A DNA stretch of 64,000 nt from Plumapathes pennacea (lineage: Eukaryota; Cnidaria; Anthozoa; Antipatharia; Myriopathidae), in the NCBI GenBank assembly GCA_964036295.1, contig OZ038467.1, forward strand, positions 15,969,670 through 16,033,669, read 5' to 3'. The translations under genes and the position numbers were made by a program. How positions within the stretch are numbered: the first letter of the stretch is position 1; each line of letters opens with the position of its first letter. Positions 1-64,000 of the stretch are shown piece after piece. Below the pieces are notes generated by a model, which saw only the letters and a program-made list of their open reading frames with translations, was not told where the DNA came from and did not search any database.

Positions 1-3000
1 CCTCCTCTTCCTCTTCTTCTTCACTGTCATTATCCTCTGTAGCACCCACTCCAGCCATGCCCTGTGGGCTTACACCTGTGTTTTTGCGACATGCTCGTTC
101 TAGAGTGTTGTGCTGCTTTGCTAATGCTTCAACTGTCTCTTCCAGATTCATCCTTTGGTGTCTTTCATGTAGCAGAGCTTTTTGCCACCTCTTCTCCTGT
201 GACTGAGCTAGCTCTAGGAATTCTGCACAGGCCTGAAAAACAAACAAAAATATGTTGTATATCAAAGTACGTATCTCAAGTCTACGGTTTTGGCTTCAAA
301 AGTAACCACAAACAGTGCTTATCACAGAGCACTAAGAAAGCACTTTCAACAATCAAGTTCTGCAATTCTCACACAACACGGAGAACTTGGGTTTTGATAC
401 CTTAATTGATGAAAGTTGATTGAACTATCAGTTCTCACTAGCATCACTCAGAAAATTTCTTCTTAAAGGCTGGGAGAATCTGTATTTTGATCTTGGTCAA
501 ATGGTGTAGAATTTGCTTCGACAAATCAAAAACCACAACAAAATTAATGCAAATCTAAACCAATCACATAATACTAACACTTGGTGGTCAATCAACACAC
601 TCTGGTACTTACACTAATCATGGCATTTGAAGTAATCCTAAACAAAGTGGACTTCTCATTAACAGACTTCACTTTTCCAAGTAACGCCTGGTCGTCCTCA
701 AGTTCCTGCAGTTCTCCGATGGCCCTTTGCAAAGCAGCACCATGCTTGCTCACCAACTCATTGCATGTCTGCAAATCCTCCAACTTGGCACTCAAAGGCT
801 TGATGTTCTCTGCCCCACCAGCAGAATCATCATCTTCGTCTGAAAAACAGAATCAAGTGAGATGGTCCAGATGCTGTGTTTAACTGTACACAACAGCAAG
901 GACATGAAGTATTTCTGAGTTGCCTGTCCCTCATCTGAAAATGGTTTTGTTTATGGTATTGTAACATGCCAGGTAGGTGCATTGGATTCACATGGGAAAC
1001 ACAGCTCCAGGAACTTGTTTAATACTCATGCAACAAACTGTTTTTCTTGTTAAACTTACTTGTCAGTCCTTTTATACCGTGGCACTTGCCAATGTACTTG
1101 CCGTTAATCGTGACTCTCGATATACACTTATCCAAACAGCTGGATTTAACAAACTCAGCTAACACACACCAACACTCAACAGCAGATTAATGAACTTGAC
1201 TTAGCACGCAGTACAGTAGCACTAATGTTGTGCATTACAGTATTCACATGTTCATTTTTCATACCAATCAAACTCCTTTGAAACAGAGACAGCTTGGAGT
1301 GGTCTGTCCCAAGCTAGGCAGCAGCAGGTTTACTCTAATTACATAAACTCTATTGTGATATAGAGATTTCCGCCACTGAGAAATGATTTCCTATCTGAAC
1401 ACATGTAAAAATACGATATTTTTTACGTGTATTAATATCAGCCAAGCAGTGATCTTGCATGTTTTTGCATTTCTTAGTGGCGGAAATCTCTGTATCACAC
1501 CAGAGTTTATAAAGAAATTACTACTAACAGTAATATTACAGTTCTTCATAGGCTGGAATACCTTCAAAAATTGTTTCCAAAAATGGAACTTGGAAAAACA
1601 ATAAAATCAGTATGGAAATTCCATAATAATAGCAACCACAACTGACTATGAACATTACAAAATGATCTGCCATCCTAGTGCCTGCTTCAATCAGGCTAGA
1701 TTTTCACTATTTGTGTGGCATGGGAACAAGGAAGCTGATTTTCAGAGGCAAATGAAGCCCACATTGCCACTAATTCAAGATACAATATAAGGCTAGATCA
1801 TGTGAGATATACTGTAGTGTTGGCATAGAAGTGAAACAAACTGACAGTAATTACTCTGTCAAATAAAGGGCTAAAATGAAACACCAGCCAACACACTCTT
1901 TATGCCATTCAGCATGTCTACATTACCAAAGCCTGCAACACAATATTGAAGTATGAGATAAACCAAAGCTGGACAGATTGTTCCTGTCTTTCATATAAAT
2001 GTTTAGACACAACAATGAATAAATTCACAGATTGCAGTTCAAGTATCCCCACAGATAAACCTGTGCAGCACCCATGTATGTTTTATTCTATATTTCTGGA
2101 GTACAGCATCAGAATTGTCAGAGAGAACTAAAAAACTGACATACAGTCTAACCATGAAGAAATTAAGCAAGGCATTTAAAAATCATTTGGGGCAGGTACC
2201 TGTTAGGTCTGTGTTTATGTTAACAAAAACAGTGTAGAGTTCAATTCCAAAGAGGGCTCAGAAATCATCCCAAGAAGATAACTGCCTGCACCAAACATAA
2301 CTATGGTATCCAGTACAAACATAATGGAAGAAAACAAACCTTGAGGTTTAGAGTCCACTTCAGCAAATTCTGCCTCATTTGAAAATTCAGGTCTATGCAA
2401 ATATTCCTCACAATTTTCCATAAGGACTTTTTCTTCCAATATAATTGTAAAATATAATAGAATTACCGTTTTACATATTCAAGGAAATGCTGTAACAAAG
2501 TGAGAAACAGCATTTCACTTCAATTCAAACTCAGTGGTCCATAGCAAGTTAATCAACTGGCAAAACATTCAAAATGGCCTCCGAGTGGTGTTGGCATATG
2601 AAGGTCATGTGAATTTGAAGATAATTTATTAGTCTCATACATGTTTTTGTTTTTTTACAGTAGCAGATTTGCATATCATCATAGAGCCATCTAATTCACC
2701 AACCAAAACCACAACCCTACCAAAACCTAATAAGGACACTAAGCAGGATAAAAATAGCCTATGTACAGGTAAAAGTTTGACAGTTTGAGTTTAGAACTTC
2801 CACAAACAAAGGGTTTGTTTTACCTCAGATTATTCCAAAGCCTCCTGAAATCACTGTTTCCTAGGTTTCCTTCTTTCCACCTAACCATGTAAACTAAATA
2901 CAATCTAAAATTAATATTTACATATGCCTGAGTTTTAGACTGGTCAACCACCAGTTGCCCTTCACAACAATAAAAATACAATTTGATTGGTTAAAACCAA

Positions 3001-6000
3001 AAGGAGGCCTGCCATACATGTATCTAGTTGCTAAGACATTGTGAACAGTCACCTCTCTGAGCTTAGTGTAATTGTAAGTGGTCCTTCTCCTTTTTTACAC
3101 ATGGTTCAGCTGGAAAGTTTTTCAAGGTCATCAGCTAAAATAAATATGTACAGTACATACATGACTTCACACCTAACTTCCTAATTTCACAACAGATTCC
3201 CTCATGCAACCATTCAAGAAGAAAAGAATAATGAATGACTTATTCATACTCTTGGATATAAATTATTATTTGTTGTACTTGACAGGGAATGAAAGAGAGA
3301 GAAACAAAGCCTTCACTCTTGGAAGTGAAAGGAAAGAAGATGTTACACTATCCTATGATGTTCCAAGAAATGTTTCCTGCAAGATCAAGTTTTTATTAGC
3401 CAGGCCAGAAACATTTTCAACCATAAAAGGCTCTAATATTGCACTATGCCCTATACCAGAGATTACCTGCCATTCTCTCAACACTAAGTTTCACATAGCT
3501 GACTATGCATTAACAGAAAAGGCCTGTGTCACCACTTGCAGCAAAGAATAACTATAAAACTATGTTTGTTTTCCACAGTACTCCACAAGTAAAATAGCTT
3601 TTTGACAGATCTATAAAACTGCAACAAGAGCTTGTGTTTACAATAAATTATAGTACTGTAATTACCTCTCAAAACATAAGATAAGCAAGACGTACATGTA
3701 AGTTTCTCAGGTTTGATCAAGTTTCTTCACCTTTATATCACACAGTCCGGACTATGGAGAATTCAAGAGCTTGTTCATATAGAATATCTATTCTCAAACA
3801 TTACTTACAAAATTATTTTCTCATTTTACAATAGTCTGAAGAACATGTACTGAACCTCTTCAATTCGTGGACACAATCTTCTAAGAATTACTCACAATAA
3901 GATTAGTCAGAGCTACTGTGTATAATAGTAATTTACTTTCAGCTGAGCAAAGCAAAGAGATGATAAACAGTTTCTCAAATTCCAGAGAGACAGATCATTT
4001 AAGCATTCCTTGTATAAAAGGCATTTACAGTGTGATGGCATTTTGCAAGGAATGCTTGCACATAAGACATGGGACAGAGCAAAGAAAGTCATTGTGGACT
4101 TCAATCTCAGATCAGACACACTAGTTTTTTTTCTTCTAATATTTGTTCTCTATTGATTTTCAAGCCAAAGAGTAGCAGCAGTGTTTGTTAATACAAGTTA
4201 GTGTATGGCTATTAAATGGGCTGTGCTAGCATCTGCTAGACCCACACCGCAAGTTTATGTATCTCAGTGTTAGGTATTGGGTATTTGAGAGCGAAATATT
4301 GTACACAATCATACAATGTCAAAAAGGATTAATTTACAGTATGGCTATACTATAGGTTATGGAACCTATTTCCCTCACATTGTAAGGCAAGCAAAGAGTT
4401 CATCCATGACTTATGGTACAATTGCGCTCTCAGTTAATAAGATTTGCAACTTAACTTATCTCTTACAGCAGCATCAGCAGTCTAAACAGTATCTTGATAT
4501 AATCACACCAAGCGCTGACAAATAGAATATATGTAACACATTTTGACAAAAATGAATATCCAGTTGAAAAAGTTTGATAGCAGTGATGTATCCAGAATGT
4601 CAAAAATGGGGTCCCCTCCCCCTTTGCATTACATCCAAAAAAAGGGGGCCCAACAAATATTAGTTGCTTGTAAATTAATACTGGATTCATTGTCAAGTTT
4701 CTGTATATCAACATAAAACTTCTAGTTTCTTACCAGTACAAATTCTTCAGCAAAACAAATATGGTAAATCCTCAAATAAATGCTCCCCTCCCCCCAAGAA
4801 GTGCCTCTTGTCTTGGCCAAAATTTGAAACAGCACCCTCTCCCTCTCTTTGGCTGTTTTTGCACAAATGGTAAATTAACAACATTGAATTTGATGTGACA
4901 TTTAGTGAACATGTACAGCAAATTAATTTAGTTACTAAACGGAAATAATTACAAAGTGTGACACTACTAGAACTATGCAAACTGCTTGCAATGCTATGGG
5001 CAAATGTTGCTCATTACAATTTAAATAAATGACCATCTGGCCATGATTTGTGAAAAAATTAAATAAGCACCCCCTTAAAATAAGAGATCCCCATTTTATC
5101 CAAAATTTAAAATAAGTACCTCAGGTACTTCCTTAGCTGGATGTTCTCAGATTACAGTTCATATAATCCCCTGACAGGCTATTGCCAAATTACATTCTAA
5201 TACTATTTGTTCATCAGTTACATACAATCCCCTTCATATGATAATTATTATTTTACTTTCATGCAAATTTTGCATCAGGCCTCACTTTGAAACAGAACAA
5301 TGTCAGACAAAACATAAATAGCAGTTTCAAATGGTTCCATAATCAGGAAACACAAGCCACAATCACACAAATTTATCACAGTCACCAGCCAGCAAAATTA
5401 TGCAAAACTAATACAGAACGAAACTTTGTTTCGGATCTTTCCACTGTAGTGAAAAATAGTCAAACAATAGCCAGTACTGCAGTCTTTCAGCTTGATGATT
5501 ATATTTAGTATCATACAGTGAACAATAGTTATTTTATGCTTTTTACCTGCAACCCTGACCAAATATCTGCACAGTACATCCTAGAAGTTTCGTCAGTCCA
5601 ACATCAAATACGGTGAGATTACTATCAACAACGCAAACTGAAAAGCTAAACTAATAACATGACAGTGAAACCTGATCACAGCTTCAAAACATCCTTTGGT
5701 CTCAGGAAATTTGAGAGTCCACGAAAGAGGGAATTACCCAGACCTGAAACTATTTCAGAACACAATGAATTATTATTATTTATTTTTCTTTTTTGTAAAA
5801 AAGTCGTAGAATCGAAAAGCCAGGAAAATGATCACCAAAAACCTGTAAAAGCCACAGGAGACCACATATAATAATATTATTTCGATATTTTGGCCCCATT
5901 CAACTCGCTTTCGCTTTTGTGATTTTCTTGATCGATTTTACTCACCAAACTTCAAGATATGTACAGTACAAACCTGATTCGAGCATTTTCAGAGCCTTCG

Positions 6001-6480
6001 CTTTGGCTAATTCCAGTGCCGTAACCCATCTCTGTCTCTCTACTTCCGAGTTGGCCCGCAAATGGAAAATTTGTGTGCCGCCATTCGAGATAATAAAACT
6101 AACGGAGTCTTCAGTGTCGATAAAAGCCCCAGCCAAGTTAATGGTTCCTCGACAGGTATGAGCCATTTCGGCTTGGCTTCTGTAACATAAAATTCCAACT
6201 GTGAAAGATCGCCGAATGAGTCGAAACTGCAAAAGTTTTTGCGAATTGAATCGCCGCCATTTTCAACACCCACCGCTCAAAGACGAAGTCTCGAACAACC
6301 TTACCTGTAGTACGACAAAAGCCCATTTGAAAGAACAAACCAACGCTTCTGATAGCCTTTGATGTAATTGGTCCATTTTAGTAGCCAACCTCGAAAATGA
6401 TCGGGACAAACACGACCGTCCGGCATTTTTACATCCTCAAATTCAACTACAGCAAAGTCGTCGGAGCCTGAGCGTATCAT
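1..6480 (-). CDS. OSBP: Oxysterol-binding protein (OSBP), 5' part, partial at left edge
   Basis: Lipid-transfer protein that exchanges sterol and PI4P at ER-Golgi contacts. Exons seen on the minus strand: 6305-6480 (ATG at 6478-6480), 5974-6179, 613-839 and 1-232, the last running off the window. Phases join without error (2, 1, 0). The first two exons make the PH domain, with [18 protein letters not shown] and [20 protein letters not shown], which are nearly identical in vertebrate OSBP1/OSBP2. Exon 3 has an acidic stretch, then [18 protein letters not shown] and [12 protein letters not shown]. Exon 4 has [16 protein letters not shown] and [11 protein letters not shown], the OSBP coiled-coil region, and ends in an acidic run. 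The FFAT motif and the lipid-binding ORD domain lie outside the window. The second intron (840-5973, about 5.1 kb) is non-coding. The vertebrate-type Gly/Ala-rich N-terminus is absent; translation seems to start just before the PH domain. OSBP2 cannot be separated from OSBP1 here. Confidence 0.93.
417..505 (+). repeat. Copy of a dispersed roughly 100-base repeat family
   Basis: Core AACTATCAGTTCTCACTAGC, then TTTCTTCTTAAAGGCTGGGA and GAATCTGTATTTTGATCTTG. At least seven copies are in this window: also 10155-10240, 11240-11342, 14244-14325, 18348-18405, 30418-30490 and 30868-30962, all in this orientation. Confidence 0.7.
1352..1500. mobile_element. MITE with inverted ends
   Basis: TGTGATATAGAGATTTCCGC at the left is matched by GCGGAAATCTCTGTATCACA at the right, about 145 bases in all. 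It lies in the large OSBP intron. Confidence 0.75.
4760..5120. repeat. Element with AAATAAGCACCCCC words
   Basis: CAAATAAATGCTCCCCTCCC at one end and AAATAAGCACCCCCTTAAAA then AAAATAAGTACCTC at the other, with no coding frame. A similar start is at 40836-40870. It lies in the large OSBP intron. Confidence 0.45.
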
Positions 6481-7353
6481 TGTCACGTGATGAGCCCGCT
6501 GCCCCCGGATGGAGGTTCAAAATTTTCCTCGGACTAAAATGCAAAGCCCCTGCGCGATACTCGAATGGAGGAAAGTCTTTCTCTGTTTCCGCATGTGATC
6601 ACTGCTTCGGCAAAGGGTAGCTAAAGTTGTGCGTTAACTCTGTTAATAATATTATCGAGTTCAAACCGAGTCTCAGGTTTCACAAAGCAGCACTCCGCTG
6701 ACCGGCAGCGCAAAACCATTTCTTGGTCCAGTGATTTCGACAATAACAAAGAACAAGCAAGAAAAATCAAGTGCTTTCTCATTTGCTGAATTAGTATCGT
6801 CCTTGGTTCTCAATCTTTCTACTCAAGAAATTACATACAACTATTATGCATTATAAACTCACTACGAGACCAGGCTGCCAGCTATTTAAAACAAAAATAC
6901 AAATATAGATACTTTGCAGAACAGAAAAATTAGAATAAGCCATTAATAATTTAAGTTGGATGTGTAGGATATCATTCTAATTGTGGTGTAATACAATTGT
7001 TAACCAGAATGCCCAAAAGAACACTCGTGATAGCTTTTGCACACAAAAGACATTTTTTAATTATTTATAAATATTTTCCTGTCATGTACGAATTATCCAG
7101 AACCTACACGCGCCTCGAGACTGTCGACCACGATGGACCAAATTTTGAAACCACTGCCTGCTCAATGTTTATCAAACTGGTGTTGGCCTGATAAGCTCCG
7201 TACAATGCTGACTTCAAGCATCAAGTTATTAAAGTGCACAACAAATTAAACACGCGAGCACACGTCGAGGCAGATTCGAAGATCGTTTCAGCAAAGCTGC
7301 AAATCGACTATAAACTCGCTCTATTATCCTATTCCTTCGAAATGCCCATTTAC

Positions 7354-7396
7354 CTTTCTTAGCGGGTAAACTTTCATCGCTACGCGAGTCTTGCAT
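7354..7396 (-). CDS. Possible alternative OSBP first exon (no PH domain)
   Basis: About 0.9 kb upstream of the OSBP PH exon, an ATG at 7394-7396 opens a short acidic/basic peptide, MQDSRSDESLPAKK, followed by a good donor (G then GTAAATGG). The exon ends in phase 1. That does not fit the second PH exon (which needs phase 2) but fits the exon at 613-839, which starts with two bases of a codon. A transcript starting here and skipping both PH exons would read SLPAKK then DEDDDS, in frame. Vertebrate OSBP2 (ORP4) is known to have a short isoform without the PH domain. This is inference from phase and position only; it could also be a first exon of something else or chance. Confidence 0.3.
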
Positions 7397-7984
7397 CTTC
7401 GGCCAGGTCGCTGCGTGTCGTGTAACGCTTGTTCTATTAAGTGTCACGCGACATGAAGACTGGTAATGAAACCAGTGATGTCACTGCGACATCCCGCTGT
7501 CCAAACGCGGCACACAGAATGGAGCGCGCAAGCTCGGGGAGGGAGGGAGGGGAGGGAGCGTAACCGTTGTGACATGCGAGTGGAAAAAAGTACGTGGCTG
7601 TGTATTTCCTGACTATAATATATTTCTCTGTGCCTTACTTTGACTTAAAATCTCACCAAACTTTATTTCATAATAGGTCAATTTTCGTATCGCACGATGT
7701 ACCTTTATATCAGTACTCGAGATTGTAAAAAAAAAAAAAAAAAAAAAAAATCGCGTAAATAAGCAACAACGAAAGTGTGAGATGCTTCAATAGTTTTATG
7801 CATTAGCCCCAGGGCATTAGCTGGGATATTTTCGGGCGCACTTGCTTGTCTGTACTGTCTCTCTTCACTACCTTTTAATCAGCATTGTCGCCGTAATATC
7901 GCTATACTTGGATCCCATCTGTTCCCGTGAGCCCGTAGGACGCGGATGTACCGTGATTCATTAGCCTGCGGTCTCATTAGATGC

Positions 7985-8190
7985 GGTTGAAGTGTTCACG
8001 GGCGCCATTTTGTACTGATAGCAGATTGGAGACTGAGGCCGAGTGACAAAACTACGGGGAGGGGCAGGGGCAGGGGCAGGGGAAAAGACTTCTCCCCGCC
8101 CCCGCCGATTGTTAATTTTGTCACTGGCCCTCAGTCTCCCATCTGATACCAGTACAAAATGGCGCCCGTGAACACTGTTGAACCATATCG
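7985..8190. mobile_element. MITE with inverted ends and GGGGCA repeats
   Basis: GTGTTCACGGGCGCCATTTT and AAAATGGCGCCCGTGAACAC are inverted. The centre has a GGGGCAGGGGCA run and its C-rich counterpart. It lies just past the 3' end of the Sel1 gene. Confidence 0.8.
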
Positions 8191-8252
8191 AATGAGACCG
8201 CCAGCTAAGCAGGCTAGTGATTCATTTGAGCAGAGAGCATCCCTTGTCCAGC

Positions 8253-11200
8253 TCAGTCACCATTTTTAGGCTGTTCAAATTCATTCTCAAGCTCTTGCAG
8301 CAACAGCTGAGCGTTTTTGTTGGTCCTGGCCGCTTTACTGTAAAGCTCTTTAGCTTGCCGCAGATCTTTCTCGACACCAAGGCCATTATAATACATGTTG
8401 CCCAAATTGATCTGCAAGCAAGAAAACAAACATAGCTACATTAGAGCCGTTTTCGCATGACTTTTGAAAGTGATTGTGTGCATGATTGCCTTGGTTTTGC
8501 GTTTGCTACAATCTTTCGTGGTCCATAGTCAAGTTTGGAGCATTCATGAACACAATCAAAACGACAACGTGTTTCACCCGCACTGGCTACTGATTGGTTT
8601 CTTCTTCAAAGTAAAACCAAGCACGAGTTAGCTTTGACTTCTGTTTGGTTGAATATGTTTTCTTACAAAATGTGTGGTTGGCGGTGTAATTACTTTGGTT
8701 TTTGACGGTTATCCGAAAACCCCTCCAATAAGAGAAAATCAAAGCAGCAAGGCAGCTGTAAGCTCGCGAATTTGTAAAAAGTACTTTTGCGGGAGTGGGT
8801 ATTTAATAGAACTGGCTCAAGGCCACATCGTAAAAATTGCTCAATTTTAGGTATGTGGAAGTTCGCATCCGTTTCCGCGGGCCTCCACTTTTGCTGAACC
8901 GTGTATTCGATTTAGTCTCAGTTTTGAAAACCCTCATTTACGAGGCGGCAGAGGGTGAAAATTATAAAACTTAGACGCTCGAAATGGGAGAATTTAAAAT
9001 TTTTCACCGAGTCCAAATCTTTGAACCGGAACGAGACCTTCCGGAGTCGCACTGAAAAAAGTCTATCCGTGACTTCATTACTCATGTCATGCACAGCTTA
9101 TGTTCAACATCTACATATTCATCAGAGGCCATGATACTCCAGCCTGGGCTGCATTCAAGCTAAATACGTGCTTAAAGAAAACACGCCTTTCTTCTTTTGG
9201 CTGAGTTTCAAGTCTAATAAGTTTAAATGAAATCTGATAACTTGTTGACATTACTTGCGGTTTTGGTCAAATTCGTTTTCGAATTCTTCTTCTCTCAGTT
9301 CTCTACAGCATTTTTCATTGTTGGCGAAAACTATGCGAAGCAAAGCAAATATAATCAAACGATAGAAATATTTCGACAAGCTGAAGCCGCTCGATCGCGA
9401 TCAGGGCCTGTCAGTGGTCACGGGTCTTTCAACTTTGACTTACGCTTGTCAAACCGAGAATTTACCAAAACCTCTGTGATGATGGTTCTGAAGTGCAACA
9501 GATCTACTGGCAATTCAGGAATACAATGATAACAATCAAAATAACTCCAGAAAAACGTCTTCCCATCTCTTCGTTTCTTCATGCGTATTCGCTGATGTTC
9601 AAATTTCAAAGGCAATTGTTGACACAGCATGACGGACTGACTGACTGACGCAGTCTTAACTGCAATAAGGTGGGATGCTTAAAAATGCCACCGCAAAAAC
9701 TACTTCGACGATCGCGTTCTCGATTTTGTAGCGTTTCGGTAATATCGATACTGCCCAAATTGGGAACAGAACGACTTCCATATTTGGAATCCATTGTTGA
9801 CAGCACCAGGACACATTCCAATTGACTGGATCGCATGAAGCTTCGCTTTTCAGCACTTCGTGCTGAACGCGAGCTTAACCAGTGAACGCCGATGAAATAC
9901 ACTCTTAGAACCACCTTACTAACGCAAAAATCTGAACAAATTTCCAGCTGTGTGGTTTGTCTCGGACCGCCTGGGTTTGTAAAGGCAGACTGTGTAGAGA
10001 TGTAAACTTGAAAACGACACACGTAACTTGTGTGCATGTGAAGCGGTATTGAAATTATCTTTAACCCTTTTTTCAATTTCAATTCTCTCTTTCAGTTTCT
10101 CATCTGAGATTTATGGTACAGTATGGGGAATTTGCCACTTGATATTTTGCTGAGAGGAAAGCTGATTAGTCTATTAATTCTCATTATATCATTCATACAT
10201 TTTTTTCTTGAATGAATGCAAAGTTAAAAAGATATAAAGAATGCTGAAACACTTTTTTTCCTGGTTCCTCGCGTTGCCGTCGCCGTCCTAGTTCGCTAAA
10301 GCTCCATATTATGTCTCAGCCTCAACCAACCTCGCTCCCAGGGAACGGGGTTGAGCCTCAACAACTTTGCATGAGTGAGGCCCCGTCCACACTAATCCGG
10401 ATAAATTTGAAAAACGAGTTTTTTCATACGAAAACGCATCAAAAGTTTTCCGCTCACACTATCGGTTTCGCTGTCCACACTAATACGCTGGACTGACCGA
10501 AAACGCTAAATGCCTGGATTGAGCATGCGCACAGAGATCACATGATCATCATGACGTCAAGCGTTTTCGAAAAGCTCCGTTTTCGCCGTCCACACTACAA
10601 CATGAAACCGGAGTTTTCGAAAATATCCACTCTGAAGAGCGGTTTTGAAAATATCCGTTTTCGGTCACCGAAAACGCGTCTTAGTGTGGACGAGAGGCCA
10701 AAACGGATAAATAAATATCCGTTTTCAAATTTATCCGGATTAGTGTGGACGGGGCCTGGGAAAGCAGCTAAAAATTCAAAACCTGGCTCAGTTCGAATCC
10801 TTGGTCAGCGGCTAGCGTGAAGAAATGCGCAGCTTTCTCCATGTCGGCCTCCACTCCTCGACCAGAAAAGTACTGCACCCCCAGGTTGTGCTGCGCCGTG
10901 GGGTGACCTGGAAACGAGATATAAAGTGACTGAAACAAAACGAGGCCTCGTTGCCATGTTCCGCACCCCTCATCTACATTGAAAGTGATTTTGTTCCCAT
11001 AAAAGACGAAAACCAAATATTGGATATTGTAGAGTAGATCAAATAAAAGAACATGACAAAAATTTGAAACCAGAGCGTTTTTCATCATCAGATATTGGAG
11101 AAAAAATATTCGGTAAAAGACTTTGTATGCGTCCGCCATGTTGGTGTACAGTTTCAGTCCCAAGATAGATCAGTACACCAGTTTGTCACCATACAGACAT

Positions 11201-14200
11201 ACCACACAATAAGAAGAACTTTGACTTTGATACTTGGTCCGATAAAAGCTGATTAAACTATTATTTCTTACTGTATCACTTTTACATTTTCTTTTTAAAA
11301 AGTTGGGAGAATCTGTATTTTGAGCTTTGGAGTGAAAGGGTAAAGTTATTTGATGTACTAAAAAAGGCAGAGTGCCGTTCGCCTTACCTTGTTCAGCTGC
11401 TGCAGTGTGACACTCCAATGCTTTCTTGTAGTCTTGCTCTACTCCCGTTCCTTGACTGTAACAATGCGCAAGAGACATTGTGGCGCCAACATCTCCTGGT
11501 GATCCGAAACGGTCAAACTTTCACCTTCTAGGTGCGTTTCCATCGGTTTTGCCGATTTTGATCACAACCTCCCCTCCCCCCCTCCTGCTTTCCTTTGATG
11601 TTTCCCCTGCCTTGCATCGTTTCCAAGTTTTTCTCGCCATTTCATAGTAAAGATGCGTTTTGAGTTCTAACGTTATTTCTCTTTTCTCCATCGTTTCTTA
11701 TCTCTCCGCCGCAGCCACCCAGTCCCTTTATCTATCACAACGCAAATCTCAGACCTGAATTTCTTTATCTGTAGCATTTTTTTATGAGTAAGCCACATTT
11801 TCATAACTATGATGGGGGGGGGGGGGGGGGGAACAGTGGTAATCGTTGAAATTAACTGAAATTCAAATGGAATCAGTTTCTATACATTTTTGTGTGGTAC
11901 CTGACATCATAGTCCCTACAAACCAGACCCACCCCGCAGTCATCAAAAATTTCCAAGAATTTTCGCCACCCGCAGTCACCAAAAATTTTTGTCACCCCAC
12001 GGTCATCACTGAATTTTGTAAAAAAATATTCACCACCCGGCGGTCATCAAAATTGTTCAAAAATTTCACTACCACGCGTTCATCAAAAATTTTGCAAAAA
12101 AAGTAATTATCAACCCGCGGGTCTTTAAAATGTTCCCAAATTTTTCACCACCCCGGTCATCAAACCTGACCCAAAAGTCCCTAAAGGGATCTGACCTCAA
12201 AATCCTGGGACGGTAAACAAACGCCAGACTCACCGCACTCGACGCCTTTCTTGTAAGCTTCAGCTGCCTTCACTTCGTCTTCTTGCACACCCTGGCCATT
12301 CCTGTACATGTCACCTTTAACAAACAGTTCAAAAATTGATATTCTTAGTATACCCTCGGAATAGATGAAATATGTATTAAATCAAAGCAGCATTGCTGCT
12401 GTTCAAGCTCGGCGTTCCTTTTCTAAAACCTCCAAAACACAGTAGCATTTGAAATCACATTAATTTTCGCAAGCCTCCACTCTCGGAACTGAGTATTTGA
12501 AAGTCTCCGTTTTCAAAAACCTCCATAACATTCACTTTCTTGTGGCGCTCTAAGTGGGAGCCAACAAAATTAACTTCCATAACCCTCCCCCCGGGTGATT
12601 ACATGATGTACTTATCCCACCTACCAATCAAAGAGTGAGCTTGGCAAATCCCGTTTTGTGCACTAACCTGGCACACAGCAAAGTACAAGATCAGTTATCT
12701 ACCAACATCCTGGATCAATCATTTCTATATCTGTTCCTTCCTTACTTTTTCTTTCACCTCTTCCTTCAAAACTATTTCATATTCTTCTTTGCCTCCGTTC
12801 CTCATGTTCCCACCTGACTTATTTACTCACTTATTTTACAGTAGTTTTCATTGGCCTTTCCTCCTTGTCTTTTCTAATCACTGCTGTCCTGTCCTCCATC
12901 CCTTCTTTGTACCAGCTCCTTTCCTTCTTCATATTTTCATTCACTGTTCCTTCCTTCCCCCTGGGAGGGGGACTCCCAAATAAAAAAGGACGGGGATGCT
13001 CGTCATACCTCTTAGGGATCAAAATCACGGGTTTTGGTACCGCTTAAGGTGCTCAACATCAAACGCTGACATCTTTACTTGACGTGGTACCGTTTAGGGT
13101 TCGGGTGTCATTCAAATGAACGCTTTTGTTTGAAAACAGCAACGCATCAGGTGCTTCACGATATCATTTTTACAGCAATATTAAAGGCATCAAAACTTTA
13201 AATTCTTAATTGGCATGCTTTTATTGGTACCTTTTAGGGGTCAAAATATGCTCGAGCCGCGCCCGTTTCAGTGCCTCTTAGGGATCAAAACGAAAATTTC
13301 CGACAAGCATTTTTATGTTGGAGCCTCCCTCACCGTTCCTCCCCTTCCTGCATTCTTTTCGTTCTTTATTCTTCTTTTTCTACCCTATCTATATACCTGC
13401 CTTCCTTTCCTCTCTCATTAACTCATTCTTTGTTCCTCTGCCTAAGTTACACTTTTATCTTTCTATCCTTGCTGTAAGTCTATTGTAATCTACTCTTCCC
13501 TTTGTTTCGTCCTTCTTTTTGCTTCACTGCCAACACTTATTGAATTCCCACAAATGTCACTTCACCTCAAACAAACTGAATGCAACTTTAAAGTCTTGTT
13601 CAACACCATGACCACTGTAGTACATCTGTGCAAGTGAAAACTGCAACAAGACAAAGTAAATCAATTTAAATATTGCTAGAATAAGTAATATATATCAGTC
13701 CTCCAGTTCTACTCCATTTTCCCCTGTACTACTTCACTCATATATTACACTCACTTACTCACTGATCACTTTTCCATCCTCTGCATCTCTTTTAATTTCC
13801 CTCCAGTCTGTCTTTCTTTCTTCCTTTCTTCCTCCTGCTATTTCATTTTCCACTTAATCGCTTTCTTCAACCCTCCTCCCACCTTCCTATATTAATTTAC
13901 AGCCACTTCAACACAAGGAAAATTTTCTCCATTACTGGTTGTAATCTTCTCCAAACCAATAGAATTCCAAAAAAAGAAAAAAAAAAAAAAAAAAAAAACT
14001 ACTCAAACCCACTTGGGCAAAAGGATGTCCCTTCTTGGCCAGCTCACTGAACATAGCTCCTGCCTCTACTGGGTCTTGTTCAACTCCTTGGCCTGTAGAC
14101 CAAAGAAAACAAAGATTTCTATGAATGCAAGTCTACAGTAACTTCACAGTGGATTTCTCTGACTAAAGTTACAAGACAATTTTTAAATCTGTGCCAACAG

Positions 14201-17200
14201 GAAGAAGCTAAATTCTCATTCAACAGAGGTCTCGATGAAAGATGATCAAATTAACAATTCTCACTACATCACCCATACATTTTCTTCTTAAAGGGTTGGG
14301 AGAATTTACACAATGAGCTCAAAATATCTAGGACTAACTACATGTAATCCATACCCATCTGGAGTAATTTTGCATAAGTGTATTTGCCATTAGTGCTGCC
14401 TGCCATTGCCGCCGTGCGAAACAGAGGTACAGAGAGCTCCACCGCAGCCATGCCAACTGGAAAACAACAAAGTTACAAATAAATGAAATGAAACGAAATG
14501 CTAACAGCTGACTTTATTTGATATGTAATATATCAAAAACGAGTGCGAGTGTTTCATCACCCATTCCAAACACCGAGAAACAGATGAATTGTTTCGAGGT
14601 GTTTCGAATGGGTGATGAAACATGAAGCACAAGTTGTTGATATGGCTTCTCAAATGTGCATAATGTTTGGCATGCCATTTCATAACAATAATTTTTACTC
14701 TTTTGACTGAATATAATGACGTTGCTTTGATTGGTTGCAACTTTTGTACCTCATGAAGAGCTATTATTTATCAGGTCTCTCCTGATTTCTCTAGGGAGCG
14801 CTTTTCACAAATTGTTTGAATGATTCACTCGATAGCGCCGCAGTTTATTCGGAGCTACGAACGTTATGAAAGAAAGTAACAAAGGGAGCCATTTCCGTCC
14901 TCCAAAAACTGGGGAAGAGGAAAGTAAACTGCTAAACGAAAGCGTCCCCAAATCGACAAGTTACAAGAATAAATGGGCTCTCAAAGTTTTCCGTGAATGG
15001 CAGATGAACAGAAAAGTGAAAGTTGCTGTGATGGATCCCAGTGGCATGTTTAAAGATTGGTTTAAAGATACATTCAACTACTGGCTGAGTAAGTTTGTGC
15101 AGGAAGGATTGAACAGCAAGGGCGAGAGATATCCTGCCAGGACAGTTTATGGCATAGTCTGTGGTCTTCGAAGGTATTTGGTTGAATCAGTTGGGTCCGA
15201 AGCGCTAAATCCTTTGGATGCTATTCCCCCATTTGTGAGGTTAACATTATTGTCAATGAACAAAAGTAGAGTAGCAAACAAAGTGTGAATCCGTGTAATT
15301 TACTAGGATATTCTAGTAATGCCAGAGTGAGAATCATTAAAAGTTGCATTTGTTGTGTTGTTGTTGAATGTGTAATTTCTCTTATTTGCATGCACGACCC
15401 CTGATGCCCAATGAAAATGCAGAGGAAAATCACTAGTGATTAGGATATGTGATCCAAATCACTAGTGATTTTCCTCTGGGTTTTCATTGGGTATGAAGGT
15501 TTCTGCATGTGACCAAATACTATTCCCCCATTGGCTGATAACCTCATCCATAATTAATGAGTTTGAGAATGAGCAATACGAGTTTGTACTCACAAGCAAA
15601 ATATATGCTAACCTGTTTCTTGGGTTCCAAACACAGCTACGGCAAGGTCATAGACCTGTTCTGGAGTCACTAAGCAGAAGATGAAGAAAACAAATAACTT
15701 GTTACCTCAAGTACAGTGTATATATTTAGTCTACAAGCCACTTTCACAATCATACGCAGTAGCAAATACACGTAGCACTTCTCACACACCACTGGGAGCT
15801 GTGTCCAGCAGAACACTACTCATACAGCACTGGGAGCTGTGTCCAGCAGAACACTACTCACACACCACTGGGAGCTGTGTCCAGCAGAACACTACTCATA
15901 CAGCACTGGGAGCTGTGTCCAGCAGAACACTACTCATACAGCACTGGGAGCTGTGTTCAGCAGAACACTACTCATACAGCACTGAGAGCATGTCAGCAGC
16001 ACCACACAACTGACCTTTCAAATTTTGGGGCAAAGTTTTTACCGGTTCCAGCAAGTGCAGTGAGCTGATGTTCGGAGAGAGGTAAGATAATGTGCAACTA
16101 AACATATTTAGCCACTTTTCAGGTTTAATAGTTCTCAAAGACCGCCGTTCGGAACAACCAAAATCCCCATACATTTCTTTATAATCGGCAGTGTTGTATC
16201 CAGAATTTCCAAAACTTAGGGGTCCAAGTAGGATTTTCTGGGGTCCAACTAATTACTATTCATTTTTAATATTAATATTCGTGGTGCATCATTATTCATT
16301 TTTGTACCAAACAAATAACAAGCCGAAAGGACATTTTTTATGTTACTGCCACATTTTGCTCTCTTTCAAGGAGGTTTTCAGCTAAAAGTATTTTATTGAC
16401 GTCTGCCATGCGCACAAACATATTTATGCAAATCTGAACTCAATTCTTTGGGTTATCAAATTTTACCACACTACGTCTAAAATTGACAGCTTAATTTTCA
16501 GTCAATGTGCAAGACTACAGGTCAATGTTTTAAGATTTGTATGTGGACAGATTTCCACCGTTTGACATATTAAAAGTGGTGTTGTCGTGATCAATAAAAG
16601 GTGTGCACGTCACGTAAAACTGAGCCACTTGAACAGCCAGTGGTTTTCAATAACATTTGATTGAATATTTGTGCAGTCACACTCGCATTCCAGGATTTAA
16701 CCCTTACAAAATTGTATTATTTTTTTCTTGTCATATGCGACAGAAAATGAAATCACGGAGTGATTTTTTATTCGTGTCATAAGTGAAAGTTGCAACGTGT
16801 AAATCAGGCTTTATCGACGCGCTATCAGTGGTGAAGGATCAGCGTTGGCTTTCTGCTTAGCGGGTCGCATTCTGAAAAGAGTCGCTTGTCAATTATTTTT
16901 TCGAGTGCGTCCAAGCGGACGCACTTGCTGGAGTTTTTTGCATCCAAATTGAGATTTGTGCATCCCAGGACGCAATGACACACTCATCAGTCATGTTCTT
17001 TCGTAACAACAAAGGGATCACATATCACTGCGTGACAGACAGACAAACTCCCGGAGCCTGGGCTGCCTGTGCTGGTATCAAAACTTAGTGAAGACCAACA
17101 CTCCTTACATCTAACATCTTATACAGTGGAACCCCATTAATACGACCACCAATGGGCCAAACAATACTGGTCGTATTAATGGGGTAGGGTCAAGTTTTGT

Positions 17201-20200
17201 AGCTGGCCTCTTTCAAATGACGCCATGACAGTTATGATGACACCACTTTCCTACTGACTGTTTGCAAGGATCCACAATGCAGACGCAATTTATTGCAACA
17301 GAACTATAAGTTTTCAAAAACAGGAACAAAATGCTACAAATTTCTTGTTTCGAAACAAAGCTCTGGAGCTCCCGTTTGGGATTTTAAAAAGTGGTTGTTG
17401 GTTGCATTAACGGAGTGGTCGGATTAACAGGGTTTTCTGATAAGAAAATGACTGGACATTTGGTTGGGACAAAAAAAAGGTGGTCATAATAACGAGGTGG
17501 TGATATTAACGGGGTGGTCGTAAGGCTGGGTTCCACTGTATAGGGAGGGTGGGAAGGTCAGGCCACACTGATGGCAAGAAGAAAAACTGCCGACCTCCAC
17601 ACCTTGTGACTCTTTACTCCATGCAAACTGGTACCCAGTCTCCTTGCTCCTGTGAGAAATAGGTTTTCCGCTTCTTTTGTGCTTCAGCAAGCAGAAAACA
17701 AAACACTTTTTACTCCCCAGATAAACCCCCATTTGTCACGTACACTAAATACCTCTGCTGAACTTAGTTCTGTTTCTACATAATTGCATTAATGACTTGA
17801 GAAGCAGTTCTCCACTCTGCCCATCAAGCTTTATTGTCAAGTGGCTCACCAGAACATCTGCACGTGTAAACTGCGCAAGATGATTGTGAAAGTGGCCTAT
17901 TCTAAATAATAAAATCTCACTGAAACTTAGCAGGCATTAAAAAAACCAGGTGATGTCTTGCTTGGGTTCAAGCTGGTCAGACAATCAATTCTCATATTTA
18001 CTCAATCATGTGTTTTCGGGAGAAATAAGGTTTAGATCATGGGGCAACCAAAAGTTCTCAATTGTATCTATGTCACAACAGGCATCTGCAGCCAGGGTAA
18101 AAATTTCTTTATATTGTTGCTTCAGTTCACTTACATTCCTTGACTGTTCCACCAGAATCCTTCCCTATCCCTCTTTTCACTTGTATCAGTTTTTCCAGCA
18201 CTCTCATTTGGCTTTCAATTATCTCAGCATCCTGGTTCTTATCCTGCAAGTATTTTCTGAGTAAACCAGGAATGTCTTCATAAGCTGCAAAAGAACCAGG
18301 AGGTTGTTGTCTGTCAGTACTTAACACATCATGCAGCTAGACCATGGTGATCGAATTAACAATTCTCATTACACCACTCACACAATTTCTTCTTTAAAAA
18401 CATGCATATACAATAATTTCTGCATTCTGATTGGCTAAGCGCACATCAATTTATCCCAAACAGTGCAGAAATTTGAAATTAAAAATTGCCAACAGCTGGC
18501 GCGCGTATTTGTGAAGCCAAACAAAACAAAAGGGCATGTTTTCAACCCTCAGGACGATTCCAATTCTGTTTGCAAGAAAATAAAGTTCTTCACGATATTA
18601 ACACGTAAAAACTGCTAAACATGGCTGAACCTTGTGATTCAATTTACATGTGCATTATGGGACACATTGAGTCACGCCTACGACGCCTATTCCTGAAGTT
18701 ACTTTATATGGAACTTGCTATTTCTTTATGGTGAGAATTCCTTTTGACAGGACACTAGGAGCCCCAGAGAATATCACGAAAAAATTATCTGAAACGGTTG
18801 AAAACTTGATGAGATGATTGATTCGTTTCCAGTTCCACACGCCAAAGGTTCAGCCTGCCCACCCCCCTCCAAATGGATTTCACATCATGGAGAACCATCA
18901 GGAAAAAGAAATTTTGTGGTTTTGTACCTAATATTTTTCCGGTACAAAATACCACCAGCCTCAATACTTTATGGTACAGCATAATTTTTATTGGTAAGAT
19001 ACCACCATACATGTATGCCAGTCTAGCGGAAATATCTGGGGGTAGTGTAGTCTCCTCGCAGCCATTTTTGTGGTCACCATGGGGAGGGGCACAGGGTGTT
19101 ACAACAACAAAAAGGGCTACAAGGAGACTAGGGGTAGTGAGGACAACAAAGAAGCCCTGATCAGTCCTGGAGCCAATTCAAAAAGACATTTACAAGACAG
19201 TGTATTTTACAAGTTGGGCCAATTTCCCCACACATTAAAATGCACTTTTATCCAATACCATAACCAGATCAGTTGCAATTATACAGTTGAGACCTGTATC
19301 AGTTTCTGTAATTTTTTGCAAACTTTTGTCCGATTGGAGTTGGTCTAATGGTGTTTAATGGTCCAAGTTGTAAATACATTGTGTAAATGTTTATTGAACT
19401 TACCAGAACCCTGGGCTCATAACTAACCCTGGGCAATCTCTGAGGGGTGTGTCTCATGAGATTCACCCACTGCACTGCCACCTCCACACATGTCAAAAGT
19501 ACCTCTGTTAAATGCGAGGGCGCCTTATAAAAGGGGACCCCCACAGGATATATATATTTAGTATATACCACACAAGTGAATAGTGCTTTTCGTGCGCTCT
19601 GATTGGCTCCTCAATCTTGGAATATCAAGTATTATTAAAAACTGGACCACGGATATTGGATTTCTAGGCTTTTGATTGGTTCCTTGGACATGGGTTATCA
19701 GCTCATATCCAATGGAAGGACAAATATGGTCAATGAATGTGCGAGTGACGAAGTAATGTTGAGAAAGTTTTTTCAGATTTCACAACCTTTTCAGAGTAGC
19801 TTGCACATCCCAGGTGAGAAATTTACAACACTAATTAAAGAATGGGCAAAGAGGAAAAAATGCATGCCTCAAGTGTATTTACACAACAGCAAAGGGACAA
19901 GACGGCACCTTCACTCAAGTCGATACGAGCAGCCATTGATCGATCGCTTACTTTGGTTCGCCTCCGCGATGTAAACAGTTCCATCACCACCGACTCTGCC
20001 CTCACAGAAGCAAATAAAGTTTTCTCTTTCAATATTCCTTGCTGATGTTCAAGCATCTCCAGCTTCAGTTCTCGTTCAGCACAGCCAGTACTGAGTAGTC
20101 AGTTTCAAGCAGCATCACAAATGTCGCACATGGCGAGCAAAGAAACCAATTCCCTCCGTAATGCAATGTTTACAACTGTACCAACGTCCAAGTTTTCAAT

Positions 20201-20935
20201 AATTTTGGTACATCACCTCAAGATATTTTTGTAAACTCCTTCTGAGAGCATTTGTGCAGTGTAATTCCATGAGAATGTGTTCTTCACTCAATTTTCATTC
20301 ATTCAGGGGACTGTTCGTTTATTACGTCGAAGGGGGGGCGGTGGTTTTTCCGAAAATGTGGCATTAGAGAAACGTACCCTTCTGAGAATAAGCTGCCAAA
20401 AATTTTACCCTGTTTCAATTTCCCAGTGAGAAAATTTTACCCCCACCCTACTCCAAAGAATATTCTGGATACCATATCCTACGTATCAGACGCATCGCCA
20501 GGTTACTGTTTCAAAATGGCGTCCACGTTCACAAGCTCAGCATCTGATGTAAAAGATACCGTCAACCTCAGTTGGCAGGGAAATACGTTCGAACATCCAA
20601 ATTGTCCATGAAAATAATATTCCACACCTTCAAAACTATCATGCTTTATGTAAGTAGGCGGCCACATTGGATTATCGGCCACGGATGGCCCTGGGGACAA
20701 GGTTTACGAAAGCGAGGCCACATGTAAACACACATTTGAAAATATTGAAGACCGCAGACCAGGTTCTTTGAGTACGTCATCCCGTCTCAAATCCTTCCCT
20801 GCATTTTCTGTTTTGTTGGAAAAGTTCTCCTTGTAAAAGTATTCCATGAAATATTTACCCCTTCCATGTTAATATTAGGTATAAAAATTTACCCCTCCAA
20901 ATTCAGGGTGCTTAAAATTTTTACCCTCCCCATAA

Positions 20936-20966
<31 letters not shown>

Positions 20967-23074
20967 TCTCCCCCACCTTCAACGTAATAAACGAACAGTC
21001 CCCAGCTATCAGCCTGTTCGCAAAAACGTTGTCATAGTTGCGGTAATTATGTGATCATTGTATTTTTGGAGCGGAAGTTGAGTCGTCTTCCGGTCTTTCT
21101 TTTGCGTCAAATAAAATCATTTTGGAGAGTATTTTGTGGTCCAGTTTTTAATAAAACAATTATTATCCTACTCGGGCTTGCCGAATATGGATTGATAAAT
21201 AACCAACTCGGCGCTTATCAATCCATATTCGGCGTGCCCTCGTAGGATAATTGTTAACTATTCACCTCCCGGCGGCTTCCGGTAAAACAAAATGGCGCGC
21301 GAACCCAATTTTTAGCTCGCGAATTCCACTTTGTGGGATTTGCGAGGTATAGTAATCACTTTCCTTCCCTACTTCCCTACCTCCCTACTTCCCTATTCCC
21401 TCTGTTGTCAACAATGGATTTCCAAATAAAGCAGTTGCGGTTTTCCAAATTTGGGCATGATGAAGGTCGCGCAACAGGGTGTGTCGAAAACGCAGTTTAA
21501 AAGCAAGATGTTGTCGTAGTTGTTGCGACCATCTTTTTGTTCGGAACGTGTTCTCATTTTGAAGGTTTGTCATGCGTTCGAAGTTTGTTTGGCCATTGAG
21601 CTTGGTTGTGTTTCACTCTACTGTGTTTTGCGTTGTTATTGTGACATTTTGGCGCGGTGCCATGAAGGTCAAACAATCAGTGGCACCGATGGCGTTAATA
21701 TATCGCAAACAAATCTGAAGCCGTTGGTTTAGTATCCGCCAAAATTTCTGTAGTGACAGTAAATACGGCTTAGAAGATACTAGGCCGAAAAGATATTTAA
21801 TCTCGGCCAAAAATATCCATTTCCGGTGAATGTTTACAAGTTCATACAGTATGCAAATTATCAGGTGTTTCAATTCTTGGTTTGCATGTCACGTCATAAA
21901 AAGCCATCTCAAAAGTAACGTATCCTATAAGTCTAATACACTGATATGTTCAGGACTATCATGCCTTAAGACTTAAAGCAAAATTCTGAGTCGATACAAA
22001 ATATCTATCGGGAGCTATGGACGTTTGAATACCGTGACAACAAAGCCGTGTACACGCGCGCGGCCGACTAAAATCGGTCCTTCACGCAACATTTTAAAAT
22101 TAGCACTGCGAAAGATGTGAAGTAACTAAACATCAAGCTGAGTCACAGATCAACTTCATTTTGTGTTCCGAGTTCGACTAACATGGCGGCCGCATACAAA
22201 CTCTTATCAAATCTCCAAAAAACAAATTGCCCCTGCTTCGCCAAAATGAAGCCTAGACAATCCAAAATTGGCATCTGGACTATTTCAGGCATGCTCTTTT
22301 TAGTTCTAGAGTCAAAAAGGTACAATCTGTTATTTTGAAGGGTGCTGCGATCGCGTGACCCGTGAAAACCGCGTCGATAAATCTTTTCTCTCAATTATTA
22401 TATAACACTTTTTTAAGCCCGCGTTCACCACGAAGTGGTGAATTGAGCCAGTTCTATTAAATAGCTACTTCCGCAAAATGAAGTCCTTTTACAAATTCGC
22501 GAGCTTACAGCTGCCTTGCTGCTTTGATTGCTAACTTTTGTCGGAAATAAACCAATTGTTAATTAAATACAAAATGGCGAAATGAAGAAAGCAAACAAGA
22601 AGCCTCTCAGTAGCCTTAGATGCATGTACTATAATATGCACTAGGCAGATAAACGTGAGTTGTTCCAGCATACTTGACTTGAATCATAGTCGTAGGAATC
22701 TCCTACGACTATGAGTATGCAAGAACTTGGCAATTGCGTTCAAATATAGCGTCCAGTTATATTCTTGAGACCGGGCGATTGGAAATTTTACCCGGTCGGG
22801 TTTCCAAGCCACCACTGCTTTATGGTCGTCATTAGCACTGTTATAAACACTTACTTGCTGGCGTCTTCCTCTCACAACTGAAGCAACTACTCGTCCAAAA
22901 TAACCTTGACGTGGAAGATGTTGAGCGATTCCTACCCGAAGACAATAACTCAAAATACCGGCATTTTCCTAGTGACCTAAGGTGGAAGAATAAAACTGCT
23001 CTTGTTCTGACAACTGGGAAACTTCTCTGAAAAGCTCTCCGCGAGAGCATCTGTGCACAATGCCAGGCCGCCAT
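8253..23074 (-). CDS. Sel1-repeat protein with predicted mitochondrial presequence (11 exons, 399 aa)
   Basis: Exons (minus): 22855-23074, 18135-18284, 15613-15669, 14355-14456, 14013-14092, 13566-13640, 12625-12667, 12234-12314, 11388-11495, 10783-10907, 8253-8411. The total is 1200 nt and every phase closes. The N-terminus (MAAWHCAQMLSRRAFQRSFP) is rich in Arg, Ser and hydrophobic residues with almost no acids, as in a mitochondrial targeting signal. From about residue 155 there are roughly six Sel1-like (TPR-related) helical repeats of about 36 residues, each with a G-x-GVEQD-type turn, for example FSLAQMYYSGHGVEQD, MSLAHCYSQGTGVEQD, HNLGVQYFSGRGVEAD and INLGNMYYNGLGVEKD. Such repeats bind other proteins. 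It does not look like LRP2BP, COA7 or DELE1 as far as I can recall them, so no symbol is given. The last exon ends with TGA at 8253-8255. Intron 1 is 4.6 kb and packed with transposons. Confidence 0.85.
8738..8823 (+). mobile_element. Terminal fragment of the 1.2-kb repeat family
   Basis: Only the left end (ATCAAAGCAGCAAGGCAGCT through GAACTGGCTCA) is present, in the last intron of the Sel1 gene. Confidence 0.75.
8824..10378 (-). other. Sel1-gene last intron, no gene seen
   Basis: Open frames at 9227-9529 (plus) and 9606-10082 (minus) show no recognisable domain, and they lie between exons 10 and 11 of the Sel1 gene. Confidence 0.6.
10379..10758. mobile_element. MITE with GGCCCCGTCCACAC ends
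   Basis: The left end CCCCGTCCACACTAATCCGG is inverted at the right as CCGGATTAGTGTGGACGGGG; the interior is full of CGAAAACG/CGTTTTCG words. It lies in the last intron of the Sel1 gene, about 25 bases from exon 10. Confidence 0.85.
12955..13335. repeat. Degenerate repeat with GTACCxxTTAGGG words
   Basis: GGGAGGGGGACTCCCAAATA, then four or five spaced copies of a TACCTCTTAGGGATCAAAA-like word (13007, 13087, 13230, 13270). It lies in the Sel1-gene intron between exons 6 and 7. Nothing coding. Confidence 0.5.
14500..14645. mobile_element. Short inverted-repeat element
   Basis: GTGTTTCATCACCCATTCCA faces GAATGGGTGATGAAAC. It lies in the Sel1-gene intron between exons 3 and 4, just before the recombinase-like fragment. 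Confidence 0.6.
14866..15288 (+). pseudogene. Crypton/ZMYM-type tyrosine-recombinase-like fragment in a Sel1-gene intron
   Basis: A 140-codon open frame in the intron between Sel1-gene exons 3 and 4, on the opposite strand. It has STSYKNKWALKVFREWQMNR, then FNYWLSKFVQEGLNSKGERY and TVYGIVCGLRRYL. This pattern is the N-terminal, SAM-like DNA-binding part of Crypton-derived tyrosine recombinases and of the KIAA1958/QRICH1/ZMYM family. The catalytic domain (with the R..HxxR..Y residues) is missing: the frame stops and is followed by an inverted repeat. It is either a truncated mobile element or a small domesticated gene that keeps only the DNA-binding half. Confidence 0.5.
15405..15495. mobile_element. 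Short hairpin element
   Basis: AGAGGAAAATCACTAGTGATT is followed after about 20 bases by AATCACTAGTGATTTTCCTCT, with CCAATGAAAA/TTTTCATTGG outside. It lies just past the recombinase-like fragment. Confidence 0.8.
15785..15990. repeat. Tandem repeat, 38-base unit, about 5 copies
   Basis: The block CTGGGAGCTGTGTCCAGCAG followed by AACACTACTCATACAGCA recurs every 38 bases (for example at 15792 and 15830). It lies in the Sel1-gene intron 2, about 120 bases upstream (in gene direction) of exon 3, next to the copy of the 830-base repeat. Open frames across it are artefacts of the period. Confidence 0.85.
16185..17010 (+). repeat. Dispersed 830-base repeat, copy 1
   Basis: Shares its whole length with 59710-60545, including TTAGGGGTCCAAGTAGGATT, CGGACAGATTTC and TGCATCCCAGGACGCAATGA. 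No coding frame survives. A short related end is at 4585-4650 (GTATCCAGAATGTCAAAAAT). Confidence 0.85.
17122..17545. mobile_element. MITE with ACAGTGGAACCCC ends
   Basis: TACAGTGGAACCCC at the left faces GGGTTCCACTGTA at the right, with many GGTCGTATTAATGGGG-type words inside. The ends look like pogo/Tigger-type terminal repeats. It lies in Sel1-gene intron 2. Confidence 0.75.
19180..19400. mobile_element. MITE of about 200 bases, copy 1
   Basis: GTGTATTTTACAAGTTGGGC through GTGTAAATGTTTATTGAACT; a second copy is at 47280-47505. Confidence 0.6.
20304..21004. mobile_element. DNA transposon remnant with GGGACTGTTCGTTTATTACG ends
   Basis: Inverted ends of about 30 bases (GGGACTGTTCGTTTATTACG and CGTAATAAACGAACAGTCCC). 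Repeated words AAAATTTTACCC lie inside, and a C homopolymer is at 20943-20968. It lies in Sel1-gene intron 1. No transposase frame remains. Confidence 0.8.
21140..21260. mobile_element. Hairpin MITE
   Basis: ACAATTATTATCCTACTCGG faces GAGGATAATTGT-type sequence (CTCGTAGGATAATTGTTA), with GCCGAATATGGATTGATAA against TTATCAATCCATATTCGGC inside. Confidence 0.8.
21312..22529 (-). mobile_element. Copy A of the 1.2-kb repeat family
   Basis: One end has a hairpin (CCCACTTTGTGGG with flanking GCGAA/TTCGC-type arms) next to AGCTCGCG; the other ends in CAGCTGCCTTGCTGCTTTGA. Inside are a run of CTTCCCTAC repeats, a CACCACTTCGTGGTG-type hairpin and a conserved stretch containing an ATGGCGGCCGC start-like site. 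It lies in Sel1-gene intron 1. Confidence 0.8.
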
Positions 23075-23175
23075 CTTGAGAACTAAGCCCGCGATGCAGT
23101 ACTACACAACACAGCTGACAAACGCATAGTGCGCAACCGCACGGAGTCAGCGGTAGAGAATGGGGTCAAATTTGC

Positions 23176-23715
23176 GGGCTATTTAAAGTGCCTATAAACC
23201 TTCAGACGTTACGTTTTTATATGAAAGTAGGAAGTGATCTAAGCAACTTGTACTAAAGAAACTCCGTTCCGAAGCGTTCTTATACTTTCTTCACGCGGTT
23301 GAATTCAGAATTCCAAAGTCTTGACCGAGCGACATAGGAGACTGGGTTTGTGATGTCAGAGAAGGGACTGGCATCGCTTTGGCGTCTCTTTGCCTTGGTT
23401 GTTTTTTGCCCTTGGTTACGTTTTTCTCAACAACACATCTGAGGCATAATTCTCACCTCGCCAACTGCAAAATCTGTGTGAAAGTTTTGTTTGACAAGAA
23501 ACAAGTCCCTCCTCTGACGTCATAACCCAGGCTCTCGATCAAAAAACTTTGCGCGGTCAGATTCAAAATGGCGGTCAAAATCGCATGTTTGCTGGGTGGA
23601 AAAATATATAAAAACTCTTTGGAGCGGAGTTTCTTTGGCCATAAGTCGTTTAGATTACTTCCTACTTTCATATAAAAGCATAACGTCTGAAGGTTTATAG
23701 GAACTTTAAAATATG
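23176..23715. mobile_element. MITE with ends of about 60 bases, upstream of the Sel1 gene
   Basis: CTATAAACCTTCAGACGTTA through GAAAGTAGGAAGTGATCTAA at the left faces TTAGATTACTTCCTACTTTC through CGTCTGAAGGTTTATAG at the right. It begins about 100 bases upstream of the Sel1-gene ATG. Confidence 0.8.
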
Positions 23716-25148
23716 GCCGGTATAGATATTTGAGGTCACTTATAACTTGTTGAGCTTTTTCCCAACATTGTAAGGTAGGGTACTCCATTAAATTTATATC
23801 GGACCTGTTTTTTCCCTCTGAAGTGCGCTTCCGCCACCCCCCCTCCCCCCTGGAGTGTGCCCTCCAACACTCATATAAAACATCACGCACCTGCTGTTTG
23901 TAGTGTTTTCCCTGCTTATTAAGGCAAGCCTTGTGAAGAGCCACAACACTAAATAAAGCTGCTGTGTGTTAGGAAAAACAAGGCAACTAAAGAAATATGC
24001 AGAGCACTTGTGTTACTACCATGTGCAGACCAATACCGAGAACCACAAGCATTGCCTGGCTTCCTATGCAGGGACAGATCCAGGAGAAAGTCTGACCAGA
24101 AAGTTTTATAATAATTGTTTGGCATTTCAGCCTAGCTTTATGCAAAGTATTTCTCAGAAAAATATCAACAAACTTTAGTCAAGGATAGCTGCAGAAGTTC
24201 AATGCAACACTGTTAATGCACCCCCACCCCCATTTTTTGGCAACTTAGCTGCAGTGTATCTTCTCCACATTCACATTGATTTTCCATGCCATATCCTCAA
24301 GGCAACAAATACTATTGCCAACAACTGCAGCAAGGGGTGTGAAAAGTCAGAATTAACAGATGCAAAACTAAACGCATAACATGCAATACTGTAACAATAC
24401 TGAAATTTCAAAAACACAATATTCTTTGCAGCAAGTTCCTGAACTATGTGGGAAATTAATCCTGAAACCAGTCCTGTAAAGTGCAGAGGTTATTTTACAC
24501 TGTATGTACCGTGTTCAAACATGGCCAATCAAAACCACGGATCATCATTACTACTCGTTTACAACAGGCCTTTTATAGCTGAAGTTGCATGACCCACACA
24601 TTATTTAGCATGTGATTATATTACCATCATCACCTCAGGCTTTCTGACTTTCAGAAATTAAAAAAAAATGTTTACAGAAAATACAAACTCTCTGGTCCAT
24701 AGCATTTAAACACCAAAGTGGCAGCCACCACTCACTAAAAGGATTAAGTAGATTTCCATGGGAAATGGTATACCAGCAGCAGGTCAAAAAATGATAAATT
24801 TTGCATAATCACGCTTTCAACATAGGGCCCACACACTGATTCATAAAATAAATATCTGATCTTTCGGATGGTATATGGTGAGCTTCGTCAAACCCAAGGC
24901 TAGTAGGATATCAATACAAGATGAGACAGTGCTTGGACATTGTTTTATATTCCAAACTGCTTCGTTTTTCTTGAAAAACAAAACACAACAAAGACACTAC
25001 TATTGAGTAAACTTCTCAGTTTCAAGATTCACGCAGGAGACCAATGCCCTACTAGCCCAAATTCCTTAAACCGGCCCCATGCCATCCGCAAGATCCATCA
25101 TTTAGGTATACCCCTGACTATTGTTTTACCATCTTACTGTTTTCTCTG
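23716..25148. other. Intergenic stretch between Sel1 gene and zinc-finger array
   Basis: No gene can be supported. A minus-strand frame at 23453-23944 has ALHKACLNKQGKHYKQQ between acceptor-like and donor-like sites near 23890-23950, but no partner exon was found and its other end lies in a MITE. Confidence 0.5.
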
Positions 25149-26819
25149 CTATGTTTTAGTATGATTTTGAACATGTTCTTGCATGTCTTCCTTTAGGGCA
25201 AAATATTCACAACACACATCACACTCATAAGCATACTTATAGAACCTGTAAAGGTTTTCATCTCTGTGCTTAAAAAAGTGTCGTGACAGTTTGTCTTTAA
25301 CAGTGAAGGTTTCACTGCATATTTCACATGTGTAGCACTTTTCTTCATTGTGTTGAAGTTGCTTGTTAGGTGTGTGGACACATTGGTGCTGGATCACACT
25401 ATCCTTCATTGCAAAGGCTTCACCACAGATTTCACACTTGTGGGGTTTTTTTTGTGTGTGTACAAGTTGATGTCTGACCAGGTGAGCCTTCAGTGCAAAA
25501 GCTTTACCACACTTTTCACACTTGTGGGCCTTTTCTCCTGTATGTACAAGTTGGTGCATGGTCAGATGACTCTTGTGTGCAAAAGCTTTACCACATTTAT
25601 CACAATTGTAGGGTTTTTCTCCTGTATGTACAGGTTGGTGCATGGTCAGGTTACCTTTCTGTGTAAAAGCTTTACCACATTTGTCACACTTGTGGGGTTT
25701 TTCTTCTGTATGTACGTGTTGGTGTATAGCCAGGTTACCTTTCTGTGCAAAAGCTTTACCACATTTGTCACACTTGTGGGGTTTTTCTCCTGTATGTACA
25801 AGTTGGTGCATGGCCAGGCTTTGTTTTGTTGTGAAGCCTTTTTCACACTTGTCACAACTGTAGGGTTTTTCCCTTGTATGTACGCGTTGGTGTATAGCCA
25901 GGTAACTTTTCTGTGCAAAAGCTTTACCACATTTGTCACACTTGTGGGGCTTCTCTCCTGTATGTACAAGTTGGTGCGTGGTCAGGCTTTGTTTTGTTGT
26001 GAAGCCTTTCTCACATTTGTCGCACTTGTGGGGTATTTCTCCTGTGTGTACAAGTTGGTGCCTGGCCAGGCTCTCCTTCTGTGTAAAAGCTTTACCACAC
26101 TTGTCACACTTGTGGGCCTTCTCTCCTGTATGTACAGGTTGGTGCCTTGCCAGGTTAACCTTCCGTGTAAAAGCTTTACCACACTTGTAACACTTGTGGG
26201 CCTTTTTTCCTGTATGTACAAGTTGGTGCCTTGCCAGGTGAGCCTTCTGTGTAAAAGCTTTACCACATTTGTCACACTTGTGGGGTTTTTCTCCTGTATG
26301 TACAAGTTGGTGCATGGTCAGGCTTTGTTTTGTTGTGAAGCCTTTTTCACACTTGTCACAATTGTAGGGTTTTTCCCTTGTATGTACGTGTTGGTGTATA
26401 GCCAGGTTACCTTTATGTGCAAAAGCTTTACCACATTTGTCACACTTGTGGGGCTTCTCTCCTGTATGTACAAGTTGGTGCGTGGTCAGGCTTTGTTTTG
26501 TTGTGAAGCCTTTCTCACATTTGTCGCACTTGTGGGGTATTTCTCCTGTGTGTACAAGTTGGTGCCTGGCCAGGCTCTCCTTCTGTGTAAAAGCTTTACC
26601 ACACTTGTCACACTTGTGGGCCTTTTTTCCTGTATGTACAAGTTGGTGCCTTGCCAGGTGAGCCTTCCGTGTAAAAGCTTTACCACATTTATCACACTTG
26701 TGGATTTTCTTTCCTGTATGTACATGTTGGTGCAAGGTCAGATCACTCTTGTGTGCAAAAGCTTTACCACATTTGTTGCACTTGTGAAGTTTTTCTCCTG
26801 CATGTACAAGATGGTGCAT
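25149..26819 (-). CDS. C2H2 zinc-finger array protein (19 fingers, intact 556-aa ORF)
   Basis: An open frame with nineteen C2H2 fingers in tandem, most with the consensus HKCDKCGKAF and HTGEKPHKC-type linkers, ending in three diverged fingers and a stop at 25149-25151. Such arrays bind DNA in the nucleus, usually as transcription regulators. No KRAB, SCAN or BTB domain is present. Helix residues differ between fingers, but the block of fingers 3-6 is nearly repeated as fingers 9-12 (six-finger, about 504-nt period, with the rare HTGEI linker in both), showing internal duplication. The ATG at 26817-26819 falls inside a finger (at the M before HHLVH), so it is probably not the original start. 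Fingers upstream are broken (see the adjoining entry). It is either a gene using this internal ATG or an upstream exon, or an array losing its 5' end. Confidence 0.7.
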   Translation of the reverse strand: MHHLVHAGEKLHKCNKCGKAFAHKSDLTLHQHVHTGKKIHKCDKCGKAFTRKAHLARHQLVHTGKKAHKCDKCGKAFTQKESLARHQLVHTGEIPHKCDKCEKGFTTKQSLTTHQLVHTGEKPHKCDKCGKAFAHKGNLAIHQHVHTREKPYNCDKCEKGFTTKQSLTMHQLVHTGEKPHKCDKCGKAFTQKAHLARHQLVHTGKKAHKCYKCGKAFTRKVNLARHQPVHTGEKAHKCDKCGKAFTQKESLARHQLVHTGEIPHKCDKCEKGFTTKQSLTTHQLVHTGEKPHKCDKCGKAFAQKSYLAIHQRVHTREKPYSCDKCEKGFTTKQSLAMHQLVHTGEKPHKCDKCGKAFAQKGNLAIHQHVHTEEKPHKCDKCGKAFTQKGNLTMHQPVHTGEKPYNCDKCGKAFAHKSHLTMHQLVHTGEKAHKCEKCGKAFALKAHLVRHQLVHTQKKPHKCEICGEAFAMKDSVIQHQCVHTPNKQLQHNEEKCYTCEICSETFTVKDKLSRHFFKHRDENLYRFYKYAYECDVCCEYFALKEDMQEHVQNHTKT

Positions 26820-27010
26820 GGCTACTTTCCTCTTATATGCAATTTATCACACTTGTGGAGATTTTCACTGGTACAGTATGTACGAGTTGATGTGTGGCCA
26901 GGTTCCCCTTCTATGCAAAAGCTTTATCACATTTATCTCTCTTGTGGGTTTTTTCTCCTGTGTGTACAAGTTGTTGTATGGTCAGTCCACTCTTCTTTAC
27001 CAAATTGGTG
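26820..27010 (-). pseudogene. Decayed upstream zinc fingers of the same array
   Basis: Directly upstream of the intact array the minus strand still shows finger pieces. A finger just before the ATG has lost a short segment holding its second Cys and the GKAF part, which shifts the frame. The next has AFA followed by TAG (stop at about 26911-26913). The next carries Arg in place of the first Cys (THKRDKCDKAF), and one further up has QQLVH in place of HQLVH. So at least three fingers are dead in a row, while those downstream are clean. The ancestral protein was longer. Confidence 0.7.
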
Positions 27011-28832
27011 GATACAGTGGACAAGCAGATACCCCTTCCTTCTCCTATGTTTTTGAGATATATCTTAAAGTGGATACACAATGGGGTTAGACCAACCCTC
27101 CACATAAGTCATTTTTAAGTATATAAACTGATATGGCAATGTTTTTACTAGAACAAGGAATGCATTTTCATGTCACCACATATCCACGTAAGCCAATCCA
27201 AATAGAGCTACATCAAAAACTAAGGGGAGGGGTGGTCTAGCTTGACCTTGAAGTGGATATGCAGTATGCAAATACACATGTTTCAAAAACCTGGGGGGAG
27301 GGGTTGTCGAGCTCCACTGCATATCCCCGTATCCTGTGCAGATTTGTAAATGTTTATATAAACTTGCATGTCCATGGTGGTGGAACATAGTCAGCCTGAT
27401 TAGGTAGTCTTTCTTGGTTTTCATGTTAGTTTTCATGTAATTTGACAGATCAGTTGCCAGGCATTGATACAGTTCTTAAATTTCTTGTGTACACTGTAAG
27501 GTGAATGTTGTTCACAAAAATCATAGATGGCAATTAGAGAGTCCTACTTCTATGCAGTGTTTACTACATCCTCACAGGCTTTCATCTCCAGGAAGGAACC
27601 TATGTTTTAATGACAGTTAAGAAAACTCTTTTAAAACGAGTGAGATGAGGACTTCTGGAATCAGGGTACCAAAAGCGATGCACACATCCATATTTCATTT
27701 TTTCTTAAAGTTTGGATACATAAATGCCTTTATTGTGATTGCAAATGTTCTATAATAGGCCAGAGGCTAATGTGGCATAGGCTAAGCGTAACACATAACA
27801 GAATTCAAATGCTTCTTTATCCACATTTTTATTTGGAGGATAAAAAATTATACCAGTTGTTATCCAACGGATAAGCTTCGAACAACCTGACTTGGGCACC
27901 CGGAAAGGGGGGGGGGGGGGGGGGGGGAATGGAATGGGGGAATGGGAATTGAATAAACATGTGGCGTTGCGTGATAGCAACAGTTCAGAGCTGTTCTGCA
28001 GCGGCAGACTTGACCATAAATCATGAAGGTTTCTGGCAGGAAAATATAGCCAGACTGAATGAAAACTATCATACCCTGTCTTAGAGAGAAACGGTTCCAC
28101 TGTAACTATACTGAACACATAATCAAAAGCTTGTATCAAAAACCTGTGGTAGCTAGCCGTTGCATGTTGACACTAAAGCGAAATAATTGACATCTCGAAC
28201 TGTCTAAGCCTGTTTTATAGTGCAGGTCCTTGTTTAAACAGAGAAATCTCACTTCCTTACCTTCAAAAAGCATACAGATTTCTTAATATAAACCGTAGCA
28301 ACGACCGATGTCCACATGCACACGAACGCGAGCTTCTTGACCATTGACCAGGCCTGAAAAAGAACCCGTATGTTCGCGCCGATTTCTTGTGGACTTCTGA
28401 TTGGTCGACATAACGACGGCTTTTTTTCGTACGATTTCGTTGCTATCAAGGCCGTTTTTCGGATGACGGTCGAGCAATAAATGAATAACTTTATTAACGT
28501 TTCAAAAATCCTTTAGCATCACTACTAATTGGGGACACTAAACACTACAAAACAACCGCTACAAATAAGAAATTATAAATCATAATTAACTAACAATCGT
28601 GTGATTGGCTCTTCGCATTGGAACTGGCACAAGAGATGGTGGAAGAGGCGGGCGGGGAATTTTTAGATTACTTAAGGTATGCAGGGATGCCAACTTCAAA
28701 AATTTTCCAGGTGGGAGATTTTTTGCAACCCACCGCCCATCGGACGTTGTGTTCGCCATGTTGAATGACATTCTGTCATGCGCAACACGTCACTTCGTAC
28801 TTGCGGGTAACTGATAAAGGAGGAGTTCAAAG
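27011..28832. other. Intergenic stretch between zinc-finger array and SMARCB1
   Basis: Contains two related GGGGAGGGG-rich segments (27222-27330), a G homopolymer at 27907 and AT-rich sequence. The last 250 bases, with GGCGGGCGGGG at about 28647, should hold the promoter of SMARCB1 exon 1a. No other coding sequence is seen. Confidence 0.5.
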
Positions 28833-29347
28833 ATGGCGCTGCACGTGCAAAGTAGAAAACCTGCAGTGTTTCAGCTGGAAAATGGGGGAGAATTTTATAT
28901 GATAGGAAGCGAGGTCGGTCATTACCTAAACTACATGAAAGGAGCCTTATACAAGAAGTATCCATCGCTTTGGCGCCGCAGCCCAACTCTGGAGGAGAGA
29001 AAAAAGCTTTTGTCTCTTGAAATTGGCTACAACACCTTGTCAAACTCCAATATCATGCTCGTCAAAGCCTCTGAGATTGAAACAATTCTGCAAGGATTGG
29101 GCGAACAATTTAAGGAAAGGCTTGCAGCCCCAGATCATTCTCCGCGTTCAAAGACTTCAAAGTCGTGGCCATCCAGTATTGGTGGTGCGGGTTTGTTGAA
29201 AATGCCATCACATTTGTCTCGGGAGACAATCCATACTTCTGTTCGACATTTGCGTGCAGTTTCTTGTCAATTAAACCCGGGTGCATCAAGAAGGATAGAC
29301 CTGAAAGTTCGCGAAGCTCTCCGACAAAAAGTTCTGCCAAGTTTATG
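28833..29347 (+). CDS. SMARCB1: SMARCB1 alternative first exon 1a (diverged winged-helix copy)
   Basis: It starts with ATG in a good context (AAGATGGCG) and encodes 171 codons plus two bases. Residues 1-95 align with exon 1b and with human SMARCB1: [40 protein letters not shown] and [12 protein letters not shown] judge roughly half the residues identical to 1b. The linker that follows is very different from 1b but still has SW and HLRAVSC where 1b has SWVP and HLDAVPC. The usual NDEKYK motif is replaced by LGEQFK. The frame is open throughout and the donor (TG then GTAAGC) is at the homologous place and phase, which argues against a dead copy. It needs its own promoter, upstream of 28833. Confidence 0.75.
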
Positions 29348-32300
29348 GTAAGCTTGTTTCAGTTTCTCTGTGAAAGGAGCATAGCAGTTCTATTACATAC
29401 TTCGGATGCACATGATTTAAGAACTTTAGTTGGTATTACACAAGTCAGATATCCATAACTTTATAGTAAACTATCAAGTGCCATCGCATACAAACACCAG
29501 CCCATGGCCAACCGGCACTTCACTGTAAGTATGTTAATACAGGCAGTGTGATTTATTATTTTACTACTTACATTTATGCCCTTCAATAGAGTACTTGCAA
29601 TATCCTAACAAACAATACTATTTGAATGCTTCAAGTGCACTGAAGTCTTAAGTTTATCGATATTTCTGTGAAGAGAACAAAATTGCAGCAAGTGCGAGCG
29701 CTCGCAGAGGCTCACGGGTAAAGAAACATTGAAAACCATTATGGCGGTTCGAACATACGGACAGAAGCCGAGTTCATTCGTTTTGGACGATGGAGAATCA
29801 TATATGATCGGATCTGAAGTGGGAAACTACTTAAGGATGTTCAGAGGATCTTTGTACAAAAAATACCCGTCGTTGTGGCGCAGACTAGCAACACTTGAGG
29901 AGCGTAAAAAGATCGTCTCCTTGTCTTTGGGATTCGGACACAACAATCTCGCAACGAACGTTACTCTGTTGAGAGCGAGAGAGGTTGATGAGATCTTAGA
30001 GGGGAATGACGAGAAGTATAAGCTCTCTAACGAGCCTGCGGATGTGAACCGGCAGAATTTTCAACTCGGAAAGTCGAAGCGCGGAGCGCCGCAGTCTTGG
30101 GTACCAGCTCAGTCTCTTTTCCCGAGTACCTCGTATCACTTAGATGCCGTTCCTTGTGCGTCCACTGTGAACAGAAACAGGCTGGGACCCAAACGGATCA
30201 AAACCTTTCCAAGATGGTAAAGTAGAATTGCGTGTACTTCGTATCAAGATCTGAATAACAACATCTTTTATTCGTGTTAATATATACGCTTGAGAATTCC
30301 TCATAGTTCTTACAATGCTCTGGCCTCAGGTGTACATTACTCCTAAATCCCAGAGTTTTATGCCACGAAAATGTAGTAGAGTGAGGATAACCAGGCATCT
30401 CTTACTTTACCCAGCAAAACTGATCAAGTTATCAATTCTCAACTGTCACTCCATTCATTTCCTCTCCGAGGTTGGGAGAATTTGACTTATGGTTATATTT
30501 TTAAGATTCAGTGGCAAGCTCTGGATACATGCTGCTCAGCAACCAGCTGACATTTTTGTTTATGTAGTGTTATCCCTTTCATTCCCAAGACTGACCAACT
30601 TCAATTTTCTCCAGATACAGTGAAACCTCAATATAATGAACCTTGGTATAAGGAAAACCCTGATATAACAAACAATATTCTTCAGCCTGTTACAGCCCAG
30701 TTACAGTAAAATGTATGTGAGCAGAACCTCACTATAAGAATATCCCGTTATAACAAACACATTTTCCCAGTCCCTTGGCCTTCATTATATCGTAATACAG
30801 TAAACTGTACTGTATTACCTGTATATCATACAGTAAGGAGAACTTGGCTTTTCATGCCTTGAAAGCTGGTTAAACTATCAATAAATTCTCACTAATCACT
30901 TGTATATTTTCTTCTTAAAAGGTGGGGAGAATCTGCATTGTGACCTTGGGAATGAAAGGGTTATTGGTTCATTTGGATCTTGTCATGACTCACTGAACAA
31001 TAATAATTGGTAGACATTTGCTGTGGTGGTACACATTTAAAAATACATATAACAAACATGGGGAATAGTTGTGGTGACAACTCATACTTTGTCTGATGTT
31101 AATAATTTCTCTGCTCTCAGTTATGATGACCACGACATGGCAGCAATTCATGAGGCGGCTGCTCAGCCAGAAGTGCTGGTTCCTATTCGGCTGGATATTG
31201 ATATTGATGGACAGAAACTCCGGGACACCTTCACATGGAACAAGAATGGTGGGAATGCTTTCTAATTTGTTCTGTTTTGGTGACAACTTGAACAGCAAAT
31301 TAAGACACATCTTGGAGGTGCAAGTGCCAATTTTTGCACAAACTCCACAATCTATTTTGTGTGCTGTGCTGTTTCCCAACTGTCTCTTTTCTTTCCTTCC
31401 GTAGTTCCTAATGCAAAGAACTGCAGTACTCTCTCCAACAATTCAACACTGAAGTTATACACATTGGAATATTTTGAACTCTTTGTTTATTGATTTTTGT
31501 TTTTGTTTCAGAAACTCTTATTACTCCAGAGGTGTTTTCGGAGGTGCTCTGTGATGACCTTGACTTGCCGCTGGCATCCTTTGTTCCCGCTATTTCTCAA
31601 GCGATCAGACAGCAAGTGAAACAGTTTGCAGCAGAACCTGATATTGTGCTGGATGAGCAGACAGATCAGCGAGTCATGGTGAAGGTAATGAAGCACCTGC
31701 CTGTATCCACAATACACAGTTCTCTCCTGCTAAATTCCTTGTTATTTTGTCTCAGTTGAACATTCATGTAGGAAACATCTCCCTTGTGGATCAGTTTGAA
31801 TGGGACATGTCTGACTCTCGCAACAACCCGGAGCAGTTTGCCATGAGCCTATGCTCTGACCTGGGCCTGGGTGGGGAATTTGTCACAGCAGTTGCCTACA
31901 GCATTCGAGGACAGCTCAACTGGCACAGCAAGACTTACGCCTTCAGCGAAGCACCGCTGCCTACTATGGAGCGTCCAATCAGAAGTGGGCCAGACGTTGA
32001 TAACTGGGGGCCATATTTAGAAACCTTGACAGATGCTGAGATGGAGAAAAAGTTACGAGACCAGGACAGAAACACAAGGTATTTATCGCAGATTGAATGT
32101 TTCATTTCTGAATGTATGAAATCTTCCAATGTACTGTTCATATTTTGTTCGGAAACCATGAGAGTGCACACACAGTGTTGTATAGATAGATAGAATCTTT
32201 TTTATCCTCAGAACTTCATCAGTATATACAACAATATTGCTTTTCATGAAAGCCGAGCAAGGTCATAAAAGTACTAAAATACAAATTCCATAAAAAGAAT

Positions 32301-32917
32301 ATATTCATATAAATGTGGTTAAGGCTCAATGGATGATAGCTCCTGCTTAAAAGACTATATACTTCTTTGCTGTCTAATGTGGAGTGGCAGTTCATTCCAG
32401 AATTTTGCACTGTCATGTATAGAGCTCTCTTTAAAAGATATTCTGTTCTAGGTTTAACAAGAGATAGCTGGTTTTCTCTTTGTTGAAGATTGTAGGGTGT
32501 ATGTTAACATTTTTGGTGTGATAAGTTCCTTAAGGCAGAGGGGCAATCACTATTTAATATTTTGTACATCATTGAGGCTTTATGTTTGTATTGTCTTTTA
32601 GTAAAATCATCCCAATTGAGACTGCAGAGAGTTGACATTAGAGAGAGAAACCACTCAGATGCTCAGCTCGATTAGCTGCTTAGTTATTTCTGATTAATTG
32701 TTACCTGAATCTGTTTCTTCTTTTCTCTGTTTATAAATAATTTTAATGCAAATTATCCACCCATGTTGTACAAGAAACCATTCTGCTGCACACAAGTTAT
32801 ACCCAGATAAACTAGAAACCATTAGAGTGCACACACTGTAACCTTTCTGTCACACTAATCTCTTGCTTCTTTTCTAGGCGTATGCGTCGTCTGGCCCACA
32901 CGACCTCTGTCTATTGA
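28833..32917 (+). CDS. SMARCB1: SMARCB1/SNF5/BAF47, SWI/SNF core subunit, with two alternative first exons
   Basis: Core subunit of BAF/SWI-SNF nucleosome remodellers in the nucleus. Exons: 1a 28833-29347 or 1b 29741-30216, then 31121-31248, 31512-31684, 31756-32078, 32878-32917 (TGA 32915-32917). With 1b the product is 379 aa (human 385); with 1a it is 392 aa. The winged-helix domain is in exon 1 (FYMIGSEVG or [20 protein letters not shown]). The two RPT repeats follow ([58 protein letters not shown]). The basic C-terminal helix that contacts the nucleosome acidic patch is kept ([20 protein letters not shown]). Both first exons end in TG before the donor, so each gives the conserved Cys codon before YDDHD. 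ATTAAA at 33038 could serve for polyadenylation. The neighbouring RasGAP gene is convergent. Confidence 0.95.
29741..30216 (+). CDS. SMARCB1: SMARCB1 canonical first exon 1b
   Basis: The ATG at 29741 begins [10 protein letters not shown], matching the human ALSKTFGQKP start. Then come [39 protein letters not shown], the [11 protein letters not shown] motif, QSWVPAQ, and [15 protein letters not shown] before the TG/GTAAAG donor. This is the conserved copy and very likely the main isoform. An in-frame TTG at 29729 lies upstream but is not needed. The 393 bases between the end of exon 1a and this ATG must hold its promoter if it is transcribed independently. Confidence 0.92.
30612..30810. mobile_element. 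Remnant with TACAGTGAAACCTC end
   Basis: ATACAGTGAAACCTCAATAT and later AGAACCTCACTATAAGAATA with TATAACAAACA words, like a pogo/Tigger-type MITE that has lost a clear right end. It lies in SMARCB1 intron 1. Confidence 0.45.
30868..30962 (+). repeat. Best-preserved copy of the 100-base repeat family
   Basis: TGGTTAAACTATCAATAAAT, TTCTTCTTAAAAGGTGGGGA and GACCTTGGGAATGAAAGGGT. It lies in SMARCB1 intron 1. Confidence 0.7.
32079..32877 (+). other. SMARCB1 last intron with possible LINE 3' debris
   Basis: The segment 32185-32640 resembles in layout the segment at 51780-52260 in the RasGAP gene (both have GTTCCA(G/A)A..TTTGC/GCCCC and AGTTTC-like words), as seen in 3' remnants of retroelements. 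No frame is kept; the assignment is weak. Confidence 0.3.
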
Positions 32918-33034
32918 TGTTACTGTTACACAGACAAAAGTTGTCTTGTAAAGAGAACTGAACACAGTGAATTTTGTTGCTTGATGATACAGCTATGTTT
33001 TCCACTTTTTCAGTTTAAGTATAAACAGTTGCTC

Positions 33035-33043
33035 TTTATTAAA
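33035..33043. promoter_or_regulatory. Overlapping polyadenylation signals for two convergent genes
   Basis: The nine bases TTTATTAAA give ATTAAA on the plus strand (about 120 bases past the SMARCB1 stop) and AATAAA on the minus strand (about 355 bases past the RasGAP stop). Confidence 0.4.
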
Positions 33044-33395
33044 TTATTATATATTTCTGGTGTGCGTGTCCGGTTTGTTTATTTCCTGATACTATCTTCT
33101 TGGAGTAGTGGAAAATGTACTAGTATTGTTGGAAGAAGTGATAGCTGTCTGACCAGCCTGAACCAAGGCAAGACTGTGTATCAAAAACAGCATTTATGCA
33201 CTCTTGGGTTTCAGGACAAGGTCATAATATTCATTGTAGATGGCAGCAAACTCTTCCATTAAATAATAGTTAAATTCTCCACTGCATTTTGAAACTTTCT
33301 TCTTATTATTCATTATCACATCTACTGTATGTTCACATTTCCAATTTGGGAATATGGCAGTGAACTGTACATATTACTTGGGATTCATGACTGAA

Positions 33396-33859
33396 TTATT
33401 TGGCTTCTTGTTCAGTAATGTGTCTCTCTCTTGGTTCAAGGCTCTTATGTGCTATCTCTAACTCATCAATCACCTCAAACAAGTGCAAAGCAGCAGCCTT
33501 GGCATCATTAGAAGCTTCACTTGGTGCAATGTCCATTTCTGGAGCTGCTGTGGGAGTCTCTGTGGAGGTGACAGTGTATTTCTGTTTGAGCTCGTCACGG
33601 CTCATGAGAAGTTGGGAGTAGATCATTTGTGCTTCACAGTCTGGGTCCAGTGGGTCACGCCAGTCACTCAAGGTCACATGGGTGTGTGTCTGGTGGCAGC
33701 CTGGTGCTGAGAAGAAACCACACAATCATTTTCTTTGTGCCATGATAGTATACCTTAGCAACCATAATGGAGCTTTTCATCATGTCCTTGGAATGAAGAG
33801 AGACAACAGAACTAGGCCCCAATTTAATTGCACCCTGCTCACACTTAGAGTAGTCACGG

Positions 33860-33900
<41 letters not shown>

Positions 33901-35833
33901 ACCCTCAGTGCCTCTTTTATGTCCCCATAATTCTTTTTCAGTCTAGAAATGGGGCTTTCATTTTATGTGGTCACCCAAGCCATGAGTATAGAGCATGGTT
34001 TTACACCTTGAATGTTCATTGCCTTGAGTAGGGCTTGAACCTGCCATCCTCAGCATAAAACTTGGCCATGCTATCTGCTTGGCATGCCTGTTAGACAGAG
34101 ATCACATAGGAGTTTTGCTGTTTCTCTGGCTCTAAGCCTCTGCTGCAGTTAGTCTCCCACTACTCACCTGTCTTTCGCACACGCTTGCAGCATGACCATT
34201 TGCTCTTGTGGTAAATGCCCGGATGGTACAGTGGAAGCACCTCAGTGTTAGACACAAATGTTTTTCTGATGGCTGACAGCCACTGGTGCATCTCATTCAC
34301 ATCCTGAAATCACAAAGATGATTTGAATGATCCATGTGGGACAGCATTTTATCCATCCATCCATCTATTCTCTACCTTTTTTCTTCTCCTCTCATCCTCT
34401 TTCCTTCCCAACTTCTCTTTCCTCCCTCCCCACCCTTCTGCCGTAAACATGCCCACAGACAGAGAAGAAAAGTGTATTTAATTAAACAAACAACAACTGT
34501 TGTACCTGAGCAGCTAAGTATGTAGTATGAAGTGAACCTTTAACTTCTCCCGTCACCAGTTGAAACACATTAGCTTTCTGAAAAGCACAATCTTCCACCC
34601 TTTCAGCAGCCAGCAGACGAAATGTGGGAAGAAACTGCCGCGTCTGAGAACAAACCAAGTAGGGAGAACAACACTTCAAAAGTCAAATGGCACCAACACA
34701 TGCACAGTAAAAAATAAACAAAATATAATAACTAATAATAATATAATGGAAAATAGTAGAAAGAGACCTTAAGATTTTGACTGTGTTGGCGAAGAGAATA
34801 ACATCTATAATGAATTGACTAAAGGTCAACGTGTGAAAGCTAGGCGCCATAGAAGAGTTTGACGCTAATAAAATACAGTAGGATGATCCAGTTATGTTGT
34901 ACATACCTGGGACTCTGGGGTGTAGCCATACAGGAAATTCTCACTACTCAACCAACAATAGCGCTTCTTGAAGGAGAAAGGCTTAGGGAGACGAAGAGGG
35001 TTGTATGTGCACTTCCGTAGGTAGCCTTCCTTTATCACCATGGACTGACTGAAGACACTCCTTTTACGATTACACTCAGGAACTGCAACACAAGTCAAGT
35101 AAAACTGCATGACAAAATACCCATTTTGCAAGTCACCATCATCACTATATGTACCTTGAGAATCCTCTGCATCTGTCAGTATGTCTAGGAAATCCTTCAC
35201 TTGTTCAGAATAGTGCTGAACTGATGTGTACAAGGGTGACACCCAACTCCCTGTGTCTGTGATTTTTGGATCCAGATTCCCAATTTTCTGTACTGTCTGT
35301 CAAAAAAAAAAACAAACAAACAAACAAACAAGGGACCACATTATTGATTACTGGTACTCCATGAACACCCACACCAAATGTGACAGTTAAAGACCAGTCA
35401 ATATTTATGCCAGGGGAGGGGAGCTGGTCAAAAAAAGGGGGGGGGGGGGGCTACTGGTTTTTCAGATGTTCAGAGGGGGCACAAAATGTCAAGAGGTTTT
35501 AACATCTTAGTTCAAAACTTTGGCCAACCCCCCCCCCCCCCTCCCCTGGCATAAATAATGACTGGTCCCTTACACCCTGAATCACTACTGGGAGTGAAAG
35601 AGTTAAACTAACCATAAGCCTGTGAGGATGTTCAAGCTAGACTTGCATAGCCAAAAGTCTTACCTTTGCTAATAATGTCAGGGTGCGTGACACAGTCTTG
35701 TCTGCATGATGATCTCGCAAGCTGAACAGCTTGGGTGCCAGGATTGCAGGAGCAAACAGTCGAAGGAATAGAAAACCACTGATGGCTCTGTAGTGTACAT
35801 CCTGACAAATGGGAGCAAAGAAAATGATGTCAT

Positions 35834-35872
<39 letters not shown>

Positions 35873-38800
35873 AGCACTTTTTGATCAAAAGAAACTGATC
35901 TTCTCCTCAAAAGGGTCAGATTGAAGTGGATTGCTATTCATCTTTTCACCTTCGGGGGCCCCAAAAATGGCGGAACCAAGCACTCCGCCATGGAACAATT
36001 ACATTTTAATTAAGATTTTCACGTTTCATTCAGAGTACAATGTGTGTAAACTTGTGTATGTAAGTTAGGTTTATTGTTATGTCATCATCACGAGGTTGGT
36101 ATCTCTGGTTGTATGTATCATGCAAGTACACCCCTTAAGTATGTTAATATGTATGCATTTGGCTTGTACATGTATGGCCATATATGTATGTATGTCTGAA
36201 TCAATGTAGTGTGAAATCTTAGTTTGGAAAATTAGTGAGGTACTGTTAGGTATGTAAGTATGTTGGTGTGTATGTGTGTCAACACAATCAATCCACCTAA
36301 AACCCCCCTGGATTTGCCCTTGGAATGAAGTGTGGAATGTTAGTTTGGAAAATTAGTGAGGTACTGTTAGGTATATAAGTATGTTGGTGTGTATATTGTA
36401 TGTGTCAACACAATCGATCCACCTCGAACCCCCCCAGATTCGCCCTAGGAATGTAGTGTGGAATGTTAGAGTGGAAAATTAGTGAGGTACTGTTAGGTAT
36501 GTATGTATGTGTCAACAAAATCAATCCACCTTACTTCACACTGAATGTTGCCTTTGTAATGCTCTGAAACTCTTTGGCTCAGGTTTCTGAATGCCACCCT
36601 CATGTAGGCTGGGCAGGCATCAACAGAGTTGAGAATGGAGGACATGATAGCTTGCAGGTAACCCTGCAGTGTGCGCACTTTCTTCGCAGTTGCATCATGC
36701 TCATCTGAGTTTCGGGTGCTCGGCCGCCTTTGATATAAAATTGAAAAAACTCAAAACTGACATGACAAAAAATCTCGACTAAGTTTTAAAACTATTAAGA
36801 TCTCGCAATTTCTACTCAATAAATTTTCCCTAAATTCGCTATAAAGGCCTCTTTGTGTACCAGATTCAATTTATAAATCAAAGCAGCAAGGCAGCTGTAG
36901 CTAAAAAAGTGTTTTATAATAATTGAGAAAAAAGAATTATCGACGCGGTTTTCACGGGTCACGCGACCGCAGCACTCTCCAAAATAACAGATTGTACCTT
37001 TTTGGCTCCAGAACTAAAAAGAGCATGCCTGAATTAGTCCAGATGCCAATTTTGGATTGTCTAGGCTTCATTTTGGCGAAGCAGCGGCAATTTGTTTTTT
37101 TGAGATTTGATAAGAGTTTGTATGCGGCCGCCATGTTAGTCGAACTCGGAACACGAAATGAAGTTGATCTGTGACTCAGTTTGATGTTTAGTTACTTCAC
37201 ATCTTTCGCAGTGCCAATTTTAAAATGTTTCGTGAAGGACCGATTTTAGTCGGCCTCGCGCGTGTACACGGCTTTGTTGTCACGGTATTCAAACGTCCAT
37301 AGCTCCCGATAGATATTTTGTATCGACTCAGAATTTTGCTTTAAGTCTTAAGGCATGATAGTCTTGAACATATCAATGTATTGGACTTATAGGATACGTT
37401 ACTTTTGAGATGGCTTTTTATGACGTCAAATGCAAACCAAGAATTGAAATACCTGAGTAATTTGCATACATAATACAGCCTGGCAAAACGAGGACACATT
37501 GTGGCGGCAACATTGTGTCCTTCGATGTTTCCAGGGTGGCAAAACGTGCGGCAACATATTGTTTCGCTCCGTGCGGACACAACAAACGCTTCTGAAGCTG
37601 TTCAAAAACATTGTTTGTGTCCGCAACAAATGTTTCGCGACTGGCAAAACGGGGCAACATTTTGGGAAACATGCGCGCTATCAATGTTGCCACCACAATG
37701 TGTCCTCGTTTGGCCAGGCCTTTAGGAACTTGTAAACATTCACCGGAAATGGATATTTTTGGCTTTTCTAAAGCCGAGATTCAATATCTTTCGGCCCAGT
37801 ATCTTCCAAGCCGTATTTACTGTCACTACAGAAATTTTGGCGGATACTAAACCAACGGCTTCAGATTTGTTTGCGATAACGCCATCGGTGCCACTGATTG
37901 TTTGACCTTCATGGCACCGCGTCAACATTTTCTTGCAACTTGTCGTGCAACAAAGTAGCGTAGCAAGTTGCGGCCTGTGTTGCACGTATTACTACCTACG
38001 CACACAACAAAATTTCGTGTTGTGAGTTGCGGCAACATGTTGCAAAAAGTAGACTCGGCTTCTACTTTTTGCAACATGTTGCCGCAACTCGCAACACAAA
38101 ATTTTGTTGCAGAACAAGTTGCGTGCGTAGGTAGTAATACGTGCAACAAGAGGCCGCAACTTGCTACGCAACTTTGTTGCACGACAAGTTGCAAGAAAAT
38201 GTTGCCCGTATTACTTCACCTTAACAACACAAAACACAACAGAGTGAAACACGACCAAGCTCAGAATCAATGACCATGCAAACAAACTTCGAACGCATGA
38301 CAAACCTTCAAAATGAGAACACGTTCCGAACAAAAATATGGTCGCAACAACTACGACAACATCTTGCTTTTAAACTGCGTTGTTCGACACACCCTGGTAC
38401 GCGACCTTCATCATGCCCAAATTTGGAAAACCGCAACTGCTCTATTTGGAAATCCATTGTTGACAACAGAGGGAATAGGGAAGTAGAGAAGTAGGGAAGT
38501 AGGGAAGGGAAAGTGATTACTATACCTCACAAATCCCACAAAGTGGGATTCGCGAGCTAAAAAATGGGGGTGACCGATTCCATTTAGCTGCTATTGTGGC
38601 TGGAATATCACACACTTTCTGCCTGAATAGAACAGTTTACATATAAACGCACCAGGTTTAACCAAAATTCCGAAAGAACTGCTCCACAGATGTTTTTCTT
38701 CTTTTTTCAGAAAAAAATGCAGATCTTACATGTGAGACCTATACCCAAAAATTCAGGATAGGTCACTGAACTAATTTTTGTGTTATTCCTGTATGTTTCC

Positions 38801-41544
38801 GAAATTCACCTTATCGAACGACGGCCATGTTGGATTGCCGTCATAGTTTGTAACTTAAAAAATGATGTGGGGCACAGACCATGCACAAAAGTGAATTCTG
38901 TTGTGTTTCTCTATGCAAAAATGATTGTAAAAAAACAAAATCTTGTGAACAGTGGGTTGGTTGTGATCGTCCGGGTTAGAGTAGTCTCCAGAAAGACTGT
39001 TGTTGGTGACTGACGTTTCGACTACCTGCTTCGACTACGTTTCGAATGCATCAGCCACAGTACCAACTACTACCAACGACTTACACTGGAAAGCTGGTAC
39101 ACAAACTTAGAACGGAAACCACTCAACAGATGCCAACAATTACCGGCACCTTACAAACGACTGATAGATGACATCAAACGCAACCGAACGAACAATAGAC
39201 AAATCAACAGGACAAAAGAACATCAACTGACCAATAACGAAACACAACCAAGTCGACTCGACCAACCATAGGCCGACATAACGGACCAATCACTTCAACA
39301 ACCAGAGACATATATACCGCCATCTGACAAATACTTTCACTTGACTCTGAAGATGACTTCCGCTCAGGTAGTCGAAACGTCAGTCACCAACAACAGTCTT
39401 TCTGGAGACTACTCTAACCTGGACGATCACAACCAACCCACTGTTCACACTCCTGGGTTCAAACCATTTACCATTTGCCTTGCCAAAATCTTGTGACTTT
39501 CACAGTTAATACAAATGACAGCAAATTAAGTAAAACCATGATTGTGCGCAAGAAATGTGCGCACAAATGCGCAATAATTGCAGTACATCTTTAATTGAGA
39601 GCTAAAGCATATTTACGACTTCTTCATGGCAAACTGTTTTGTCAGCTTCTGTTCTGCAAATAGACAGATATATGTGTGGAAAGGAGGAAGCGTGGAATGG
39701 GATGCCCTACCTTGCTTGCTTGCTTGGATCTATTTCACAGGACTTGTGCTCCTCAAATATTTTGTCAATTATGGGCTTGAGCTGCTCACACAAATATGGT
39801 ATGCCTACAATCTAGAATTACATTTTCATGGAGATAAGTCATCATAGACATAGTTGTTAGTGTTGTTTTGGTAAGTGAGAAAAAAACTAGAAGGTTGACT
39901 CTAGGGAAGGGAGGAGACACAAAAAATGCAGAGACGTTTGCAAAGGTGAGGAAGAGAAAAAGAAAGAACCATAAAAAAGGACTTAGATAAAGTTCTTACA
40001 ATATTAGTACCTTCATGAACTCATCCATACACTTAGTTGCCAGAGTGTTCCCCCTAAACAACACGTTTGGATTGCCTACAACAGAAAATAAACAACAACA
40101 CCACATGATGCCATGCAGTGTGGTTCAGCTCATTAAAATTGGGGTACAGCTCAAAACGATACCCTCAGGACCAGCTCCAACTGTTTGTTTTAGAGAGTCA
40201 CCCGTCTTAAAGAGGGATCAGTTATAGTAAATGACTGAAGAAATGGCCTGGATCACTCCTACAAGGCGTCCATCTCAGAGGTGTCCAATTTAGTGGTGTC
40301 CAACTCAGAGAGGTGTCTGACTTAGAGAGGTGTCCAATTTAGAGGTGTCTGGCTTGGAGGTGTCCAACTAAGAGGTGTTCAACCTAGAAGGTTGTCTGTT
40401 AAGAGGGAGTTGATTGTATACCATAAAATGTGCGTGTGCAGAAACTGAAAGTGTCCTATGTGATATTTGCTGTGCTATAATGTAGTGCCTATTTACCAGT
40501 CTTCTTGATTTCTCTTGTTGTAATATAATCCAGGAAAGGTATGACCAAGTCTTGTCCAAGGAACAGCTTTACCAGTTCATGTGCCAAAGCCTTAATATCA
40601 GCAGTGGTCAGCTCCTCCAACACACTCAGTGCAGTGTGCTGATTGGCCGTCACATCAGAGGATGAGACAGAGTCCACAAGCATTCTGACCAGAGGTTGAT
40701 AGAACTGGGAGGGAAGTATGCGCTCTTCAGACAGACGGACTCCAAGTCTGATGCTGCCAAGGCTGCTACTGTTAACAAAGAAAGAACCACAGAACAACTT
40801 AATTGTTAAAGCCCAGAAAGTGAAACTTAATACTGCATTTCCTCGTTTAAGCACCCCCTCCCCCCAAAAGACGTACAGTACGAGATTAACAAATGGAATA
40901 CCTATAGGTTATGGTTGCTAAAGGAAATGCGTTATATACTGTTAACATTACATGAAATAGTTACTGTGGCAATCCAGCCTGTGAAAAAACATTACTGCAA
41001 ATGTTTTTCATAACTATTCCATTTTAAACAATTATCTCACACAACAAAAATATTTCAAATCACGTTTTTTAGCTCGCGAATCCCACTTTGTGGGATTTGC
41101 GAGGTATAGTAATCACTTTCCCTTCCCTACTTCCCTACTTCCCTATTCCCTCTGTTGTCAACAATGGATTTCCAAATAGAGCAGTTGCGGTTTTCCAAAT
41201 TTGGGCATGATAAAGGCGCGTGTCGAACAACGCAGTTTAAAAGCTGATGTCGTAGTTGTTGCGACCATATTTTTGTTCGGAACGTGTTCTCATTTCGAAG
41301 GTTTGTCATGCGTTCGAAGTTTGTTTGTCCATTGATTCTGAGCGTGGTTGTGTTTCACTCTGTTGTGTTTTGCGTTGTTATTGCGACATTTTGGCGCGGT
41401 GCCATGAAGGTCAAACAATCAGTGGCACCGATGGCGTTATCGCAAACAAATCTGAAGCCGTTGGTTTAGTATCCACCAAAATTTCTGTAGTGACAGTAAA
41501 TACGGCTTGGAAGATACTAGGCCGAAAGATATTGAATCTCGGCT

Positions 41545-41575
<31 letters not shown>

Positions 41576-44500
41576 TATCCATTTCCGGTGAATGTTTACA
41601 AGTTCATAAGTATGCAAATTAGTCAGGTATTTCAATTCTTGGTTTGCATGTGACGTCATAAAAAGCCATCTCAAAAGTTACGTATCCTATAAGTCCAATA
41701 CATTAACATGTTCAAGACTATAATGCCTTAAGACAAAGCAAAATTCTGAGTCGATAAAAAATATCTATCGGGAGCTATGGACGTTTGAATACCGTGACAA
41801 CAAAGTCGTGTGCGTGTGACACGCTCGTGACCGACTAAAATCGGTGCTTGTGTCTGAACTATAAAGTTTTCCATCACGAAACATTTTAAAATTGGCACTG
41901 CGAAAGATGTGAAGTAACTAAACATCAAACTGAGTCACAGATCAACTTCATTTCGTGTTCCGAGTTCGACTAACATGGCGGCCGCATACAAACTCTTATC
42001 AAATCTCAAAAAAACAAATTGCCGCTGCTTCGCCAAAATGAAGCCTAGACAATCCAAAATTGGCATCTGAACTAATTCAGGCATGCTTTTTTTAGTTCTG
42101 GAGCCAAAAAGGTACAATCTGTTATTTTGGAGAGTGCTGCGTCGCGTGACCCGTGAAAACCGCATCGATAATTCTTTTCTCAATTATTATAAAACACTTT
42201 TTTTAGCGCGCGTTCACCACGAAGTGGTGAATTGAGCCAGTTCTATAAATAGCTACTTTCGCAAAAAAAGTCCTTTTTACAAATTCGCGAGCTTACAGCT
42301 GCCTTGCTGCTTTGATTATCTTAAGCGCCCTCCCTTGATTAAGGGTGTTCCACCAACCTTTCTCTGTGCACCTTGACCTGTGGTGGTGCAAACAATTTGT
42401 ACCAAGAATCCTTAGTTTGTCCAATCTCTTGTTTGCTAAACAATATTATCGCCTGCAATTAAGAAGACATTAAATCCATCAAGGAGTCAGTGTTATAAGT
42501 GTAGCAAACCAAATTTATGAAACAGTTTTGAAAATTTATGAATGCTATATTTGGATCAGGTTACTAATAACTACTAACTATTAAGTAATAGTTATGCATT
42601 CTTCGCGCATGCACCAGAATGTCCTGTGGCTTGTTTTGTAACACCTTGGATCAGGCTCCCAAACATTGCGTTCCTCGCTTTGCTAAACAGCTTGATTCGC
42701 TGAACGTCATGTACAAGAGGAAACTGCTCCTACTCGTATACAGAGCCGGACATGACTAGAACGCACCAGAGAGCACAAAAGACATGTTCGTCAGAAAAAG
42801 GAATAACACCTACTCACTCCGAAGCACACTCCCAAGCACACTCCCAGGCTTACTCCCAAACAAACACAAAATTTTAAGGGACAGCCCGTGACTAATAATT
42901 TTACTTTTAAGAATGAAGCATGTATGATAACTTGCAAAGATAGAGAATTTTTATACTTCTAATCAGGAACGCAACAAAAGTGTTTAATTAATTAATCAAT
43001 CAATTAATGAGTGCAGGAATGTGTATGTGCGCGCGCGCACAAGCACTTGGGCGAACGAGGGGGAGGGAGCGGGCAGTGGCAAAGTGGCAAAGTTGAAGAT
43101 GGTGGCGGGTTTGTAGGATAGCTGTACTAGGTACATACTTTTTCAATTCTAATCCTTTTTAATAGTGTAATTAGGTACTAAGTAGAAACTTCAATTTTAT
43201 TCAATTTATTATAATTTAATAAGTAATATTAGATAGAAAACACGACCCCACCAGTTCTTAATGAAACTTTGTGATCGTGTATAAATAAAGGTTATTGATT
43301 GGTTCCTACTCGTTTCTACCTCAAACGTCCCACGACCACATGGTCTGTTACATAAGTTTCAGAAGAAATGTGCTGCTATCTTGCATCATACCTGTCCAAG
43401 AGTGTTGTGTCCCTCCGCGCTGTCCTGCACTTCTGCTACAAGTTTGGTGTCTGGCAGGGATTCCAGCACTTCAAAGTCAAGAGTCTCCTCCACAAAAGGC
43501 AGCCAGCTCTTTGTTGTGACCTGGAACTAGCAATAATAACAATAGCGGTGTACTATAACAATTAACAACAACAATTATGAATAACTACAATCCATAATAA
43601 CGATTATGATAACCATAATCATATAACGATATATATCAATAGCAATGCACGATATCAATAACCATGAAAGATAACAATAACGTTATCAATAGCAATGCAA
43701 GATAACAATAAAACGATATGAATAACAATGCATGATAACAAAAATAATTTCAATAATAGGTTGGTTGTGATCGTCCGGGTTAGAGTAGTCTCCAGAAAGA
43801 CTGTTGTTGGTGACTGACGTTTCGACTACCTGAGCGGAAGTCATCTTCAGAGTCAACTCTTGACTCTGAAGATGACTTCCGCTCAGGTAGTCGAAACGTC
43901 AGTCACCAACAACAGTCTTTCTGGAGACTACTCTAACCCGGACGATCACAACCAACCTACTGTTCACACTCCTGGGTTCAAACCATTTGCCAGATTTCAA
44001 TAATGATGCAAGATAACAACAATGATATCAATAACGATGCACGATAACAATAACGATATCAATAACGATGCGGGATAACAGCGATCTCAATAGTGATGCG
44101 GGATAACAATAAAGATATCAATAAAGATATCAATAGCGATGCACAATAAAAATAACGTTACCATAGAAACGCACGATCTTAATTGTGCGATAACATTGAT
44201 AATGATCAACGCTAACGATAACAGCAAAAATAATGAATAACGAATAACGATAAAGACCAACAATGAACGATAACGAAATGATTCATGTATCAAGAACAAT
44301 TCACAATAACAACTGGAATAAAAATAGCAACTAACATAAACAATATAAACCAAAGTAATATTAAACGACCAACAATACCAGGGACACCAAACAAATAACT
44401 GTAAATATTGCTAACAGTCGCAATAAACTATATCATTCAATATCATTTTGTTCTCTTTCGATTGACCGAAAGACTGCTACATCACCTTCAAATAACTGCC

Positions 44501-47500
44501 CACAAATAAGTATCTGCTCATGCGGACTACTGTTTTCGGCTTGTTGACTGCAAATATTTACTCATGCGCAGGTTTCTCCACCTGTGTGAACATGGCAGCT
44601 CGTTTTGGCTACAACGCGCGCTTTCCAACGCATCATATGCCGAATAATTTGTGAAATGTAAGCTCATCTAAATGATAAAACAATTATTGAACTCGGTTAT
44701 CGGAAAATAACGTGATTTGCCAGTTTCTCGTACATCATTTATTGATCTGCTTGCCACTGGCAAATCACATTATTTTGCTCAACCTCGTCCAATAATTGCT
44801 TATTGATAACCAGAAAGCTAATGATCAACGACAAAAAAGCCCAACGATTAACAACCACACCAATAATCATGAACCATAACGAAAGCAACATTAATCCTGA
44901 CCATTAAGGCGACGACAACTACAGTATAATAGTGGAAGGGCGGCTACAACAGCAACATCGACAACAAAAACAACAACAACAACAAAATGACAGTAAAAGT
45001 GAACACGCTGTACTAACATCAGTAAAGGGTTATACTAGTGTAGTTTGCATATTGCAGATTTAGGACATCTTTCCTTAACTCTGGGCTACTTATTGTAAAT
45101 ATTCACATACTTTTCATCGATACAATCCCTGGTGGGAACCAAATAAACCATATTGGATATTGCATATTGTATTGTATACCTCGGACAGTGAAAGTTCTTC
45201 CCGCATTTCAATGGAATGCGCCTGCGCATCTGTCCGACAACTGAGCCTGGGCGCAAGCCTGGGCTTCATTTCTTTCAGGGAAAGTTTCACTTGAGGCTGT
45301 AAGCAACCGCATGTGCCCTTCTCAGCCAGATCTCTGAAAAATAAACCAGACCATAATGTTACAGTACAACCAGATTCCTGAAAAATACACCAGACCATAT
45401 TATAGTACAAGCAGATCTCTGAAAAATACACCAGACCATTATATTACAGTACAACCAGATCTCTAAAAAAATACACCAGACCATATTACAGTACAACCAG
45501 ATCTCTAAAAAACACCAGACCATGTTACAGTACAACCAGATCTCTAAAAAAATACATCAGACCATAGTATTACAGTACAACCAGATCTCTAAAAAAATAC
45601 ACCAGACCATATTATAGTACAAGCAGATCTCTGAAAAATACACCAGACCATTATATTACAGTACAACCAGATCTCTAAAAAAATACACCAGACCATATTA
45701 CAGTACAACCAGATCTCTAAAAAACACCAGACCATGTTACAGTACAACCAGATCTCTAAAAAAATACATCAGACCATAGTATTACAGTACAACCAGATCT
45801 CTAAAAAAATACACCAGACCATATTATAGTACAAGCAGATCTCTGAAAAATACACCAGACCATTATATTACAGTACAACCAGATCTCTAAAAAAAATACA
45901 CCAGACCATATTACAGTACAACCAGATCTCTGAAAAATACACCAGACCATTATATTACAGTACAACCAGATCTCTAAAAAACACCAGACCATGTTACAGT
46001 ACAACCAGATCTCTAAAAAAAATACACCAGACCATAATATTACAGTACAACCAGATCTCTGGAATATACACCAGACCATGTTACAAACGATGGTCTAGCG
46101 CTCGAAACGTCAGCTTCCAATTCTTTCACGGCATCTAGGTTTCATACATCAACGATTAACTTTATATGTTGCTACAGCCGACCGTTTTTACTGAAACACA
46201 TCTGTACTCACTGTAAAAGGCAAAAATGTTTCAATTCGAGAAAACACACTAACTCAAGAACTGCCCGACGAAACCTGTCGGTGTGACCGCTCAAATGAAA
46301 GCTCTCAATGAGTACATTCTGATAGTAGTGTTCACTTCCAACTCTTGAACTGTCGAATGAAACCTGAAACCTGATTAAGGTCTCAAAGGTTCGCAAGTCC
46401 CTCTCGGAAAAATATCATTGTAGCGTTACAATTTAAAGTACATACACGTATTATATATATCGTTTAAAAGGTCTTGGACTGCAGAATATAGATCTGATGT
46501 TATTGTGTTCAGGCACTTAAAGGTGGAGTACGATTTAGGTTGATTTGAAAATTGACTTCTTTGGAAACGAGAACCAAAACTTTTGTCTGCTTTATTCGCA
46601 ACTGCTGAAACAATTGTCTTTCACGACTCAATGAAGTCGACTAAAATACCATGCCAGCGAAGTTTCATCCGTTTTGTTTTAAGGATTTTGTTGATCTTTT
46701 AAATGTTCAATAAAACAGGAACGAGAAGATGATATCGAAAATCACTGACACGGTATTTGAGAAAGCTCATCTTGTACATCTCACGAAAATTTAAGCAATA
46801 TCGACCAAACCCCTCAAAGGTTTTAGTTCCCTAATTTTTCGCAAAAATCTTTCCTTGATCTGATCAAGATCACATTCTACCTTTAACGTGTATGAAAAAC
46901 GTAATAGAAGATTTGCATTCTTCAGTTCCAGAGCTTTACAATAATATATAATACGTGTAAATACCTTAGCAATTCTATACGAGCAATTTTTTCCGAGAAT
47001 AATTTTGAAAGGCGCACGAAGCTCTATCGAGACCTTAAAGGTGTGACCACTCAAATGAAAGCTCTCAATGAGCACATTCTGACAGCAGTGTTCACTTCCA
47101 ACTCCTGACCTGTCAAATGAAACCTAAAGTGTGACCACTCAAACGAAAAGCTCACAATGACTTCAAACAGTAGTAGTCACGTTGCTGTTAAATATTAAGC
47201 AGAGTTCGTAGTTTCGACTTTATGAATTTTGCATAGAAGATAGCAGTAAATGTGTTGATTCAAAGACACCAGGGGCCCATTCAATAAAGCATTTAGAAGT
47301 GTATTTTACAAGTTGGACCAATTTCTCCACACGTTAAAACACACTTTAGTCCAACGCAATGGCCAAATATTGTTGTGGTCGTACACTGGGGACCTGTATC
47401 TGTAATATTGTGCAGACTCTGCTGGATTAGAATCCGTTTACAGGTGTCAGAATAATAGTCCAACTTACGCGTGTAAATGTTTATTGAAATGGCCCCAGGG

Positions 47501-50500
47501 TAGATTTTCAAGCAGTCAGGCCCGGGTCAAACGCCGTACTTCACATGGGCCGAACTCAATTCAGCAAATTAACTTCATGCGAAGTTCGGCTTGTCGATCT
47601 TCAGCTGAATTCGGTTGAGTTCGGCGTTTGACTCAACAGGCGAAGTTAAAGTTGGCTCGACCTAAACTGTAACTGAGTTCGGCGCATGTGAAGTACGGCG
47701 TTCAGTTGATCCGGGCCTAACTCGCACTTTTCAACTTGGAATCCAAACGTTTCTCTCCCTCCCATGCATTCCATTGGACTCTACCCTACACTCAGGTGCT
47801 CTGAACGTAACACAGCGAAACTTACCGAACTTCCATAACGCGGACTCTGATCTTCTTTGTATTGCCCTGTAGTAAAAGATATTGCTTCGTTTGAACACAA
47901 AAAACAAAACCATCCGTAATTACTAGCAGTTTGAGAAAGTTGATAAGCCAAGAGTCTGAGCTTATCCAACCAGCCACTGTTTTACTAAAGTTAAAAAAGC
48001 TTGCTGTTGGAGGATGACAAAAGACGCAGAAGACAGCTCAGTCCTGTTACAAGAGACATTGCTTAAGCTAACCATAACAAATTTCGAGAAGAGTTTTAAA
48101 GTGTGTCGTCATCATTTTGCAAATTCTTCCATTCGAACCTCTAAACCACATCATGCGAGATACAAAGCTGCTCCAAGAACGTGTGCAAAATTTCAAATCG
48201 CTAGCCCTTCTGAAATCAAAGATACAGAAGTTTAAAGTTCCAGATAGTCCCATACTAAACTCTCTCATTTAGAGTCAGTCAAGTTTATTATGAAGCAATT
48301 TGAACTTACTTATGTAGCTGCGGAAACTACAGACACTTTACAAAGTGAAATAATAGGAGAGATGCATGTGTGTGGGAGAAGGGGGTGGTGGTGGGGAAAG
48401 ACAGAGAGGGGGAGGGGAGGGGAGAAAAGTCTGCGCGTGTTATGAAAGCCTACCTTATCAATGAGGGTCGTCTCCAGTCGGACTTCGCCTTGCACATCCA
48501 AGTCATTGTGAGCAGCCGACAGCTGGAACCATTTATCAAGCCCTCGAGGACTGTGACTCAGAACTTCCCGATCAAATGTCACTTTTCCTATCCTGTCGTC
48601 TCCCCTGTGACATAAATTAAAAACTTCTCAACTAGGGAACACGCATTAATTATGCATCGATCAATTCCACATGTAACCACCATTTGTGCCCCCCTCTCCC
48701 CGGGCAACCCCAGAGATTTGTCAGACGTGGTTGCCCCGTGGGCGAGGAATTTGCACGAGAACCACAGAACCGGGGGGATGGGACACGATAACAGCTGGAA
48801 TTGATCGACGCATTACCCGCCTGGTCAAAAAGAACTTGAAGACTTAGAGACTACTCTAACCCAGACGATCTCAACCAACGTACAGTTCAAATGCCTGAGT
48901 TCAAACCTTTTGCCAAGTTACCCATACCTATCGATTGGGTAGCTTCATCTACATCTACATTTATTAAGTCGGTAAAATCCGAAGACATCGCATGAACTGT
49001 AACATAATCAATAATTATACATGTGATATCGTACTAACTACAACTATTACGAATAAAATCGAAGCAGCAAGGCAGCTGTAAACTCGCAAATTTGTAAAAA
49101 GGACTTTTTTTTTGCGGAAGTAGCTATTTATAGAACTGGCTCAATTCACCACTTCGTGGTGAACGCGGGCTAAAAAAGTGTTTTATAATAATTGAGAGAA
49201 AAGAATTATCAACGCGGTTTTCACGGGTCACGCGACCGCAGCACTCTCCAAAATAACGGATTGTACCTTTTTGGCTTCAGAACTAAAAAGAGCATGCCTG
49301 AATTAGTTCAGATGCCAATTTTGGATTGTCTAGGCTTCATTTTGGCGAAGCAGCGGCAATTTGTTTTTGTTTTTTTGAGATTTGATGAGTTTGTATGCGG
49401 CCGGCATGTTAGTCGAACTCGGAACACGAAATGAAGTTGATCTGTGACTCAGCTTGATGTTTAGTTGCTTCACATATTTCGCAGTGCCAATTTTAAAATG
49501 TTTCGTGATGGAAAACTTTATAGTTCAGACACAAGCACCGATTTTAGTCGGTCACGAGCGTGTCACACGGCTTTGCTGTCACGGTATTCAAACGTCCATA
49601 GTTCCAGATAGATATTTTTTATCGACTCAGAATTTTGCTTTAAGTCTTAAGGCATGATAGTCTTGAACATATCAATGTATTGGACTTACAGGATACGTAA
49701 CTTTTGAGATGGCTTTTTATGACGTCACATGCAAATACCTGACTAATTTGCATACTTATGAATTTGTAAACATTCACCGGAAATGGATATTTTTGGTTTT
49801 TTTAAAGCCGAGATTCAATATCTTTCGGCCTAGTATCTTCCAAGCCGTATTTACTGTCACTACAGAAATTTTGGTGGATACTAAACCAACGGCTTCAGAT
49901 TTGTTTGCGATAACGCCATCGGTGCCACTGATTGTTTGACCTTTATGGCACCGCGCCAAAATGTCGCACTAACAACGCAAAACACAACAGAGTGAAACAC
50001 AACCAAGTTCAGAATCAATGGCCAAACAAACTTCAAACGCATGACAAACCTTCGAAATGAGAACATGTTCCGAACAAAAATATGGTCACAACAACTACGA
50101 CAACATCTTGCGACACGCGCCTTTATCATGCCCAAATTTGGAAAACCGAACTGCTTTATTTGGAAATCCATTGTTGACAACAGAGGGAATAGGGAAGCAG
50201 GGAAGTAGGGAAGTAGGGAAGGGAAAGTGATTACTATACCTCGCAAACCCCACAAAGTGGGATTCGCGAGCTAAAATGGATAAAATATACAATTATATAA
50301 TTAATTAATTAAAAATAATTTAAATAAATTAGCCTTGGAAATATCTATTTCTCTATAGTCAACTTTCAAAATCGTAGAACATTAATACAAGTTTCAATTA
50401 ACTAAAGCCGGGGAAAACTAAAGCTACACAAATTAGCGACGGTGGGTGACTGCGGAATTGAATGCCTTAGTAGAATCTAGTGACAAAATGTCAGATGGTA

Positions 50501-51566
50501 CATTTGTTTCAGTCGAGGCCAGAAGATATACGACAAAGCTGACAAACGTCTGCGCATGTCAGTGACGTCTATCAATTTGCCCACGTTCCATACCGCTGAC
50601 TCCGTGCGGCTGCGCAATGCGTTTTTGTGCGCTCTGTCAAGCTATACTGCAGGCGTCACAGCTTGGGAGAATTAGGCCCCAGACACTTGGGAACTAAAAC
50701 GTTAAAGGGGCAAAGAGTCGAAAGAATGTGCCCACAGAAACACCTGCTCGCTCTCATGACTCACCCGATTGTATCTTCATCATAAACATAAATGGAGAGG
50801 TTGGTGAATCCTCCAGGAAGGAACAGTCTGTATTCCTCGCCCCAGAAAGGCTCCAGGTCTTTCCAAACTGTCGCGGTCCTAAGGAGAGAGAGAGAGCGTA
50901 AGAACTACTGCTGCAGCCTCCGCAGCTCATGACGTATTTATTATGATACTAGATTTATATAATTTTATGATATCTGGAAATAGATATTTTATGAATTAGG
51001 TTTTAATTTGTATAAAGTTTTAGATTCGGTAGATTTATTTCATAGTGTCCTCACTTAGCTCTATTAAGCTAAACACAGTGAACTGAAATAGTTGTTATTA
51101 TTATCATTATTATTATTATTATTATCTATATAGTAATACGCTAAGCCACTTCCGTCCGTCCGTCCGTAACGCTCTTTCCCAGGTCTCCTTATCATAAAGA
51201 AATTCAAGATGGCCGCCACATCGAGTGAAACTAAGTACAAATATTGACCTCGTATGCCGACCAAAGTTCTTTTAGAAATCGGAAATGAGTTTTAAAAGGG
51301 AATTTGTGCTGTTAGGTGACTGGATGTCGGGCTGATTGCTGCCGCATGTTCCAAAAACGGGGAGATTGTCGTGTCAATCGATCTGCAATTCGTCGAGTGG
51401 TACGGTCGAGTGGTAACACGCCTTACAGAGAAGTTTTTACTTTGACACTGTAAACTGCATTCGAGATGAAAATGAAAAGATGAAATAAGATGAAAAAAGA
51501 AAGAAAAGAAAAAACCGATCACCGTATTTACGGGGGTTCCGCTAGTTATTATTATTATTATTATTG

Positions 51567-51639
<73 letters not shown>

Positions 51640-54600
51640 CATTATTATTATTATTATTATTATCTTTTTTTAATTAGTTACACTGCAACGCATCTGAACT
51701 AAACACCGGTACAGTTCGAATGCAGCGCAGGATAGTAAGTGTAACTGTAGATGTAATCTTCATTTAAACACGGTAAAAACATTAGTCTCCTAAAAAGTAC
51801 ATCAATTATCTATTGGAAAATATTTACAGAAAAATGTTATGTATCAATAAAACTGTTTTACGTTTGCCATGTGGGAGTCCGCCGTAGAAAATAATTTATC
51901 GATGCATCTTTTAAAGTGATTGATGGAACAGGATATTCTGAGTTGGTGGGGAAGATTGTTCCAAAGAAATGCCCCAACTGTAGTTGAAGCTACGTTTTCA
52001 ATAATCTGTCCTTGGCATGTTCAGCTCGTTTTCAGCATTTCTTAGATTATATTTTGTGATTCGTGATGCAAATAGGTCTTGTAGATAAATTGGGGTTAGT
52101 TGTGAATAGTTTTAAACTTGCCAATGGCCTTTTTGTTTTTGGATTTATTCAAACTAAGCAGTGAGCTACTCCGAACTTGTATCGTAGCTAGATTTAGTTA
52201 CCACTCTGGTTACGCGACGTTGTAGTTTCTGGAGTTTCTTACAATCATAAGAGTGGGCACGACTTGAACAAACGGCACTGGGAAAATGACTGTGACGTTA
52301 AGAATCGCACTGAGTTACCTTGATACAAGCTTTATTGGAATGACCTTATTTACACAAGGTAATGTTAAAATTAATTTAACAGTAACTATAAGATTGATGT
52401 AGATTACAAATAATTAGGATTATAAAGACCATTATTACAAAACGAAAGTAGAACGGCTTCTATTTTTTAATTGCATCTAAATTAAGTTTTCTTTCATGAA
52501 AACATTTTGTAATAAATTTGCAAAATAAGCGGATCACTGAATGCGGGATGGTTTGTATTATTACGTTCAAGTAGGTTTCTTGATGGTGTTGGCAATATAC
52601 TTTTTTAATCATGTCTGTTCTTTGTTCATTGTAACAGCTACATGAATAAATCAAGTGTATTTCATTTTCGATTTAATCTGATTTGCAAACTAAGCCTAGT
52701 CGGTTTTCCTTGGGCGCTTTTGTGTTTCCATAACGTCCATATCCGATCATTTCGTTGTGGTTGCTTATTCTAAATTTTGTATAACCGTTTCACCGTAATG
52801 GATTTCTATGATATGGTAAGATATTGTTCACTGAGGAATGATCGATTTGTGAGAATCAGACTTTGTAACTGCATCCCAATGAAGGTTGTACTAGGTTGGC
52901 ATAGCGTCAATGGAGGGAAAAGACTCACTGACAACTTGCACACGTCATATAGGCAAAAGACCAATAAACTCGTTTTACACTGAAGGCTGTTCCAAGAAGA
53001 AGAAAAAAATCTATTTTGGTTTCTCTTTTAGAGATCTCTTGCAGTAATCATGTATGGGGGGGGGGGGGGGGGGGGTTCAAACTATGAATACAGCGATGCA
53101 GACCAAACTACAGCTGAAAGTCTTCAATTTTTAACGGCATAATTACTTAAACTTCCATATAAAAAAGGCTCATTTTGGACCTCAGTTCCCCTTTAATTGC
53201 GCTGCTTTGTTGATCTCTACCCGCTAATTAATCAACCGAAATGAACGGAAAAACAACTTGTACCGAAGGGGCTGAGCAACGAAACAGCGTTTTTCAGTAA
53301 CCGAACAGAAAGCGAAGAGCTAGCTATCTCGTGGTAAAATACCGCAAAAAATCTAAACGAGCCAACTGTCTGATAAAAACTGAAGCTGAAGCCATTTCAA
53401 AGAAAGCTCTCGGTTAACGCATTGTAATAGCGGTGTTCACGTTGTTGTTGTTGTTGTTGTTGTTGTTGTGTATAGTACATTTTCTTTTTCTTTTTCTTTT
53501 TCTTTTTTAGTTCATTCATTTTTTTTTTTTTTTTTTTTTTTTGTTTGTTTTGTTTTTGTTTGCATTTCAAGTTTACGCCGGACCACAAATTAACAATCGT
53601 GTTTATTTATAGTCACTGGTGTTTTGCCGCTAAAGGATCCAAATTGATGAAGAAAAAAAACAAAAGCATCATTTGTTCTGTTCTGTGTTGCGTGTTTGCT
53701 ATTGGCAACTATTTTAAACTTCAAATGAGCAAATGTACGCGTTAAAAATAGAAAATAGCGCTGTTTCCGCGGAGTAACCACAGACGCCGCGATTTTTCAT
53801 CCCCACCACTCCCCTCTCCCTGTTCCGACCGTGTAGCATTATACCTGAAGTTGCAAGGCATTCTTTAGTGGGACAGTTTATTCTGTTATCCAGTCGATAA
53901 GCTGATAAATCACTTGATTCCGAACAAAGAGCGATCAGTGTACAAGTTCCGCTTTCGAGTTACCCAACCATGTCATGACGAACGAAGGATTAACGATATT
54001 GGACAAGCGCAAAATGCGGCACAGCCAAACCCCGCTGAAACAATCAAAATGACTCAGGTTTGGCGTACAAGATTAAGTTGACTACAATCTTGAGGTTGTG
54101 TCACGAGCGAGTTCAGGTCGACCAACGGATTTTAGCGGTGACATATGATAGTTCACCAATTAACAAGGTCCCTCGCATGAAATTGGGATAGCTGCATCAC
54201 ACTTCTGACAAAACAGCTAGCGAAATAATCTTCACTTGGTAACTTGGTCTAGAGTAAAGACAACACGAATTCGGCCTTCACCAAAGAAGAACTGACAGAT
54301 TCTAATAAAATTCAAGCAAACAATAAACAAAGTAAATTAATATGAGAATTATTATCACTAACAGATTCGTAGACAAACAGATGGATGGCAAAACTGGACA
54401 AATAAATGAAACAGCAATATATATATATATCTTCTGAATGGATATGAAAAGAAAATTCTATTCATAGAACTACTGTCATAGTAGATATATTGAACAGTTT
54501 TCCGATTGTTTCACTTTAACCAAGAGCAAACTTCTGGATAACACGCAATCTCTTGCCAGATTGGCGCATTCGACCAAAAAGTAAACAGTGCGAGAGTGGA

Positions 54601-54939
54601 CTTACCTTGCGACAATCTCGTTGTCTATTTTCACAATGCAGTAAGGGTCGCTTTTTCCGGATCTACAAAGCAAAATATAGCAGTTTAGTTTTACTCGCTC
54701 GCTCTAGTCTATCATGTCGTGGTAACAGACTCAAGAGGTTCCGGTATTAGGCGACATAATTCTAGTGGGTAAGGCATTTGACTTCACGAATACTGCTGCA
54801 CTCAAACATGACATTGTGATGGAATATTCCCTCGAGAGATAACATGAATTATTTGTACTCACATGTCTTTCGCCGGAAGGTTTTTTGCCTCTTCGATCCG
54901 CAAAGACACCATTGTATTCACTGTCATGTTCATCGCCAT
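33396..54939 (-). CDS. RASAL1: RASAL1/RASA4-type Ras GTPase-activating protein (18 exons, 829 aa)
   Basis: Membrane-recruited RasGAP of the GAP1 family (RASAL1/RASA4); it switches off Ras by speeding GTP hydrolysis. Exons (minus): 54863-54939, 54606-54662, 50765-50878, 48454-48604, 47826-47866, 45180-45333, 43392-43520, 42358-42452, 40497-40768, 40011-40075, 39711-39811, 36535-36727, 35664-35801, 35155-35296, 34907-35082, 34506-34643, 34168-34303, 33396-33706. They sum to 2490 nt with all phases closing. Domains: C2A about 10-120 ([13 protein letters not shown]), C2B about 136-265, RasGAP about 290-560 with the arginine finger Arg371 in [12 protein letters not shown] and the [12 protein letters not shown] motif, PH about 590-697, and a Btk zinc motif (His708, Cys719, Cys720, Cys730). 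Length matches human RASAL1 (about 804). RASAL1 and RASA4 cannot be told apart at this distance. C2A keeps its calcium-binding aspartates; C2B appears to have lost them. Confidence 0.95.
35388..35575. mobile_element. MITE with G- and C-homopolymers
   Basis: GACCAGTCAATATTTATGCC faces GGCATAAATAATGACTGGTC. A G run is at about 35439 and a C run at about 35529. It lies in the RasGAP intron between exons 13 and 14. Confidence 0.8.
35845..35866. repeat. (AT)n microsatellite
   Basis: ATATATATATATATATATAT just beyond RasGAP exon 13 on the intron side. Confidence 0.95.
36204..36534. repeat. Tandem repeat of about 124 bases next to the RasGAP exon 12 donor
   Basis: Two and a half units share TTGGAAAATTAGTGAGGTAC, TGTTAGGTATGTAAGTATG, TCAACACAATCAATCCACCT and a run of C. 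The last, shortened unit ends exactly at the exon 12 donor at 36534/36535: the CAATCCACCT of the unit is the reverse complement of the bases just inside the intron. Confidence 0.8.
37478..37724. mobile_element. Foldback MITE nested in copy B
   Basis: Ends are inverted: GCCTGGCAAAACGAGGACAC at the left against GTGTCCTCGTTTGGCCAGGC at the right. The interior is rich in GGCAAAACG and GGCAACAT. It is absent from copies A, C and D, so it inserted after that family spread. Confidence 0.8.
37924..38213. mobile_element. Long hairpin element nested in copy B
   Basis: Two arms of about 140 bases are nearly perfect inverted copies (CAACATTTTCTTGCAACTTG... against ...CAAGTTGCAAGAAAATGTTG), built of many GTTGC/GCAAC words. 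A related, more diverged hairpin lies at 61938-62165. Confidence 0.85.
39068..39271 (+). pseudogene. Penelope-like retroelement ORF fragment
   Basis: In a RasGAP intron, a 67-codon frame reads [20 protein letters not shown] and continues with [15 protein letters not shown], then a stop. The W-x-TNLE...[13 protein letters not shown] pattern is one I associate with Penelope-like elements (recalled, not searched). It is followed by a hammerhead ribozyme and flanked by inverted copies of the ribozyme-bearing end, as expected of such an element. No reverse transcriptase core remains. Confidence 0.55.
39342..39386 (+). ncRNA. Type I hammerhead ribozyme motif (Penelope-like element)
   Basis: All catalytic parts are present in order: stem I strand TGACT, core CTGAAGA, stem II strand GACT with its partner AGTC, core GAAAC, cleavage triplet GTC (ending 39381) and stem I partner AGTCA. 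Stem III is minimal, as in the hammerheads described from Penelope-like retroelements, which are thought to cleave best as dimers. Confidence 0.8.
40262..40405. repeat. Degenerate 16-18-base tandem repeat
   Basis: About seven units of the type GAGGTGTCCAACTCAGA. It lies in the RasGAP intron between exons 9 and 10. Confidence 0.7.
41066..42317 (-). mobile_element. Copy C of the 1.2-kb repeat family
   Basis: Complete copy in the RasGAP intron between exons 8 and 9, ending only about 40 bases from exon 8. It has a (TA)n run at 41558-41578 within it. Sequence is very close to copy D. Confidence 0.8.
43811..43855 (-). ncRNA. Type I hammerhead ribozyme motif, minus-strand copy of a palindrome
   Basis: Exact mirror of the motif at 43861-43905. 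Read on the minus strand it has stem I, CTGAAGA, stem II, GAAAC and GTC intact. The two copies are separated by five bases. Confidence 0.8.
43861..43905 (+). ncRNA. Type I hammerhead ribozyme motif, plus-strand copy of a palindrome
   Basis: Same sequence and layout as the motif at 39342-39386: stem I 43861-43865/43901-43905, core CTGAAGA 43866-43872, core GAAAC 43893-43897, GTC 43898-43900. Confidence 0.8.
44660..44815. mobile_element. Hairpin MITE in a RasGAP intron
   Basis: AACAATTATTGAACTCGG faces CCTCGTCCAATAATTG, and AATAACGTGATTTGCCAGT faces ACTGGCAAATCACATTATT. It resembles the element at 21140. Confidence 0.7.
45326..46082. repeat. 18-unit minisatellite carrying the RasGAP exon 6 splice acceptor
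   Basis: About 18 units of 39-46 bases, consensus CCAGATCTCTaAAAAAATAC, ACCAGACCAT, then variable ATTACAGTACAA. Five consecutive units form a higher-order repeat that recurs (units 3-7 and 8-12), so the array grew by block duplication. Unit 1 begins inside RasGAP exon 6 (coding 45326-45333), and on the minus strand each unit reads T-rich tract, then CAG or TAG, then AGATCTGG, which is the exon's own acceptor and first bases. Confidence 0.9.
46084..46118 (+). ncRNA. Broken hammerhead-like half motif
   Basis: The stretch has AACGATGG, then TAGCGCTCGAAACGTCAGC. The 3' half (stem II side, GAAAC, GTC, stem I) is typical of another Penelope-like hammerhead type, but the CTGANGA core is mutated. 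It adjoins the right end of the 18-unit minisatellite. Confidence 0.45.
47280..47505. mobile_element. MITE of about 200 bases, copy 2
   Basis: TCAATAAAGCATTTAGAAGT at one end faces GCGTGTAAATGTTTATTGAA at the other; it matches the element at 19180. It lies in the RasGAP intron between exons 5 and 6. Confidence 0.65.
48843..48915 (+). repeat. Fragment of the Penelope-like terminal repeat
   Basis: Contains GAGACTACTCTAACCCAGAC and CTCAACCAACGTACAGTTCA, a diverged piece of the right-hand end seen at 39405 and 43923, without a ribozyme. Confidence 0.6.
49055..50276 (+). mobile_element. Copy D of the 1.2-kb repeat family
   Basis: Complete copy in the RasGAP intron between exons 3 and 4. In this orientation the left end reads ATCGAAGCAGCAAGGCAGCT and the right end has CCCACAAAGTGGGATTCGCG then AGCTAA. 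A TC start with a 3' hairpin followed by CTAA resembles a non-autonomous Helitron, but the T expected after CTRR is absent. Confidence 0.8.
51543..51662. repeat. (ATT)n microsatellite
   Basis: About 40 ATT triplets with a few G and C changes; a shorter (ATT)n is at 51095-51124. Open frames of poly-Tyr or poly-Ile across it are not genes. Confidence 0.95.
53443..53541. repeat. (GTT)n, (TTTTTC)n and poly-T low-complexity cluster
   Basis: Nine GTT units, then T-rich hexamers and a poly-T run, in the RasGAP intron between exons 2 and 3. Other homopolymers are at 7728-7750 (A), 11814-11831 (G), 13974-13998 (A), 27907-27927 (G), 33866-33898 (T) and 53056-53074 (G). Confidence 0.9.
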
Positions 54940-55624
54940 GAGCTTGGCCTGTTCCGTTGACTACCAGCCCGGCAGTCCGTCTTCTGTCTATCAGTTTTTC
55001 TTCAAAAGCAAATTCTGAGTTTATTTTCTCTCAAGTTTTACCGGGAGTTTCAGCCGAGTATTTTTCCTTGTTCCGCGTCCGAGTGTTGGGCGATATCAGC
55101 GTTTCACACATCAGTGTTCCTTTTTACGGCGTCTAATTACCAATTCAAAATAAATATTGGCAGTTGGCGTGAAACTAATTTATGATACTTTTGTTACACA
55201 GTAATTGACTGCTGTCAGATGATGTGGTTTTTATGGGAGAAAAACAGTTCGCTCATTCATTAAGGCATATTCCTCTTTTGTAACAAATCCAAAGCCATTC
55301 AAGCTTTCACGATTAATCTATAAAACAAAAGCTGTAAATTTTGCACGTCGGCACAAGTTGAACCAATCAAAAGCTCTGAATGCTCCATGGGTCACGTTTG
55401 TTGCGACTGTTGCGTGTCCTTTCTCGAACGCGCGCGTGGTGGGTAGTTTGTGTTTACCCCGTCAAGAGACTAGGCACTAAAAATCTGTCCGCGTGAAACT
55501 GGACTGAGTTTGTCCATTAACAACAAAATGGCGGAATTTGTGTCAAACTGTTAACTAAGAACTCTACTTACGCCAAATCCTGAGCAAACTGCAGGCACCG
55601 AAGTAGCTATCGGAGGCAATAGCA
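54940..55624. promoter_or_regulatory. Divergent promoter region between RasGAP and MZT2
   Basis: The 685 bases between the two start codons have no other gene. The part near MZT2 is richer in CpG (for example CGCGCGTGG at about 55430) and has an ATGGCGG uORF start at about 55528. A bidirectional promoter is the simple reading; no clear TATA box is seen on either side. Confidence 0.5.
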
Positions 55625-55972
55625 ATGTCACGTTCAATCTCGACGCCAGATATTTACAAAGCAACCCTTACGCGCCTAAACGCGAAGAGCCCAGAAGAAG
55701 AATTACTGGAGCTGTGCAATTTGAGTGGAGTTCCTTTAGATCCCGAAGTTTTCAAGATCCTCATGGATCTGATCAAGCTCAATGTGTCACCTACTGCGAT
55801 GGTGCAGGTTTTAAAGAAGATAGCTTCGACGAAGGGCTACCGACACGACAGTTCGACAGGCAGCAAGTCTAGCGGGAGGGAAGTCACGGAACTGGCTCGC
55901 GTTGGCGGCGCCAAGGGAGACCGTGTCGGCAAAACAAGTCGATTACGGGAACTGCGAGCGAACAAGCAGTGA
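55625..55972 (+). CDS. MZT2: Mitotic-spindle organizing protein 2 (MOZART2)
   Basis: Small subunit associated with the gamma-tubulin ring complex, acting at centrosomes and spindles. A single exon of 115 codons, ATG at 55625. Residues about 22-65 (EEELLELCNLSGVPLDPEVF, KILMDLIKLNVSPTAMVQVL) match the conserved helical core of vertebrate MZT2, which has DPDVFKILVDLLKLNVAP. The basic, Ser/Gly-rich C-terminal tail is weakly conserved, as usual. Two possible AATAAA signals follow at 56159 and 56220. An upstream ATG at about 55528 opens a very short uORF (about eight codons). The start lies 685 bases from the RasGAP start on the other strand, so a shared promoter region is likely. Confidence 0.9.
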   Translation: MSRSISTPDIYKATLTRLNAKSPEEELLELCNLSGVPLDPEVFKILMDLIKLNVSPTAMVQVLKKIASTKGYRHDSSTGSKSSGREVTELARVGGAKGDRVGKTSRLRELRANKQ

Positions 55973-56158
55973 ACTGGACTAGTCTTTTGAGCTACTATTA
56001 CTATTACAAACCAGGCAACGTTCGTATGGCAAGTTTATATGAAGTAGCAACTCAAAGTAAAGGATACTGAGTATAAACGGACATCTTTAAGCCGGTGGAC
56101 CAACATATGACATTATGATGTGAAAGCATCCAAATGGACACAAAAGGCCCCGCATGTT

Positions 56159-56164
56159 AATAAA
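56159..56164 (+). promoter_or_regulatory. AATAAA polyadenylation signal of MZT2
   Basis: About 190 bases past the MZT2 stop; a second AATAAA is at 56220-56225. Confidence 0.5.
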
Positions 56165-56479
56165 CTTTCCGCCCATGTTTTGGCTAATAATTTAGGGATT
56201 CACATAGACTTTACATTGTAATAAATGTATTATTTAAAGTATTTGGTTGCCAACTTCTTGGATTCAGTTCACAGTAGTTCATACGATAGTTTATATTAAA
56301 ACAGCACATTTTGTCAAATATTCGATTATGAACTTTGAAATTATTTCGCACAGAAACCTTGCAGTCACCATAGTGATACAGTACATAGTCTGTGTTTCCA
56401 TGGATTCAGACTGAGCTTCACTTGTGCATGTTGACATCCCTGTTGACTGCATTCTTTATGTTGTATTGCACATCTGATG

Positions 56480-59400
56480 CTATAGGTCCATGTCATCATC
56501 TTCATCAAGAGAAAAAGTGTTGTAGCTACAAGGTAGGGTTCTGAGAGACCACAAAACAGCATGTCAGGGGTTATTCTGGTTCATCCATTACTCTTCTATT
56601 CATCTGCAGTGTCTGAGGTTCTCCATCTATTCACTCAGCATGTTTTTCTTCCCATATAAATGGAAATGTCAGCTATTGTTTAGCTAAGAAAATGACAATA
56701 AAAGGGTTTTTTTTTTGTGGTTTTTGTTTGTTTTGCTCCAAACACTAAAACATGTAGGAGAGAATCAAAAGATGGTTCCCTTGATGTGAAGTCTTGTTGA
56801 TCCTTAGAGGTCATAGTTGTTTGAGATATAAATCCATTTCAATAAGAAGTCTGGAGGCATCTCTATAATCCTTTTCAGTTTTGTTCAGAGTTAATTTTAT
56901 TTTAGTGGACACGCAAGAATCATCAGAATCAGGATAATTTGCTGCTTACAGTACCTTTTAGGATTGACCTGAGGATTCTGATCCACAATGATGTCTTCAT
57001 CCACACAACTAGCCTTCCTGTAGCTTTCCTGCTAAATGAAATTATTAATTCAGTAACTATAAATCCCCTATAACTCCATGTGACTGTGAAATTAATTATA
57101 AAAATGTCTAGATAATTAAAAATGAAGTGTTAAGCTCAATACAAGTATTTTTCTAAGGAGGGGAGTTACAGTGCAAAGATGGGTGCTTGAGTAGAAATAC
57201 CTGGAAGCCTTTGTTGATAACCTCTTTCTTATCTGGACTAATGTTCACCAAGGGCAAACTGTTGATTGGTTGCCAGGGAATGACTGCCAAGCAAGGTCTG
57301 TTTCTGATAAACACAAGAAAAAACAAATTCTCAACATACATAAGTTATGGGCTGCACCCTGGAAGAGTCACCGCTCACTCGAATCAATCCCACGGAATAA
57401 CTTACCAGTAATAATAATAATAGTAAATTGTGTATAATTTGTGTATAACTAAGCTTGCTATGCTCTTTTCAGTGGTGTATATGTTATGTTTGTGTTTGAT
57501 CAAGCTTTTCCTACCATGATCATGGGCGGATGAAGTAGCAAAAAGATGTAAGGACACTATATGACAGAAAGTACATGCAATCACTCTGTTAGGTGTCTCA
57601 ATATAAGTAAGTGTTCTCTAGCTGTGTGTGTAAAATAGAGTACTATCGCATTTAATAAGACTCTTTATTATATAAACACAAGTGTTTTACAAAACTACAT
57701 CTGGGACCTGCATGGCATATTTTACATATCCTCATTAGTGAGGATATTCCTGCTTTTGCACAGTAGTTTGTACATTTTCTCGTAAAACACTCGTGTCTGT
57801 ATGATGAAAAGAAAATTACATGGCGTCTTGAAGAAATGGATTTTATTTCCTCATGGTAAAAACAATATTTTTACTCACTCACGCAGCACTCGTTCATAAA
57901 ATAGTTTTTACCACTCAAAAATAAAATTCATATCTTCATGCCACCGTTTAATATCTTCTATTATTTTACTGTGCTCTAAAATTGTCTCAAGACGTGGGAA
58001 ATGCCCTTTTAGAGACCTAAGATTTCAAAATTTTCTGGGAAAGGATGGGTTAGGGTTCCCCAGCATTGTACCTCAAATCAACCAGGTTTCACTCAGGTGT
58101 TATTAATTAACTCTTTAAATGGCTCACTGGAGATATAATTTACAGCTTTTGTACATGGAGAACTTAGCTTTAGATGCATTGCTCAAATAATGGGTGATTA
58201 ATATATACTTACCTCAAGAGTGGTAAAATGTCAAACCCTTTGTATAGAATGGTAAAACAAGTCACTTACACTTGTCTGACTATTGCATCAGGTAATATGC
58301 AGTCATTCTTTTTCAGTGCCTCCTTCACTCCAGAAGCAAGAACAAATGTTGGAATGTCATTCCTGAAAACAAGTAAATAACGTCAGAAACCCTCCTCTAT
58401 AAACAGTAAATCAACATGCTCATCTGCACCTACAGAATACCAAATTTCTTTCAGCTTCCAAACAAAATCTGTGTGGCCAGGAAAACTGTGTTCTGATGCT
58501 CAGGGCTGGAAATCATAAAATTTTGGTCTGAGAGTGCAGAATGCAGAACGCAAATGCACCAAATGAAGACAAACCTAACCCTAAGTCTTTAACAATTGGA
58601 TGCAAAGAAGCCTTCATGAAGAATGTGGTGAAGGTTTCATCCTACAGGTGGTAACTGCAGCAATTAATAGAGTGGGAAGAAGCCTTGCCAGACAGGCTGC
58701 ATTACATGACAAAGGTAACAATATATGCTAATTTGAAGATTGAATCAAGTTGTTGCTTTCACATATATTGAGACCTCTTCCCTAATTTTGAGAGTGCCTT
58801 GTGTAAGGTAACCTATCCCATCAGCTTGTGTTATCTTATTTGGAAATCAGTGTCAGCCAGTCGGAGAAATACAAAAGGTCACAAGGAAATAGATTGACAT
58901 TATCTCAAGCCCAACTTGTTGGGTAAACAGTATCGAAGAAAAGATACAACCAGAAGTGCCCTCGCTTTCTGAATTTGTGAATGTGGTATTCAGCAAAGTA
59001 ATATGTCTTTTCTCTTGGTTTATGTTTCAGTGCAGCCACACAATTTTAAGTCACCATTTTCATGACTCACTAGAAACTTCCCCGCACTTTACTGGGGCTA
59101 ACTCTTGGGTTAGGGTTAGGGGCCGTGTTCACCAAACTTGCATACGAACAAAAATGTTCGTAAGTATGACTAATGTGTCAGAACAATGACTTACACATAC
59201 TATCTTGAGGGTGATAGTATGTGTAAGTCAAACTTACAATGCGTAAGTCATACTAACTTACAAACATTTTTGTTCGTATGCAAAATTGGTGAATGCGGCA
59301 CTAAGTTTAGTTTGTCTTCATTTACTGCAGTCATGTTCTGCATTCTGCAAAATACACCCACCACCCAAAGCCCCACCCCAAGTTCTTATCCACCTGTTTC

Positions 59401-62400
59401 CTTCATCTTCCTCCTCTTCTTGTTCTTCCTCCATGCTTGACAAACTGTGCAATGAATCTGTACTTGAGCTACTCCTCTGGGTTTCTGAGTCCAAGTGCCC
59501 AGGCCTCGGTGAGCTGATCCTGGAGTATCTGAAGTCATTACTGATGCTTAAATTGTACATCTTGGCAGCCATCTTTTCTGTCAGGAGTTGCTTTCTTGAA
59601 GTACCTGTAGAGCTAAAAAAACACAACCATTCAAATAAAACTTACAACTACACCACAGAGGATACAATATCCTCTTTGTTCTAGGACACTACAGTATAAC
59701 TATAAACCAGTGTTGTATCCAGGATTTCAAAATTGGGGGTCCTTCGGACCCCCTCTTCCAAAATTTAGGGGTCCAAGTAGGATTTTGTGGGGTCCAACTA
59801 ATTAATATTCATTTTTAATATTAATATTTGTGGCGCATCATTAATCACATTGCTTATTTTTGTACCAAACAAATAACAAGCCGATAGGACACTTTTGGAT
59901 GTTCCTGCCACATTTTGCTCTCTTTCGAGGAGGTTTTCAGCTAAAAGTATTTTATTGATGTCCGCCAAGCTCACAAAACATATTTATGCAAATCTGAACT
60001 CAATTCTTTGGGTTGTCAAATTTCACCACGCTATGCAAAAAATTGACAGCTTGATTTTCAGTCAATGTGCAGAACTACAGGTCAATGTTTTAAGATTTGT
60101 ATGCGGACAGATTTCGACCGTTTGACATATTAAAAGCAGTGTCGTCATGATCGATAAAAGGTGTGCCCATCGCGATAACTGAGCTGCTCGAACAGCCAGT
60201 GGTTTTCAGTAACATTTGATTGAATATTTGTTCAGTCACACTCGTATTCCAGGATTTAACCATTATGAAATTGTTCTACTTCTTTCGTGTTGTATGCGAC
60301 AGAAAACCAAATCACGGAAAGATTTTTAGTTTGTGTCGTAAGCGAAAATCGGGCTTTACCGACACGCTATCAGTGGTGAAGGATCAGCGTCGGGTTTCCG
60401 CTTAGCAGGTCGCATTCCGAAAAGAGTCGCTTGTCAATTAATTTTTCGAGTGTGCCCAAGCGGACGCACTTGCTGGAGGTTTTTGTGTCCAAATTGAGAT
60501 TTGTGCATCCCAGGACACAATGACGTGCTCTGGATACAACACTGATAAACCACATCAAACCTACCCCAAAATATATTTCTAAGCAACTTTAAGGTCACTC
60601 CGGAGTTTCATTTGGCACACTCGTCCATGACAAACATTGGATCATAACTTTTTTGGCTTTTATGCGATTCCTATAAAATTTTGAGGAACGTTGCAGCTGT
60701 CATTCAGCAATTATATAATTGAATTCGATTTAATTTGGGAAAAATATTTTCAGTGATATTATAGCTCAAGTGGACAGTACTTTTTGAATAAAATCGCACC
60801 CAGTGAAAAATTTTGCTGACCTATATTTTTGTTAAATTCCTGGAATCAGCTTATATTAACATAATACATACCTTAACCAAGTTTCAGCAAAATCGTCGGA
60901 GCAGAAGGAAAATTCATGGCAAAATTTTGATGGTCTTATTATCTCTGCTCTTCTGTTCTGACGATTTTTCTGAAACTTGGTTAAGATATGTATTAAGTAA
61001 ATATAAACTGATTCCAGAAATTTAACAAAAAATATACCAGCAAAATTTTTTACTGGGTGCAATTTTGTTCAAAACGTAGTGCCCACTTAAGCTATAATAT
61101 CACACTTGACCAATGACAAGTTTTTACAGGCAGTTTGTGTTTCACCAAAACCCTAGAGTTTGTTGGTCATGAGGTTGAGAGTTAGAATTTGGTTAAACCT
61201 GGATATGAGACATTTTGGAATGGCTGTTGAATGTGATCGCGTGATTTCTTTGGTTTTGCATTTGCTGTGCTTTCCCATCGCAGGTTCTAACAAGATTAGC
61301 AAACTTCTTGGCCAGTCAAGAGCAAAAGTAAAACCTGGTTGTGGTATTCTTGGCACGCAAGAAAGCAAGTAACAATGGTGTGTTCTCACAATTACTTGGT
61401 TTTGGTTTTGCTCTTACTTCTAATATTGGTTGAACATATTGTTTTCGCTTGCCTCATTGACTGGCTCTGTGATTGCTTTGGTTTTGATTTTTGACAGTCA
61501 TCCGAAAAGAACTAACTTAGCCAGGACTGAAAGACTGAAGCAGGATGGCCATGTACTTACTCAGTGTCACACTCTCTTGCTATTTTTCTTTTAGATCTTG
61601 TTGCTCCAGCTTGGGATGACCCAATCCTAAGTACAAGAAAAGCCAATGTAAATAAACTACAATAAATGTACAGTAGAGACAATCAAGGGTGATTTATACA
61701 AAAATGTCATGGTATTAAATACTCATACCTTACAACAATATTCATCAAGCATTCTTGCATGAACTGCTTAAACCATTAAATCAATATGACCCATGAGTAC
61801 AGTAGGTGATTTACACTAAATACAGCTATAAACAAATGAAGGAATGTGTGTGGATATGGAGATTCTTCCTGAATGATTGACTGTGATATTTTCCTGAAAG
61901 CAAGATTTGCATCAGCCAGTAGCTTAAAGTGAAGTAATATGGGCAACATTTTCAGTGCAACTTGTCGCACAACAATGTTACATTGCAAAATGCACCATAA
62001 TATTGTGTGTATCACCACCATGTTGCATGAAGTAGAAGTGGGTTCTACTTCGTGCAACATGTTGCTACAACTTGCAACATAGTGGTAATGTAATAAGCAT
62101 GATATTACAGTGAAATCTGCAACGCAACCTTGTTGCACTGAAAATGTTGCCTGTATTACTTCACTTTACAAATCAGTGGTTTACAACACAGACAGATCAC
62201 AACACTGAGGAGATTGCCCTGCTCTTTTCAAGAAGTATGCAAGTTTTAAGTTCCTCACATGCCAGTGACTTAGACCCATTTCAAACGTCGAATTTTTCAT
62301 GTGCTGAACTCAATGTAAAAAATTAGCTCAAAGTATGGACTTTGCTCATTTGCAAATGTTTGGCACAGCAGTGGTGTGACATGTGAAATGGGTGCTAGTG

Positions 62401-63184
62401 CATCCCCACCCAGCTACAGCGCCAGAACCAGATCCCCAGCTGTGAACAAACCCAGGCTGTGATGATAAAAGACCTGTGCGCAAACCGCTCTGGCACCTGA
62501 ACACCTTGGCGTACAGACTTCTCAAAATGTACCAACAGTTGATTAGTATATACTGTCACCTGCTGACTTAGCACTTACGACTGGCATAATGGAAGTCAAG
62601 TGTATGGTGATTTTCATAAGAAGTCAATTTTATGATAACTTTGTGAAACCTGTCATAATAAACTATAGATCTCCTACTTACCACGCTGTCCTCGTACTCA
62701 AGTTTCGTCTGTCTATCGAGCTAGCAGACTGAAAGCTGCCCACATTACGTGAAGAAAAGTTTGACGAATAAGGATTTGAACTGTAGTCCACAACCTGTGA
62801 CACTACTGGACTATTAAATGCAAGTGAATCATTTCCATGTGGTGAAACATTACTGATTGAAGCTGCGGGATGTGCTGTAATTCGTCCACTGGAACTCACG
62901 GTTGGCTGTTGTAAAGTCGCAATATTATTCACAGAACTCTGTTGACTGATTCTCATTGAAGAGTTCCTCAAGCCGTTAAAAGCACCCGTAAGGATACTAT
63001 TGTGTGGAGTTTGTGGATTCACAGATCTGGACGGTCTTGAGAAAGAAAACGAAGCTCCAGTGTCCGTAGAAGCCGGCGTCCGTTGAGTTCTTTCTTGTTG
63101 TTCAACTCGTTGGCGTCTTTCTCTAGCAGTACTATCGTTCAGCCAGGTAATAGTACCATAAGGAATAGTGTTGTTATTCTCCAT
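56480..63184 (-). CDS. CCDC117/HCFC1R1-like protein (7 exons, 367 aa)
   Basis: Exons (minus): 62682-63184, 61561-61626, 59394-59612, 58270-58362, 57201-57303, 56955-57028, 56480-56525; 1104 nt, phases consistent. Exon 1 is Ser/Asn/Gln-rich and disordered. Exon 2 has a basic RSKRKIARE stretch, a likely nuclear localisation signal. Exon 3 has RKQLLTEKMAAKMYNLSISN, which I align with HCFC1R1 (RKQFLSEENMATHFSQLSLH), then a Ser-rich and acidic run. Exon 4 IPTFVLASGVKEALKK fits CCDC117 LPSLVLSDTMKTGLKR. Exon 5 RPCLAVIPWQP fits RPSMELVLWKP. The C-terminus DEDDDMDL fits EEEMEL/DIMEL. These motifs are recalled, not searched. HCFC1R1 binds HCF-1 through a DHxY motif; here the site reads NDFRY, so HCF-1 binding is uncertain. 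It is convergent with MZT2. Confidence 0.65.
59118..59300. mobile_element. Hairpin MITE in the CCDC117-like gene
   Basis: GTTCACCAAACTTGCATACG faces CGTATGCAAAATTGGTGAA, with AACAAAAATGTTCGTAAGTA and its mirror inside. It ends about 95 bases from exon 3. Confidence 0.8.
59706..60548 (+). repeat. Dispersed 830-base repeat, copy 2
   Basis: Second copy, same orientation, in the intron of the CCDC117-like gene between exons 2 and 3. Its ends, TGTTGTATCCAGGATTTCAA and TGGATACAACACTG, are short inverted repeats (GTGTTGTATCC), so it may be a DNA transposon. Confidence 0.85.
60757..61106. mobile_element. Foldback element with arms of about 150 bases
   Basis: The left arm begins GATATTATAGCTCAAGTGG and the right arm ends CTTAAGCTATAATATCAC. 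Both arms contain ATTTTGCTG/CAGCAAAATTTT and the ACCAAGTTTCAG/CTGAAACTTGGT blocks. The loop is about 50 bases around 60930. Confidence 0.8.
61925..62172. mobile_element. Hairpin element, diverged relative of the one at 37924
   Basis: Outer ends AAAGTGAAGTAATATGGGCA and TGCCTGTATTACTTCACTTT are inverted. The centre has AAGTAGAAGTGGGTTCTACTT. It lies in intron 1 of the CCDC117-like gene. Confidence 0.75.
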
Positions 63185-64000
63185 GTGAACTGGCCAGTGG
63201 CGGAATTAGGCGCTGGCAAAAACTTTTTCGCCAATAATCGTCTTCTCACGACAAAACGAACAGAAAATGTCAGCTTCACTCAAATATAACCAGAAAAACA
63301 GCTGTCGCATTCACAATAACACAGAAACTTCATCGTTTTGAATTTTGTGAAGTCTCAAGTGCATGCACGCAATGTGTCACGGGTCACAAATCCACTGTGT
63401 AGGGTGGGGTGGGATAGGGCAAAATTTTATCGCAGGATTAATAAAGAGCAGCAGCCAGAAAACTACTTGTTATGTTTGACTTAATTTTTTTTAAACAAAT
63501 AATGTAACAAATTATACATTCAATTAATCTTAAAACATTTAAAATAGATGTTTGTTCAGGCAGCATCACCCCACCCCCCTTCCCTGAGAGTATGTATTGC
63601 GCGCGAGGTTACTTGGCAGGATGTGACATCATAACCCTGAGTTGTTCCCAGACTACCTTCCCTTCAAAATTAATTTTGTTTGTTTCTTGTTTATTTGTTG
63701 TCGTTGTTTATTTGTTTGTTTGGTACAGCAAATTGTAAGAATAGCAAATATGCTAAAATAATAAAAATAAATAATAAAATAAATAAATAAATAAATAAAA
63801 TAAAATAAAAATTCGATCGAACTTTCGGTAGTTGCCAGGATCCAACAGCCATCACTCAAAAAGGTGATAAATACATGAGTATGAATATTTACTCTTTAGA
63901 AAGTTTCAGCGCAACTGATTACCTGAGCAGGTGAGTCACCTAATTCTACTTATATTTCTTTCTTTCTTTCTCAGTGCTCGACAGATTCCAAAATATCACA
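63185..64000. other. Upstream region of the CCDC117-like gene
   Basis: Promoter-side DNA with CpG sites near 63185-63360, then AT-rich sequence and an AAATA run. No gene is seen before the window ends. Confidence 0.5.
63740..63812. repeat. AAATA-type low-complexity run
   Basis: Repeats of AAATA/AAATAAAT, upstream of the CCDC117-like gene. Confidence 0.85.

Follow-up and report, generated by a model that had tools for sequence, protein, structure and literature searches.

Whether one gene body can serve two versions of the same chromatin remodeller subunit is the question raised by the SMARCB1 locus of the antipatharian Plumapathes pennacea, which lies in a stretch of 64,000 nucleotides of contig OZ038467.1 (hereafter the window). 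SMARCB1, or BAF47, is regarded as a core subunit, and the role of its winged helix is an open question. This domain is located away from the nucleosome in cBAF and near the nucleosome in PBAF (PMC13237135, PMC12343709). The original prediction for the locus, made from the DNA letters, held that the gene begins with two homologous, phase-matched first exons, 1a and 1b, each of which carries its own ATG, encodes a winged-helix N-terminus, joins the same downstream exon in frame and is served by its own promoter.

Two first exons on a common gene body

Exon 1a (28833..29347, plus strand) consists of 171 codons plus TG; codons 1-94 encode a variant winged helix and codons 95-171 a diverged linker. 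Exon 1b (29741..30216, plus strand) consists of 158 codons plus TG and encodes the canonical SMARCB1 winged helix and linker. Both exons end in phase 2, with the donors reading ATG/GTAAGC past 29347 in 1a and ATG/GTAAAG past 30216 in 1b. The first common exon (31121..31248, plus strand), whose acceptor reads ctctcag/TTATGATGAC and has a pyrimidine fraction of 0.71, takes either of them in frame; the codon spanning the junction encodes Cys and is followed by YDDHD. We take intron 4 of human SMARCB1 (c.500/501) to lie at the same position. Further downstream, a common exon with part of the SNF5 repeat region (31512..31684, plus strand; SNF5 profile match) is followed by one that comprises more of this region and the start of the C-terminal helix (31756..32078, plus strand; PF04855, 91.2 bits). 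The last coding exon (32878..32917, plus strand) holds the end of an arginine-rich C-terminal stretch, the first arginine of which is split by the preceding intron, and the stop codon TGA. When 31121-31248, 31512-31684, 31756-32078 and 32878 up to the stop are joined, uninterrupted proteins of 392 residues via 1a and 379 residues via 1b result. Two features of the SMARCB1/INI1 family are present in them, SNF5 repeats (PF04855) in the common exons and an INI1 winged helix (PF21459) in both first exons.

The start codons of 1a and 1b both have A at -3 and G at +4, and each is preceded by an in-frame stop at a distance of at most 120 bases; the same 120 bases contain three other ATGs for 1a and one for 1b. 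Measured against the donor consensus, 1a scores 7/9, the sole candidate with this score within 29100-29419, and 1b scores 6/9. The two reconstructed proteins bear out the prediction of phase-matched first exons with their own ATGs and an in-frame join at the same codon, and the description of 1a as fully open holds for its uninterrupted 171-codon frame, the start context and donor of which are intact.

The splice sites also bear on two other ways in which 1a could be used. In the first, 1a would be spliced into 1b, resulting in a SMARCB1 with two tandem winged helices. In a survey of acceptor AGs confined to 29380-29740, past the earliest AGs and short of those inside 1b, three (before 29674, 29689 and 29710) are in phase, with the frame open to the 1b ATG. 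However, with pyrimidine fractions of 0.65, 0.24 and 0.41, respectively, they fall short of the range of 0.71-0.88 found for the four acceptors of the gene; the best of them, that before 29674, comes close but ends in AAG, where the four gene acceptors end in CAG or TAG. Because these candidate acceptors look weaker, the double-winged-helix splice is disfavoured, and we regard it as very improbable. In the second, the intron after 1a would be retained to give a short, free winged-helix protein of 172 residues acting as a competitor of BAF47. An unused donor does place a stop at 29349-29351 (TGG TAA across the donor), but an identical stop is found across the donor of 1b, so that its occurrence in 1a follows from the shared donor sequence; moreover, an intact donor at a conserved phase would be needless in such a protein. 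Intron retention as the function of 1a therefore appears to us barely credible.

Profile searches identified the same domain in both exons. PF21459 (Pfam INI1_DNA-bd, cut-off 27 bits) matched 1a with 106.9 bits and 1b with 131.1 bits, and human SMARCB1 chains and structures were matched with best E values of 1.1e-25 and 4.4e-50, respectively. Over residues 1-94, 1a and 1b are identical at 51 of 96 aligned positions (53%); counted over pairwise columns, identity to the human SMARCB1 winged helix is 51/90 for 1a and 71/91 for 1b. Both exons thus encode a SMARCB1 winged-helix N-terminus, close to the vertebrate one in 1b and diverged in 1a, as had been proposed, and the aligned identity, the common profile and the shared junction support the proposed exon-level paralogy. 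Exon 1a additionally displayed a match below the cut-off to Rsc7/Swp82, a yeast remodeller subunit family (PF08624, 19.1 bits, cut-off 25); in 1b, PF08624 gave no match at E values up to 1.

We searched the 290-Mb, 24-contig assembly in six frames and scored the best candidates. Among these, three PF04855 matches were obtained, all in the exons of this gene, giving a single SNF5 locus, and 1a and 1b were the only places above the winged-helix profile cut-off; two other places, with E values of 3.8 and 9.7, fell below it. A second full SMARCB1 gene or a retrocopy was considered and rejected, as the best candidates scored place SNF5 repeats at a single locus in the assembly. Relatives were also sought in viral and prokaryote contigs, collections that lie outside animal genomes, and the 4, 91 and 70 stretches that matched the search patterns there encode none.

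Divergence and constraint in exon 1a

Exon 1a is no recent copy: over 92 codon pairs of the winged helix, the comparison of 1a with 1b shows saturation at silent sites (pS 0.88), with a pN of 0.33. A pairwise GY94 fit of this domain gave an omega of 0.025 and is worse by a 2dlnL of 60.6 when omega is held at 1; t is at saturation (11.3), and the exact omega is therefore soft, its sign firm. Because 1b by itself might account for such a pairwise statistic, 1a was in addition compared with the human protein. Neutral drift was simulated from a 1b-like domain, with 2000 runs per distance and retention of at least 51 residues identical to human as the criterion. This level was kept in 20.8% of the runs at 0.2 substitutions per site, in 5 of 2000 at 0.3, and in 0 of 2000 at each of 0.4, 0.5, 0.7 and 1.0. 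Taking identity alone, a drift of 0.15-0.2 substitutions per site on 1a is compatible with these results.

At eight places (Q18, E20, F25, Y81, T83, K92, S94 and E97), the human residue is kept in 1a and changed or lost in 1b; 1a was therefore not copied from present-day 1b. Among 89 three-way columns of the winged helix, 1a alone departs from human in 27 and 1b alone in 7, from which it follows that 1a evolves faster than 1b. Given the saturated silent sites, 1a has most likely been constrained through most of its history. Judged from these comparisons, its winged helix has most likely been under long purifying selection, where the silent changes are left undivided between the two branches and a recent loss of constraint is possible.

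The linkers that follow the winged helix are a different matter. The linker of 1b is clearly that of the human protein (local score 132, reached by 0 of 2000 shuffles). In 1a it is almost unrecognisable, with a residual HLxAVxC alone; its similarity to the 1b linker is not significant (shuffle fraction 0.24), and that to the human linker is marginal (shuffle fraction 0.035). Over 56 codon pairs of the 1a and 1b linkers, dN is 1.3 and dS is 2.2, and the 1a linker looks to be under little constraint. This stretch of 1a stays open in 1.4% of composition shuffles, but two further frames there, one forward and one reverse, are stop-free too, for which reason the openness of the 1a linker is weak evidence. 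The claim that 1a is far more diverged in its linker is borne out by these values.

In the winged helix of human INI1, S30, E31, R37, R40, K45 and R52 are among the conserved residues of the DNA-binding face named in one study (PMC4509781). All six are retained in 1b; in 1a, S30, E31, K45 and R52 are retained, R37 is replaced by N and R40 by K. Within the winged helix, deep mutational scanning found R52, A55, I63, K77, L90 and L91 to be intolerant (PMC13237135). Of these, R52 and L90 are kept in 1a, which carries the changes A55P, I63L and L91V. The segment containing K77 is an alignment gap in both 1a and 1b; by our own count from the exon boundary and the 27 nucleotides by which the human isoforms differ (PMC12343709), human SMARCB1 isoform 2 is presumably without this segment as well. 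The changes in 1a are not significantly clustered in the DNA-reading helix, positions 34-46 (6/12 versus 21/58, p 0.52).

Together with the faster evolution of 1a and its unconstrained linker, such changes could mean that 1a was a long-lived functional exon, the use of which was lost recently, and that it is now a silent relic; R37N and A55P fall on positions important in human (PMC13237135, PMC12343709). Against this stand the frame, start context and donor of 1a, all of which are intact. In a simulation of substitutions without indels, an open 171-codon frame survived in 13% of the runs at a neutral distance of 0.1 substitutions per site and in just 2.6% of 4000 runs at 0.2. The gene-body-like loss of CpG in the interval between 1a and 1b (see below) also argues against a relic, which we consider unlikely.

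CpG pattern and candidate promoters

As alternative first exons in current use, 1a and 1b would each be driven separately, by a promoter P1 immediately before 1a and a promoter P2 over 1b. A CpG-rich patch, the candidate P1, extends over 28101..28800, with an observed/expected ratio (o/e) of up to 1.54 in 400-base windows, compared with 0.14-0.28 per kb at 24-28 kb. A second patch, the candidate P2, extends over 29601..30300, with an o/e of up to 1.33 in windows of the same size; neither patch is assigned to a strand. Between the two exons, the stretch 29348..29640 (plus strand) is depleted, with 3 CpG versus 9.4 in shuffles; a count this low occurred in 0.67% of 3000 shuffles, and the interval resembles a gene body. 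The intron 30217-31120 is likewise CpG-poor (8 observed, 30 expected), and 1a itself is mildly depleted (20 observed, 26.2 expected, shuffle fraction 0.07). Compared with shuffles of their own bases, the patches are merely undepleted (26 observed and 21 expected for 28200-28700; 32 and 27.4 for 1b), and CpG-rich patches are common in the window, with 23 such stretches. The pattern at 1a and 1b suggests that there are two promoters and that 1a is traversed by transcription in the germline. Across the window, CpG o/e varies strongly from patch to patch, with quartiles of 0.25 and 1.0 for 400-base windows, as would be expected under mosaic gene-body methylation.

The P1 patch may be shared with, or belong to, a divergent gene on the minus strand. 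Inside it, a short minus-strand frame (28249-28344) carries an ATG at 28344 and, after it, a GTAAGG donor; it possibly represents the first exon of a divergent gene that would use the 1a promoter as well. A Pfam scan of this frame gave no match. Of the two promoters originally predicted, base composition is thus in agreement with both, in the form of two CpG-rich patches with depleted DNA between them, but the patch before 1a is perhaps that of a different gene.

Two sites of the form TGATTGGYY, which we take to be an NFY-like motif, occur in the P1 patch at 28398 and 28602; as the window contains 15 against 4.4 expected, they are unspecific to the patch. Over the 1a start codon (28830..28838, plus strand) lies AAGATGGCG, presumably a YY1-like motif, of which there are 2 in the window and 0.26 expected. 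A looser start-codon motif at 1b (CATNATGGCG) gave 1 match, which is no more than chance, at least one being found in 20 of 100 shuffles. Both YY1 and NFY are named among promoter-binding factors (PMC13345969).

A proposed exchange of the BAF47 winged helix

The reading that we prefer, and hold to be probable at roughly 70%, is an ancient tandem duplication of the 5' end of SMARCB1 in this lineage, comprising winged helix, linker and probably promoter, after which the copies would have become alternative first exons, each under a separate promoter. Splicing of either donor to 31121 would then yield one of two BAF47 proteins that differ in their winged helices and have RPT1, RPT2 and the nucleosome-binding C-terminal helix in common. 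The 1b form would be canonical BAF47. Because the parts for assembly and for binding the acidic patch are common to both, the 1a form should still assemble; since its winged helix is without R37 and R40 and is followed by a new linker, contacts with ARID/ARM partners or with nucleosomal DNA should differ. It would thus be a specialised or weaker variant.

Human PGM1 offers a parallel, with two promoters, paralogous first exons that are about 51% identical and common later exons (PMC7101342). The same type of architecture is present here: paralogous first exons, each with a start codon and in the same phase, precede common downstream exons, the winged helices being 53% identical, and, as in PGM1, the duplication would be ancient. 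By analogy, the 1a/1b arrangement is best read as working in the way of the PGM1 first exons, in that promoter choice would swap the winged helix. In contrast, PGM1 is a metabolic enzyme with two described forms, both kept across vertebrate clades, whereas the two forms predicted here are those of a chromatin remodeller subunit.

Isoforms 1 and 2 of human SMARCB1 also vary within the winged-helix part of the same gene, their difference being 27 nucleotides with which exon 2 ends, but neither of these two common isoforms has a second winged helix; six further minor isoforms are mentioned in the same source (PMC12343709). PHF10/BAF45a, a PBAF subunit that carries a relative of the winged helix of INI1 (PMC4509781), resembles the present case in having alternative N-termini and isoforms that are alternatively incorporated into SWI/SNF complexes. 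However, its N-terminus gains 47 residues, the SAY domain is found in all isoforms and no domain swap through paralogous exons is described (PMC5514133). Among the literature matches listed, titles and the beginnings of abstracts tell of no paralogous first exon in SMARCB1/BAF47.

A more tentative proposal, to which we give somewhat less than even odds, is that this hexacorallian builds two classes of BAF/PBAF complexes by promoter choice, distinguished by the winged helix of SMARCB1 and one of them without R37, and that targeting is switched at the level of the exon within a core remodeller subunit. If so, R37, the single replacement of which causes severe human developmental disease, would be naturally absent from one class of complexes. 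If both versions are kept by selection on one common body, the locus would constitute a natural domain-swap experiment, and a SMARCB1 with two versions would allow the role of R37 and R40 to be addressed in vivo.

Several further features were observed around the gene and in the assembly. Upstream of SMARCB1, a zinc-finger gene on the minus strand (25149-26843) contains 17 matched C2H2 stretches in tandem (Pfam zf-C2H2). Minus-strand exons at 33396-35800 appear RasGAP/PH-like by eye; a Pfam scan of one stretch of them, 34892-35299, gave no match. Imperfect tandem repeats of about 120-130 bases were also spotted by eye at 36200-36500. Contig 24 of the assembly (17,711 bases) is mitochondrial, with gene names assigned by eye. 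It has two tRNA genes according to Rfam, and ARAGORN reported no tRNA genes in its first 10,000 bases. A search of the assembly for the green-fluorescent-protein family as a clade marker gave no hit, and neither did its controls. In the mitochondrial contig, an intron with an endonuclease-like frame divides COX1, and the two parts of ND5 lie on either side of ND1 and ND3, a combination that marks Hexacorallia.
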